A stretch of DNA of 44,922 nt, from the NCBI GenBank assembly GCA_002786855.1, contig PCUU01000089.1:1-44922 (forward strand), written 5' to 3'. A model generated the notes under the pieces. The model did not search any database. It had not been told where the DNA came from and worked only from the letters and a program-made list of their open reading frames with translations. The position numbers were made by a program, and so were the translations under genes. How positions within the stretch are numbered: position 1 is the first letter of the stretch; every line of letters begins with the position of its first letter. Source of the DNA: Cytophagales bacterium CG12_big_fil_rev_8_21_14_0_65_40_12 (GTDB lineage Bacteria > Bacteroidota > Bacteroidia > Cytophagales > Cyclobacteriaceae). Positions 1 to 44,922 of the stretch are shown here, one piece after another.

Positions 1-3000
1 ATACTCGGCACTGGTATTGCCATATTTAACCCCTTCATTGAAGGTGATCCAAAATCGATTATCGTTTGGTGACACACTATTGACAGCACTGAGCAGAACA
101 TCTGTGGCACCATTGCTTGGCGTTAAACTTGAAATGCCAAGACCTGATGGCGCTTCTGTTGTGAAACTCCAAGTAGTCTTATCATTGATGCCGGCAAAGG
201 CAACTCCTTCTGTACTTTTAAAGGCGGTGTTGGGGATATTTACATAATATTTTGTGTCAAATTCGAAATTGGTATCTCCCAACCCGATGCTAGCCTTATC
301 GCCATCCACAGAGACCAAAGATAAATTAGCAGCTATGGCGAGTAAAACTTCGTCATCTGAAGCTCTTCTTATTTCAATGTCTCCGGTGCCCTTGGCAATG
401 GCTTGGTCGAAGGTGATATTTAAGGTAGCGTCTATTGCTACTCCTTCTTCATCCTTCTCAGGCGACAGTGCTGTAACAACCGGACCCTGCTCTGTCACAG
501 TAAGTGTAGCCAAATCAGAAGTTTCCCTACAATTTCCCTTGCTCACGACCACAAAGAATTCCGACTGATCTAAATCTAGCGTAAGATTATTGATAGTAAG
601 CTCATGGGTATTGGCCCCAGTAATTTGATTGCTCGCAGTATTGTCAGCATTATCTGTTTGTTTGGTACTAACGGATAATATGGTAAAGCCTATAGCAGTT
701 CCTACATAAACCTTCCCTTCTGTTGCATAAACAGAATATACCCTGTTAATATCTGGAAATCCATTTTGACCACGCGTAGTAGTTGTCCAACTAGCTCCCC
801 CATCTGTTGAAATCGACAATCCACCGTTAGTTCCTGCATAAACTGTATTACCTACCGTATGAACAGAGTTAACTGAATTAGAGCTTGCAAAGCCATTTTG
901 ACCATTGGTAGTGGTTACCCAGTTGGCTCCTCCATCCGTAGAAATAGATAAGCCACCATCATTAGTTCCTGCATATAGGTTATTTCCATCAACATGAATA
1001 GACAAAATCTTATCAGTATTTGCAAAGCCATTTTGGCCGCTTGTCGTAGTGGACCAACTAGCGCCCCCATCAGTAGAAATCGACAATCCACCGATAGTTC
1101 CTGCATAAACCGTATTACCTACAGCATACACAGAATTAACTATATCAGAACTTGCAAAGCCATTTTGACCATTGATTGTGGTTACCCAATTGGTTCCTCC
1201 ATCCTCAGAAATAGATAAACCGCCACCATTAGTTCCTGCATAAACAGTATTACCAACGGCATATATATGCCTGACACCATTTGCAAGTGCGAAACCGTTT
1301 TGACCATTGGTAGTATTTGTCCAGTTAGTCCCCCCATCTGTTGAGATAAACACTCCCGACCCTGTTCCAACATAGATATTATTACCTACAGCATACACGG
1401 AAAGAACAGAAATTGAGTTTGCCGATCCGTTTTGATTTATGATTACCGTTGTCCAATTAGCCCCTGCATTTTTAGAGATAGAGAGGCCTGTATTGTTACC
1501 CACGTAGATCGACTCTCCTTCAACAAAAACAGAATTAGCAATTATTATTGCGAACGGCTGCCCTAAGTTATTAGAGCTAAAACTGTCCTCTCCTTTTTTA
1601 AACCATCCATAAGTAGCACCAGCCACTTCTGGAACTGAAAAAGTAACGCTCCGGCCAATATAGCCCGTCTCATCTGTAGGTTGTTCTAAAACCAAAGGCT
1701 CGCAAATGGTGGAGAACGTATATTTTTCTTTATCAGTAACCGCTAAGTTTCCTAAGCTGATATTGTCAAGTACAGCATCCGCATCTACTGTAATATAATA
1801 TTTAGTACCATAACCAAGGTTAGTAGTAGGTAAAGTAACCACCCTGCCAACTATAGTGACATCGTCAGGAGAAAAGGCTTGCTTTTCTACATCGGTGGTG
1901 TAGTCTATGATCCGAATGCTTCCCGTCCCTTTTGTAATATCTCTATTGAAAGTAATGGCTATTGGTACATCAATGGATACATCTGTAGATGCTGTTATTG
2001 GCGAAACGCTTTCAATACCGGGAGCCTCAACAATGGTTAATACTCCAACATTTGAACTTTCCGTACAAATGCCTTTATCCACAACTACATAGTACTTTAT
2101 ACCATTTACATCCTGGTTTAAGTTATTAAAAGTAAGCTCATTGGTGGTTGCGCCAGTAATTTGATTTACAGCGGTGTTATCAGAATTATCATTGAGTTGA
2201 CTTACGTCTGAAATGGATAATCCGCTTTGGGTACCATAGTAAATAAGACCATCAAATTCATAGACTGCTTGGGCAGTTGCAGAAGGCAAACCATCTTCAG
2301 CACCATAATTTGTAAAAGTAAGACCCTCATTACTTGTTGCCGAAATACCATGATCTGTACCTAAATAAATCACTCCATCTGACTCAAAAACTCTTTTAAC
2401 ATTATTGTTAATCAGCCCATCAGTTGTAGTCAGTATTCTAAAAGTATCACCATTGTCATCTGATATTGCTAAGCCTTTGCTGGTGCCTACATAGATTACA
2501 TTATCCCGCATCAATACCTCATATGAAGTTGACGTTCCGTCACCAATTGTCTTAGTTACAAAACTTTGTCCTCCGTCAGTTGAAATCGAAAGCCCATCAC
2601 GCTTGGTTAATACATATAAAGCTTCATCTGTCACAAAAACACTAGCAACATTATTACTTGGCAGTCCACTATTATCTTTTGTTCTCAGTTCAAAGCTATC
2701 TCCTTTATCTACAGATATATGTAAACCAAGACCAGTTAGAATGTATACTATGCCATTTTTTATAAAAAGACCTTGAACACTCAAGCCTGTACCAGTCTCT
2801 GGATAAGGTCCTTTTGCTGTAAAAGTATCCCCGCCATCCATAGACACCGAGAGTCCTGACGTTGTTCCCACATATAGTACCCCCTCAGATTCCTTTACGG
2901 ATTTTGTAGCGTTGGAAGACAGACCACTATTATCATTGGTTTTATTTTCAAAAGAAAGTCCACCATCACTCGAAATCGACAAGCCTGCTTGAGTAGCGAC

Positions 3001-6000
3001 ATAGAGTACTCCGTTGGATTCAAAAATGTCAAAAACAGAATTATCCCCTAATCCATGTTCAGTTGTCTTGGTTGTAAAAAGCGTTTCCAAATACCTATGC
3101 CATTGGTAAGTTGCACCTTCTACTAAGGGTACTGAAAAACTTGCACTCCCATTAATACCAGCCGTTTGATCGACAGGTTGATCGAGAATAAGGTCTTCAC
3201 ATACGGAAGAAAATTCAAACAAACCAGCACCTAAAAGCTCCGCGTTTCCGTTTCCTTCTACATTCTCTACAACACCTGGTTCGAGTTCAACATAGTACTT
3301 TATGGATTTTTCCAAATTAGGGCTCAAGGTGATGGAGTTACCGGAAACCACTACTTCATCATCCGCTACGTCAAAGGCCTGTAGCACATTGTTATTAAAG
3401 GCATTTTTTAAATAAATGGAACCTTCACCCTTCACTATTTGAGCATTGAAAACAATCTCTAATTCACTATCTAGTGCAATGTCAGTGCTTCCATTGGCGG
3501 GAGACACACTTGTAATCCTTGGTATATCTGCCACGCGAAGCAACACAGCATTTGAGGTTTTAAAACAACCATCTTTAGCTACCTCAACAAAATACTGGGT
3601 CTGGTCTTGCTCTAAACTTAAATTGCTGATAGTTAATTGATGTGTTGTTGTACTCGAAAAATCTAGCAATTTTATATCTGTCATGAACTGAATATCCTCA
3701 TTAGATCCAGTATAAATACGGTCTTCAAAGCCTCCAACTGATTTTAGGTCATTACCAAATCGCTCATCTTTAATAAATCCAGCATTGATATCGCTTAAGT
3801 TCATGGTATACAAACCATCTTCGAAAGCAACATAGCAGTTATTGTTACTTATATAAATATCAACAGGGGTATCTATAAATTTTCCGCTCTGTGGTATGGT
3901 AAACTGTTGATATTGATCTGCATCTAAAAAATCTGTCGTAATAAAAAATGTTCCAGCCACTGAATAGCCAACTACGTAAGTGCCATTATATTTCAGCACT
4001 CTAGGTTGCATAATTTCACCATCCTTTATGTCGATCGGTAAATTACTTTTTTCTTCTACGTTGTTGTTAGCTGGGATATATTCATCAATTATACCATCAT
4101 CTGTGACATAGATTTTATCATCAATTTTTATGGAGATATAACTTTTATTGTTTATTGAGATATACTCAAAATCAGTCTCGTTCTTGTATTTTATTGATAT
4201 ATCCGTAAATTGGCCGCCAAAACCGGGGCGCTTTCCGTGAATAACAATGATGTCCCCCTCACTGTTAGTATATACACTTCGTGTAAACAAAGAAGCTAAT
4301 CCATTTAGTTCTTTAAGCTGGGTGAAATTTATTGGGTTCAACTCAGAAACGAAGATACCGCTTGACTCAGTGGCTAAGTAAACCAAGTTATCGATGAATA
4401 AAATATCTTGAACATTTGGTATATCATAGAAAGAAAAATTTCCCCCTTGGTCTAGCGACAAAGAAATACCCTCAAAAGTCACATAGATCAATACATTACC
4501 ATGAGTAAAAATCCTTTTTACTTGCTCAAAACTATCGTCTCTTTCAACAAAATCTCCCCTTTGATACCACTGATAGCTTGCCCCCGGAACTTGATCTACC
4601 TCGAAAGTTACACTACCCAATTCTAAACCTGACTGCGCTATGGGCTGAGTTGGAATCAAATTGGTAAAGCTTAATGCAAACTCATCAGTTTTTTGAAAGA
4701 GGGGGGTACCATAAGTTACACTGTAGTTGGTAGTTCCCTCGTCTATGGTAATATTTCCTGTAGCATCTGTATCAAATTCTGTTCCCTCTTTTTTCCATGA
4801 GAAGGTACTATTGTTCAATGCATTATAGCCCGATATTTCAGCTTCGGCATTTGACACCAAAATCGAACGGCTTGTTGCAATGCCATCGTTGAGATTATCT
4901 GTTAAATCAAAAAGTCGGTGGTCTGCGATGTTTTTCATCGCGCCATAGAAGGCAATGAGGTTAGAAGCATTATGCACAGGTGCAGCCGACATTAAACTAG
5001 TCACCTCCTCTTCTAAGAGTAGTTTGTTCCAAACTGTAATTTCCGCGAGTTTCCCATCCAAAAAGTCTGATGGGCCATTATCATCCAATTCCATGCCCAG
5101 ATAGGCAGTATTGCCCAAGGTTATTGGCATTGCTTCCGTGAAGGTATTGATCACCGTTCCGTTCAGGTAGACTTTGGTCTCGAACGTAGTAGCATTATAG
5201 GTGTAGCCCACAAAGTTCCACATATCATTGGCCAAAGTACTTCCCGCATCCCTTACATTTGCACCATCAAATATGGCCAGTTTTTCATTGTCCCGAATGT
5301 AGAAATTGGTAACAGACTCTGTTCCATTATCCGCATGTATAGAGAACAGGTTATAATTATCTCCGCTTGGCACATTAGACTCCTTGTTGACCCACATAAA
5401 TACGGACCTATCGGTGCCCACCAGGTCGTTCGTTAATTCAGAAACATCAATGTAATCGTCCTGATCCTTTTCAAAATCAAGGTAATTGACGGCACTGGTA
5501 GAAACGGTTTTAGTAATGGCATCATCAGAACAGACAGTCTCATCGTCCACGTTATTGACCGTTGTGCTGTTGTTATTGGCTGTTAGAGTCCATGTATTTA
5601 TACTTTGAATAAAGTTTCTAGTGGTTACAAACTCATAATTGCCAGTTGCAACATTGAAAGTATAAGTTGGGTCAATTGAAACTTCAATACCGTCTTTCTT
5701 CCAAGAGATATTTTCGTACCAATCTATGGCATTGAAGCCGGGAATGGACTGTACATTTTTGAAGTCAACGGAAAAATTATTCTCCATTACGCCATCATTG
5801 TCCTTGCCCGAATGGTCTTTCAATACATCAGTCGCATCATCGCAATCTCCAAAAATGGAATAGTAGCCTACCAGATTGGCATATTTAGGGTGGCTATCGT
5901 TGATTTTAGACTGCATGGCTTCTCTGATTTCAGCACCAGTTAACACCTCATTCCAAACAGAAATCTCAGCCATATCTCCGTTGAAGTGGTCGGTATCATT

Positions 6001-7485
6001 GGCATTGTCGAATTCTTGACCCAAAGAATATTGTGAATTGGAGGCTGTCAACTGATTGTCGGTAAATCTGTCGTTCTCAATTCCATCAACATAAATCACA
6101 GTTTCATGAGTAGTGGCATTATAGGTATATCCAACGTAATGCCATAGCTGATCACTCATATCAAAAGAGGCCGACTGATTATCTTGACTATCAAAAATCT
6201 CCAAATTATCACCAACATTATCTATCCAGAAAATAGTAACATTACCTCCGGAGCTAGTATTGATGGCAAAAAGCACCTGTTTATCTGTTGCCACATTGGC
6301 CTCAGACTTTACCCACATAAAAACCGACCGATTTGTGCCATTTAACTCGTCTTGCAAGGCATTGAGATTTACCCAGTAGTCCTGAGACTTGTCGAAGGTT
6401 AACACACCTGTGGCGTTTGTATTAGCTTGATAGGTTACTGAGCCAGATTCAGCCATTGTAGCATTAACATATACATCCGAGACAATATCGGTACGGTCGA
6501 AAGTGACATTGTAGTAAGTTTTAACTGTTCCCTCTGTGACCTCATAAGTTCCATTGCTTGAAACCAAAGCCCCCCCCGGTACCTGATAAGTGTCGGAATC
6601 ACAAATTGAGACATTCTGGATTTCGCAGGTAAAACCAGAAGCACAAGAGACCGTCCCTAAAACAGGGAAAATGGACTCGCCAAAAGACGTTCCATCATTT
6701 GGCGTCACTTTAACCTTAAGTAAGCTGCCAAGATCATTTATTGTAGGTGTGTAACTAGCATTTGTTGCTCCTGCTATGGCTACCCCCCCTAAGTACCATT
6801 GAAAAGTGGTACCAGACTCAACATCGCCCTCAGGATCTGAATAGTCATAAGCGACAGTAATTTCTTTACCTACCTCAGCGCCACCCGTAGCCATTGGATC
6901 AAAAGTAATAGCTGGCGCTTGATTGAAGATACCCTCCATTTGTACCTCAGCTATCTGCACACTGTTTGCTGCACTCGCATCACACGGATTATGTAGTCTG
7001 ATCCAATAACTGTTAAAGGCTAAGTCATTTCCATTGCTAATGTTTTTGCTGTTATCGGCACCCCTATTCTTACCTAGGGTAGTACAGCTAAAACTGACTT
7101 CATCTATTAATGTCCAAGATGGGTTTGTATCTGTAGTTGTTGCACCCTCTGAAACAAGTCGGCCATAGATTTGAACTAATTTCGGATCTCTCTCTGGGTG
7201 ATCATTAGCCGTTGTGATTGTAAGCGATTTGACAATTGAAATTGCCCCTGTATTTACATAAAAATTTAACCCCCATGACTTTTCGAAAGTCAGGAATTTG
7301 TTCAACTTATTTCCGTCAATTACATTATTTATCCCTTCACCCAAAGCAGATTCAGAAGGCCCGAAAGTGATGGGAGTCATTGAAGAATTAAAGACTGGTT
7401 CTAAGATTTGTCCATAAACCTTAGCGCCAGCCATTAGCCAAAAGGCGATAAGAAAAAGGAATTTAAGCGAATGGAAAGGCTTCAT
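1..7485 (-). CDS. Giant secreted modular protein (LamG, Ig, nested beta-propellers), C-terminus beyond window
   Basis: The frame is open from an ATG at 7485 to the left edge: 2495 codons, no stop. A signal peptide covers about residues 1-25. In order I read a discoidin/F5-8C-like domain (about 30-195), an Ig/cadherin-like domain (195-280), two LamG-like concanavalin folds (about 355-540 and 660-850), then three large units. Each unit has the first half of an Ig-like domain ending in YQW or YGW, a beta-propeller of about 300 residues, the second half of the Ig domain, and an SbsA-type Ig_5 domain (SPxxGSTDI...ITFN). Propellers 2 and 3 carry Asp-box motifs such as STDGGASW and about seven blades each; propeller 1 is more divergent. 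The make-up suggests a cell-surface or released adhesin or glycan-binding protein. A type IX sorting tail would lie outside the window, so the export route is not shown. No catalytic domain was recognised. Confidence 0.9.
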   Translation of the reverse strand, partial: MKPFHSLKFLFLIAFWLMAGAKVYGQILEPVFNSSMTPITFGPSESALGEGINNVIDGNKLNKFLTFEKSWGLNFYVNTGAISIVKSLTITTANDHPERDPKLVQIYGRLVSEGATTTDTNPSWTLIDEVSFSCTTLGKNRGADNSKNISNGNDLAFNSYWIRLHNPCDASAANSVQIAEVQMEGIFNQAPAITFDPMATGGAEVGKEITVAYDYSDPEGDVESGTTFQWYLGGVAIAGATNASYTPTINDLGSLLKVKVTPNDGTSFGESIFPVLGTVSCASGFTCEIQNVSICDSDTYQVPGGALVSSNGTYEVTEGTVKTYYNVTFDRTDIVSDVYVNATMAESGSVTYQANTNATGVLTFDKSQDYWVNLNALQDELNGTNRSVFMWVKSEANVATDKQVLFAINTSSGGNVTIFWIDNVGDNLEIFDSQDNQSASFDMSDQLWHYVGYTYNATTHETVIYVDGIENDRFTDNQLTASNSQYSLGQEFDNANDTDHFNGDMAEISVWNEVLTGAEIREAMQSKINDSHPKYANLVGYYSIFGDCDDATDVLKDHSGKDNDGVMENNFSVDFKNVQSIPGFNAIDWYENISWKKDGIEVSIDPTYTFNVATGNYEFVTTRNFIQSINTWTLTANNNSTTVNNVDDETVCSDDAITKTVSTSAVNYLDFEKDQDDYIDVSELTNDLVGTDRSVFMWVNKESNVPSGDNYNLFSIHADNGTESVTNFYIRDNEKLAIFDGANVRDAGSTLANDMWNFVGYTYNATTFETKVYLNGTVINTFTEAMPITLGNTAYLGMELDDNGPSDFLDGKLAEITVWNKLLLEEEVTSLMSAAPVHNASNLIAFYGAMKNIADHRLFDLTDNLNDGIATSRSILVSNAEAEISGYNALNNSTFSWKKEGTEFDTDATGNITIDEGTTNYSVTYGTPLFQKTDEFALSFTNLIPTQPIAQSGLELGSVTFEVDQVPGASYQWYQRGDFVERDDSFEQVKRIFTHGNVLIYVTFEGISLSLDQGGNFSFYDIPNVQDILFIDNLVYLATESSGIFVSELNPINFTQLKELNGLASLFTRSVYTNSEGDIIVIHGKRPGFGGQFTDISIKYKNETDFEYISINNKSYISIKIDDKIYVTDDGIIDEYIPANNNVEEKSNLPIDIKDGEIMQPRVLKYNGTYVVGYSVAGTFFITTDFLDADQYQQFTIPQSGKFIDTPVDIYISNNNCYVAFEDGLYTMNLSDINAGFIKDERFGNDLKSVGGFEDRIYTGSNEDIQFMTDIKLLDFSSTTTHQLTISNLSLEQDQTQYFVEVAKDGCFKTSNAVLLRVADIPRITSVSPANGSTDIALDSELEIVFNAQIVKGEGSIYLKNAFNNNVLQAFDVADDEVVVSGNSITLSPNLEKSIKYYVELEPGVVENVEGNGNAELLGAGLFEFSSVCEDLILDQPVDQTAGINGSASFSVPLVEGATYQWHRYLETLFTTKTTEHGLGDNSVFDIFESNGVLYVATQAGLSISSDGGLSFENKTNDNSGLSSNATKSVKESEGVLYVGTTSGLSVSMDGGDTFTAKGPYPETGTGLSVQGLFIKNGIVYILTGLGLHISVDKGDSFELRTKDNSGLPSNNVASVFVTDEALYVLTKRDGLSISTDGGQSFVTKTIGDGTSTSYEVLMRDNVIYVGTSKGLAISDDNGDTFRILTTTDGLINNNVKRVFESDGVIYLGTDHGISATSNEGLTFTNYGAEDGLPSATAQAVYEFDGLIYYGTQSGLSISDVSQLNDNSDNTAVNQITGATTNELTFNNLNQDVNGIKYYVVVDKGICTESSNVGVLTIVEAPGIESVSPITASTDVSIDVPIAITFNRDITKGTGSIRIIDYTTDVEKQAFSPDDVTIVGRVVTLPTTNLGYGTKYYITVDADAVLDNISLGNLAVTDKEKYTFSTICEPLVLEQPTDETGYIGRSVTFSVPEVAGATYGWFKKGEDSFSSNNLGQPFAIIIANSVFVEGESIYVGNNTGLSISKNAGANWTTVIINQNGSANSISVLSVYAVGNNIYVGTGSGVFISTDGGTNWTNTTNGQNGFALANGVRHIYAVGNTVYAGTNGGGLSISEDGGTNWVTTINGQNGFASSDIVNSVYAVGNTVYAGTIGGLSISTDGGASWSTTTSGQNGFANTDKILSIHVDGNNLYAGTNDGGLSISTDGGANWVTTTNGQNGFASSNSVNSVHTVGNTVYAGTNGGLSISTDGGASWTTTTRGQNGFPDINRVYSVYATEGKVYVGTAIGFTILSVSTKQTDNADNTASNQITGANTHELTINNLTLDLDQSEFFVVVSKGNCRETSDLATLTVTEQGPVVTALSPEKDEEGVAIDATLNITFDQAIAKGTGDIEIRRASDDEVLLAIAANLSLVSVDGDKASIGLGDTNFEFDTKYYVNIPNTAFKSTEGVAFAGINDKTTWSFTTEAPSGLGISSLTPSNGATDVLLSAVNSVSPNDNRFWITFNEGVKYGNTSAEY
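690..1590 (-). repeat. Tandem blade repeats of 132-135 bp inside the giant gene
   Basis: The third propeller is encoded by six strongly similar units plus one degenerate unit. The TTCCTGCATA-type landmark recurs at 831, 966, 1098, 1233, 1365 (as TTCCAACATA) and about 1497, so the unit alternates between 135 and 132 bp (44-45 residues). Units at 831 and 1098 resemble each other more than their neighbours, as do those at 966 and 1233. This gives a 267-bp higher-order period and points to duplication of a two-blade block. Confidence 0.85.
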
Positions 7486-7554
7486 AGTTTTAGCAGTTTG
7501 GTATTCAAGTCTTGTAGGCGAATAAAGTCTATGCTTTACACGCGTGAAAATTTA

Positions 7555-7583
7555 TGTTCTGAACTGATGCTGGCGTGTTCTGA
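7555..7583. promoter_or_regulatory. Proximal pair of TGTTCTGA direct repeats, 21-bp spacing
   Basis: TGTTCTGA occurs at 7555-7562 and again at 7576-7583, exactly 21 bp start to start. It lies 70-98 bp upstream of the giant gene's start codon. LytTR-domain regulators bind two direct repeats about two helical turns apart, and a LytTR regulator is encoded 1.2 kb away. The assignment to that regulator is inference. Confidence 0.5.
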
Positions 7584-7739
7584 AAGTGGGGATGGTTGTT
7601 AAAACCTATTTGGGGATTCGCGTATCAACAAACCCATGAAACCTAAGATAGGTCATGGTTTGATGCAAGCTTACGGTTTGAGGTAATCCGAACAACGGAC
7701 ACACGATGTTAATGAAGCAAGAGTTTGAAAACCTGAAAT

Positions 7740-7768
7740 TGTTCTGAAGTGGTGGTTTTTTGTTCTGA
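7740..7768. promoter_or_regulatory. Distal pair of TGTTCTGA direct repeats, 21-bp spacing
   Basis: A second pair of the same octamer lies at 7740-7747 and 7761-7768, again 21 bp apart and 185 bp from the proximal pair. The identical sequence and identical spacing make chance unlikely and support a duplicated binding site, probably for a LytTR-type dimer. Confidence 0.5.
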
Positions 7769-7893
7769 GAGAAGACCAAAATTATCATGTAAAGTACCGA
7801 GGTGTACTGAGCTCCGCTTTACGCTAAACAAGTGAGATGATACCTACATGTTTCGACCAAATGCTATTTCATTTAGTCTAATGACTTTCTAAC

Positions 7894-8274
7894 TTACACA
7901 GGGTTTACGAGTCGCAAGTCCAGTTCAGTAACTCTGGAAAAACCACTATCTGCGGTGACAAGAGGACAATTAAGATAAAGAGCAGTGGCTGCCACGATGC
8001 TATCCGGAAGTTTCAGACTATAGGCTCTTCTTAGTCTAATGGTTTCACGCTTTATTATATCATTGAGTTCTATCAGATTCATGTCCCTGATAAAGGAATG
8101 TATGACAAACTCCTCTTTTTTGTCAATTTTAGGAAAACTCAGTAACTCAAGTTCGGAGATCACCGACAGATAAGCATATTTGGAGTGAATAAGACTTGCC
8201 AACTCACGGTTGCCATTAAGCACGTAGATAATCACATTGGTATCTACAAGCATCCGGTCTTCGTAATTCACCAT
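7894..8274 (-). CDS. PIN-domain toxin (VapC-like ribonuclease)
   Basis: The 126-residue product matches the usual size of PIN toxins. It has the acidic residues expected of the Mg-dependent nuclease site: D11 in LVDTNV, E41 or E43 in SELELLSF, D91 in LPDSIVAATA and D109 in TADSGF. Known PIN toxins of this kind cut tRNA or rRNA; the target here is unknown. The ATG at 8274 overlaps the end of the antitoxin gene by 7 bp, which indicates translational coupling. An internal ATG at 8253 would remove the overlap and begin nearer the conserved strand. The partner is an XRE regulator rather than the AbrB, RHH or Phd type usually seen with VapC. Confidence 0.88.
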   Translation of the reverse strand: MVNYEDRMLVDTNVIIYVLNGNRELASLIHSKYAYLSVISELELLSFPKIDKKEEFVIHSFIRDMNLIELNDIIKRETIRLRRAYSLKLPDSIVAATALYLNCPLVTADSGFSRVTELDLRLVNPV

Positions 8275-8633
8275 TCAGAGCGCCATTTTCTTTGTAGTTC
8301 CAAACCATCTTTGCCGATGTTAAGCAAACCGCAATATTGGAAAGCATCCAGTTTCTTTAGTGAGTCATCAGAGGTAGGTTTACTAGAAAAACCCGATGGC
8401 TCCTGTAATACTGGAGCATCTGACGCTAGCAAATCATAGACTTTAGTAGAGAAGATATCACGTTCAGCCACACTCAACGCCTCGGCTATGCGCGTTCTAG
8501 TGGAAACGCCTATAACCTCTTTGCCCAACCATTGGGTAATGGTATTGGCATGCACTCCCATTAGCGTTGCCAGTTTCTTCTTTTTAACACCTAGCTCCTG
8601 TAGTTTTAGCCTTAATTGATCTCCATGATTCAT
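8268..8633 (-). CDS. XRE-family HTH antitoxin
   Basis: The 121-residue product has a Cro/CI-type helix-turn-helix at about residues 5-55 (KKKLATLMGVHANTITQWL). Its C-terminal part is likely to bind and neutralise the PIN toxin encoded next to it. It is the first gene of the pair and presumably represses it: the upstream DNA contains two inverted repeats built on GTGATT/AATCAC half-sites. The C-terminal half (about 65-121) does not resemble a family I can name. Autoregulation is inferred from the operator-like repeats and from the general behaviour of type II antitoxins. Confidence 0.85.
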   Translation of the reverse strand: MNHGDQLRLKLQELGVKKKKLATLMGVHANTITQWLGKEVIGVSTRTRIAEALSVAERDIFSTKVYDLLASDAPVLQEPSGFSSKPTSDDSLKKLDAFQYCGLLNIGKDGLELQRKWRSEW

Positions 8634-8650
8634 TTCACAAAAGTAATTTT

Positions 8651-8684
8651 AATCACATATTCGTGATTTTTATCATAAAATCAC
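8651..8684. promoter_or_regulatory. Operator candidate 1 of the XRE/PIN pair
   Basis: GTGATTTT at 8663-8670 and AAAATCAC at 8677-8684 form a perfect 8-bp inverted repeat with a 6-bp spacer. A further half-site AATCAC at 8651-8656 lies on the gene side, 6 bp from GTGATT. The group is 18-51 bp upstream of the antitoxin ATG, where a repressor would block the promoter. Confidence 0.6.
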
Positions 8685-8706
8685 AATGAATTCACTTGAA
8701 ATGATT

Positions 8707-8727
8707 AGTGATTAAACAGTAATCACT
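8707..8727. promoter_or_regulatory. Operator candidate 2 of the XRE/PIN pair
   Basis: AGTGATT at 8707-8713 and AATCACT at 8721-8727 form a perfect 7-bp inverted repeat with a 7-bp spacer. It has the same half-site and orientation as candidate 1 and overlaps the stop codon of the LytTR regulator gene at 8726. It could also act as a weak hairpin at the end of that transcript. Confidence 0.5.
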
Positions 8728-9454
8728 ACTCCACCCGAATCTTCTTCAAAAGATCATCGCGGTAGTTTTTACCGATTGGGATTTGCTCTCCGTTCATTAG
8801 CACATAGGCTGAGTTGATGGCATCCATATGGTCCACATTAATGGTGAAGCTACGGTGGGTACGATAGAAGTTCTTTGGGAGTCTTTCTGAAAGATCGGTT
8901 AAACTACCACGGATAAGGTGTTTTTGGTTATTGACCGTATAAAGTTCTATGTATACGTGATCGCTTTTTAGGTAGCGAATATCATTAAGTTTGATTTTAT
9001 GAAAGAGGTTTTTCTCCTTTATAAAAATGGCGTCTTTGATCAGTAAGTCTTCTTCTTGAGTTTTGACATTCCCCCTGCTTTCGGCATAGCTGTGTAAGGC
9101 TAACTCTATTGACGTATAGAGATCATCTTTATTAAATGGTTTGACCAAATACGCGGGAGGCGATACCTTTTTGACCCGTTCTATAGTACCCGCATCGGCA
9201 TTGGAAGTAAGGAAAATAAAAGGGAAATCGTATTGCTCTTTGATTGTCCAAGCTAGGTCTACTCCATCCTTTTTTCCACCCAATTGAATATCGAGAATAG
9301 CGATATCAGGCCTCTCGGCTTCAATCGTTTCAAGGGCTTCTTCATAGTTGATGGCAGGCTCCAAAACTTCATAGCCTAAGTCTTCTAGGATCAAGCAGAT
9401 ATTCTCTGCAATCACCATTTCGTCTTCAACTACCAGTATTTTTACTTTGCTCAT
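8726..9454 (-). CDS. LytTR-family response regulator
   Basis: The 242-residue product has a receiver domain (about 1-120) with acidic residues E10, D11 and E12, phosphoacceptor D55, T83 and K105, then a LytTR DNA-binding domain (about 140-242). I chose the ATG at 9454 because MSKVKILVVEDE begins the receiver there; an earlier ATG at 9538 would lie inside the kinase gene and add 28 unrelated residues. The start is one base beyond the kinase stop codon, so the two are surely co-transcribed. LytTR regulators bind paired direct repeats about 21 bp apart, which is what is seen upstream of the giant secreted-protein gene at 7555-7768. Confidence 0.93.
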   Translation of the reverse strand: MSKVKILVVEDEMVIAENICLILEDLGYEVLEPAINYEEALETIEAERPDIAILDIQLGGKKDGVDLAWTIKEQYDFPFIFLTSNADAGTIERVKKVSPPAYLVKPFNKDDLYTSIELALHSYAESRGNVKTQEEDLLIKDAIFIKEKNLFHKIKLNDIRYLKSDHVYIELYTVNNQKHLIRGSLTDLSERLPKNFYRTHRSFTINVDHMDAINSAYVLMNGEQIPIGKNYRDDLLKKIRVE

Positions 9455-9455
9455 T

Positions 9456-11564
9456 TTAGATTGCCTTGCGCTGTAAGGTGTCGGTGAAGTTAACAACAAA
9501 TTTTGCTCCTCCAATGTTTGAATACTCAACACTGCCATAGAGTTGTTTAGCCAATCTTCTGACTAACCTTAAACCTAGACTTTTGGCTTTTTGAAAATCA
9601 AATGAGTCTGGCAATCCACCTCCATTATCTTCTACTGTCAATTGATGCTTTCCTTCACCCAATGAATTAATGGAAACAGAAAGGGTACCTTGTTCGCCAT
9701 TGTTAAAGGCATATTTATAGGCATTAGAGATCAGTTCGTTCAAAATCAAGCCCAAAGGAATTGCAGTATCGATATCGAATTCAGACGTTGATCCGCCATT
9801 TACCACGGTATTCACATCTGCTTTTTTATTATAAATGGTGCCCAACTCTCCTACTAACATATTGGCATATTCTTCAAAATTAATGGTTGCCAAGTTTTCG
9901 TTTTGATAGAGCTTTTGATGAATTAAGGCCATAGCTTTTACCCTATTCTGGCCTTCCATAAATGTCGCTTGGGTTTTTTCATCGTCAATTTCTCGTGATT
10001 GCAAATCCAAAAGGCTTGAAACTACCTGAAGATTGTTTTTTACCCTGTGGTGAATTTCTTTGAGTAGCAACTCCTTTTCTGACAAGGATTTTTCAATAAT
10101 CCCGTTCGCCTTTCTCAATTTTTGGCGACCTCTTTGAATCAAAATGGCTATGGCAATAATCAAGAGCAGCACAATGAGGATTCCAATCAGTAAATATCTT
10201 TGTTGTTTTAATTGTGCCCGTTGTGCTCGCTGACTTTCTTGCAACAAAGCGTTCTCTCCTTCTATTCTTTCTGTTTCAAACTCAGTGGTCATTTTGGCGA
10301 TGGCATCCGTTCTGGTCTGATCATTGATTTCTTCAGATATGCCTTTAGAAATTTGGCTGAATTCATAGGCCTTTTGATATTGATTCAGCTTAGAGTAAAT
10401 CAAGGCCAATATTTCTGCTAGTTTTAGCTTTACATTGCCAGATTCCGCAATATTGGCAAGCTCCCAGCCCTCTAGAGCATAAGGCAATGCGGCTTGTAAT
10501 AGGTTTTTACTTTCCTGAGTAAAATCAGAGTAAACCGAGTCCACCAAAAATAATTTTGCTTCAGCAAGGCTTCCATAAACATCTGCTTTGGATTTTGGAG
10601 CATAATTTGATGGGATTGACTTTACAGCTTCCACCATATACTCATGGTTTTTGCGATAATCACCTCTCTGTTTTTCTATCCAAGCCACATTGTTATAATA
10701 ACTCACTGAGCTCCTTCCTAGCTCCTTGTCTATTTCCCACGCATTAGTCAACGACTCAAATGCTTCATCCAAACTGTCCTGCAATATCAAAATCTGCCCA
10801 ATATTGGTGTAGGCCAAGGATACTCGCCCTTTTTCACCTGCCAGTCTTGCTATCTCTCTTGACTGTCTTATGTAAGCTTTGCCCTTTTCGTACTGCTTTT
10901 GTTCTTTCAAAATCAGGCCATAAACCATGTACGGATAATGGATTCTAGCAGTGTCACCTGTGGCCTTTCTGAACCTGATTGCTTCCAATATTCTTTCAGA
11001 GGCTATGTCCAGCTTTCTGAGATAATAGCTACAAAGTCCAGAGTAATTGTAGCTCATCGCAAGGCGATATGAGGTCCCATCTGCTATATTTCTTGTTATA
11101 ATTGAGTCATAATGTAGAATGGCAGTATCAAAATTAGACATGCCTTGGTAAGTCGAAGCCAAATCAAATTGGGTATAAGAGAGTTCCTTTTTGAGGCCCT
11201 CTCTTTTTTGGATTGTCATCGCTTCATTCAGCAATTCAATCCCCTTCTCTTTTTGCCTAATATTGACATAAGCTACCCCTAGGGCACTAAGGCTTTCAGC
11301 CTCATACTTTGGAGCATCAACGGATAAGGATAGAGCTGTTTCTAAGGCTCTATTCATATAAAAGAGGGCTGAATCGAAATTAACTCTTGTCAACTCTTCA
11401 CCTACTAATAGGTCAATAGTGAGCTTTACGGTATCATGTGCAGCCGATGCTCTAATTTGTAGAAGCGAGTCTATTTTGGTTTGAGCAATCAGATTCTGTT
11501 CGTCACAAACCGAAATAAAAAATATCAGAATAGATAAAACAGTTAGTGCTCTGAATTTCAGCAT
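9456..11564 (-). CDS. TPR-containing sensor histidine kinase (HisKA_2 type)
   Basis: The 702-residue protein has a signal peptide (about 1-28), a TPR-repeat sensor region (about 60-430), a short coiled coil, one membrane helix (about 443-465), a HisKA_2 dimerisation domain and a HATPase_c domain (about 590-697). The H-box reads LLKEIHHRVKNNLQ with histidines 505 and 506; the ATP-binding N-box ILNELISNAYKYAF and the G-box DNGGGLP are intact. The TPR region would lie in the periplasm, a layout common in Bacteroidota kinases paired with LytTR regulators. It partners the gene that starts one base after its stop. The signal sensed is not apparent. Confidence 0.92.
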   Translation of the reverse strand: MLKFRALTVLSILIFFISVCDEQNLIAQTKIDSLLQIRASAAHDTVKLTIDLLVGEELTRVNFDSALFYMNRALETALSLSVDAPKYEAESLSALGVAYVNIRQKEKGIELLNEAMTIQKREGLKKELSYTQFDLASTYQGMSNFDTAILHYDSIITRNIADGTSYRLAMSYNYSGLCSYYLRKLDIASERILEAIRFRKATGDTARIHYPYMVYGLILKEQKQYEKGKAYIRQSREIARLAGEKGRVSLAYTNIGQILILQDSLDEAFESLTNAWEIDKELGRSSVSYYNNVAWIEKQRGDYRKNHEYMVEAVKSIPSNYAPKSKADVYGSLAEAKLFLVDSVYSDFTQESKNLLQAALPYALEGWELANIAESGNVKLKLAEILALIYSKLNQYQKAYEFSQISKGISEEINDQTRTDAIAKMTTEFETERIEGENALLQESQRAQRAQLKQQRYLLIGILIVLLLIIAIAILIQRGRQKLRKANGIIEKSLSEKELLLKEIHHRVKNNLQVVSSLLDLQSREIDDEKTQATFMEGQNRVKAMALIHQKLYQNENLATINFEEYANMLVGELGTIYNKKADVNTVVNGGSTSEFDIDTAIPLGLILNELISNAYKYAFNNGEQGTLSVSINSLGEGKHQLTVEDNGGGLPDSFDFQKAKSLGLRLVRRLAKQLYGSVEYSNIGGAKFVVNFTDTLQRKAI

Positions 11565-11812
11565 GGCTTAAGTCTAATGGAGTTAGTCTGTTTAACCGAA
11601 AATACAACTGTAAATCCTAAATCAGACACTCATTACAAATTATCTTAAAGAATAATTCTCCTGATTTAAATGTCTTTATTGAGTTTCTTATTTATCAGAA
11701 ATTTATAACATACTTTTTAAAGTCAGAATGTATTAAACCGTAGAACCGTAAATACCACTGATTCAAATGAATTGCCAGATTACTTCAAAAATAGAACTTG
11801 TTTAGCAAAGCA
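11565..11812. other. AT-rich intergenic stretch
   Basis: This stretch lies between the kinase start and the terminator region of the FKBP gene. I see no gene, repeat or clear promoter in it beyond general AT richness. It should contain the promoter of the kinase-regulator operon. Confidence 0.5.
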
Positions 11813-11848
11813 TAAAAAAACGGACTCACCTTTTCAGATTAGTCCGTT
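11813..11848 (-). terminator. Intrinsic terminator of the FKBP gene
   Basis: AACGGACT at 11819-11826 pairs with AGTCCGTT at 11841-11848. In the minus-strand direction the hairpin is followed by a run of seven or more U residues (the A run ending at 11820). It begins 24 bp after the FKBP stop codon. Confidence 0.75.
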
Positions 11849-11871
11849 CCAATATTTTAAGTATTGCTTAA

Positions 11872-12300
11872 TTAAGCGATTTCTACTAATTCTATATCGA
11901 AGATTAAATCTTTACCCGCTAGGTCATGATTGGCATCGATCACTACGATATCTTCTTTTATCTCTTTCACCTTGACTGGTACTTGTTGCCCATTGGGTTG
12001 GGTCATCGCGAGTTGCTGACCTACTTCAGGGTTTAAATCTGGAGGTAAATTATTCTTAGGAACATCAAAGTAAAGCTCTTCATTCACTTCACCATAAGCT
12101 TCAGCAGCAGGAATTTCAGCTGTTATTTTCTTACCCATTTCAAGTCCATCCACAGCCATATCGAATCCTTTAATCATTTGACCCGCGCCTACCTGAAAAC
12201 CAAGGGGTTCTCTGCCTTCTGATGAATCGAAGATTGTTCCATCTTTCAACCTTCCTGTGTAATGTACTTTGACGTTATCGCCCTTTTTTGCTTTTAACAT
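11872..12300 (-). CDS. FKBP-type peptidyl-prolyl isomerase, SlyD-like
   Basis: The 142-residue cytoplasmic protein begins with the FKBP core (KGDNVKVHYTGRLKDGTIFDSS), has an inserted chaperone (IF) segment at about 70-120, and returns to the core with FDIELVEI. It catalyses prolyl cis-trans isomerisation and probably assists folding. The length matches short SlyD-type proteins, but the histidine- and cysteine-rich metal-binding tail of E. coli SlyD is absent. It is a single gene with its own terminator and a TACCTTTG -7 box upstream. Confidence 0.93.
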   Translation of the reverse strand: MLKAKKGDNVKVHYTGRLKDGTIFDSSEGREPLGFQVGAGQMIKGFDMAVDGLEMGKKITAEIPAAEAYGEVNEELYFDVPKNNLPPDLNPEVGQQLAMTQPNGQQVPVKVKEIKEDIVVIDANHDLAGKDLIFDIELVEIA

Positions 12301-12341
12301 AAATCTTGGTTTTAGTTTTATCCTTGATTTTTAATTGGTTA

Positions 12342-12349
12342 CAAAGGTA
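12342..12349 (-). promoter_or_regulatory. -7 box of the FKBP gene
   Basis: The minus strand reads TACCTTTG here, an exact match to the Bacteroidota -7 consensus TAnnTTTG. It lies about 42 bp upstream of the ATG at 12300. A good -33 TTTG at the usual distance is not evident. Confidence 0.5.
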
Positions 12350-12470
12350 AAAATCCTTTATGGAATGCCCAGCAATAACCCGAAAAGCTGCAAATTAGTT
12401 GATCCTCTTTGGTTTATGATCAAGGATCTCTTACAGGAATGAGCCCTTGATCACGGTAGATAAAACAAAG

Positions 12471-12501
12471 TTTGCAATCAGGCTCATCTTGTTTAGTTTT
12501 A
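12471..12501 (+). promoter_or_regulatory. Candidate promoter of the BASS transporter
   Basis: TTTG at 12471-12474 and TAGTTTTA at 12494-12501 are 19 bp apart, matching the Bacteroidota TTTG/TAnnTTTG layout with one mismatch. Transcription would begin very near the ATG at 12506, so the mRNA may be almost leaderless. Confidence 0.4.
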
Positions 12502-12505
12502 TGGC

Positions 12506-13420
12506 ATGTCGACATTAGATCAAGTGCGCATCAATTTTTCTGATGATAGCGTAGGCCTGCTTAATTTCTGTTTGGGGTTTATCATGTTTGGAGTGGCTCT
12601 TAATCTTAAAAAAGCTAATTTCCTTAACTTATTAAATCATAAAAAAGCCTTTTTTACTGGTATCAGCAGCCAATTTATTCTGCTTCCCGCTTTTACTTTT
12701 CTACTGATTTGGATAATTAAGCCTCATCCTGGTTTGGCCTTAGGCATGATCCTGGTAGCGGCCTGCCCCGGAGGGAACGTATCCAACTTCTATTCCCTGA
12801 TCGGAAAAGGGAATGCGGCACTCTCGGTTACACTTACGGCCTTTGCCACCATCATTGCTGCTTTTGCTACGCCTTTCAACTTTCAGTTTTGGGGAAGCCT
12901 CTTACCCGACACTTCCGAAATGATTCAGAATATTGGACTTGGATTTTGGCAGATGTTCAAAACCGTTTTGCTCATTTTGGTCTTCCCATTAATATTAGGT
13001 CTGCTTGTGGGTAACCAATTGCCGAAACTTACCAAAACCATAGAAAAACCGACCAAAGTGATTTCATTTCTCATTCTGCTGGCGTTTATCGTGGTGGCCA
13101 CGGTAGATAACATTGATGTTTTTAAAAACTACATTCATTATGTAGTGCTGTTGGTGTTGGCGCATAATCTCATGGCCTTAAGCATTGGTTATTTTTCTTC
13201 GAAACTGGTGGGGAATAATGAAGAAGACTGCCGTACCATTTCCATTGAAACCGGAATCCAAAATGGTGGACTGGCTTTGGTGCTGATCTTTAACTTTTTT
13301 GATGGCAATGGGCCGATGGCCTTAATCGCAGCTTGGTGGGGAGTTTGGGACGTTTTCTCTGGTTATTTAACCGCCAGCTATTTTGCGTATAGATCCAAAA
13401 AGAGATTGGCCTTAGGCTAA
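12506..13420 (+). CDS. BASS (bile acid:sodium symporter) family transporter
   Basis: The 304-residue inner-membrane protein is almost entirely hydrophobic, with about ten membrane helices, the size of bacterial BASS carriers. The conserved family motif is present as AACPGGNVSNFYS at about residues 88-100, and a second conserved region follows at about 245 (SIETGIQNGGLAL). Family members import organic anions with sodium; bile acids are unlikely here and the substrate cannot be deduced. It stands alone, divergent from the FKBP gene and convergent with the cupin gene. Confidence 0.9.
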   Translation: MSTLDQVRINFSDDSVGLLNFCLGFIMFGVALNLKKANFLNLLNHKKAFFTGISSQFILLPAFTFLLIWIIKPHPGLALGMILVAACPGGNVSNFYSLIGKGNAALSVTLTAFATIIAAFATPFNFQFWGSLLPDTSEMIQNIGLGFWQMFKTVLLILVFPLILGLLVGNQLPKLTKTIEKPTKVISFLILLAFIVVATVDNIDVFKNYIHYVVLLVLAHNLMALSIGYFSSKLVGNNEEDCRTISIETGIQNGGLALVLIFNFFDGNGPMALIAAWWGVWDVFSGYLTASYFAYRSKKRLALG

Positions 13421-13454
13421 ACTTTAGCCATTGCAAGATTTCATGCCTTTGAGA

Positions 13455-13479
13455 TCGACCTCGTTACAAACAAGGTCGA
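13455..13479. repeat. Hairpin repeat (CTCGTT/AACAAG family) at convergent gene ends
   Basis: TCGACCTCGTT at 13455-13465 and AACAAGGTCGA at 13469-13479 pair over 11 bp with one mismatch around a 3-nt loop ACA. It lies between the stops of the BASS gene (+) and the cupin gene (-). Two relatives occur at 14821-14889, also between convergent genes. A role as a bidirectional transcript end is likely, but there is no U-tract. Confidence 0.65.
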
Positions 13480-13499
13480 GTGGATTAGTTGATAACAGA

Positions 13500-13964
13500 T
13501 TAGTTGGGTTCTGGCAATTCTGCAGTACCCTTAGTCCTCCATTTGGCTACGAAAAAGGTAAGCGTATCCGATCCCGTGTTCAATAAGCCATGCGTGTCCC
13601 AAGGTTGGGCATAGAGCAAATCCTGAGCATTAGCCACTTGTTCCTTTCCATTGATACTCCAAACGCCTGAACCTCTGGCGATGTACATTAATTCTTCTTC
13701 TAAATGTCGATGAGGTGGGTGTACTTCTTGTCCCGGCAGCACGTCAATAACGGCAGTAAACATCAATGAAGTCCCAAAAGTGGTGGTTTCATCGGGCGTG
13801 AATACATCCATTCTCCCCCATTGGTCCACAGTTTTTATGGCCTTGGCTGTGGTGAATACTTGGGTATCAATTGATTTCGAATCTGGTTTGGCAGCGTTCT
13901 TTCCTAGATAGAAACCAAGGATGCCGGCTGTGCAAATAACTATAATTACAAAGAGTGATTTCAT
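13500..13964 (-). CDS. Membrane-anchored or secreted cupin-domain protein
   Basis: The 154-residue product has an N-terminal signal or anchor segment (about 1-22) and a single cupin barrel. Cupin motif 1 reads HPPHRHLEEELMYIARGSG, giving the usual His-x-His and Glu metal ligands, and motif 2 supplies the histidine in PWDTHGLLN. Such small cupins bind a metal and may be sugar or small-molecule binding proteins or dioxygenase-like enzymes. No substrate can be deduced. It is transcribed alone. Confidence 0.85.
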   Translation of the reverse strand: MKSLFVIIVICTAGILGFYLGKNAAKPDSKSIDTQVFTTAKAIKTVDQWGRMDVFTPDETTTFGTSLMFTAVIDVLPGQEVHPPHRHLEEELMYIARGSGVWSINGKEQVANAQDLLYAQPWDTHGLLNTGSDTLTFFVAKWRTKGTAELPEPN

Positions 13965-13995
13965 AGTTGAAATTTAAGGTTCATGACACAAGATA

Positions 13996-14130
13996 ATGGC
14001 TATCGAACAAATTTCAACTTTTACCATCGAGGTGGAGTGCTACTACTGCGGTCGAGCTTGTTATATCGGAGATAGAGAAGACCACGAAAGAATATTAAAA
14101 TACTTTTTATTATGTTTAGTTAATGAATAA
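13996..14130 (+). CDS. Possible 44-residue protein with a CxxC pair
   Basis: A 44-codon frame begins at ATG 13996 and overlaps the CPBP gene start by 8 bp. It encodes CYYCGRAC, a pattern reminiscent of small zinc ribbons, followed by a hydrophobic C-terminus. It could be a translated leader coupled to the CPBP gene or a chance frame in an intergenic region. Nothing else in the sequence decides between these. Confidence 0.2.
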   Translation: MAIEQISTFTIEVECYYCGRACYIGDREDHERILKYFLLCLVNE

Positions 14131-14806
14131 TATCACGTATGAATACCGATACCTGTTAGAACTTCTTAAAGGTCAAAAGAAATTAAAGAGACTTCGAACA
14201 GGTTGGAGTAAGCATCACCTTTTCAAAACAATCTCGGTCTATCTCCTTATAGATATACTCCTGAATTTCATAATCATATTTCCCCTCTATTTGTTATTTG
14301 AGCAATTTTTCGATACTTACAATGAGTTCCTAAAGAATGACTTTGAAATAATTCTGTTAGGCGTTTTAATTTTACCCTTTATTGAGGAACTCTTGTTCAG
14401 GTGGCCCATGGTCTATAAAGAACTGCATTTTAAGCTGTTCTTAGTCCTTGTAAGTTTAATTCTTATCACATTATACTGGCCGATCGGACTCGCTCTGTTT
14501 ATTTCCGTGCTTTTTTTGGTTTCGTTGGATTGGAAGAAAGACTATAAATATGATATTGAAGGATTACATGCCAAATACTCAAGACACATTTTCTGGATCC
14601 TCACAGTGTCATTTGCATTAGTTCATATGAGCAATTATGACTACCAATCAATTCCAATTTGGGTGTATCCATTTATGGTCATACCTCAGTTTATAGGAGG
14701 TGTCTTCTTAGGCATAGTCAGAATAAGATTCGGGTTAAGGTACTCCATTATACTGCATAGCTTATTCAATTTGTTCGCTTTTGGAGTAGATTTCATCTTT
14801 GGTTGA
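14123..14806 (+). CDS. CPBP-family intramembrane metalloprotease
   Basis: The 227-residue membrane protein has about six hydrophobic helices. It carries the three CPBP (Abi/CAAX-like) motifs: EELLFR at about residue 90, a histidine in FALVHMSNY at about 171, and HSLFNLF at about 212. These glutamates and histidines form the metal site of Rce1-like proteases. Bacterial members process or protect against small peptides, or have roles not yet known. It is a single gene, divergent from the cupin gene. Confidence 0.85.
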   Translation: MNNITYEYRYLLELLKGQKKLKRLRTGWSKHHLFKTISVYLLIDILLNFIIIFPLYLLFEQFFDTYNEFLKNDFEIILLGVLILPFIEELLFRWPMVYKELHFKLFLVLVSLILITLYWPIGLALFISVLFLVSLDWKKDYKYDIEGLHAKYSRHIFWILTVSFALVHMSNYDYQSIPIWVYPFMVIPQFIGGVFLGIVRIRFGLRYSIILHSLFNLFAFGVDFIFG

Positions 14807-14820
14807 ATTAGTTTGAAGGC

Positions 14821-14889
14821 CAACATCGTTGTAAACAAGGTCGATTAGGAATAAGCTTTCGCTGTCAACCTCGTTGCAAACGAGGCCGA
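14821..14889. repeat. Two further CTCGTT/AACGAG hairpin repeats
   Basis: Two 24-bp copies at 14821-14844 and 14866-14889, 45 bp apart, share TCGTTnnAAACrAGGyCGA with the copy at 13456-13479. The second copy is a perfect 7-bp hairpin (CCTCGTT-GCA-AACGAGG, 14869-14885). The first is degenerate. They lie between the convergent CPBP and GH65 genes. Confidence 0.65.
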
Positions 14890-14922
14890 GTAGGGAGAGG
14901 TAGAATAGGAATTTAAAAACAA

Positions 14923-14954
14923 AAAACTCTTCCAGTTTTCGCTGAAAGAGTTTT
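14923..14954. terminator. Intrinsic terminator of the glucan operon
   Basis: AAAACTCTTCCAG at 14923-14935 pairs with CTGAAAGAGTTTT at 14942-14954 with one mismatch around TTTTCG. In the minus direction it is followed by a U-rich run (complement of TTTAAAAACAAAA), 24 bp after the GH65 stop. The symmetric T-run may also serve the plus-strand CPBP gene. Confidence 0.8.
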
Positions 14955-14977
14955 GAATCTCAAAAGACCAAACAATC

Positions 14978-17275
14978 TTAGTTCGGGATAATCACTTTGC
15001 CATTGGCTTTTAATTGATGCTCTTTGCCAAATAGGTAAACTGAAATTGGTTCAGCAGACTCATTCGATATGTTCACGCTGTCTTTCTTTACATTGATTTT
15101 GAGGTTGCGCTCGCGGAACTTGATCTTAAACGAATAGCCACCCCATTGATCAGGTACTGTCGGGTTGAAATGAAGCTGTCCTTCTTTCACCCGCATTCCA
15201 GCAAAACCTTTGACGAATGCCATCCAAGTGCCCGCCATGCTTGTGGTATGACAGCCATCTTCGGTGTCGTTATTATAATCATCCAAGTCGAGTCGGGCAG
15301 TGCGCAGGTACATCTCATAGGCCTTTTCTTTTCTGCCCAACTTGCAAGCCAAAATAGCATGTACGCATGGCGAAAGCGAAGACTCATGCACCGTCATCGG
15401 TTCATAGAAATCGAAGTTGCGCTCGATGGTTTCTAAATCAAATTCATCTTCGAAAAGGTAAATGCCTTGCAAGGTATCTGCTTGCTTGATGAAGCATGAC
15501 CTCAATATCCTATCCCAAGACCATTTCTGATTGATCGGTCTGTCCGTTTTGGCCAAATCTTTGGTTTGGATCAGCTCCTTATCCAAGAAGCCATCTTGCT
15601 GAAGAAAAACACCTTTCTCCTCATCATAACCCAAATACATTTTATCTAAAATGTCCTGCCATTTGGCTGTTTCAACGGCTTCATCAAATTCAACTTTCTT
15701 CAAGAGGCTGGCCAGCTTTTTATTGCCCTTGTTCTTGGCAATTCCCTCTAAGGTATATTTCAAAGTCCAAAGTGCCATTTTGCTGGTGTACCAGTTATTG
15801 TTCACGTTGTTTTCGTATTCATTTGGCCCTGTAACACCTAACATCACATACTGCTGTTTGCGATCAGACCAGTTCACGCGTTGCGCCCAGAAACGAGAAA
15901 TGGCAATCAATACTTCAAGTCCATAATCGAGCAAATAGTCCTGATCATCATGGTAATTGATGTAATCGAAAATAGCATAAGCAATAGCACCATTTCTATG
16001 GATTTCCTCGAAAGTGATCTCCCATTCGTTGTGACATTCTTCACCGTTCATGGTTACCATTGGGTACAAAGCAGCACCATTGGTAAAGCCTAATTTCTCA
16101 GCATTTTCGATAGCCTTTTTCAAATGCTTGAAGCGATACAGCAAAAGGTTTCTTGCTACTTCCTTATCTGAAGTGGCTAGGTAGAAAGGCAAACAATAAG
16201 CCTCTGTATCCCAGTAAGTGCTTCCTCCATATTTTTCGCCTGTAAATCCTTTAGGGCCAATATTTAGTCGCTCATCCTCGCCAGTATAGGTTTGGTTCAG
16301 TTGGAATATATTGAAACGAATGCCTTGCTGTGAAGAAACATCGCCATCGATAGTGATGTCGCTTTGCTCCCACTTTCTAGCCCAGGCTTTAACATGTTCT
16401 GCCAATAGCTTGTCAAAACCTGTATTGAAGGCTTCAGTCACCTCTTTTTCAGCTACCGTGGCCAAGGTATTCTTACCATGATTCATGGAAGAAATATTGG
16501 CGGCATATTTAAAGACGGTAATGGACTGTCCTTTGGTTAAATTCCCAGTTTCTACTGCTTCAATGTATTTATCACGTTCGTTGAAGGATTGGCCCGTACT
16601 CTCCCAAGCACCATCAATGTTATATTTCATGGCCGTGGCCACCCAAAAATCTGTTTTCTTCGTGCTTGCAATAACATAGGAAAAATCGCTTGCGGTTTTC
16701 TTTTCTTGCTCGATCCAAAATTTCTCATCGTAGTTCGAATCTTTGTTCATTACATCGAAATCCACATAAGGGGTTATTTTGGCTTCGCCCGAAAAATTGA
16801 GCGGAGTCAATTCGTATCGAATCGCTCCGATCCTGGTTTTTACCATGCTGCAAATTCGCTTGGCGGCTACTTTCACCTGCTTTCCGCTTGGTAATTCAGC
16901 TTTGAAGGAACGCTCTAACCAACCTTCTTTCATGTTCAATTCTCTTCTGAAATTGGACACTTTACAGGTATGTAAATCGAACATTTCGCCTTCGAACTCA
17001 AAATTGATTCCGATCCAATTACTGGCATTCAAAACTTTCGCGAAATATTCAGGATATCCATTTTTCCACCAGCCCACTCGGGTTTTGTCGGGATAGTAAA
17101 CCCCTGCAACATAATTGCCTTGTAAGGTTTCTCCAGAATAATGCTCTTCGAAATTGGCCCTTTGACCAAACATGCCATTGCCTAGGCTGAAAATACTTTC
17201 GGAAATACAATTATATTCTGGCTCAAAGCCTTCTTCTATAATTGACCATTCATTGTGTTTGATGTAGTCTTTCAT
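14978..17275 (-). CDS. GH65 disaccharide phosphorylase (maltose phosphorylase-like)
   Basis: The 765-residue cytoplasmic enzyme has the full GH65 layout: an N-terminal beta-sandwich (about 10-260), an alpha/alpha barrel (about 310-690) and a C-terminal beta domain. The catalytic acid lies in GPNEYENNVNNNWYT (Glu486), and the phosphate-binding His-Ser/Thr loop is visible near TEDGCHTTSMAGTW (about 637). GH65 phosphorylases split an alpha-linked glucose disaccharide with inversion, giving beta-glucose-1-phosphate and glucose. The motif resembles maltose phosphorylases, but kojibiose, nigerose or trehalose activity cannot be excluded. The next gene upstream is a beta-phosphoglucomutase, the expected partner. 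It is odd in an operon dominated by beta-glucanases. Confidence 0.9.
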   Translation of the reverse strand: MKDYIKHNEWSIIEEGFEPEYNCISESIFSLGNGMFGQRANFEEHYSGETLQGNYVAGVYYPDKTRVGWWKNGYPEYFAKVLNASNWIGINFEFEGEMFDLHTCKVSNFRRELNMKEGWLERSFKAELPSGKQVKVAAKRICSMVKTRIGAIRYELTPLNFSGEAKITPYVDFDVMNKDSNYDEKFWIEQEKKTASDFSYVIASTKKTDFWVATAMKYNIDGAWESTGQSFNERDKYIEAVETGNLTKGQSITVFKYAANISSMNHGKNTLATVAEKEVTEAFNTGFDKLLAEHVKAWARKWEQSDITIDGDVSSQQGIRFNIFQLNQTYTGEDERLNIGPKGFTGEKYGGSTYWDTEAYCLPFYLATSDKEVARNLLLYRFKHLKKAIENAEKLGFTNGAALYPMVTMNGEECHNEWEITFEEIHRNGAIAYAIFDYINYHDDQDYLLDYGLEVLIAISRFWAQRVNWSDRKQQYVMLGVTGPNEYENNVNNNWYTSKMALWTLKYTLEGIAKNKGNKKLASLLKKVEFDEAVETAKWQDILDKMYLGYDEEKGVFLQQDGFLDKELIQTKDLAKTDRPINQKWSWDRILRSCFIKQADTLQGIYLFEDEFDLETIERNFDFYEPMTVHESSLSPCVHAILACKLGRKEKAYEMYLRTARLDLDDYNNDTEDGCHTTSMAGTWMAFVKGFAGMRVKEGQLHFNPTVPDQWGGYSFKIKFRERNLKINVKKDSVNISNESAEPISVYLFGKEHQLKANGKVIIPN

Positions 17276-17310
17276 GTTAAACTGCGCGTTTCAATATTTT
17301 TTATCGACTA

Positions 17311-17961
17311 TTATAAGCGACTTAATAAGTCAAGATTAGCCTCAGAGAGGGATTTAATCACAACATTGGCTTTTCCGAGCACATCTTGCTCGCCAATTCC
17401 AATGCATTTCATTTTTGCGTTAATAGCGGCCTCTATCCCAGAAATGGCGTCTTCAATCACAACGCAATCTTCTGGCGATAGCCCCAATTTAATCGCTCCT
17501 TTCAGGAATACTTCCGGATCTGGTTTAGAATGCGTTACTTGATTACCATCTACAATTGCATCGAAAGCATCCTGCAAACCAATGCACTTTAGAATGGTTG
17601 GTGTGTTTTTGCTCGAAGAGCCTACAGCCATTTTAATCCCTTGATGCTGAAGCAAATCCATAAAATCAATTACTCCAGGTAGAATATCATCTGCTGTCAT
17701 TTTAGAAATGATATCAACATATAGCTCATTCTTCTTTGTGGTAAGTTCAAGAATTTCACTATCTGATCTTTTCAGACCACCAAGGGCCAGAATCTTCTTC
17801 ATTGAGTCAACTCTGCTCACCCCCTTTAGTGCTTCGTTAGCCTCTTCATCGAAGGCTATGCCCAATTCATCTGCAATACTCTTCCATGCCACATAATGCG
17901 CAGGAACAGTATCGACAATTACGCCATCCAGGTCGAAAATCACCGCTTTTGGTAAACTCAT
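17311..17961 (-). CDS. pgmB: Beta-phosphoglucomutase
   Basis: The 216-residue HAD-superfamily protein has the nucleophile and acid/base pair D10 and D12 in FDLDGVIVDT, the cap-domain signature LKGVSRVDSM, the threonine/serine motif AVGSSSKN, the lysine of HSKPDPEVF and the metal aspartates of VVIEDAISGIEA. These identify the mutase that converts beta-glucose-1-phosphate to glucose-6-phosphate. Its ATG overlaps the stop of the kinase gene by 4 bp, and the GH65 phosphorylase that would supply its substrate follows 35 bp later. The name rests on these motifs and this context. Confidence 0.93.
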   Translation of the reverse strand: MSLPKAVIFDLDGVIVDTVPAHYVAWKSIADELGIAFDEEANEALKGVSRVDSMKKILALGGLKRSDSEILELTTKKNELYVDIISKMTADDILPGVIDFMDLLQHQGIKMAVGSSSKNTPTILKCIGLQDAFDAIVDGNQVTHSKPDPEVFLKGAIKLGLSPEDCVVIEDAISGIEAAINAKMKCIGIGEQDVLGKANVVIKSLSEANLDLLSRL

Positions 17962-18950
17962 TTGAAGTCGGGGTAGTTAGCTCGAATCATATCTTCGGTT
18001 TCTTTCAGTGATTTAAAAACCTCGAAAGTTCGTCCTTGGGTACGTTGAGCACCTAACGCATTCGCGTACATGGAAGCCACATTGTATTGCCCTTCTCTTC
18101 CCATCAAACCATAGGCGAGGCCTCCAGCAAAGGAATCGCCACAGCCGGTAGTGTCCACTACATTGCTCATGAAAATGGAGGGAACAAACTCTTCGATTAA
18201 CTCGCCATTCGGTTTGGTAAAAACTTTGCAGCCAGAGGCATCGGTGGTCACTATCAAACATTTTGGACCTCTGTCTAAAATGTAATCGGCCATCGGCCTT
18301 AAATGTTCCTGCCCAATATCATCCAACAGATCGGTTAACTCAGATTCTGCATATTCATTTTTGTACCAAGTACACCAAGATTCTTCAAGGTTCATTTTTA
18401 GCACATCGATATAAGGCAACCAAAGGTCCCTTTCTACCCAGAATTTTTTGTGTCGATCGCCACTGATGGTCATGGTATGCGTTGGGCCATGACCGTCAAA
18501 AATGATAATGCCAGTGCTGTGTTCCTTCAAATACTTGAGGGTATCCAAGACAATTTCATGGTCCGTGATTGGCACAAAAACAAAGGCATCGCAATCCAAG
18601 TAGGGCGCCATATCGCGGGGCATGATGGGGTTCATAAAAGCCGTCTGTTTTTCGACCCTGAAATTTTGATCTAAAAAAGTGAGCTTGATCACGTCCCCAC
18701 TGTCTGCCTCATCGCTCACGCCAGACATATCAATCGCTGGATAAGGGGCAAAAATCTCCTGCACCGACTCCATGTCCACTTTTCGGATATGAGAGATTGG
18801 GTACACCGTTCCTTGCCCTTTCAATAATTGAGCAAGGCCAATGGTCGGGTGGGTAATGCAGCCATATTTTTCAATTACCTCGCCTTTGTAAGTGGTAATA
18901 TGATCCCGAGGTATGGGGCCAACAACGGCAATTTTCAATGCTTTACTCAT
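17958..18950 (-). CDS. PfkB-family sugar kinase, substrate unknown
   Basis: The 330-residue product ends with the PfkB signature DTTGCGDSFAGG (about residue 275), containing the anion hole and the catalytic Asp. The N-terminus begins AVVGPIPRDHITT, but the usual Gly-Gly substrate signature is replaced by EKYGC, so it belongs to an atypical branch. I start it at ATG 18950, 7 bp beyond the stop of the symporter gene; an earlier start would lie within that gene. It overlaps the mutase gene by 4 bp. A hexokinase-like role on glucose freed by GH65 and GH3 is possible but is only inference from position. Confidence 0.8.
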   Translation of the reverse strand: MSKALKIAVVGPIPRDHITTYKGEVIEKYGCITHPTIGLAQLLKGQGTVYPISHIRKVDMESVQEIFAPYPAIDMSGVSDEADSGDVIKLTFLDQNFRVEKQTAFMNPIMPRDMAPYLDCDAFVFVPITDHEIVLDTLKYLKEHSTGIIIFDGHGPTHTMTISGDRHKKFWVERDLWLPYIDVLKMNLEESWCTWYKNEYAESELTDLLDDIGQEHLRPMADYILDRGPKCLIVTTDASGCKVFTKPNGELIEEFVPSIFMSNVVDTTGCGDSFAGGLAYGLMGREGQYNVASMYANALGAQRTQGRTFEVFKSLKETEDMIRANYPDFK

Positions 18951-18957
18951 AAAGTTA

Positions 18958-20556
18958 TTAACTAAAGTAAATCCAAATGACAACGATAATGGCAATTAGA
19001 ATTGCGGTCAATATCGCATCTTTTCCTTTATTGGCAGACTCAGATCGCACACCTTTTTCGTAAGTGATACCATCGGTATGCTTAGCATCGGGTGCAGGTG
19101 TCAACAAACTGACCACGACCAGCACAACACTACAGATGACGAACAAGAAAATCGCGAAATGCAAGAAGTTGATATCCGCGAAATCATACCAGAAACCATC
19201 CAATGCACTTTTATTCAGCTCTAAAATAAATCTGGTAGCCCCAATCACTAAACCTGTTAAAAGCGAAGCCATAGCACCTTGTCCATTCAGTCTTTTAAAG
19301 AAGATTCCTAGCAAGAAAACAGAAGCAATTGGTGGAGAAATGTATCCTTGAACGCTTTGCAGATAAACGAAAATTTGATCTGAAACATTCTCCATAAATG
19401 GTATCCAAAGCAAACCGATACCAACCATGATTACAGTAGCTACCTGGCCGATGATGACCAGGTTTTTCTCACTCGTCTCAGGTTTCCATCGCTTATACAC
19501 ATCGATGGTGAATAGAGTAGAACAAGAGTTGAATACAGATGATAATGAACTCATTAGCGCGGCCAATAAACCGGCAATTACCAAACCTCTAACACCAGCA
19601 GGCACCATGGCCTTCACCATCACAATCAAAGCTTGGTCATTGCTTTCAAGGGTGAGCATTTCTTTTTTAGCTAAAGCAAAGGCGATAATACCAGGAAGCA
19701 CAAACAAGAAAAGTGGAAGCATTTTCAAGAAGCCACCGAAGATGGTTCCTTTTCTGGCTTGCTCAATATTTCGGGCAGACAGTACTCTTTGCACAATGTA
19801 TTGATCGGTACACCAGTACCAAACCCCCAGGATGGGCGCCCCAAAAAGGATTCCAGTCCATGGGAAATCGGGGTGGTCCATCGGCTGCCACATATCGAAA
19901 TATTCTGCGCCTACTGTTGCTTGCAGTTCGTCCCATCCGCCAAGTTGCTGAAGTCCAAAAAAAGTAACTGCAATCGAGCCTCCAATGAGCACAAACATTT
20001 GAATCATATCGGTGTAGAGTACCGCCTTTAATCCTCCGAAAATGGTATAAATACCAGTCGCTACCACGATTATGATTGCCCCGGTCCAAAAGCCTACCCC
20101 TAAAGCGGTGAAAACGATTGCCCCAGCGGCTATGGTTACTGAAATTTTGGTGAGAATATACGCTATGATTGATACCCAAGTAAGGTAGGTCCTAGCCCCT
20201 GGTGAATACCTTCTTTCCAAGAATTCTGGCATGGTAAACACCCCACTTTTTACATAAAAAGGAACGAAAACCCAGCCCAACAAAAGCAGCATAAATCCTG
20301 CAAGGATTTCGAATTGCCCAACGGCTACCCCAGATCCAGCGCCAGACCCGGCCAAGCCTACTAAGTGTTCAGAGCCAATGTTCGAAGCAAAGAGGGAAGC
20401 TCCAATTACAAACCAGCCAACATTCTTTCCGCCCAAAAAATAATCCGCAGAAGAGGCATTCACTTTTTCTTTAAAAGTGGCCCATGCTGCAATTCCAAAA
20501 ACGACCACGAAGTACAGGGCAATGACAACGTAATCGAGACTAATCAAATCTACCAT
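18958..20556 (-). CDS. SSS-family sodium/sugar symporter (SGLT-like)
   Basis: The 532-residue inner-membrane protein has the length and about 14 helices of SGLT-type carriers. SADYFLGGKNVGWFVIGASL in TM1-2 and the following SNIGSEHLVGLAG are typical of the sodium/glucose branch and contribute to the sodium site. It would import glucose or a short oligosaccharide with sodium. It is followed closely by the kinase, mutase and phosphorylase genes, which could process what it brings in. A sodium carrier fits a marine host, although that is inference. Confidence 0.92.
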   Translation of the reverse strand: MVDLISLDYVVIALYFVVVFGIAAWATFKEKVNASSADYFLGGKNVGWFVIGASLFASNIGSEHLVGLAGSGAGSGVAVGQFEILAGFMLLLLGWVFVPFYVKSGVFTMPEFLERRYSPGARTYLTWVSIIAYILTKISVTIAAGAIVFTALGVGFWTGAIIIVVATGIYTIFGGLKAVLYTDMIQMFVLIGGSIAVTFFGLQQLGGWDELQATVGAEYFDMWQPMDHPDFPWTGILFGAPILGVWYWCTDQYIVQRVLSARNIEQARKGTIFGGFLKMLPLFLFVLPGIIAFALAKKEMLTLESNDQALIVMVKAMVPAGVRGLVIAGLLAALMSSLSSVFNSCSTLFTIDVYKRWKPETSEKNLVIIGQVATVIMVGIGLLWIPFMENVSDQIFVYLQSVQGYISPPIASVFLLGIFFKRLNGQGAMASLLTGLVIGATRFILELNKSALDGFWYDFADINFLHFAIFLFVICSVVLVVVSLLTPAPDAKHTDGITYEKGVRSESANKGKDAILTAILIAIIVVIWIYFS

Positions 20557-20589
20557 GGAGAATAAAAGTTAAGGTTGACCAACAAGTTA

Positions 20590-21387
20590 TTAAAATTCAT
20601 AGATACGTACATAGTCTATTTGCAATGTTTGTGGCCATATTTCATCATTTACCCCAAATTTACCTCCCCAAGTGCCTCCAACTGCAATATTGAATATCAA
20701 ATAAAAGGGTTGGTCGAAGGGCCAAGCATCGATTCCGTTGCCTGTATTGTCAAAAGTATGGTACTTTTCACCATCCAAGAACCAGTCAATTTTCTTATCT
20801 GTCCACTCAATGGCATATTCATGAAATTGGGATGAGGCCGTAGCAACCAGAATAGAATCTCCCTTTTGAGTGCCTTTGATATGATTGAATGACTCCGTAT
20901 GCACTGTTCCATAAACCATTCCCTGATTGTAGCCCACATGTTCCATAATGTCTATTTCACCACTTTTTGGCCAACCGAATTCGCTTTTATTGGTAGGGAG
21001 CATCCAAATGGCGGGCCAAGTGCCTAGGCCTACAGGTAACTTTGCCATCACCTCTATTCTTCCATATTTAAAATCCCCTTTCCCTTTACTGATTACTTTA
21101 GCAGAAGTATAGGCAGAATTCATCATAGAATCCTTTTGAGCGGTAATGATGAGTTTTCCGTCTTCTACAAGGACGTTTTCTGGGACGTCAGTATAATATT
21201 GCAATTCGTTGTTTCCGAAACCACATATACCGGGGCATCCATCGCCAACATAAGCCGTCCATTTATCAGGGTTTAGCGTTCCAGCATTGTCAAATTCATC
21301 GGACCAAACAAGTTTTGGTGTTTTCTGTTGGCAACCGAGTGCAATGAAAGCGCTCAAAAAAATGACTGTCAGCAAAGGTTTTTTCAT
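20590..21387 (-). CDS. GH16 endo-beta-1,3(4)-glucanase lipoprotein (first of three)
   Basis: The 265-residue protein has a lipoprotein signal with lipobox ALGC at Cys19, followed by a single GH16 jelly-roll. The catalytic motif is GEIDIMEH with nucleophile Glu144, Asp146 and acid/base Glu149, in the ExDxxE form typical of laminarinases. It is probably anchored in the outer membrane and cuts laminarin or a mixed-linkage beta-glucan. Of the three GH16 proteins here it is the simplest, with no accessory domain. Its start lies 2 bp after the GH3 stop, indicating one transcript. Confidence 0.92.
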   Translation of the reverse strand: MKKPLLTVIFLSAFIALGCQQKTPKLVWSDEFDNAGTLNPDKWTAYVGDGCPGICGFGNNELQYYTDVPENVLVEDGKLIITAQKDSMMNSAYTSAKVISKGKGDFKYGRIEVMAKLPVGLGTWPAIWMLPTNKSEFGWPKSGEIDIMEHVGYNQGMVYGTVHTESFNHIKGTQKGDSILVATASSQFHEYAIEWTDKKIDWFLDGEKYHTFDNTGNGIDAWPFDQPFYLIFNIAVGGTWGGKFGVNDEIWPQTLQIDYVRIYEF

Positions 21388-21389
21388 GA

Positions 21390-23570
21390 TTAGTTGATTT
21401 GGTATTCAAAGTTTAAAGATTGTAAATCTAAAGTATTCGGCCCTACAAACACTTTAAATTCTCCAGCTTCAGCCACCCATTGCATGTCATTGTTGACCAG
21501 CAAAAGATCATCTCGGCCGATTTCAAAAGTAACCACCTGATGCGCTTTCGCTTTCAATTTGATTTTCGCGAATTTCCTGAGTTTTAAAAGTGGTTGGGTT
21601 ACACTGGCCACAACATCCCGAATATAGCATTGCACTATTTCCTCACCTTCTCTTTCGCCCATGTTGGTGATTGTCACACTTATTTTTAGTCTCTCGTCAT
21701 TCGTGATGCGGTCAGCAGAAGCTTCTAACCCACTGTATTTGAATCTAGTATAACTTAACCCGAAGCCAAAAGGGAATTGCGGGCTATTGGGCGAATCCCG
21801 ATATTTTGACACATAAATACGCTCAGAGGCAGGCTCGTTATTTAACCCAAGATAAGGTCTACCTGTATTTTTCATTTGGTAGTGAATGGGCACTTGCCCC
21901 ACATTGCGTGGAAAGGTAATTGGAAGCTTAGCCGAAGGATTTACATTGCCATATACCACGTTCGCAATGGCGTTTCCAGCCTCTGTGCCCAAAGCCCAAG
22001 TTACCAAAATGGCGTTTGCGTTTTGGGCCAGCCAAGGAATGGCCATGGGCCTTCCGCAAGAAAGCAATACAATGATTGGTTTGCCCAAAGCATGAATTCG
22101 TTTGGCCAATTCGAGCTGATTATCGGGCAAGCCGATATCCGTTCTGGAGGCCGCCTCGCCATTCATTACCGCACTTTCTCCTAGGGCTAAGATTACCACA
22201 TCGGCTTGGCTGGCAACAGTGATGGCCTCTTCAAACTTATCTTCAGTAGATTCATAGAGAGCACAGCCTTCTGCAAACAATACTTCATTTTTACTCAAAT
22301 TTTGAAGCCCTTCGAGCATTGTTACTGGTGCGTTGGCATCTGCAAAGAATGACCAGGTACCATTCATGTCTGGGCGATTATTGGCCAATGGGCCGATTAA
22401 AGCAATCTTTTGACTGGACTGCTTCAAAGGAAGAATTTGATTTTCGTTTTTAAGCAGCACAATGCTCTTCTCAGCCATTTCTCTAGAAATCGCCAAGTGT
22501 TCGGCCGAAAACACCTTGGTTTGCTCGGTTACTTCATTCGAATAGAGGTAGGCATTATCGAATAAACCGAGATCGTATTTTAACTTTAGGACGTTGTAAA
22601 CCGCCTCATCCAATATTTCGAGTGGCACCTCACCGCTTTCGACTAAACCTGGTAAAAAATTGATGTACGCATCAGCCATCATGTCCATATCGGTACCCGC
22701 AAGAATGGCCTGCTTGGCCGCATCCGAATGATCTTTGGCAGTGCCATGCACCGCCATTTCACTGATTGACGCCCAATCTGAAACCACCATGCCTTTGAAT
22801 CCCCATTCTTCTCTTAAAATTTTCTTCAAGAGGAAGGAATTTCCAGTACAAGGCACTCCATTCAAGTCATTGAAAGAAGTCATTACGGTGGCTGCTCCAG
22901 CATCAATTGCTTTTTGATAGGCAGGTAGGTAGGTTTCGCGCAATCGCCTTTCCGACATATCAACGGAATTATAATCGCGTCCACCTTCTGGAGCACCATA
23001 GGCTGCCATGTGTTTTACGCAAGCCGCTAGCGTATCGGCATCACTCAACTTTTCACCCTGAAACCCGCGCACTCGTGCTGCGGAAATCATTCCAGTCAGG
23101 TAAGTGTCTTCACCCGCACCTTCAGCCACTCTGCCCCATCGTGCATCCAAACCAATATCGCACATGGGTGCAAAGTTAAAGTTGATGCCCACGGCAGTTG
23201 ACTCGATGGCAGCGATTCTTGCGGTTTTTTCAATCAGAGCTAAATCCCAGCTCGCGGCTTCAGCCAAAGGAATCGGGAATATTGTTTTAAGGCCGTGAAT
23301 TACATCGGCTCCCATCAAAAGAGGAATCCCTAATCGAGATTCCTCCTTTGCTATTTTCTGTAAACGATGCGTATAGCTCGCCCCATAAATATTAAAAATC
23401 CCTGTAATTTTCCCTTCTCTGATCTGATCATCAAACTTATCGGACTGAGTAGTTTCCATGGTTGGGCCTGTCATGAATAAATCTCCAACCGGAAAATTAA
23501 GCTGACCCACTTTTTCTTGTAGCGTCATTTTAGCCATGAGTTCTACAAGATGCTTGATCTTTGCTGACAT
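21390..23570 (-). CDS. GH3 beta-glucosidase without visible signal peptide
   Basis: The 726-residue enzyme has a GH3 N-terminal barrel (about 15-340) with nucleophile Asp265 in MVVSDWAS, a GH3 C-terminal domain (about 375-590) and an FnIII-like domain (about 640-715). This is the BglX-like layout, which releases glucose from the ends of beta-oligoglucosides. Unlike most BglX proteins it begins MSAKIKHLVELMAKMTLQEK with no signal sequence, so it probably works in the cytoplasm on imported oligomers. The ATG lies one base after the stop of the preceding GH16 gene, leaving no room for a longer N-terminus. Confidence 0.92.
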   Translation of the reverse strand: MSAKIKHLVELMAKMTLQEKVGQLNFPVGDLFMTGPTMETTQSDKFDDQIREGKITGIFNIYGASYTHRLQKIAKEESRLGIPLLMGADVIHGLKTIFPIPLAEAASWDLALIEKTARIAAIESTAVGINFNFAPMCDIGLDARWGRVAEGAGEDTYLTGMISAARVRGFQGEKLSDADTLAACVKHMAAYGAPEGGRDYNSVDMSERRLRETYLPAYQKAIDAGAATVMTSFNDLNGVPCTGNSFLLKKILREEWGFKGMVVSDWASISEMAVHGTAKDHSDAAKQAILAGTDMDMMADAYINFLPGLVESGEVPLEILDEAVYNVLKLKYDLGLFDNAYLYSNEVTEQTKVFSAEHLAISREMAEKSIVLLKNENQILPLKQSSQKIALIGPLANNRPDMNGTWSFFADANAPVTMLEGLQNLSKNEVLFAEGCALYESTEDKFEEAITVASQADVVILALGESAVMNGEAASRTDIGLPDNQLELAKRIHALGKPIIVLLSCGRPMAIPWLAQNANAILVTWALGTEAGNAIANVVYGNVNPSAKLPITFPRNVGQVPIHYQMKNTGRPYLGLNNEPASERIYVSKYRDSPNSPQFPFGFGLSYTRFKYSGLEASADRITNDERLKISVTITNMGEREGEEIVQCYIRDVVASVTQPLLKLRKFAKIKLKAKAHQVVTFEIGRDDLLLVNNDMQWVAEAGEFKVFVGPNTLDLQSLNFEYQIN

Positions 23571-23571
23571 C

Positions 23572-24801
23572 TTACTTCAATTCATAAACCCGTACATAAT
23601 CGAGAATGAACTGCTGACCATCGATACTTGGATCAATTGCACCGCCCATTCCCCCACCCATGGCAAGGTTTAAAATAATGTTTTGGGGTTTGTCAAAGGG
23701 CCATTCTAATGAATCTTTAGTTTTATCGTAGGTATAGTATTCTTTGCCATCCAGGAAAGCTTTGATGCCATCAGGTTTCCACTCAATTGTGTAGGTATGA
23801 AAGGTGTTTGTCATGTCCTCCACGTTGGTGACCGCGGTAATGGAGGTATTCTCTTTGAAATAATAGGTGCGGGTATGGCATGAAGCATGGTTAATTCCAT
23901 CACCTGTTTCGTCATCAATTTCGCTTCCCACACACTCTAAAACATCAATTTCTCCACAATAAGGCCAAGAAAGTTCATCTCTGTAAGCATCGCCCAGTAG
24001 CCAACCTGCAGCCCAAGTACCATCCTTTGCTGGGACCTTTCCTCTAAATTCAATTTTTCCATAGAGAAAACTGGTTTTTCCGCGAGTCGTCAATCGTGCT
24101 GAGGTCCATTCTTGCCCCATGTCATTTTTACGGGCTTCAATGATCAAATTACCATTTTCAAGTCTGGCATTTTCTGTTCTAGATGCAGTATAATATTGCG
24201 GTTCATTATTGCCCCAACCCCAATTGCCTACATCATAAATCCATTTGGTGGTATCTGGCAGCCCTTCGCCTTCAAATTCATCAGACCAAACCAATTCCCA
24301 ATTATCACCCGTGGTACTTTGAGTCAAAGTCTGGGGCGTCATTTGGTGATCAATCATTTTAGTGAATTCGATCTTATCGACTTGAAGATTGTCTCCCTCG
24401 AAATGAAGTCTCATTTTGTGAGTTCCTACGTTCAAAGGACTGCCCTCTTTGGCGACTGTAACGAATTGTTCTAAATCCGATCCCTTGAAGTTTCCTGTAA
24501 TATTGTAAGTTCTGCCATCAGCATTTTCAGCATAATCTTCGAGCCATATCTGGCCTTCGCCCATCATAGCAATTTCAACCTTATAGCGTGCTACTTCTTT
24601 CACCGCCACATCGAAACCAATCCATGAATTGCCCATGCTGCTGACTCCATTTTCGAGTTTTTGGACTTCTCCGGAAGAGGTCACAAAATCTTCAGCTTCA
24701 ACAATCATATCGGCACTCGATTGAACTACTTCTTTAGAGGTTTCGCAGTTCATGACAAAAAATGCCATAAGTGCAATGGAGGTCAATATTCTAATTTTCA
24801 T
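23572..24801 (-). CDS. GH16 beta-glucanase lipoprotein with CBM6-like domain
   Basis: The 409-residue product has a lipoprotein signal (lipobox VMNC, Cys19), a carbohydrate-binding module of CBM6/CBM35 type at about residues 30-145 (VEAEDF ... LQVDKIEF), and a GH16 domain at about 165-409. The catalytic motif is GEIDVLECVG with Glu284, Asp286 and Glu289. The binding module should hold the enzyme on insoluble or long-chain glucan at the cell surface. It lies between the sugar porter (13-bp gap upstream) and GH3 (1-bp gap downstream), in the middle of the operon. Confidence 0.92.
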   Translation of the reverse strand: MKIRILTSIALMAFFVMNCETSKEVVQSSADMIVEAEDFVTSSGEVQKLENGVSSMGNSWIGFDVAVKEVARYKVEIAMMGEGQIWLEDYAENADGRTYNITGNFKGSDLEQFVTVAKEGSPLNVGTHKMRLHFEGDNLQVDKIEFTKMIDHQMTPQTLTQSTTGDNWELVWSDEFEGEGLPDTTKWIYDVGNWGWGNNEPQYYTASRTENARLENGNLIIEARKNDMGQEWTSARLTTRGKTSFLYGKIEFRGKVPAKDGTWAAGWLLGDAYRDELSWPYCGEIDVLECVGSEIDDETGDGINHASCHTRTYYFKENTSITAVTNVEDMTNTFHTYTIEWKPDGIKAFLDGKEYYTYDKTKDSLEWPFDKPQNIILNLAMGGGMGGAIDPSIDGQQFILDYVRVYELK

Positions 24802-24814
24802 GATCGATTAATTT

Positions 24815-26374
24815 CTATTTAACAAGTATGGCTTCAAGCTCTTCGAGACTCTTTCCTTTGGTCTCTGGCACTTTAAATATAATAAAGACCAAACCAAGGA
24901 CAGCGAATAAGCCATAAATCAAAAAGGTGGCCGCACTGCCGATGGTAGACAGTTCCCAAGGAAAGACGAATTGCACACCCGCACTAACGGCTGAATTCAC
25001 AAACCCAACCGCGGAAATAGCAATTCCTCTGACATGCAGTGGGAAAAGCTCCGAGAATAATACCCACATGACTGGCCCGAGTGAGATGGCAAATGAGGCC
25101 ACAAAACCGATGATACCAATTAAAATCAACATTGGATCCATATCAATGGCCGCAGTGATTAATTCGGACTCGTATTGCTTGGACTGTGTTGGTCCCAAAA
25201 GGTCCTTTAGGGCATTTTTATATTCCACATCATTGCTGAATTCTATGCCTACTAAAGGCATGATCAATGACTGGTCAATCGCTGAAGATAAAGCGGATAG
25301 TTTTTCTTGTTTAAGCACGTAATTCGCAGAGTTGAAACCATAAGCGAGTAAAAACATAAAAACCGCAATTCCTGACACTCCGATGGCCAGCAATGGTTTT
25401 CTGCCCAACTTATCGATGAAAAGCATTGCCAAAACCGTAAATACCAAATTGGTCAAACCAACAAGAATGGCTTGAATGAAAGATGCATCTGTGCCTATGC
25501 CTGATTGTTCAAAAATCATTGGTGCATAAAAGAACACAGAGTTGATCCCCGTGATTTGCTGTAAAATACCAATCACTAAACCAATGGTAAGCACTACTTT
25601 TAAAGAAGGCATCAAAAGTGATTTAATAGAAGCCTTCTTTTTATTCTGATCAGACTTAAGTGATTCTTGAACCGATTTAATGTCTTCTTCCGCTTCTTTT
25701 TCGTCCCTGAATAATTTCATGACTTGAAGTGCTTCATCGATTTTACCTTTCATGGCCAACCATCGCGGACTACGCGGCACTAAGTACAAACCAAAGAAAT
25801 AGAGCACAGCAGGCACTGCCTCGATTCCCAGCATCCATCGCCAGTTATGTTCGCCAATCCCCAGACTTTCTACCCAAGTAGCATCAGAATCAGCCAAAGC
25901 CAAAATGAGGTAATTGGTAAAAAAGGCCAAAGAAATCCCAACCACAATATTCAACTGATTGAATGAAACCATTTTACCGCGAATCGCAGGAGGTGCAATT
26001 TCGGCTATGTACATGGGGGCTAGTATTAGCGATGCTCCTACTCCAATTCCACCGAGCATTCTGAAAATCAAAAACAATTCAAAATTGGGTGCTAAGGCTG
26101 AACCTATGGCAGAAACGGTAAAAATAATCGCGCAGGCCTTGAGAACGACCCTTCTACCAAAGCGGTCACTGATAGGGCCTGAAACCATCATGGCCAAGGA
26201 AGCAATGATCGTAAGTGAACTTACCGAAAAGCCCAATTGAAGATCGGTAAGGTTGAAATCTATTTGAACAAATTTGTTCACTCCCGAAATCACAGAAGCA
26301 TCGAAGCCCATTAAAAGGCCTCCTAAAGCCACAATTGCTGCGACTTTATAGGTAAAGGTTGATTTTTTGGCCAT
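24815..26374 (-). CDS. MFS sugar porter (GLUT/XylE family)
   Basis: The 519-residue protein has 12 membrane helices and the sugar-porter signatures: DRFGRRVV between TM2 and TM3, PRSPRWLAMKGK after TM6, GRKPLL between TM8 and TM9, and PETKGKSLEELE at the end. An extra hydrophilic segment of about 60 residues lies before TM10. It would carry glucose or a small oligosaccharide by proton symport or facilitated transport. It is one of two sugar carriers in the operon, the other being the SSS protein. The 78-bp gap upstream contains a short inverted repeat (GCGAT-N9-ATCGC, 26416-26434) that could be a regulator site. Confidence 0.92.
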   Translation of the reverse strand: MAKKSTFTYKVAAIVALGGLLMGFDASVISGVNKFVQIDFNLTDLQLGFSVSSLTIIASLAMMVSGPISDRFGRRVVLKACAIIFTVSAIGSALAPNFELFLIFRMLGGIGVGASLILAPMYIAEIAPPAIRGKMVSFNQLNIVVGISLAFFTNYLILALADSDATWVESLGIGEHNWRWMLGIEAVPAVLYFFGLYLVPRSPRWLAMKGKIDEALQVMKLFRDEKEAEEDIKSVQESLKSDQNKKKASIKSLLMPSLKVVLTIGLVIGILQQITGINSVFFYAPMIFEQSGIGTDASFIQAILVGLTNLVFTVLAMLFIDKLGRKPLLAIGVSGIAVFMFLLAYGFNSANYVLKQEKLSALSSAIDQSLIMPLVGIEFSNDVEYKNALKDLLGPTQSKQYESELITAAIDMDPMLILIGIIGFVASFAISLGPVMWVLFSELFPLHVRGIAISAVGFVNSAVSAGVQFVFPWELSTIGSAATFLIYGLFAVLGLVFIIFKVPETKGKSLEELEAILVK

Positions 26375-26452
26375 AAAATTGGTTTAAGGTTGATTTGCAG
26401 GCCAAACAATTTTATGCGATGATTACTGAATCGCCTGAAGCAAAAGTTAACA

Positions 26453-27301
26453 TTAATTATTCTGAAATACCCGAACGTAATCAACAATCAGCCTTTGTGG
26501 GAAATTAGTGGTATTGTCAGGATTTCCTGGCCAATTACCGCCCACCGCAAGATTGAAAATGAAGAAAAACTCATTCCTGAATTCGTCTAACTCTGCGGGT
26601 GTTGTATCGATTCTATGATATTCGTTGTTGTTGACCAACCAGACAATCGAAGATTCATTCCAAACGATTGAGAAAACATAAAATCGACCGATGAAAGTTG
26701 ATGTAGGTAAGGTTCTGGAACCTCCAAATTCGGCCCTTTGACCATTGAGGTCATTTAGCCAATGTACTGTACCATGAATAGTGTTTTCCCTTCCAGAGCC
26801 ACCTACCATTTCCATAATATCTATTTCGCCAGAAGAGGGCCAACCAACAGTTGGAAAATTGCTGCCCAGCATCCATAGCGCTGGCCACATGCCTTGGCCT
26901 TGTGGTAAAGCCGCCCTAATGTCTATTCTACCATATTGAAAGCTCTGCTTGCCTAATGTGACAATTCTTGAAGACGTAAATTGGCTTCCATTCAAAGCTT
27001 CTCTTTTGGCTGTAATTACCAAATGACCATCCACGAGCGAAGTATTATCCGCAGTGTAGTACTGAAGTTCATTATTTCCCCAACCGCTTTGGCCAGTCCC
27101 TATTTCATGTGTCCAATTGGCCGAGTTGAGAGAAGTACCTTCAAAATCATCCTCCCAAACCAAGGTCATATTAGGATAAGATTCTGCTGATTCAAAACCT
27201 TCGGTTGGAATGAAACTGGTTTCTCCTTCGGGATCTGATGGATCATCATTTCCGCAGGCAAATAATGTCAAGAAGCAAATGTATAGTAAAGCCTTTTTCA
27301 T
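26453..27301 (-). CDS. GH16 endo-beta-1,3(4)-glucanase lipoprotein (third of three)
   Basis: The 282-residue product has a lipoprotein signal with lipobox LFAC (Cys16), an acidic linker rich in Asp, Pro and Glu (about 17-40), and a GH16 domain. The catalytic motif is GEIDIMEMVG with Glu159, Asp161 and Glu164. The acidic patch just after the lipid-bearing cysteine (CGNDDPSD) resembles the surface-export signal of Bacteroidota lipoproteins, so this copy may face outward. It lies 69 bp downstream of the lipocalin-like lipoprotein gene. Confidence 0.92.
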   Translation of the reverse strand: MKKALLYICFLTLFACGNDDPSDPEGETSFIPTEGFESAESYPNMTLVWEDDFEGTSLNSANWTHEIGTGQSGWGNNELQYYTADNTSLVDGHLVITAKREALNGSQFTSSRIVTLGKQSFQYGRIDIRAALPQGQGMWPALWMLGSNFPTVGWPSSGEIDIMEMVGGSGRENTIHGTVHWLNDLNGQRAEFGGSRTLPTSTFIGRFYVFSIVWNESSIVWLVNNNEYHRIDTTPAELDEFRNEFFFIFNLAVGGNWPGNPDNTTNFPQRLIVDYVRVFQNN

Positions 27302-27318
27302 AGGTTGTAGGGTAAGTA

Positions 27319-27354
27319 CACCCGAAGATACACTATGAATGCATACTCCGGGTG
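27319..27354. other. Weak hairpin between lipoprotein and GH16 genes
   Basis: CACCCG at 27319-27324 and CGGGTG at 27349-27354 can pair around a 24-nt loop. It lies in the 69-bp gap after the first gene of the operon. It could attenuate or process the transcript so that the lipoprotein is made in excess. The stem is short, so this is tentative. Confidence 0.25.
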
Positions 27355-27370
27355 CAGGGTTAAACCATTA

Positions 27371-27958
27371 TTATTGCTTAGAAAGCTTGAAAGTCCAGTG
27401 AACCTCATCTGTTCCGTTAGAACCAGTGTTGATTCTAATTTCAGCTGCGGTAGAAGACAAAGCAGCAACTGAATATGTTCTTGAAGTCGGCTGAGATGCA
27501 CCAGTTGAAAGTTCACCAGCGTTAGTAGCTTTTGGTAAACCAACAAATGCACCAGCACCATTCAAGGTAAGAGTTCCAGTGGCTTCATCAAAGGTGTAAG
27601 TATAAGTTCCACTAATGTGCGGAGCTACTGGAGCGCCACAAGCTTCTGCACCACCACCATTTTGCCAAGACTCAAGCCATGTTTCGCTTCCCATGGTAAT
27701 AATCAATTCACCATCAGCTGTGAATTCATAAGTATCATCATAAAGACAAGCTCTTTCAGTACGGATTGGATCAGGACTAGCCCACCATGCACCACTACCT
27801 GAAGCTGGACCTACAGCTAAAGACCCTGGAGCATTGGTTAAAGTCCAAGTACCAACAATTGCGCTCACTTCTTCTGGAGCATCAGGCTCATCGTCTCCAC
27901 ATGAAACAAGAGCAATTAGAGCGAAAGCCAAAAGGCCTAAAATAAATTTGTTCTTCAT
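27371..27958 (-). CDS. Lipocalin-like lipoprotein, first gene of the glucan operon
   Basis: The 195-residue product has a clear lipoprotein signal with lipobox LVSC (Cys20) followed by GDDEPDAPEE, an acidic stretch typical of surface-exposed Bacteroidota lipoproteins. The mature part begins IVGTWTLTN, which starts many lipocalin-like (DUF4923/DUF5004-type) barrels, and is rich in beta strands, Gly, Thr and Ser. I cannot assign an enzyme activity. Its place at the head of a locus without SusD suggests a glycan-binding role, but that is inference. Confidence 0.8.
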   Translation of the reverse strand: MKNKFILGLLAFALIALVSCGDDEPDAPEEVSAIVGTWTLTNAPGSLAVGPASGSGAWWASPDPIRTERACLYDDTYEFTADGELIITMGSETWLESWQNGGGAEACGAPVAPHISGTYTYTFDEATGTLTLNGAGAFVGLPKATNAGELSTGASQPTSRTYSVAALSSTAAEIRINTGSNGTDEVHWTFKLSKQ

Positions 27959-28180
27959 AGTTTGAATTTGTTTTTGATTTCAATTACTTCTCATGACATT
28001 CATTTTCCAAAAAAAGACCTACTACAATCCTTCATCGCTCAGATTTTTTTACTACTACAATACTTTCTCATTCGGATTAAAAAATTGGTTTATGCAATCG
28101 AATTCCGCATTTTAACCTTAATTGAAAAATGGATGAACAAATCTGCTTTCAAGAGAGTATTTAATGACTAAAGCCGCAAA

Positions 28181-31090
28181 ATGAGTAGTGTTTATATCAA
28201 AAGGCAATTGCTTTTTTCGATCTTCTTTTTGGCTTGTGCCTACCTCAACAGCTATGCACAGATGGTTTCAATCAAGGGACTTCCCTTTGTAAAAAACTAC
28301 ACCCCCGATGTTTACGAAGCTGGCATCCAAAACTGGTCGATGACACAGGATGAGGATGGTATATTATACATTGCCAATAACCTTGGTCTCTTACAATTCG
28401 ATGGAAGCAAATGGACCATCCTGCACATCAAAAACAATACTAAGGTGCGATCGGTATATGTGGCTTCGGACCGAAAAATATATGCCGGAAGCCAAGCAGA
28501 TTTTGGCTATTTCTATCCAGATGCCCACGGGCTTATGCAGTTCAACTCCCTTGCCGACAGCCTTCCTAGTGAAGTCCGGGATTTTGACGAAACCTGGAAA
28601 ATATTCGCCCAAAACGGACTGATTTACTTTTGTACTTTTAAGAACATCTATGTCTATGATGGGGTCAAATTAAGCACTATAACTTCTAAATATGCGCTAG
28701 AGATTTCCTTCCAAGTCAATAATCAACTTTATGTGCAGGAATGGAATAACGGACTCTCGCTGCTCAAAAATGGTGAACTACAGTTGATCCGCAATGGTGA
28801 ATTTTTCAAGACCAAACGAATCTCAGATATCATCAGTTTTGATCGCGACCAGCTTTTGATCAGCACCTTTAACGATGGAAATTTTCTCTACAGTCAAGGC
28901 GAAATCAAAGCCTTTTCTCTCAAAAACAAGGCCATTGAGGATGAAATCATCAATGACGCCCTTCGGCTATCCAACGGTGAAATTGCCCTGGCCACTCAAA
29001 ATGGCGGGCTGTATTTGATCGACAAAGAAGGTCGTATCAATCTTCATTTAGACAAAGACAAAGGTTTGATTGATAACACCATTAATTCCATGCACGAAGA
29101 CCATCAGGGAAATCTTTGGCTTGCTTTGAACAATGGCATTGCCCGAGTGGAATTGAATTCGCCCTTTAGCATTATTGACGAAAGATTAGGTTTGCCGGGG
29201 GCAGGCTATACGGCACTTGCTGCCGATAATAAGGTCTTTTTGGGTACGAACAACGGGCTGTATTCTTGGAAAGATGGTGCATTAAAGTTTGTAGCGGGTT
29301 CTTCTGGAAAGGTATATTCCATTCAAAAAATCAATGAAACACTGCTCATGGGACATCATAGTGGTGCTTTCAAAATTGAAAACGATAGGGCCATCAATGT
29401 TTCCGATGAGAAAGGCGCTTGGGTGTTCAAGCAGCATCCCTTCGATAAAAATAAAATTATCGAAGGCACTTATCTGGGTATCAATTCCCTTACCCTAAAG
29501 GATGGTGAGGTGGCTACTGTGAACAAAATCCAAGGTTTTGACGAGTCTTCAAGGGTGATGGAGTTTTCTGACAGCATACTTTGGGTGGCACAAGGCTACA
29601 AAGGCGTTTTCAAAGTGAAACTCAGCTCAGATTTACAGACTGTAAAGGACAAAAAACTGTACAACAGCAACAAGGGCTTTCCATCCGATGTACTGATCAA
29701 TGTTTACAACATTGCCAACGAACTCATTTTTAGCTCCGAAAGTGGCTTTTATAAATACGACAAAGCCCAAGATTCTTTCTTTCCCTATGCCAAATACAGC
29801 GATATCCTGGGCTATGAGTCTTCGATTGTAGACATGGAAGAAGATGAGCTGGGCAATATTTATTTTATTGAACGATCAAAAGTCGGGGTGCTTAAATCGA
29901 CAAATACTGGAGGTTTTGAGCTTTCGACAGCGGCCTTCAATAAAGTCAAAGGTCTGTGGAATGACGATCTAGGCAATATCACCGTGCTGGACAATGACAA
30001 TATTCTGATTGGCGCACGCGAGGGATTCATCCATTACGACCCTACTTTTTTGGTCAAAAAAACCGATGACTTTAGTGTATTGATCAGACAAGTTTTGAAC
30101 AAAGGCAAGTCCGATTCCATCGTTTTTCATGGGCAGTTTATGGAAGGCAAGGAAATTGTAAAAACTCAACCCGAAAAGGCCATCAGTAGCTTTAAATTTC
30201 GTCAAAACTCATTCGTTTTCGATTATACTGCCATCCATTTCGAGAGCGAGGGCGAAATTCATTATCAATATAAGTTGGAACCCTACGAAAATGAGTGGTC
30301 GGACTGGACCGCTTCTAGCACCAAGGAATACACCAATTTGCACGAAGGAGATTATACCTTCCGACTACGGGCGAAGAACATTTATAATGAGGAAATGGAT
30401 GCTATCCCCTATTCATTCCACATCAAGCCTCCTATTTACAGATCTACTTTCGCCTATTTATTGTATGGCTTTGGCTCTGTAAGTCTACTTTTCTTGGGTT
30501 TCAAATCCATCGACAAACACTATAAAAAAGCTGCTTTAGTATTGACAGAAAAACAGGATTTAGAGATCAAGGAAAAAGAAGACGAAATTGAGTCCATTAC
30601 TCAAAAAACCGAGCAAGAAATCATCCAACTTAAAAATGACAAGCTCCAGTCGGAGATCCATTTCAAAAGTCAAGAGTTGACCTCATCCACCATGCATTTG
30701 ATTCAGAAAAACGAATTACTGAACCAGATCAAAAACACCTTGAAGAATTTTGCACAGAACGAATCACCAAAAAACCTCAGCGCAGAACTGAATAAAATCG
30801 TCAAAACAATTGATAAAGATTTGGCCAAAGCCGATGAATGGCAAAAATTCGTAATTAACTTTGATCAAGTTCATGGCAATTTCATTACCCGTTTAAAGGA
30901 AAGTTATCCCAAACTCACTCCACAAGAATTGAAATTCAGTGCTTACATCAGAATGAACCTGAACACTAAGGAGATCGCCAACCTGCTGAACATCAGCGTG
31001 CGCGGTGTCGAAATTGGCCGCTATAGAATACGGAAAAAACTAAACCTAGAGCGTCAGGATAATTTATCAGACTTCATCCTCAGGTTCTGA
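28181..31090 (+). CDS. Membrane-spanning propeller/Y_Y_Y regulator with LuxR-type HTH
   Basis: The 969-residue protein has a signal peptide (about 1-26), a periplasmic region of two-component-regulator propeller repeats (about 40-660), a Y_Y_Y domain (about 675-750), one membrane helix (about 757-777), a coiled coil (about 785-840) and a C-terminal LuxR-type helix-turn-helix (about 912-969: LTPQELKFSAYIR...TKEIANLLNIS). It has no kinase or receiver domain, so it is not a hybrid two-component system. It would bind a glycan fragment in the periplasm and act on DNA directly from the membrane. It is divergent from the glucan operon, with 222 bp between the starts, and is the best candidate for its activator. 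Confidence 0.9.
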   Translation: MSSVYIKRQLLFSIFFLACAYLNSYAQMVSIKGLPFVKNYTPDVYEAGIQNWSMTQDEDGILYIANNLGLLQFDGSKWTILHIKNNTKVRSVYVASDRKIYAGSQADFGYFYPDAHGLMQFNSLADSLPSEVRDFDETWKIFAQNGLIYFCTFKNIYVYDGVKLSTITSKYALEISFQVNNQLYVQEWNNGLSLLKNGELQLIRNGEFFKTKRISDIISFDRDQLLISTFNDGNFLYSQGEIKAFSLKNKAIEDEIINDALRLSNGEIALATQNGGLYLIDKEGRINLHLDKDKGLIDNTINSMHEDHQGNLWLALNNGIARVELNSPFSIIDERLGLPGAGYTALAADNKVFLGTNNGLYSWKDGALKFVAGSSGKVYSIQKINETLLMGHHSGAFKIENDRAINVSDEKGAWVFKQHPFDKNKIIEGTYLGINSLTLKDGEVATVNKIQGFDESSRVMEFSDSILWVAQGYKGVFKVKLSSDLQTVKDKKLYNSNKGFPSDVLINVYNIANELIFSSESGFYKYDKAQDSFFPYAKYSDILGYESSIVDMEEDELGNIYFIERSKVGVLKSTNTGGFELSTAAFNKVKGLWNDDLGNITVLDNDNILIGAREGFIHYDPTFLVKKTDDFSVLIRQVLNKGKSDSIVFHGQFMEGKEIVKTQPEKAISSFKFRQNSFVFDYTAIHFESEGEIHYQYKLEPYENEWSDWTASSTKEYTNLHEGDYTFRLRAKNIYNEEMDAIPYSFHIKPPIYRSTFAYLLYGFGSVSLLFLGFKSIDKHYKKAALVLTEKQDLEIKEKEDEIESITQKTEQEIIQLKNDKLQSEIHFKSQELTSSTMHLIQKNELLNQIKNTLKNFAQNESPKNLSAELNKIVKTIDKDLAKADEWQKFVINFDQVHGNFITRLKESYPKLTPQELKFSAYIRMNLNTKEIANLLNISVRGVEIGRYRIRKKLNLERQDNLSDFILRF

Positions 31091-31092
31091 AA

Positions 31093-31120
31093 AGAGATGC
31101 CTCTAGCGTGAGGAATCTCT
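31093..31120. terminator. Hairpin between convergent regulator genes
   Basis: AGAGATGCCTC at 31093-31103 and GAGGAATCTCT at 31110-31120 pair with one mismatch around TAGCGT. The element spans the end of the LacI gene and lies just after the plus-strand regulator stop. It lacks a U-tract, so it may act as a transcript end for both genes without being a classical terminator. Confidence 0.5.
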
Positions 31121-32110
31121 GATCACTACCCTTGAATCAAATTTCAAATTCTTCTCGTGTTTCGGGATATGCCTTTTCTGAATCACCTTGAACAAAAGTT
31201 CTGCAGCTGCCTCGCCCATAATTTTGGGCTCGTGGGTCACGCTGGTCAGGTTAGGCTCAATGATTTCGCACAAATTGCTATCGCCAAAACCCACCACAGA
31301 AACTTCTCTAGGCACGGTCAAGCCCATTTTCTTTAACTTTAGAATGGCTTCTACCGCCAACTCGTCACTGAAAGTAAACAAGGCATCGGGCATGTTCTTT
31401 TTATCTTTGAACATCTCCTCGATTTCCTTTTCATGGCTTACCTCTGGATTTGTAAAAATGACATAATCCTCGTTGATCGGATAATTGTAAGCTTTCAAAG
31501 CGGCTAAATAGCCTTGGTACCTTCGCTGGCTAATGCCCAATTCTTTCGGGCCACCAAGGTGTGCGATTCTGCGTCTGCCGCGTTTCACCAAATGCTCCAC
31601 AGCTTGGTAGCCACCTTCATAATCGTTGGCTTCTACAGTGGGCATATCGAATCCAGGAGCAGCCCGATCGAAGAAAACGAAGGGCGTGTCATATGCGGTC
31701 AGGGTTTCGAGGTGCTCGTAATCCTTAGTATCGCTGGAAATAGACAAGATGATTCCTTCTACCTTGCAGGAAAGCAACGAACGGAGCTGGTCTACTTCAT
31801 CGTGATAGTTTTCATTCGATTGACAAATGATAGTAAAATAACCGTGCTCGCTTACGACCTTCTGAATACCATCGATTGCAGTAGAAAAGAAGGAGCTGGT
31901 GATATGGGGCACTAAAATGCCAATAGAATTCGATTTCTTGGTCCTTAAGCCGGCAGCAATAAAATTCGTTTGATATTTCATCTCCTTCGCCTTAGCAGAA
32001 ACCAATGCTTTGGTTTCATCACTAATGTTGGGATGATCGTTTAACGCTCTTGACACCGTTGACGGAGAGATTTTCAACTGGTTCGCAATGTCTTTGATAG
32101 TTACTGGCAT
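31103..32110 (-). CDS. LacI-family transcriptional regulator
   Basis: The 335-residue protein has the LacI helix-turn-helix at residues 3-25 (TIKDIANQLKISPSTVSRAL), the hinge helix, and a periplasmic-binding-protein-like ligand domain beginning SIGILVPHITSSFFS. It should bind a sugar or sugar phosphate and control nearby transport and hydrolase genes. Its position beside the membrane regulator and opposite the glucan operon supports that, but its operator was not identified. It starts 3 bp after the stop of the iron-sulfur protein gene and is probably co-transcribed with it. Confidence 0.93.
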   Translation of the reverse strand: MPVTIKDIANQLKISPSTVSRALNDHPNISDETKALVSAKAKEMKYQTNFIAAGLRTKKSNSIGILVPHITSSFFSTAIDGIQKVVSEHGYFTIICQSNENYHDEVDQLRSLLSCKVEGIILSISSDTKDYEHLETLTAYDTPFVFFDRAAPGFDMPTVEANDYEGGYQAVEHLVKRGRRRIAHLGGPKELGISQRRYQGYLAALKAYNYPINEDYVIFTNPEVSHEKEIEEMFKDKKNMPDALFTFSDELAVEAILKLKKMGLTVPREVSVVGFGDSNLCEIIEPNLTSVTHEPKIMGEAAAELLFKVIQKRHIPKHEKNLKFDSRVVIRDSSR

Positions 32111-32113
32111 AAT

Positions 32114-32527
32114 TTATATTTTCTTTTGAGCGTGGGTTCCATCGCAATAAGGGTATTTCCCTGATCTTCCGCATCGGCAAAACGAAACAGTTTCATGATG
32201 AACAGTTTCGTCCTTTCGGTCTTTTACCGTGGCACCTCCCCTAATAATTAAAGGGCCATGCGGTATTAAATTTACCTCGGTTGAGCTATTGTCTACTTCC
32301 TTGAATTTAACTCCTTTGATTGAAAGTGCCTTTGAAGGGCAATCTTTGACCAATTTAACGATTTCTTCAGAACTCGCGCCTTTGATATCCACCCATGGTT
32401 TTCTTTTTAAATCAAACACCTGAGGCAAACCCCGTAAACAAATCCCAGAATGAATGCACTGCTGAGGTTTCCACAAAACGGTGATTTCATCGTTGGAATA
32501 CTCTTTTACAATGGCAGGTTCAGACAT
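32114..32527 (-). CDS. Fer4_19 / CDGSH fused iron-sulfur protein
   Basis: The 137-residue product joins two iron-sulfur modules. The N-terminal part has cysteines in QQCIHSGICLRG and KDCPSKAL, as in divergent monocluster ferredoxins (Fer4_19). The C-terminal part reads CRCGRSGKYPYCDGTH, the three-Cys, one-His ligand set of CDGSH 2Fe-2S proteins. It is likely a cytoplasmic electron-transfer or redox-sensing protein. I start at ATG 32527, because a TAACTTTG -7 box at 32561-32568 lies just upstream and a longer frame to 32596 would begin upstream of that promoter. Confidence 0.88.
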   Translation of the reverse strand: MSEPAIVKEYSNDEITVLWKPQQCIHSGICLRGLPQVFDLKRKPWVDIKGASSEEIVKLVKDCPSKALSIKGVKFKEVDNSSTEVNLIPHGPLIIRGGATVKDRKDETVHHETVSFCRCGRSGKYPYCDGTHAQKKI

Positions 32528-32560
32528 TTTCTTTGGAATAAATTCAAACTCACTTAAAAA

Positions 32561-32568
32561 CAAAGTTA
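32561..32568 (-). promoter_or_regulatory. -7 box of the iron-sulfur/LacI transcript
   Basis: The minus strand reads TAACTTTG, an exact match to TAnnTTTG, 33 bp upstream of the ATG at 32527. It supports the shorter start. No TTTG at the ideal -33 distance is seen. Confidence 0.45.
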
Positions 32569-32654
32569 AAGACTGCTGGCAAAACTTTATAGTCAAACCA
32601 AATGACTAAGTAATTTGGCTATAAGAAAATTGGAATCGGTTGTTTTTGAGAAAA

Positions 32655-33227
32655 TCATTTATGCAAACGTTTTAATTCGGCCAAAACAATGCCTTGCCAA
32701 CGCAACTGCCCCTCGGCATTTCGGCCATTTCCGCTTTCTTCATCATATTGATTCGAAAAATCATTGAATTGAATCAAGATGTTTTTAATCTCGCCCCGGT
32801 ATACCCCTGCCCGCTTTTCGCCTTTGTGCTGCAATTCGACAATTCGGCTTTCAATTTTTCTGCGGTAAATTTCTCCAATATCAAAATGCAAGCGCTCATG
32901 GCTGAGCAAGGCCAGGTCGGTGGTGTCGCCTGTCCATGATGCTTTGGTATCGAAATACACTTTAATGTCGAATTCGGGAAGTCCGTTGCGCATATAGCCC
33001 TTTACAGAATGTTTTACTGAAGTAATGGCCACATAGCCCGCCCTTCTTACCCGCCTAAAACTGTAGTCTTTCCATTCCAACGGCCGCCCTTCCACCCATT
33101 CGATCAACTCCAAGGCCTCCGCTTTTGGCATTTGGGCATGGCCATGCTTCACCAAGCCAAAAACGAGCACAGTTAATATGGCTATTTTAATGAGGTTTGA
33201 AATGGATTTAGTCACGAGGCTTTTCAA
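32655..33227 (-). CDS. Secreted DUF922-like putative zinc protease
   Basis: From a TTG at 33227 the product has 190 residues and a normal signal peptide (MKSLVTKSISNLIK... ending HGHAQ). The frame is open upstream to a GTG at 33356, but those 43 residues would bury the signal peptide and do not look like coding sequence. The mature part has LLSHERLHFDIGEIYRRK, an HExxH zinc motif as in the DUF922 family of predicted secreted metalloproteases. There is no experimental function that I can name for close relatives. It is divergent from the GNAT gene. Confidence 0.7.
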   Translation of the reverse strand: MKSLVTKSISNLIKIAILTVLVFGLVKHGHAQMPKAEALELIEWVEGRPLEWKDYSFRRVRRAGYVAITSVKHSVKGYMRNGLPEFDIKVYFDTKASWTGDTTDLALLSHERLHFDIGEIYRRKIESRIVELQHKGEKRAGVYRGEIKNILIQFNDFSNQYDEESGNGRNAEGQLRWQGIVLAELKRLHK

Positions 33228-33423
33228 AATGACTGGATGAAATAAAGAATCTGAAAGACTACTCAATTGTTTGAAAATCAAAATCAAAATACGCGCTTTT
33301 GGATTGACTTTATTTATTCTGTCAATAAAACTAACAGCAGCCGCGAAGAATACCACAGCTTTACCAAATTTTAACTTACTTCATGTGAATTAGTGTATAG
33401 GCTGTAAGCGCAGGAACTTTGCG

Positions 33424-34371
33424 ATGAGAATTTTAGCAACAGAAAGATTATGGGTAGAAGAAGCCAATGCCGATGACGTTGAATTCATCTACGCCCTTTT
33501 GAATAGCCTCAATTGGTTACAATTTATTGGTGACCGAGGGATTCGTTCACTCGATGACGCCTTGGAATACATTGAGAGCGCCATGATCAAAAGCTATCGT
33601 AACAATGGCTTCGGGCTTTATAAGCTTGTTCTCAAAGCCGATCAAAAACCCATCGGGCTTTGTGGCCTACTGAAACGTCCTGTTTTCGATCATCCAGATA
33701 TTGGTTTTGCTGTTTTGCCTGAATATGAAGGCAAAGGCTTGGTATTCGAAGCGGCCAAAGGGGTGTTGGAACATGCGCAAACTATATTGAAAATTGATCA
33801 TATTTTAGCCATTACTACCAATTTGAACAGCAGGTCTCAAAACCTACTTTCGCGCATTGGGCTTAAAATGGAAGGTTGGGTAGACTATGCTGCCCAAGGG
33901 GTTTTTATACGCTATGCTACCCAGCCCAAAACCTATATAGAAAAGGCCAAAGTAGAAGACTTGCCCATGCTAAACCACATCATTTGGGAAGCCAAAAAGC
34001 ATTGGGGCTACCCTGATGAATGGATGGAAAAATGGCGCAGCGAACTCACGCTACATCCTTTGGATTTGGCCTCTCAGCAAGTTTACCTGATCAAATCCAC
34101 AGCAATTCTGGGGCTTTGCGCCATTAAAGAGGCAGCCGATCATTACGAAGTCACTCATCTTTGGATCGATCCGCAGCAGATGAAAAAGGGATTGGGCAAG
34201 CAATTATTAAAAACCAGTTTGGCGCTTGTAGCGCTCAATGATAAACCCATCTTGGTAGAAGCCGACCCCAATGCCGAAGCCTTTTACCAAAGCCAGGGTT
34301 TTGCTACCTACGCCAAAAAAGCCAGCCAAATTGAAGGCAGGTTTTTGCCTTTGATGAGAAAGGAGCAATAA
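33424..34371 (+). CDS. Double GNAT-family N-acetyltransferase
   Basis: The 315-residue cytoplasmic protein contains two acetyltransferase domains. The first (about 1-160) is RimJ/RimL-like, with the acetyl-CoA loop in PEYEGKGLVFEAAKGV. The second (about 170-315) has a separate loop, QQMKKGLGKQLLKTS, and the typical end EADPNAEAFYQSQGF. Tandem GNATs often keep one active and one structural domain; which is active here is not visible. The acceptor could be a protein N-terminus or a small amine. It is transcribed alone. Confidence 0.85.
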   Translation: MRILATERLWVEEANADDVEFIYALLNSLNWLQFIGDRGIRSLDDALEYIESAMIKSYRNNGFGLYKLVLKADQKPIGLCGLLKRPVFDHPDIGFAVLPEYEGKGLVFEAAKGVLEHAQTILKIDHILAITTNLNSRSQNLLSRIGLKMEGWVDYAAQGVFIRYATQPKTYIEKAKVEDLPMLNHIIWEAKKHWGYPDEWMEKWRSELTLHPLDLASQQVYLIKSTAILGLCAIKEAADHYEVTHLWIDPQQMKKGLGKQLLKTSLALVALNDKPILVEADPNAEAFYQSQGFATYAKKASQIEGRFLPLMRKEQ

Positions 34372-34479
34372 TTGGCCAATAATTAACCTCGCCCAAATAT
34401 AAAATAGACGATACTATGACGCAATATCACCTAATATTGGAGATATTGTACCATAAAATAGATGAGGCAAACGCTTTCC

Positions 34480-34512
34480 AGACCTCCAAGGTTTTGAAAA
34501 CCTTGGAGGTCT
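34480..34512. repeat. Perfect 16-bp palindromic intergenic repeat
   Basis: AGACCTCCAAGGTTTT at 34480-34495 and its exact complement at 34497-34512 flank a single G. This is a widespread Bacteroidota intergenic element that in a reading frame translates as TSKVLKTLEV. It makes a 54-codon plus-strand frame (ATG 34417) look gene-like. The rest of the 293-bp gap holds no gene I can support. Confidence 0.8.
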
Positions 34513-34664
34513 TCGAGGCAGGTTTTGCTTCAGGCGGGTCGTTCAAATTTATTGCTTTGTGTTGCAATGAACCTTGGTATTAAATTAAAGCTTTTTGCTC
34601 CGTAATACGGTAACAAACCGCGCAATGGAGCCGCTCATTTCAAAAGACTATCAAATATCATAAT

Positions 34665-35027
34665 ATGAATTTTTCAAAATTAGTACCCAGTGTATTCTAT
34701 ACAGATATTTCGGATGGATTAAAGCTGTTCGTTGATTGTCTTCAATTTTCGATTCAACACCAGGATTTAAAGACTGCGCAGCCTTATTGTGTATTGGAAA
34801 AAAATGGTATCAGGCTTATGCTTTTTCAAGACGAGCAATTGGCCAAAGAGCATTACCCAGAGCTTAGGCTGGAAACGGATGATATTGCCGAAGTATTTGC
34901 AAAGGTATCTGCTTCTCATCCCCAACTCTTGCACCCCAATCTAAATAAAGTGACCCAAAGACCTTGGGGCGCCAGAGAATTTGCAATTGCCGACAAGCAA
35001 GTTGGCATCAGGTTCCAACAATGGTAA
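34665..35027 (+). CDS. VOC-family (glyoxalase/bleomycin-resistance-like) protein
   Basis: The 120-residue product is the size of a single VOC unit with two beta-alpha-beta-beta-beta modules: LVPSVFYTDISDGLKLFVDCLQF opens the first, and the C-terminal strand pair ends REFAIADKQVGIRFQQW. VOC proteins bind a metal and a small substrate or drug. The metal ligands are not obvious, so this may be a binding protein rather than a lyase. It is a single gene. Confidence 0.78.
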   Translation: MNFSKLVPSVFYTDISDGLKLFVDCLQFSIQHQDLKTAQPYCVLEKNGIRLMLFQDEQLAKEHYPELRLETDDIAEVFAKVSASHPQLLHPNLNKVTQRPWGAREFAIADKQVGIRFQQW

Positions 35028-35132
35028 GTCCTTCATTAAAATACAGACCTTCAGGCCATTCTTTGAGCGAAAAGGATTTGAAGTGGTTGTAAAGCAAAGA
35101 AACGCTCTCAAAAAGTAAAACACTCCGCTCCT

Positions 35133-35150
35133 GTTAGTATTTTTACTAAC
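35133..35150. other. Small hairpin in the 35028-35300 gap
   Basis: GTTAGTA-TTTT-TACTAAC is a perfect 7-bp hairpin, 106 bp after the VOC stop. It may be a weak transcript end for that gene. The rest of the 273-bp gap shows no gene or promoter I can support. Confidence 0.3.
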
Positions 35151-35300
35151 TGCCTTGAGAAGGTTCTATAAACCTTAAGGAGCTGAGATCAATGAAGATA
35201 CCTGATGCTGGAGGAAATAAAGTCTAATTGTGGGAGTCTTCGGTTAGAAAGACTTTGTAGTAATGAAGAGGATTATTATGAGTAACAACAATGCAAAATA

Positions 35301-36299
35301 ATGGAGTTAAGTAGTCAATATTCTGAACTTGTTGGGTCAATTGGCCAATTGCTTTCTGCGGGTAGGCAAAAGGCTTTTCAACAAGTAAACACAATACTCG
35401 TGCACACTTATTGGGAAGTAGGCAAATACATTGTAGAATTCGAACAAAAGGGAAATGAAAAGGCTGAGTACGGAACAGAGTTATTAAATAAACTTTCAAA
35501 AGATCTAACATTCGCTTATGGTAAGGGATTCAGTAGATCGAATCTATTCCAGATTCGACAATTTTACCTCACATTCCCAAAAGTCCAGACACTGTCTGGA
35601 AAATTGACTTGGAGCCACTATACCGAAATATTAAAAGCCGACAATCCATTAGAAATCAGCTTCTACATAAAACAAACCGAAATAGAGAGATGGAGTGTAC
35701 GCGAGCTAAAACGCCAAATGAAAAGCATGCTATTCCACCGTATTGCATTGAGCAAAGACAAAGAAGGTGTGCTCAAGCTGTCTAAGGAAGGGAATATTAT
35801 ACAGAATCCACAAGACTTGATCAAAGACCCTTTTGTTCTAGAGTTCCTGAACATTCCAGAGCAATACCAATACTTAGAAAACGAACTTGAGCAAAACATC
35901 ATCAATAACCTTCAAAAATTTATTCTAGAATTAGGTAAAGGATTTGCATTTATAGGTAGACAATATCGCATGAGTATCGGTGGCAAACATTTCAAAGTAG
36001 ATTTGCTTTTTTATCATCGCATTCTCAAATGTTTCGTGCTCATTGATCTCAAACGTGGTGAAATAGATCATCAAGACATCGGACAAATGAACCTCTACCT
36101 TAACTATTTCAAAAAAGAGGAAGCCACTGAAGGTGATAATGAGCCAATCGGGATCATCCTAGGTGCTCATAAAAACCATGTGCTAGTTGAATATGCAACT
36201 GCCAGCATAACCAACCAAGTCCTACTAGCCAAATACCAACTACACTTGCCTAAAAAAGAAGAGCTACAGCATTTCATAGAAAATATCATTCAGGAGTAA
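35301..36299 (+). CDS. DUF1016 / YhcG-family PDDEXK nuclease
   Basis: The 332-residue protein has the N-terminal DUF1016 helical domain (about 8-165: TYWEVGKYIVEFEQKG, FSRSNLFQIRQFYLTF, SWSH-like TWSHYTEIL) and a C-terminal PDDEXK nuclease-like domain (about 175-325). The nuclease core shows FKVDLLFYHRILKCFVLIDLKRG, with the Asp and Asp-x-Lys of the PDDEXK site. E. coli YhcG is the type member; related proteins are often found in mobile or defence contexts. Here it stands alone, with no restriction-modification genes beside it. Confidence 0.88.
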   Translation: MELSSQYSELVGSIGQLLSAGRQKAFQQVNTILVHTYWEVGKYIVEFEQKGNEKAEYGTELLNKLSKDLTFAYGKGFSRSNLFQIRQFYLTFPKVQTLSGKLTWSHYTEILKADNPLEISFYIKQTEIERWSVRELKRQMKSMLFHRIALSKDKEGVLKLSKEGNIIQNPQDLIKDPFVLEFLNIPEQYQYLENELEQNIINNLQKFILELGKGFAFIGRQYRMSIGGKHFKVDLLFYHRILKCFVLIDLKRGEIDHQDIGQMNLYLNYFKKEEATEGDNEPIGIILGAHKNHVLVEYATASITNQVLLAKYQLHLPKKEELQHFIENIIQE

Positions 36300-36301
36300 A
36301 T

Positions 36302-36337
36302 AAAAACCCCTCCAAACAAACGTTCAAAGGGGTTTTT
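36302..36337. terminator. Bidirectional intrinsic terminator
   Basis: AAAAACCCCT at 36302-36311 pairs with AGGGGTTTTT at 36328-36337. With an A-run on one side and a T-run on the other it can end both the nuclease transcript (+) and the phytase transcript (-), whose stops are 3 and 19 bp away. Confidence 0.85.
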
Positions 36338-36355
36338 AATGAAATTTACAGCGTA

Positions 36356-37426
36356 TTACTTCTGAAACAACTCTCCTAGAATATCTTCTATGCTGTAGTA
36401 TTGAAAAGTGCGGTTATCACTCATGGCTACAAAAATGCCATTTTTGAAAGTAGCATTAAAAGCAACATTGCTGATTTCAGAACCATCGCTCTCATTGGTC
36501 GATACTTTGATTACTTTAAGCAAATTGTGTTGGTGAGGATTCTCTGATGTGCCTTCACGCTGAAAAACCTGAAACTGATTGGCTTGCTGGTCGGACACCA
36601 AAATAAAGCCTTTGCCCTCGCCATTATCAAAAATAGAGATGCCTTCATTATCGCGGGTAAAGCCAGTAGTGCCGAAAAGTGCCAGTTCTTCATTGCCCTT
36701 GTCAGGATCAGCATAGTACTTTCTTACCCCAACCGTTTCATCAGAATAATAGACATAACCTAATTCATGGTCTACCGCTATGGCTTCAATTTCCTTGATG
36801 CCGCTAAAGAGGCCGAACTTCCTTACCAAAGTAGCTTGTACAGTTCCGTCCTCAGTGCCTTCCAGCAAATATTGCCATAAATAAGAACCATCCATTGGGC
36901 CTGTTTTTCTGCCCATAATGGCAAAAATAGCTCCATCTGAGGGTCTTTTATACAAAGCAACGCCCATCAAATCACGAAACTCCACGCCAGTTTCTCCTTC
37001 GAAAACGGGAATTCCTCCACCATCAATGGGTTTCATATCAGGCAAAGAGAATATGCGCATATTATGGGTAAATCTCTCCCCTGTTACAGCAATGTCCAGG
37101 GTATCCCCAGCCACAACCAAACCATAAGCGATGTCCACATTATTGGGCCTTTTTAGTCCCTTTACTGTTTTCTCGGGAATGATTTTTCCTTCCAAATCAA
37201 AGGCATAAAGGGCTCCATCAACATCTTTGTCGGTGCCAATGATCATGCTTTTTGATGGATCACTTGGATTGATCCAAATGGCAGGATCATCGGTATCGTG
37301 CAAGGTGGTTTCGGTAACGATCACAGGTTTTATGGCCTCTGCTACCACCGTTTTTTCTTTTGCTCCTCCGCAACCCACCGCTAGAACGGCAGATGCAAGG
37401 ACAAACTTGATTGTTAAATGCTTCAT
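36356..37426 (-). CDS. Beta-propeller phytase-like lipoprotein (3-phytase)
   Basis: From ATG 37426 the product has 356 residues with a lipoprotein signal (lipobox AVGC, Cys19). The mature protein is a six-bladed phytase propeller, with DDPAIWINPSDPSKS (Asp46-Asp47), GIKEIEAIAVD and TRDNEGISIF, the family's calcium and phosphate-binding motifs. It should release phosphate from phytate or similar phosphoesters outside the cytoplasm. The frame is open to 37501, but that extension reads HPELVSGS, the translation of a known intergenic repeat, and should not be annotated. It lies just downstream of a TonB receptor gene, its probable partner. Confidence 0.9.
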   Translation of the reverse strand: MKHLTIKFVLASAVLAVGCGGAKEKTVVAEAIKPVIVTETTLHDTDDPAIWINPSDPSKSMIIGTDKDVDGALYAFDLEGKIIPEKTVKGLKRPNNVDIAYGLVVAGDTLDIAVTGERFTHNMRIFSLPDMKPIDGGGIPVFEGETGVEFRDLMGVALYKRPSDGAIFAIMGRKTGPMDGSYLWQYLLEGTEDGTVQATLVRKFGLFSGIKEIEAIAVDHELGYVYYSDETVGVRKYYADPDKGNEELALFGTTGFTRDNEGISIFDNGEGKGFILVSDQQANQFQVFQREGTSENPHQHNLLKVIKVSTNESDGSEISNVAFNATFKNGIFVAMSDNRTFQYYSIEDILGELFQK

Positions 37427-37464
37427 AAGAAAAGAAGGAAGGAGGTTCAACATCAAACAGACAG

Positions 37465-37485
37465 ACCCTGAGACGAGCTCAGGGT
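37465..37485. repeat. CCCTGAG/CTCAGGG palindromic repeat (HPELVSGS element)
   Basis: ACCCTGAG at 37465-37472 and CTCAGGGT at 37478-37485 flank ACGAG. This is a dispersed intergenic palindrome frequent in Bacteroidota and other bacteria, known from its spurious translation HPELVSGS. It lies between the TonB receptor and phytase genes and may act on transcript stability. Confidence 0.8.
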
Positions 37486-37518
37486 GACTGCTTATTATCA
37501 AACCACCTTCCTTAATGA

Positions 37519-40287
37519 TTAATTATTGAATAAGTCGAATTTTATTCCTGCATTGAATCTTACATTGTAGTATTCAACTTGCATAGTTCTTGCACTTACA
37601 CCCTGATAGTATCTCAATGGCTGGTTCGTTAAGTTATTGATTTCGAAAAAGAACCTCCATTTTGGGTTGAAAGCATAAGAACCATTGATGTCCAAGAAAG
37701 TCTGCTTGTCATAGTAACGGTCCTCGAAAGCCTCACCACCCAATTCATCGATGTAATCGCTAGCATAGTTTAACGAAGCCCTCAACACCAATTTATCAGT
37801 TTCGTAGCTCAAAGATGCGTTGAACATGTTTTCAGCTGTACCTGGCAATGCTAAATCTTCAGTTTCTCTGTCTTGGATTCCTGTGGTGCTAGACTGTGTA
37901 AGGGTATAGTTTAAGTACAAACCTAAACCTTTCCATAACTGTCTTTGGAAAGAAACTTCTAAACCGTAAATCTCGGCCGTACCACCATTTTGGAAGGTAG
38001 TGTATTGCAAGTCGTTACCAAACTGAGGGTCATTGAAACCTTCAGTTCTTTGCTGGTATACAAATTTATCCACATCCTTGTAAAAAACGCCACCTGACAC
38101 GATACCAATGTTTTGGAAGTAATTCTCATACATTAAATCGAAATTGATAGAAGTAGTAGCTTCCAAATTAGGATTACCTCTGGTCAATTCTTCATCATCT
38201 GGGCTAAACTCAGCGTAAGGAACCAAATCGAAGTAATTTGGACGGGCAATAGTATTGGTATAGGCGAACCTTAAGATAGAGTAATCAGTGAAATTGTAAT
38301 TTAAATGCAGGGCCGGCATGAAGTTAGTATAATCTTGAGAAGCCGATTCTTGCGTGAAAGTACCATTGTCGATATCCAATAAGAATCCTGAATAATCAAT
38401 GCTAGTAGATTCTATTCTTAAGCCAACAATTCCAGAAAGTTTATCTGAAAGTTGAACATCACTCATCACATAACCTGCATAGATGTTTTCAGTCGCATTA
38501 AAATTACTTGGTAGGTATTCTTCCAATGCATCTTCCGAATCAAAAAGGCCTGAATTTGTCAGGTTCAAACCACCCAAAAATTCTGGAGTCACAAATCGAC
38601 CTACTCTGTATTTACTTCCGGCCAAATAATCAGCATCTGAATAATCAGTATTTGGTAAATCGCCAAGCTCTGCACCAAAAGCATCCTCATCTACTGGTTC
38701 GTAAAACAAGAATGAGTTGTTTCTATCTTTCGATTTAGTCCTAAGTCTTGCACCAAACTTTACTACTGCCTTAGGCGAAGCTGGCAATTGGAAATCAATT
38801 CTGCTGTTAAAATCCTCATCGGTAGTATTTCCGAATTGCTCCGATAACTCATTAAAGCCTATGCCCAAATTATCTGATGGGTTGGCCAATAATGCCAATG
38901 GAAACTCAGGGTCTCTCAAGTCAACATTTACACTTTGATTGTTTGACCTGTAGCTGATATAACGCTCGTTAGGTCTTTCTTCAGAAGCCTTGGCATAAGT
39001 GGCAGACCATGTCATTTTAAGGGCGCTGAACTGGTGCTCGCCTCTTAAACTAAGATTTCTGTTGCGTTGGTCTTCTAACCTGCGGTTGTCCACTCTGTCG
39101 TTACCAATTCCTCCTTTGGTTTGGAATTCTACCCTAGCAGGAAGATTGTACTGGTCAGCACCAAGATTTACCAAGCTATTGCCGTCAAAACCTCTATCGA
39201 TGCGGCTCACTCGCATTCTGAAACGATTTTCCCAGTCATCTCTCCAATTGTATACACCAGAAAGAAAAATCTTGTTGTTTTTGTTGATTTCGTAATCTAA
39301 AGCAAGGTTAAAGCTTCTTCTTGTTCTTTGAACAAGATACTCTCTAATATCGAATTCTTCGATCAAAGCTTCTCCGTTATCGGCTTCGTACCACACCGCC
39401 TCTACGTTGTCAGATCCAAATTGATGATCTTGAAATGAAGCTGAAAAAACAGCTCCTAGTTTTCCGTTGGCAAAGCGATCTGCCGCAATAAACGAACCTG
39501 TCCAAATAGGTTTTTGAGAAAGGAAGTTATAACCAGAAGCTAAAGTTCCTGATAAACGTGGCCCTGTAGGCTCAGAACGAGTTACCAAATTAACAGAACC
39601 GCCAATGGCATCGGCATCCATATCAGGCAACACCGCCTTATTCACTTGGATGGTTTGAATCATATCTGAAGGAATCAAATCCAACTGGATATTTCTGTTA
39701 TCTCCCTCAGCAGAAGGAATTCTTTCACCGTTCAGGGTTACCGAATTCAATTGAGGGGCAAGACCTCTGATGATGATATTTCTGGCTTCTCCTTGATCGT
39801 TTTGAATGGTGATACCCGGAATCCTTTTCAAGGCGTCTCCAATGTTGGCATCAGGAAAACGTCCAATTTGATCTGCCGCCACCACGTTAGTGATATTGGC
39901 ATTGGTGCGCTGCTGATTGAGGGCTTTGGCTTGACCTTTCAAACGGTCTCCTACCACAATCACCTCGCCTGCCTGAGTAAAGCCAGCTTCCATTGAAAGA
40001 TTAAAATCTGTAGTTTCGCCAGCCACCACAGTGATGGTTTGCTCGGCTTTTTTATAACCAATGTAAGACACACTGACAAGATGCTCACCTGCTGGAACTT
40101 CAACCATTGTAAAGTTTCCGTTCACATCCGTTACGCTTCCTTTGTTGATTTGAACGATATATAACGTGGCGCCCGGTAATCCTAGGCCCAGTTCATCGGT
40201 AATACGACCTTTAATGATTCCGTTTTGCGCCTGAGCCGCACCCGAAATAATCAAGGCCAATAATAATGTTTGTAAAAGTTTTCTCAT
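37519..40287 (-). CDS. TonB-dependent receptor (TonB-Xanth-Caul-like)
   Basis: The 922-residue outer-membrane protein has a signal peptide (about 1-20), a carboxypeptidase-regulatory-like domain (about 22-108: GIIKGRITDELGLGLPGA), a plug (about 120-235: GDALKRIPGITIQND, IIIRGLAPQLNSVTLNGERI) and a 22-strand barrel to the end. The plug sequence resembles the TonB-Xanth-Caul group. No SusD partner is present, so it is probably a stand-alone receptor. A phytase lipoprotein follows 92 bp downstream, suggesting uptake of inositol phosphates or another phosphorylated or chelated compound. The substrate is inference from this neighbour. Confidence 0.93.
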   Translation of the reverse strand: MRKLLQTLLLALIISGAAQAQNGIIKGRITDELGLGLPGATLYIVQINKGSVTDVNGNFTMVEVPAGEHLVSVSYIGYKKAEQTITVVAGETTDFNLSMEAGFTQAGEVIVVGDRLKGQAKALNQQRTNANITNVVAADQIGRFPDANIGDALKRIPGITIQNDQGEARNIIIRGLAPQLNSVTLNGERIPSAEGDNRNIQLDLIPSDMIQTIQVNKAVLPDMDADAIGGSVNLVTRSEPTGPRLSGTLASGYNFLSQKPIWTGSFIAADRFANGKLGAVFSASFQDHQFGSDNVEAVWYEADNGEALIEEFDIREYLVQRTRRSFNLALDYEINKNNKIFLSGVYNWRDDWENRFRMRVSRIDRGFDGNSLVNLGADQYNLPARVEFQTKGGIGNDRVDNRRLEDQRNRNLSLRGEHQFSALKMTWSATYAKASEERPNERYISYRSNNQSVNVDLRDPEFPLALLANPSDNLGIGFNELSEQFGNTTDEDFNSRIDFQLPASPKAVVKFGARLRTKSKDRNNSFLFYEPVDEDAFGAELGDLPNTDYSDADYLAGSKYRVGRFVTPEFLGGLNLTNSGLFDSEDALEEYLPSNFNATENIYAGYVMSDVQLSDKLSGIVGLRIESTSIDYSGFLLDIDNGTFTQESASQDYTNFMPALHLNYNFTDYSILRFAYTNTIARPNYFDLVPYAEFSPDDEELTRGNPNLEATTSINFDLMYENYFQNIGIVSGGVFYKDVDKFVYQQRTEGFNDPQFGNDLQYTTFQNGGTAEIYGLEVSFQRQLWKGLGLYLNYTLTQSSTTGIQDRETEDLALPGTAENMFNASLSYETDKLVLRASLNYASDYIDELGGEAFEDRYYDKQTFLDINGSYAFNPKWRFFFEINNLTNQPLRYYQGVSARTMQVEYYNVRFNAGIKFDLFNN

Positions 40288-40436
40288 GGATTAGATAGTT
40301 TTTGATTCCAGCAAAGGTCAACACAGAACAAAAACTGGCCGTTTCCACAAGATTATTAAAACTAAAACTCCAAGTAAATTATGCATTACAAAAGAAGAGG
40401 CTGTGTTAAGATTGAATTAAATATGAGTTATGATTT

Positions 40437-40700
40437 AAGTCCGAAGACGGAAGACCGAAGACCGAAGCACGAAGTCGGGAGTCGGGAGTCGGGAGTCGGG
40501 AGTAACGGTCGGTACCGAAGGTCAGACCGGGAAGTTGGAAGAACGAACAGCAGAGACCGAAGACCGAAGACCGAAGACGGGAGTCGGAAGCACAGAGGCA
40601 ACTATAACCCCGAAGTTTCGGGGCTTCTTTCCCTGAGGCACGAAGGGTCTAGAGTTGGAAGACCGAAGCCCGAGGTCCGAAGTTGTTTAATCAATTTTTA
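40437..40700. repeat. Purine-rich heptamer repeat tract
   Basis: The tract is built from seven-base units: four perfect GTCGGGA copies at 40474-40501 and several AGACCGA copies near 40449-40465 and 40553-40577. It also contains CCCCGAA-GT-TTCGGGG (40608-40623) and a CCCTGAG...GAAGGGTC element (40631-40650). A similar purine-rich tract occurs at 44807-44852. I interpret it as non-coding repetitive DNA. Confidence 0.7.
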
Positions 40701-40730
40701 ATATACGCTATTAAATCCAGGTACTACCCT

Positions 40731-40760
40731 AACCAATGATTAAGCGCTCAATCATCGGTT
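40731..40760. other. Hairpin AACCAATGATT/AATCATCGGTT
   Basis: Eleven-base arms at 40731-40741 and 40750-40760 pair with one mismatch around AAGCGCTC. It lies in the gap between the heptamer tract and the secreted-protein gene. Its role is not apparent. Confidence 0.4.
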
Positions 40761-40869
40761 AATATTTTGTTTCTAGCGGAAAGCGTAATTTCTTTTATTC
40801 CTCAACAAGTCACAGCAGCGGTATTTAAATCATAATAATCCTACTATATTGACTCGTAAAACATAAAAC

Positions 40870-40907
40870 GAGTAAACACTATGGCGTTTACTCAATTGTT
40901 ACCACAC
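40870..40907. repeat. Left boundary of a cassette-like unit
   Basis: GAGTAAAC and GTTTACTC (40870-40877, 40886-40893) form a perfect 8-bp hairpin. Immediately after, TTGTTACCACAC at 40896-40907 is the exact reverse complement of GTGTGGTAACAA at 41721-41732, just beyond the stop of the enclosed gene. The pair encloses one gene and nothing else. Confidence 0.5.
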
Positions 40908-40923
40908 ATACCCCTAGAGCCGA

Positions 40924-41718
40924 TTGAGAATAAGAGAAACCATATTAGCAGTTTTATTATGTTTGCCAACCTTAACATTTGCGCAAATTGAAAACAGTTG
41001 GCAACCTGACAGTGTGTATGCGAACAGAAACGTTAAACGAATATATGTCTATCTAAATTCACCAAGAGATTTATCCGAAATTGTTGATTTTGATAAATCT
41101 GGTAAGCGAACTCGCTCGGTAAAGTACAGTGCTTCTTATAACAGAAAAACTAGAAACCATAAGAGCATTGAATCAGTAAAACTTTACAATTATGACTCTT
41201 TAAATCGGTTAATCAGCATTGTAGATTCTGTCGGAACAGACTCGATCATTTACCGGTATGGAGCTGACGGAAGACTCGAATCTTCTATAAAAAACGTAGG
41301 TAATTTTGTCTATTTCAACCAATACTATTACGATCCTTTCAAAGTGACAACTACACAAATGAAGGATTCAACTGTGGTCTACAAAAAGACTAAGGAATAT
41401 GATAAAGATTTCTACGTAAAACGGTTTTTTGGATACTATCTTGAACCCAAACTGAAAAGATTTCAATCTACTATCGATGGAGAGACTAAGACCACCGCAT
41501 ATTCAGACTATGAAGACATGGAAAGATTCGAGGACGATAAGTCAATAAAAAACACTTTTGATTCCAGTGGTCCGTTAATTAAGTCAGAAATTCGGTCAGT
41601 ATTCATGAACGACAGAATTAATGAATACGAACTTTATTACAAATACTATAAGAACGGACTTTTAAAAAGTGTCAGAGGATATGTAGCTAGATATTTTGAA
41701 TACGAATACTGGAAATAA
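40924..41718 (+). CDS. Secreted hypothetical protein with YD-like repeats
   Basis: The 264-residue product starts at a TTG (no ATG fits the signal peptide) and has a cleavable signal (MRIRETILAVLLCLPTLTFAQ). The mature part is rich in Tyr, Asp, Lys and Ser and contains loose YD-type strand repeats such as YNYDSLNRLISI and YRYGADGRLESS. I cannot assign it to a named family with an activity. It lies between the two arms of a 12-bp inverted repeat, 17 and 3 bp away. The gene and its bounding elements look like a unit acquired together, but there is no integrase in view. Confidence 0.65.
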   Translation: MRIRETILAVLLCLPTLTFAQIENSWQPDSVYANRNVKRIYVYLNSPRDLSEIVDFDKSGKRTRSVKYSASYNRKTRNHKSIESVKLYNYDSLNRLISIVDSVGTDSIIYRYGADGRLESSIKNVGNFVYFNQYYYDPFKVTTTQMKDSTVVYKKTKEYDKDFYVKRFFGYYLEPKLKRFQSTIDGETKTTAYSDYEDMERFEDDKSIKNTFDSSGPLIKSEIRSVFMNDRINEYELYYKYYKNGLLKSVRGYVARYFEYEYWK

Positions 41719-41720
41719 AC

Positions 41721-41945
41721 GTGTGGTAACAAATGCTATGAATGAATGGGGTTTAATCGGTCAGGGTATTTTCGTGGGTTCCGAAGTTTCGGAAGGAAAG
41801 TCCGCCACAAGTTTTAAATTTAAATCAAGGCTTGGCTATGTGCGAGATGATAGCTTAGTGCTTTATTCCCGAATTCTCGGGGCCTATTCATCATCGCTGG
41901 CCGTAGTAGGGCATAGCTCAACAGAAATTTTAGGTAAAAAATCGT
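41721..41945. repeat. Structured tail of the cassette-like unit
   Basis: This 225-bp non-coding stretch begins with GTGTGGTAACAA and contains several foldable parts. These are TTCCGAA-GT-TTCGGAA (41779-41794), CCCGA-ATTC-TCGGG (near 41868-41881), and an outer pairing of GCTATG (41735-41740) with CATAGC (41912-41917). It ends near CATAGCTCAACAGAAATTTTAGGT-type sequence just before the toxin-antitoxin genes. A plus-strand frame at 41696-41947 runs through it but is shaped by the repeat. Long folded tails of this kind recall integron attC sites, but clear core sites are absent. Confidence 0.5.
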
Positions 41946-41974
41946 AAATTTGGTTTGCATTAAAAAAGAAGGAC

Positions 41975-42205
41975 ATGGGGACAATTGAGTTGAAATCAGA
42001 CCTACACAAAATCCTAGACAGGATTGAAAACGAGCAATTGTTGCGGACAATCTATGACTTTCTAAAACAAAGAGAGACCGCAAAAGAAGGAGAGATATGG
42101 AAATCGCTGACCGAAGAACAAAAGAAGGAAGTTTATTTATCATACGAAGAGTCTCAAGATGACGAAAACCTGATTGATTGGGAGACTGTTAAGAAAAAGT
42201 ATTAA
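41975..42205 (+). CDS. Probable antitoxin of a RelE/ParE-type pair
   Basis: The 76-residue acidic and helical protein (MGTIELKSDLHKILDRIEN...) resembles short Bacteroidota antitoxins found directly before RelE/ParE toxins. Its first part is a helical segment and its C-terminus (LIDWETVKKKY) would wrap the toxin. I see no DNA-binding motif I can name. The stop codon overlaps the ATG of the toxin gene by one base (TAATG), so translation is coupled. Confidence 0.8.
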   Translation: MGTIELKSDLHKILDRIENEQLLRTIYDFLKQRETAKEGEIWKSLTEEQKKEVYLSYEESQDDENLIDWETVKKKY

Positions 42206-42489
42206 TGCAAGTTTATATTACCCCGCGAGCCGAACGAAACTTCGACTCAATTGTGGATGACATCAAACAAAAGTGGGGACAAAAGACAGCTAAAGAGTTC
42301 ATCCAAAAGGTCGATGAAATTTTCAAACTTCTTAAAAACTATCCCTTAATGGGGCAGGTTGAAAATAACGACATTAGAGGATTTCAACTATCTCGCCAAA
42401 CAAGGATCCTCTATAGGATAAGGGACAACAAGATAATTGTCCTTTCATTCTTTGACGTTAGACAAGACCCAAAGAAAAAATTAGGATAG
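42205..42489 (+). CDS. RelE/ParE-family toxin
   Basis: The 94-residue product has the ParE/RelE fold signature: ITPRAERNFDSIVDDIKQKWG, then a helix ending in LLKNYPLMGQ, and strands ILYRIRDNKIIVLSFFDVRQDPKK. RelE-type members cut mRNA on the ribosome and ParE-type members poison gyrase; the sequence alone does not choose. It overlaps the antitoxin gene by one base, and converges on tex with a 29-bp gap. Confidence 0.88.
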   Translation: MQVYITPRAERNFDSIVDDIKQKWGQKTAKEFIQKVDEIFKLLKNYPLMGQVENNDIRGFQLSRQTRILYRIRDNKIIVLSFFDVRQDPKKKLG

Positions 42490-42518
42490 ACCAAGCACAA
42501 TTGACCATTGACCAAAAA

Positions 42519-44762
42519 CTACCTCCCGAACTTCCCTTTCAAAGCCGCCAACTTATCCGCCATATCACTTGCAGATTCTTTTTTAGGCTCTGCTTTTGGC
42601 TTAGGTTTATCGCTTTTCTTGACTTGAGGTTTCGCTTCGCCTTTCATAGACAAAGAAATTCGCTTGCGATTAATATCAACTTCAAGCACCGTTACTTGTA
42701 CCCGCTGTTGAACGCTTACCACCTCGGCTGGATTGCTCACAAAAGTATCGGACAAATGACTGATATGCACCAATCCGTCCTGATGCACTCCAATATCCAC
42801 AAATGCACCAAAATTGGTAACGTTGGTCACAATACCCGGTAGTTTCATGCCTGTGCGCAGGTCTTCCATGCTGTTCACCCCTTCCATAAAGCTGAAGGCT
42901 TCGAATTGCTCTCTCGGGTCACGGCCGGGTTTGGCCAATTCAGCGAGAATGTCCTTCAGCGTGGGCAAACCGATTTGGTCTGTGATGTACTTTTTAAGGT
43001 CGATTTGCTTTCGCAATTCTTCTTTCTGGATTAAATCGGTGACCGAGCATTTTAGGTCTTTCGCCATTTGATTCACAATCGCATAAGACTCTGGGTGTAC
43101 CGCGCTTTCATCCAAAGGATTGGATGCTCCACGAATACGCAAGAAACCAGCGGCTTGCTCATAGGCTTTATCACCTAATCTGGCTACTTTTTTAATGGCT
43201 TCTCTGTTTTTAAAAGGTCCGTTCTGATTTCTGTATTCTACAATATTTTTAGCCAGCTGAGGCCCTAAACCTGCCACATAAGTCAGTAATTGTTCCGAAG
43301 CAGTGTTCACCTCCACTCCCACTGCATTCACGCAACTCATTACTACATCGTCCAATGAATGTTTCAAAGCGTTTTGATCGACATCATGCTGATATTGACC
43401 TACACCAATTGACTTTGGGTCGATCTTCACCAATTCTGCCAAAGGATCCATCAGTCTGCGACCAATAGAAACTGATCCACGCACCGTAATGTCTTCATTC
43501 GGAAATTCGTTTCTAGCGATTTCCGAAGCAGAATAAATAGAAGCCCCGCTTTCATTGACCATCACTACGGTAACGGATTTTGGCAAACCCAAAGCATTCA
43601 CGAATGTCTCGGTTTCTCTTCCAGCAGTACCATTACCGATAGCAATGGCTTCGATATTAAATTTTTCAACCAAGTGCTTTACCGTTGCCCCCGCTTTGGT
43701 GGTTTGTTTCATTGGCTCATTAGGGAAAATGGCTTCGTAATGAAGTAATTTCCCTTGTTTGTCCAAGCAAACCAGTTTACAACCTGTTCTGAAACCTGGG
43801 TCAATGGCCATCACATTTTTGCTTCCCAAAGGCGCGGTCATCAATAATTCTTTCAGGTTTTTAGCAAACACATCAATCGCCTCTTCATCGGCCTTCTTTT
43901 TAGAAACCATACGCAATTCCGTTTCCATACTCGGCTGAAGTAGGCGTTTATAGCCATCGCGGATCGCCAATTTCACTTGTTCCGAAGATGCTGATCGGCC
44001 AGTAATAATTTTTCTATCCAAAAGTTCGATGGCTTCTTCTTCCGAAGGAACAGTATCCAACATCAAAAACATTTCGCTTTCGCCTCTGCGCATGGCCAAC
44101 ACTCGGTGCGATGGTGCTTTAGCCACTGGCTCTTCCCATTCAAAATAATCTCTGTATTTCTGGGCTTCTTCTTCCTTTCCAGGATACACACGGGCTTTGA
44201 AAACGGCCTTCTCTTGAAAAAATCTTCGCATTCTAGCACGCACTTCTTGATCTTCATTGATCCACTCTGCCATAATATCGCGAGCACCTTGTAAAGCCTG
44301 TTCTATGTCTTCTACCTGCTTTTCAGCATCAACAAAGTCGGCAGCTTTCGCATAGGGATCAAGATTTGTTTGTTCGTAAATAAGCTTCGCCAAAGGCTCT
44401 AAACCCTTTTCGCGAGCGATGGTCGCCTTAGTTCTTCTCTTGGGTTTATAGGGAAGGTAGATATCTTCGAGCCTGGCCATGGTTTCGGCTTCGTTGACTT
44501 GCTTTTCAAGCTCATCCGTCAGTTTATCTTGCTCTTTCAGCGACTTTAAAATAGCTTCCTTTCGCTTATCTAAGTCACGTAATTGTAGAATTCGGTCACG
44601 AATTGCAGCGATTTGAACTTCATCTAAACTCCCTGTCATCTCTTTTCTGTATCGAGAAATAAAAGGCACCGTTCCGCCCTGATCAAGCAGATCGACAGTG
44701 GTGGCTACTTGGGTGGTAGCAATTGAAAGTTCGCTGGCTATTCGCTTAAAATGTACTTGCAT
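42519..44762 (-). CDS. tex: Tex-family RNA-binding transcription accessory protein
   Basis: The 747-residue cytoplasmic protein shows the full Tex layout: an N-terminal helical region (Tex_N), a YqgF/RNase H-like domain (about 320-450: VMAIDPGFRTGCKLVC), helix-hairpin-helix motifs (about 495-560: LGPQLAKNIVEYRNQNGPF) and an S1 RNA-binding domain (about 645-715: GIVTNVTNFGAFVDIGVHQDG). A lysine- and proline-rich tail follows. Tex is a conserved accessory factor for transcription; in other bacteria it affects toxin expression and stress survival. It is a single gene and the most conserved one in the window. Confidence 0.95.
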   Translation of the reverse strand: MQVHFKRIASELSIATTQVATTVDLLDQGGTVPFISRYRKEMTGSLDEVQIAAIRDRILQLRDLDKRKEAILKSLKEQDKLTDELEKQVNEAETMARLEDIYLPYKPKRRTKATIAREKGLEPLAKLIYEQTNLDPYAKAADFVDAEKQVEDIEQALQGARDIMAEWINEDQEVRARMRRFFQEKAVFKARVYPGKEEEAQKYRDYFEWEEPVAKAPSHRVLAMRRGESEMFLMLDTVPSEEEAIELLDRKIITGRSASSEQVKLAIRDGYKRLLQPSMETELRMVSKKKADEEAIDVFAKNLKELLMTAPLGSKNVMAIDPGFRTGCKLVCLDKQGKLLHYEAIFPNEPMKQTTKAGATVKHLVEKFNIEAIAIGNGTAGRETETFVNALGLPKSVTVVMVNESGASIYSASEIARNEFPNEDITVRGSVSIGRRLMDPLAELVKIDPKSIGVGQYQHDVDQNALKHSLDDVVMSCVNAVGVEVNTASEQLLTYVAGLGPQLAKNIVEYRNQNGPFKNREAIKKVARLGDKAYEQAAGFLRIRGASNPLDESAVHPESYAIVNQMAKDLKCSVTDLIQKEELRKQIDLKKYITDQIGLPTLKDILAELAKPGRDPREQFEAFSFMEGVNSMEDLRTGMKLPGIVTNVTNFGAFVDIGVHQDGLVHISHLSDTFVSNPAEVVSVQQRVQVTVLEVDINRKRISLSMKGEAKPQVKKSDKPKPKAEPKKESASDMADKLAALKGKFGR

Positions 44763-44786
44763 TGAATCCTTTAATTATGAAGGCTG

Positions 44787-44794
44787 CAAAACTA
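44787..44794 (-). promoter_or_regulatory. -7 box of tex
   Basis: The minus strand reads TAGTTTTG, an exact match to TAnnTTTG, 24 bp upstream of the tex ATG at 44762. A TTTG at the ideal -33 distance is not clear. Confidence 0.5.
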
Positions 44795-44806
44795 AACAAA
44801 GATGTG

Positions 44807-44852
44807 GAAGAATGAAGTATGAAGACGGAAGATCGAAGTCAGAAGTCGTAAG
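44807..44852. repeat. Purine-rich GAAG/GTCGAAG-type repeat tract
   Basis: A tract of GAAG-centred units (GAAGTATGAAGACGGAAG and relatives) resembles the heptamer tract at 40437-40700, including the shared GAAGACGGAAGA. It lies upstream of tex. The rest of the window to 44922 shows nothing I can assign. Confidence 0.5.
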
Positions 44853-44922
44853 ATGTCCATCCCTAAATAGCATTGACCGTTTTGGTTTACTATTGTTTTA
44901 AATGTCCATCGGGCAAATATGA

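What the first reader, a model, noticed from the sequence alone, without database searches (positions are those of the whole stretch)
1..4680. Three beta-propellers apparently nested inside Ig-like domains of one giant exoprotein
Seen in the translation: three times an Ig-like first half ends at ATYQW or ATYGW (near nt 4570, 3105 and 1605). A propeller of about 300 residues follows, and the Ig domain then resumes with ITGATTNELTFNNL-type sequence and a YYVVVDKG strand (near nt 3640, 2190 and 650). In normal Ig_2/Ig_3 domains those two parts are separated by only about ten residues. Each nested unit is followed by an SbsA-type Ig domain, so the whole unit of roughly 490 residues is repeated in tandem. 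A propeller inserted in a loop of an Ig domain, and multiplied, would be an unusual display scaffold.
Basis: partly seen in the sequence, partly recalled or inferred. Interest (0 to 1): 0.8.

Follow-up and report, generated by a model that had tools for sequence, protein, structure and literature searches.

The report
Propellers side-mounted in split Ig domains
A giant surface protein of a marine bacterium appears to carry three propeller-shaped domains, each threaded into a loop of an immunoglobulin-like domain like a lollipop on a stalk, a design known with other cargo from other giant bacterial adhesins.

Summary
A 2495-residue frame, open at the contig end, has three units: Ig first half (…YQW/YGW), insert of about 300 residues, Ig second half, Big_5 domain. 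Joined halves match Ig families; two relatives keep natural empty copies of this Ig. AlphaFold2 of unit C is confident (pLDDT 89.8) and its insert is a complete seven-bladed propeller. The unit was found in 8 of 19 genomes of the genus (named relatives are Roseivirga) and one MAG, 20 nested units in all; four genomes of another family show other propeller-in-Ig cases, partly judged by eye. Ig frames are conserved (51% identity) and follow their slot; propellers are not (25%) and do not (AU p 0.0009), as if exchanged, replaced or homogenised within fixed sockets. The gene probably continues on contig C77 to a T9SS type B sorting domain, next to a PorP/SprF-OmpA gene, so it is probably an exported, anchored giant adhesin. 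It works like the split Ig-like domains of RTX adhesins; propeller cargo, T9SS setting and tandem sockets are the new points. Ligands and function are untested; strand pairing across the insert, the fold of unit A and LamG nesting remain unproven.

The parts
1..7485 (-). giant exported protein, 5' 2495 codons; 3' part off the contig (probably G000:C77, L046)
5710..6405 (-). LamG/concanavalin-like domain 1 and its slot between PKD/Ig-like flanks (nesting possible, not shown)
   Evidence: Laminin_G_3 best stretch residues 372-520; slot edges; flanks joined: PKD_3 E 0.0077, I-set 0.012, below cut-offs; model inconclusive
4813..5490 (-). LamG/concanavalin-like domain 2 and its slot (nesting possible, not shown)
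   Evidence: second Laminin_G_3 stretch (one search gives its number, not its place; placed by the alignment); flanks joined: PKD_5 E 0.022, below cut-off
4561..4668 (-). unit A, first half of split Ig (ends ASYQW)
3691..4560 (-). unit A insert, about 290 aa, diverged; taken as a propeller by alignment to the other units (20% to nearest); model of low confidence
3526..3690 (-). unit A, second half of split Ig
   Evidence: joined halves Ig_7 E 2.7e-5, 24.8 of 27.3 bits
3202..3522 (-). unit A, Big_5 domain
   Evidence: one of 3 stretches; placed by motif, end by eye
3094..3207 (-). unit B, first half of split Ig (ends ATYQW)
2203..3093 (-). unit B insert, Asp-box propeller (5 boxes by regular expression; not modelled)
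2026..2202 (-). unit B, second half of split Ig
   Evidence: joined halves Ig_7 E 0.013, below cut-off
1705..2022 (-). unit B, Big_5 domain
   Evidence: one of 3 stretches; placed by motif, end by eye
1597..1710 (-). unit C, first half of split Ig (ends ATYGW)
667..1596 (-). unit C insert, complete seven-bladed Asp-box propeller; blades are near-repeats at DNA level (267-nt pair 81% identical)
487..666 (-). unit C, second half of split Ig
   Evidence: joined halves Ig_7 E 0.010, below cut-off; strands 383-391, 394-397, 401-406 of the model
157..489 (-). unit C, Big_5 domain
   Evidence: best stretch residues 2333-2443

Best explanation
[quoted passage not shown] Its stalk is a string of Ig-like domains. 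In three of them the loop after the YQW strand (strand C in Ig naming, recalled) is replaced by a whole seven-bladed beta-propeller; the chain leaves the Ig, builds the propeller and returns to finish the Ig. The propeller therefore stands to the side of the stalk as a binding head, and pull along the stalk passes through the Ig and not through the propeller. The Ig is a conserved socket; the propellers in it are replaced, exchanged or re-amplified over time, which would change what the cell sticks to. Shown here: sequence anatomy, Ig-like nature of the joined halves, empty sockets, complete propeller (unit C), conserved frame against variable insert. Supported by homology and gene neighbourhood only: length, export and anchoring. 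Inferred: ligand binding, load path, adhesion.
Against: No coordinates: pairing across the insert is inferred. The C51-C77 join is by homology only. In swapped order the halves still hit Ig_7 in 12 of 20, and the swapped profile hits the PDB tandem-Ig chains about as well (9c2d 3.7e-14 against 2e-14) or better (9ncf 2e-17 against 1.2e-13; the grappling hook protein 1.9e-14 against 1.2e-33); its stretch in 9c2d (160-240) runs across a border between two Ig domains, as tandem arrays allow. Window units stay below the Ig_7 cut-off. Unit A's insert has 1 Asp-box and a poor model. The insert tree has very long branches, and blade homogenisation could mimic exchange. Relatives in G009 (UBA6061) and G007 are shorter (2179 and 1941 codons) and end in what looks by eye like a type A CTD, so length and anchor are not constant. 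GldJ is below its cut-off; gliding is not shown. No ligand evidence.
Confidence: 0.72

Rival explanations
1. The flanking halves are two small separate beta domains or linkers, and the propellers stand in line, as in ordinary multi-domain exoproteins.
For: No Ig match in the uncut protein; pairing was not seen in coordinates; swapped-order profiles also hit tandem-Ig chains; an in-line propeller between complete Igs exists in another genome (L110, by eye).
Against: Joined halves match Ig families, Ig_3 in 16 of 20 against 2 of 20 swapped; empty copies exist; the halves co-vary more with each other than with the insert; model confidence of the half-domains is 80-96 per block.
Confidence: 0.06
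2. The propellers are enzymes (BNR/glycoside-hydrolase type) held at the surface for polysaccharide breakdown rather than binding heads.
For: NCBIfam F510_1955 glycosylhydrolase E 9.2e-36 for the protein; profile matches to GH74-type xyloglucanases, and to two-component sensors.
Against: That NCBIfam hit is below its cut-off (123.4 of 175 bits); a FRIP-like motif (sialidase motif, recalled) occurs in 0 of 20 inserts; no invariant column lies in the insert over 18 units, which one enzyme family would be expected to keep.
Confidence: 0.15
3. Spacer: the propellers are near-neutral loop expansions by blade amplification, without ligand.
For: Blades in unit C are DNA-level repeats; inserts diverge freely; empty sockets exist.
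Against: Insert length stays at 298-327 residues in all 18 units measured, about one full ring; the architecture recurs in four genomes of another family.
Confidence: 0.15

Closest known systems
Split Ig-like domains of RTX adhesins (AhLap of Aeromonas hydrophila, FrhA, MpIBP)
   Same: Ig-like stalk domain interrupted by a whole ligand-binding domain that projects sideways, in giant fibrillar adhesins (PMC12077191 and PMC10865825, passages)
   Different: Those adhesins are type I secreted; cargo named in the passages is CBM/PA14, peptide-binding, beta-roll and vWFA; 'propeller' occurs 0 times in the main text of PMC12077191. Here: T9SS-type end (probable), propeller cargo, one to three tandem sockets per protein
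SprB with SprF (Flavobacterium gliding adhesin)
   Same: giant repetitive T9SS type B CTD protein with an adjacent PorP-like gene (PMC9143113, passages)
   Different: here the PorP-like protein continues into an OmpA-like end; sequence relation to SprB and motility were not tested
Asp-box propellers (Vps10 family, sialidases, GH74)
   Same: fold and repeat motif
   Different: the architecture types seen in the passages read (PMC2716378) include a propeller with a domain inserted in it, but no propeller inserted into an Ig domain
Grappling hook protein A of Aureispira
   Same: best PDB match of the joined-frame profile by whole-chain score (E 1.2e-33)
   Different: its stronger matched stretches are contiguous Igs, i.e. 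without insert; each is weak alone (best 21.4 bits)

Membership tests
Ig_7 (PF19081, CHU_C-associated Ig-like) | curated Pfam score 27.3 bits | tested here: not met
   joined window units 24.8, 16.2 and 16.6 bits; 16 of 20 units match at E<=0.1, best 9.3e-8
Ig-like fold (superfamily level) | both halves align in order with one contiguous Ig domain | tested here: met
   9c2d, positions 6-92 of 94; natural empty copies; the swapped profile also hits tandem chains
Ig-like fold (superfamily level) | one sandwich with strands of both halves paired | not testable with these tools
   no coordinates; confident strands in both halves
Asp-box seven-bladed propeller | closed ring of seven blades with Asp-box repeats | tested here: met
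   unit C only
Asp-box seven-bladed propeller | same, for unit A | tested here: inconclusive
   1 box, low-confidence model
RTX-adhesin split domain | Ig-like domain interrupted by a whole inserted domain | tested here: met
RTX-adhesin split domain | part of a type I secreted RTX adhesin | tested here: not met
   T9SS type B sorting domain on the probable rest of the gene; it works like one but is not filed as one
RTX-adhesin split domain | inserted domain binds a ligand | not testable with these tools
   no binding data
T9SS type B cargo (SprB-like) | C-terminal TIGR04131 domain | tested here: met
   E 2.1e-16, 59.8 bits against a cut-off of 35, on contig C77; the link to the window gene is by homology
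T9SS type B cargo (SprB-like) | adjacent PorP/SprF gene | tested here: met
   TIGR03519, 107.4 bits against 90.55

The most novel reading that the evidence does not exclude
The Ig domain is a general plug-in socket: whole propellers have been exchanged between, or independently placed into, fixed split-Ig sockets in Bacteroidota T9SS adhesins, keeping the binding head out of the line of force. This would be a parallel to RTX split domains that does not depend on the secretion system, with a fast-changing set of heads. The two LamG domains of the same protein may be nested in the same way at another loop, which would make five nested heads in the part of the protein seen here.
Probability: 0.35. 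Interest if true: 0.7.

Novelty: new variant of a known kind. Interest (0 to 1): 0.55.

Why it matters
Split domains have been put forward as a way to recognise ligand-binding domains in giant adhesins (PMC12077191, passages). The same logic in Bacteroidota, with propellers as cargo and with empty sockets as natural controls, gives a way to list candidate binding heads in T9SS adhesins, and a natural system in which side-mounting as protection from mechanical load can be tested. Profile searches can miss it because the Ig is cut in two: the uncut protein lists no Ig_7 hit.

Tried and rejected
Whole-unit alignment as a collection query: not run, no conserved stretch; the Ig second half was used instead. 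Second structure job on 1146 residues: low confidence, so LamG nesting and the fold of unit A are left open. VIA-align rows lie mostly on model 34-349, all on propellers, so they do not test the Ig. Outside cases: for L084/L085 (G403, G377) Pfam on the joined halves of L084, and on each half apart, gave no Ig match; the case rests on profile matches spanning both halves (33-394 and 11-396 of 402) and on reading by eye. G281 and G838 rest on the motif script and reading by eye and on a 47% match between the two over positions 2-376 of 384. The script flagged 3 of 26 order-level loci outside the genus (L066-L068) and 0 of 18 phylum-level loci (L089-L106); 9 of these 44 had no box cluster and were not tested. 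It also flagged 4 of 7 loci and 3 of 4, mostly repeats of the same places; L117 was flagged and set aside by eye, as no Ig second half follows. In the phylum search no listed row outside the genus spans both halves, but the list is cut short. The idea that the propeller grew from an Asp-box hairpin of the Ig itself: the two empty sockets show no Asp-box by eye; not pursued. The swapped-order PDB control turned out not to discriminate for tandem-Ig chains. Searches of the paper library whose listings showed no propeller-in-Ig report; the split-domain survey (doi 10.1002/prot.26689) is not held and was seen only as a reference.
Full report
What is there. The window is one whole contig (C51; the genome has 99 contigs). 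On its minus strand an open frame of 2495 codons runs off the contig end. Residues 939-2443 hold three units, each made of an Ig first half ending in YQW or YGW, an insert of about 300 residues, an Ig second half and a Big_5 domain. Before them lie two LamG domains.

Is the Ig real? Cut out and joined, the three pairs of halves match Pfam Ig_7 at 2.7e-5, 0.013 and 0.010, all under the curated cut-off. Over 20 units of the window and its relatives, at E<=0.1, Ig_7 matches 16 and Ig_3 16, best 9.3e-8 and 2.3e-6. With the halves in swapped order the counts are 12 and 2, best 4.9e-5 and 0.011, so Ig_7 alone is a weak witness and Ig_3 a better one. A profile of the joined halves aligns with whole contiguous Ig repeats of solved chains: positions 6-92 of 94 with residues 209-287 of 9c2d, with only a few residues between YQWKK and ISGAT. 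Best by whole-chain score is the grappling hook protein of Aureispira, E 1.2e-33, by many weak domains. Against this: the swapped profile hits the same tandem chains (9ncf 2e-17, better than 1.2e-13 in true order; grappling hook protein 1.9e-14; 9c2d 3.7e-14), in 9c2d at 160-240, across the border of two domains. Titin, 3.8e-6 in true order, is not listed for the swapped profile at E<=1. So the PDB match shows Ig sequence, and the order of the halves is shown better by Pfam and by the empty copies.

Empty sockets. R. spongicola (L051) and a Bacteroidia MAG (L050) carry, as third copy of the array, the same Ig with 13 or 18 (by the profile used) and 12 residues between the matched halves. The MAG copy was not in the training set of the half-domain profiles and scores 39.0 and 39.2 bits; the R. 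spongicola copy was in it. They show that the Ig stands alone without the insert; they do not tell gain from loss.

Who has it. Paired halves round an insert were found in 8 of 19 genomes of the genus, own included; the list is cut short, so the other 11 are not excluded. Records that name the organism give Roseivirga thermotolerans, spongicola, ehrenbergii and seohaensis, UBA6061 and an uncultured Roseivirga, plus MAG 5_bin.51 (8 loci, 7 with nested units; the eighth, L054, looks like an ordinary Ig by eye). Nested units per protein: 3, 2, 2, 3, 2, 2, 1 in L039-L045, 2 in L050, 3 in the window: 20. In the order search 216 of 390 genomes match the unit profile at 1e-12, in the listed rows mostly by propeller alone; outside the genus only G403 and G377 span both halves among the listed rows. 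Script and reading by eye added G281 and G838. All four belong to one other family of the order. So the architecture looks rare but recurrent. L110 shows the ordinary alternative, a propeller between complete Igs (by eye). Big_5 is not a fixed part: in L042 slot 3 follows slot 2 directly.

Socket and cargo evolve apart. Over 190 unit pairs, mean identity is 0.51 in the Ig halves and 0.25 in the insert, Ig higher in 186. All 12 invariant columns of 18 units lie in the Ig halves. The frame tree splits slot 1 from slots 2/3 in one change, support 97/94; the insert tree needs six (shuffled mean 6.9; 168-179 of 500 shuffles as low), and holding slot 1 together is rejected, p-AU 0.0009. The window's slot-3 propeller is nearest to a slot-1 propeller of another genome (57%). 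Exchange between slots, repeated insertion, or homogenisation of blades could each do this; unit C shows blade copies at DNA level (267-nt pair, 81%). The very long branches of the insert tree are a caution.

Setting. Contig C77 begins with an open frame of 2137 codons that aligns to the later part of the same relatives (67% over 1241 residues of L043). It ends in a T9SS type B sorting domain and is followed by a PorP/SprF protein with an OmpA-like end. Five relatives have frames of 4490-5117 codons, two are shorter (2179, 1941) with endings that look like type A by eye. SprA matches over 4-2318 of 2319 positions; GldJ is below its cut-off. Export by T9SS and anchoring by the PorP-like partner is the best reading, by analogy to SprB-SprF (PMC9143113, passages).

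How it likely works. The two ends of a closed propeller lie together, so it can sit in a loop without breaking the stalk. Published work on RTX adhesins holds that split Ig-like domains turn the inserted domain outward, with both termini on one side and the binding site opposite. I infer the same here, plus shielding from pull. Ligands are unknown; enzyme activity looks less likely.

Verdict. A real nested architecture, well supported for unit C and by sequence for all three; a new variant of the split-domain kind, in another secretion setting and with other cargo. Rechecking changed one figure: the in-line rival went from 0.05 to 0.06, because the swapped PDB control is less telling than I had written.

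Noticed in passing
window 4813-6405 (-): Both LamG domains sit between PKD/Ig-like pieces that, joined, give weak PKD_3, I-set and PKD_5 matches below cut-offs, so they may be nested too; unlike the propellers these inserts are strongly conserved in relatives.
   Followed up: partly
L046 (G000:C77 end): Probable rest of the same gene, with a T9SS type B sorting domain, followed by a PorP/SprF protein with an OmpA-like end.
   Followed up: partly
L044, L045: Relatives with the same nested units end in what looks by eye like a T9SS type A sorting domain: same array, different anchor.
   Followed up: no
L039 slots 2 and 3, L042 slot 3: Inserts of a related repeat type with no or one Asp-box by regular expression in the same Ig sockets.
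   Followed up: partly
window 7894-8274 (-): Weak VapC/PIN-like toxin match (E 1.2e-4, below cut-off) just upstream of the giant gene.
   Followed up: no
window 8726-11564 (-): Two overlapping frames that match response regulators and histidine kinases (below cut-offs) upstream of the giant gene.
   Followed up: no
L110 (G811): A propeller between two complete Ig domains, by eye: the in-line alternative, useful as a control.
   Followed up: no
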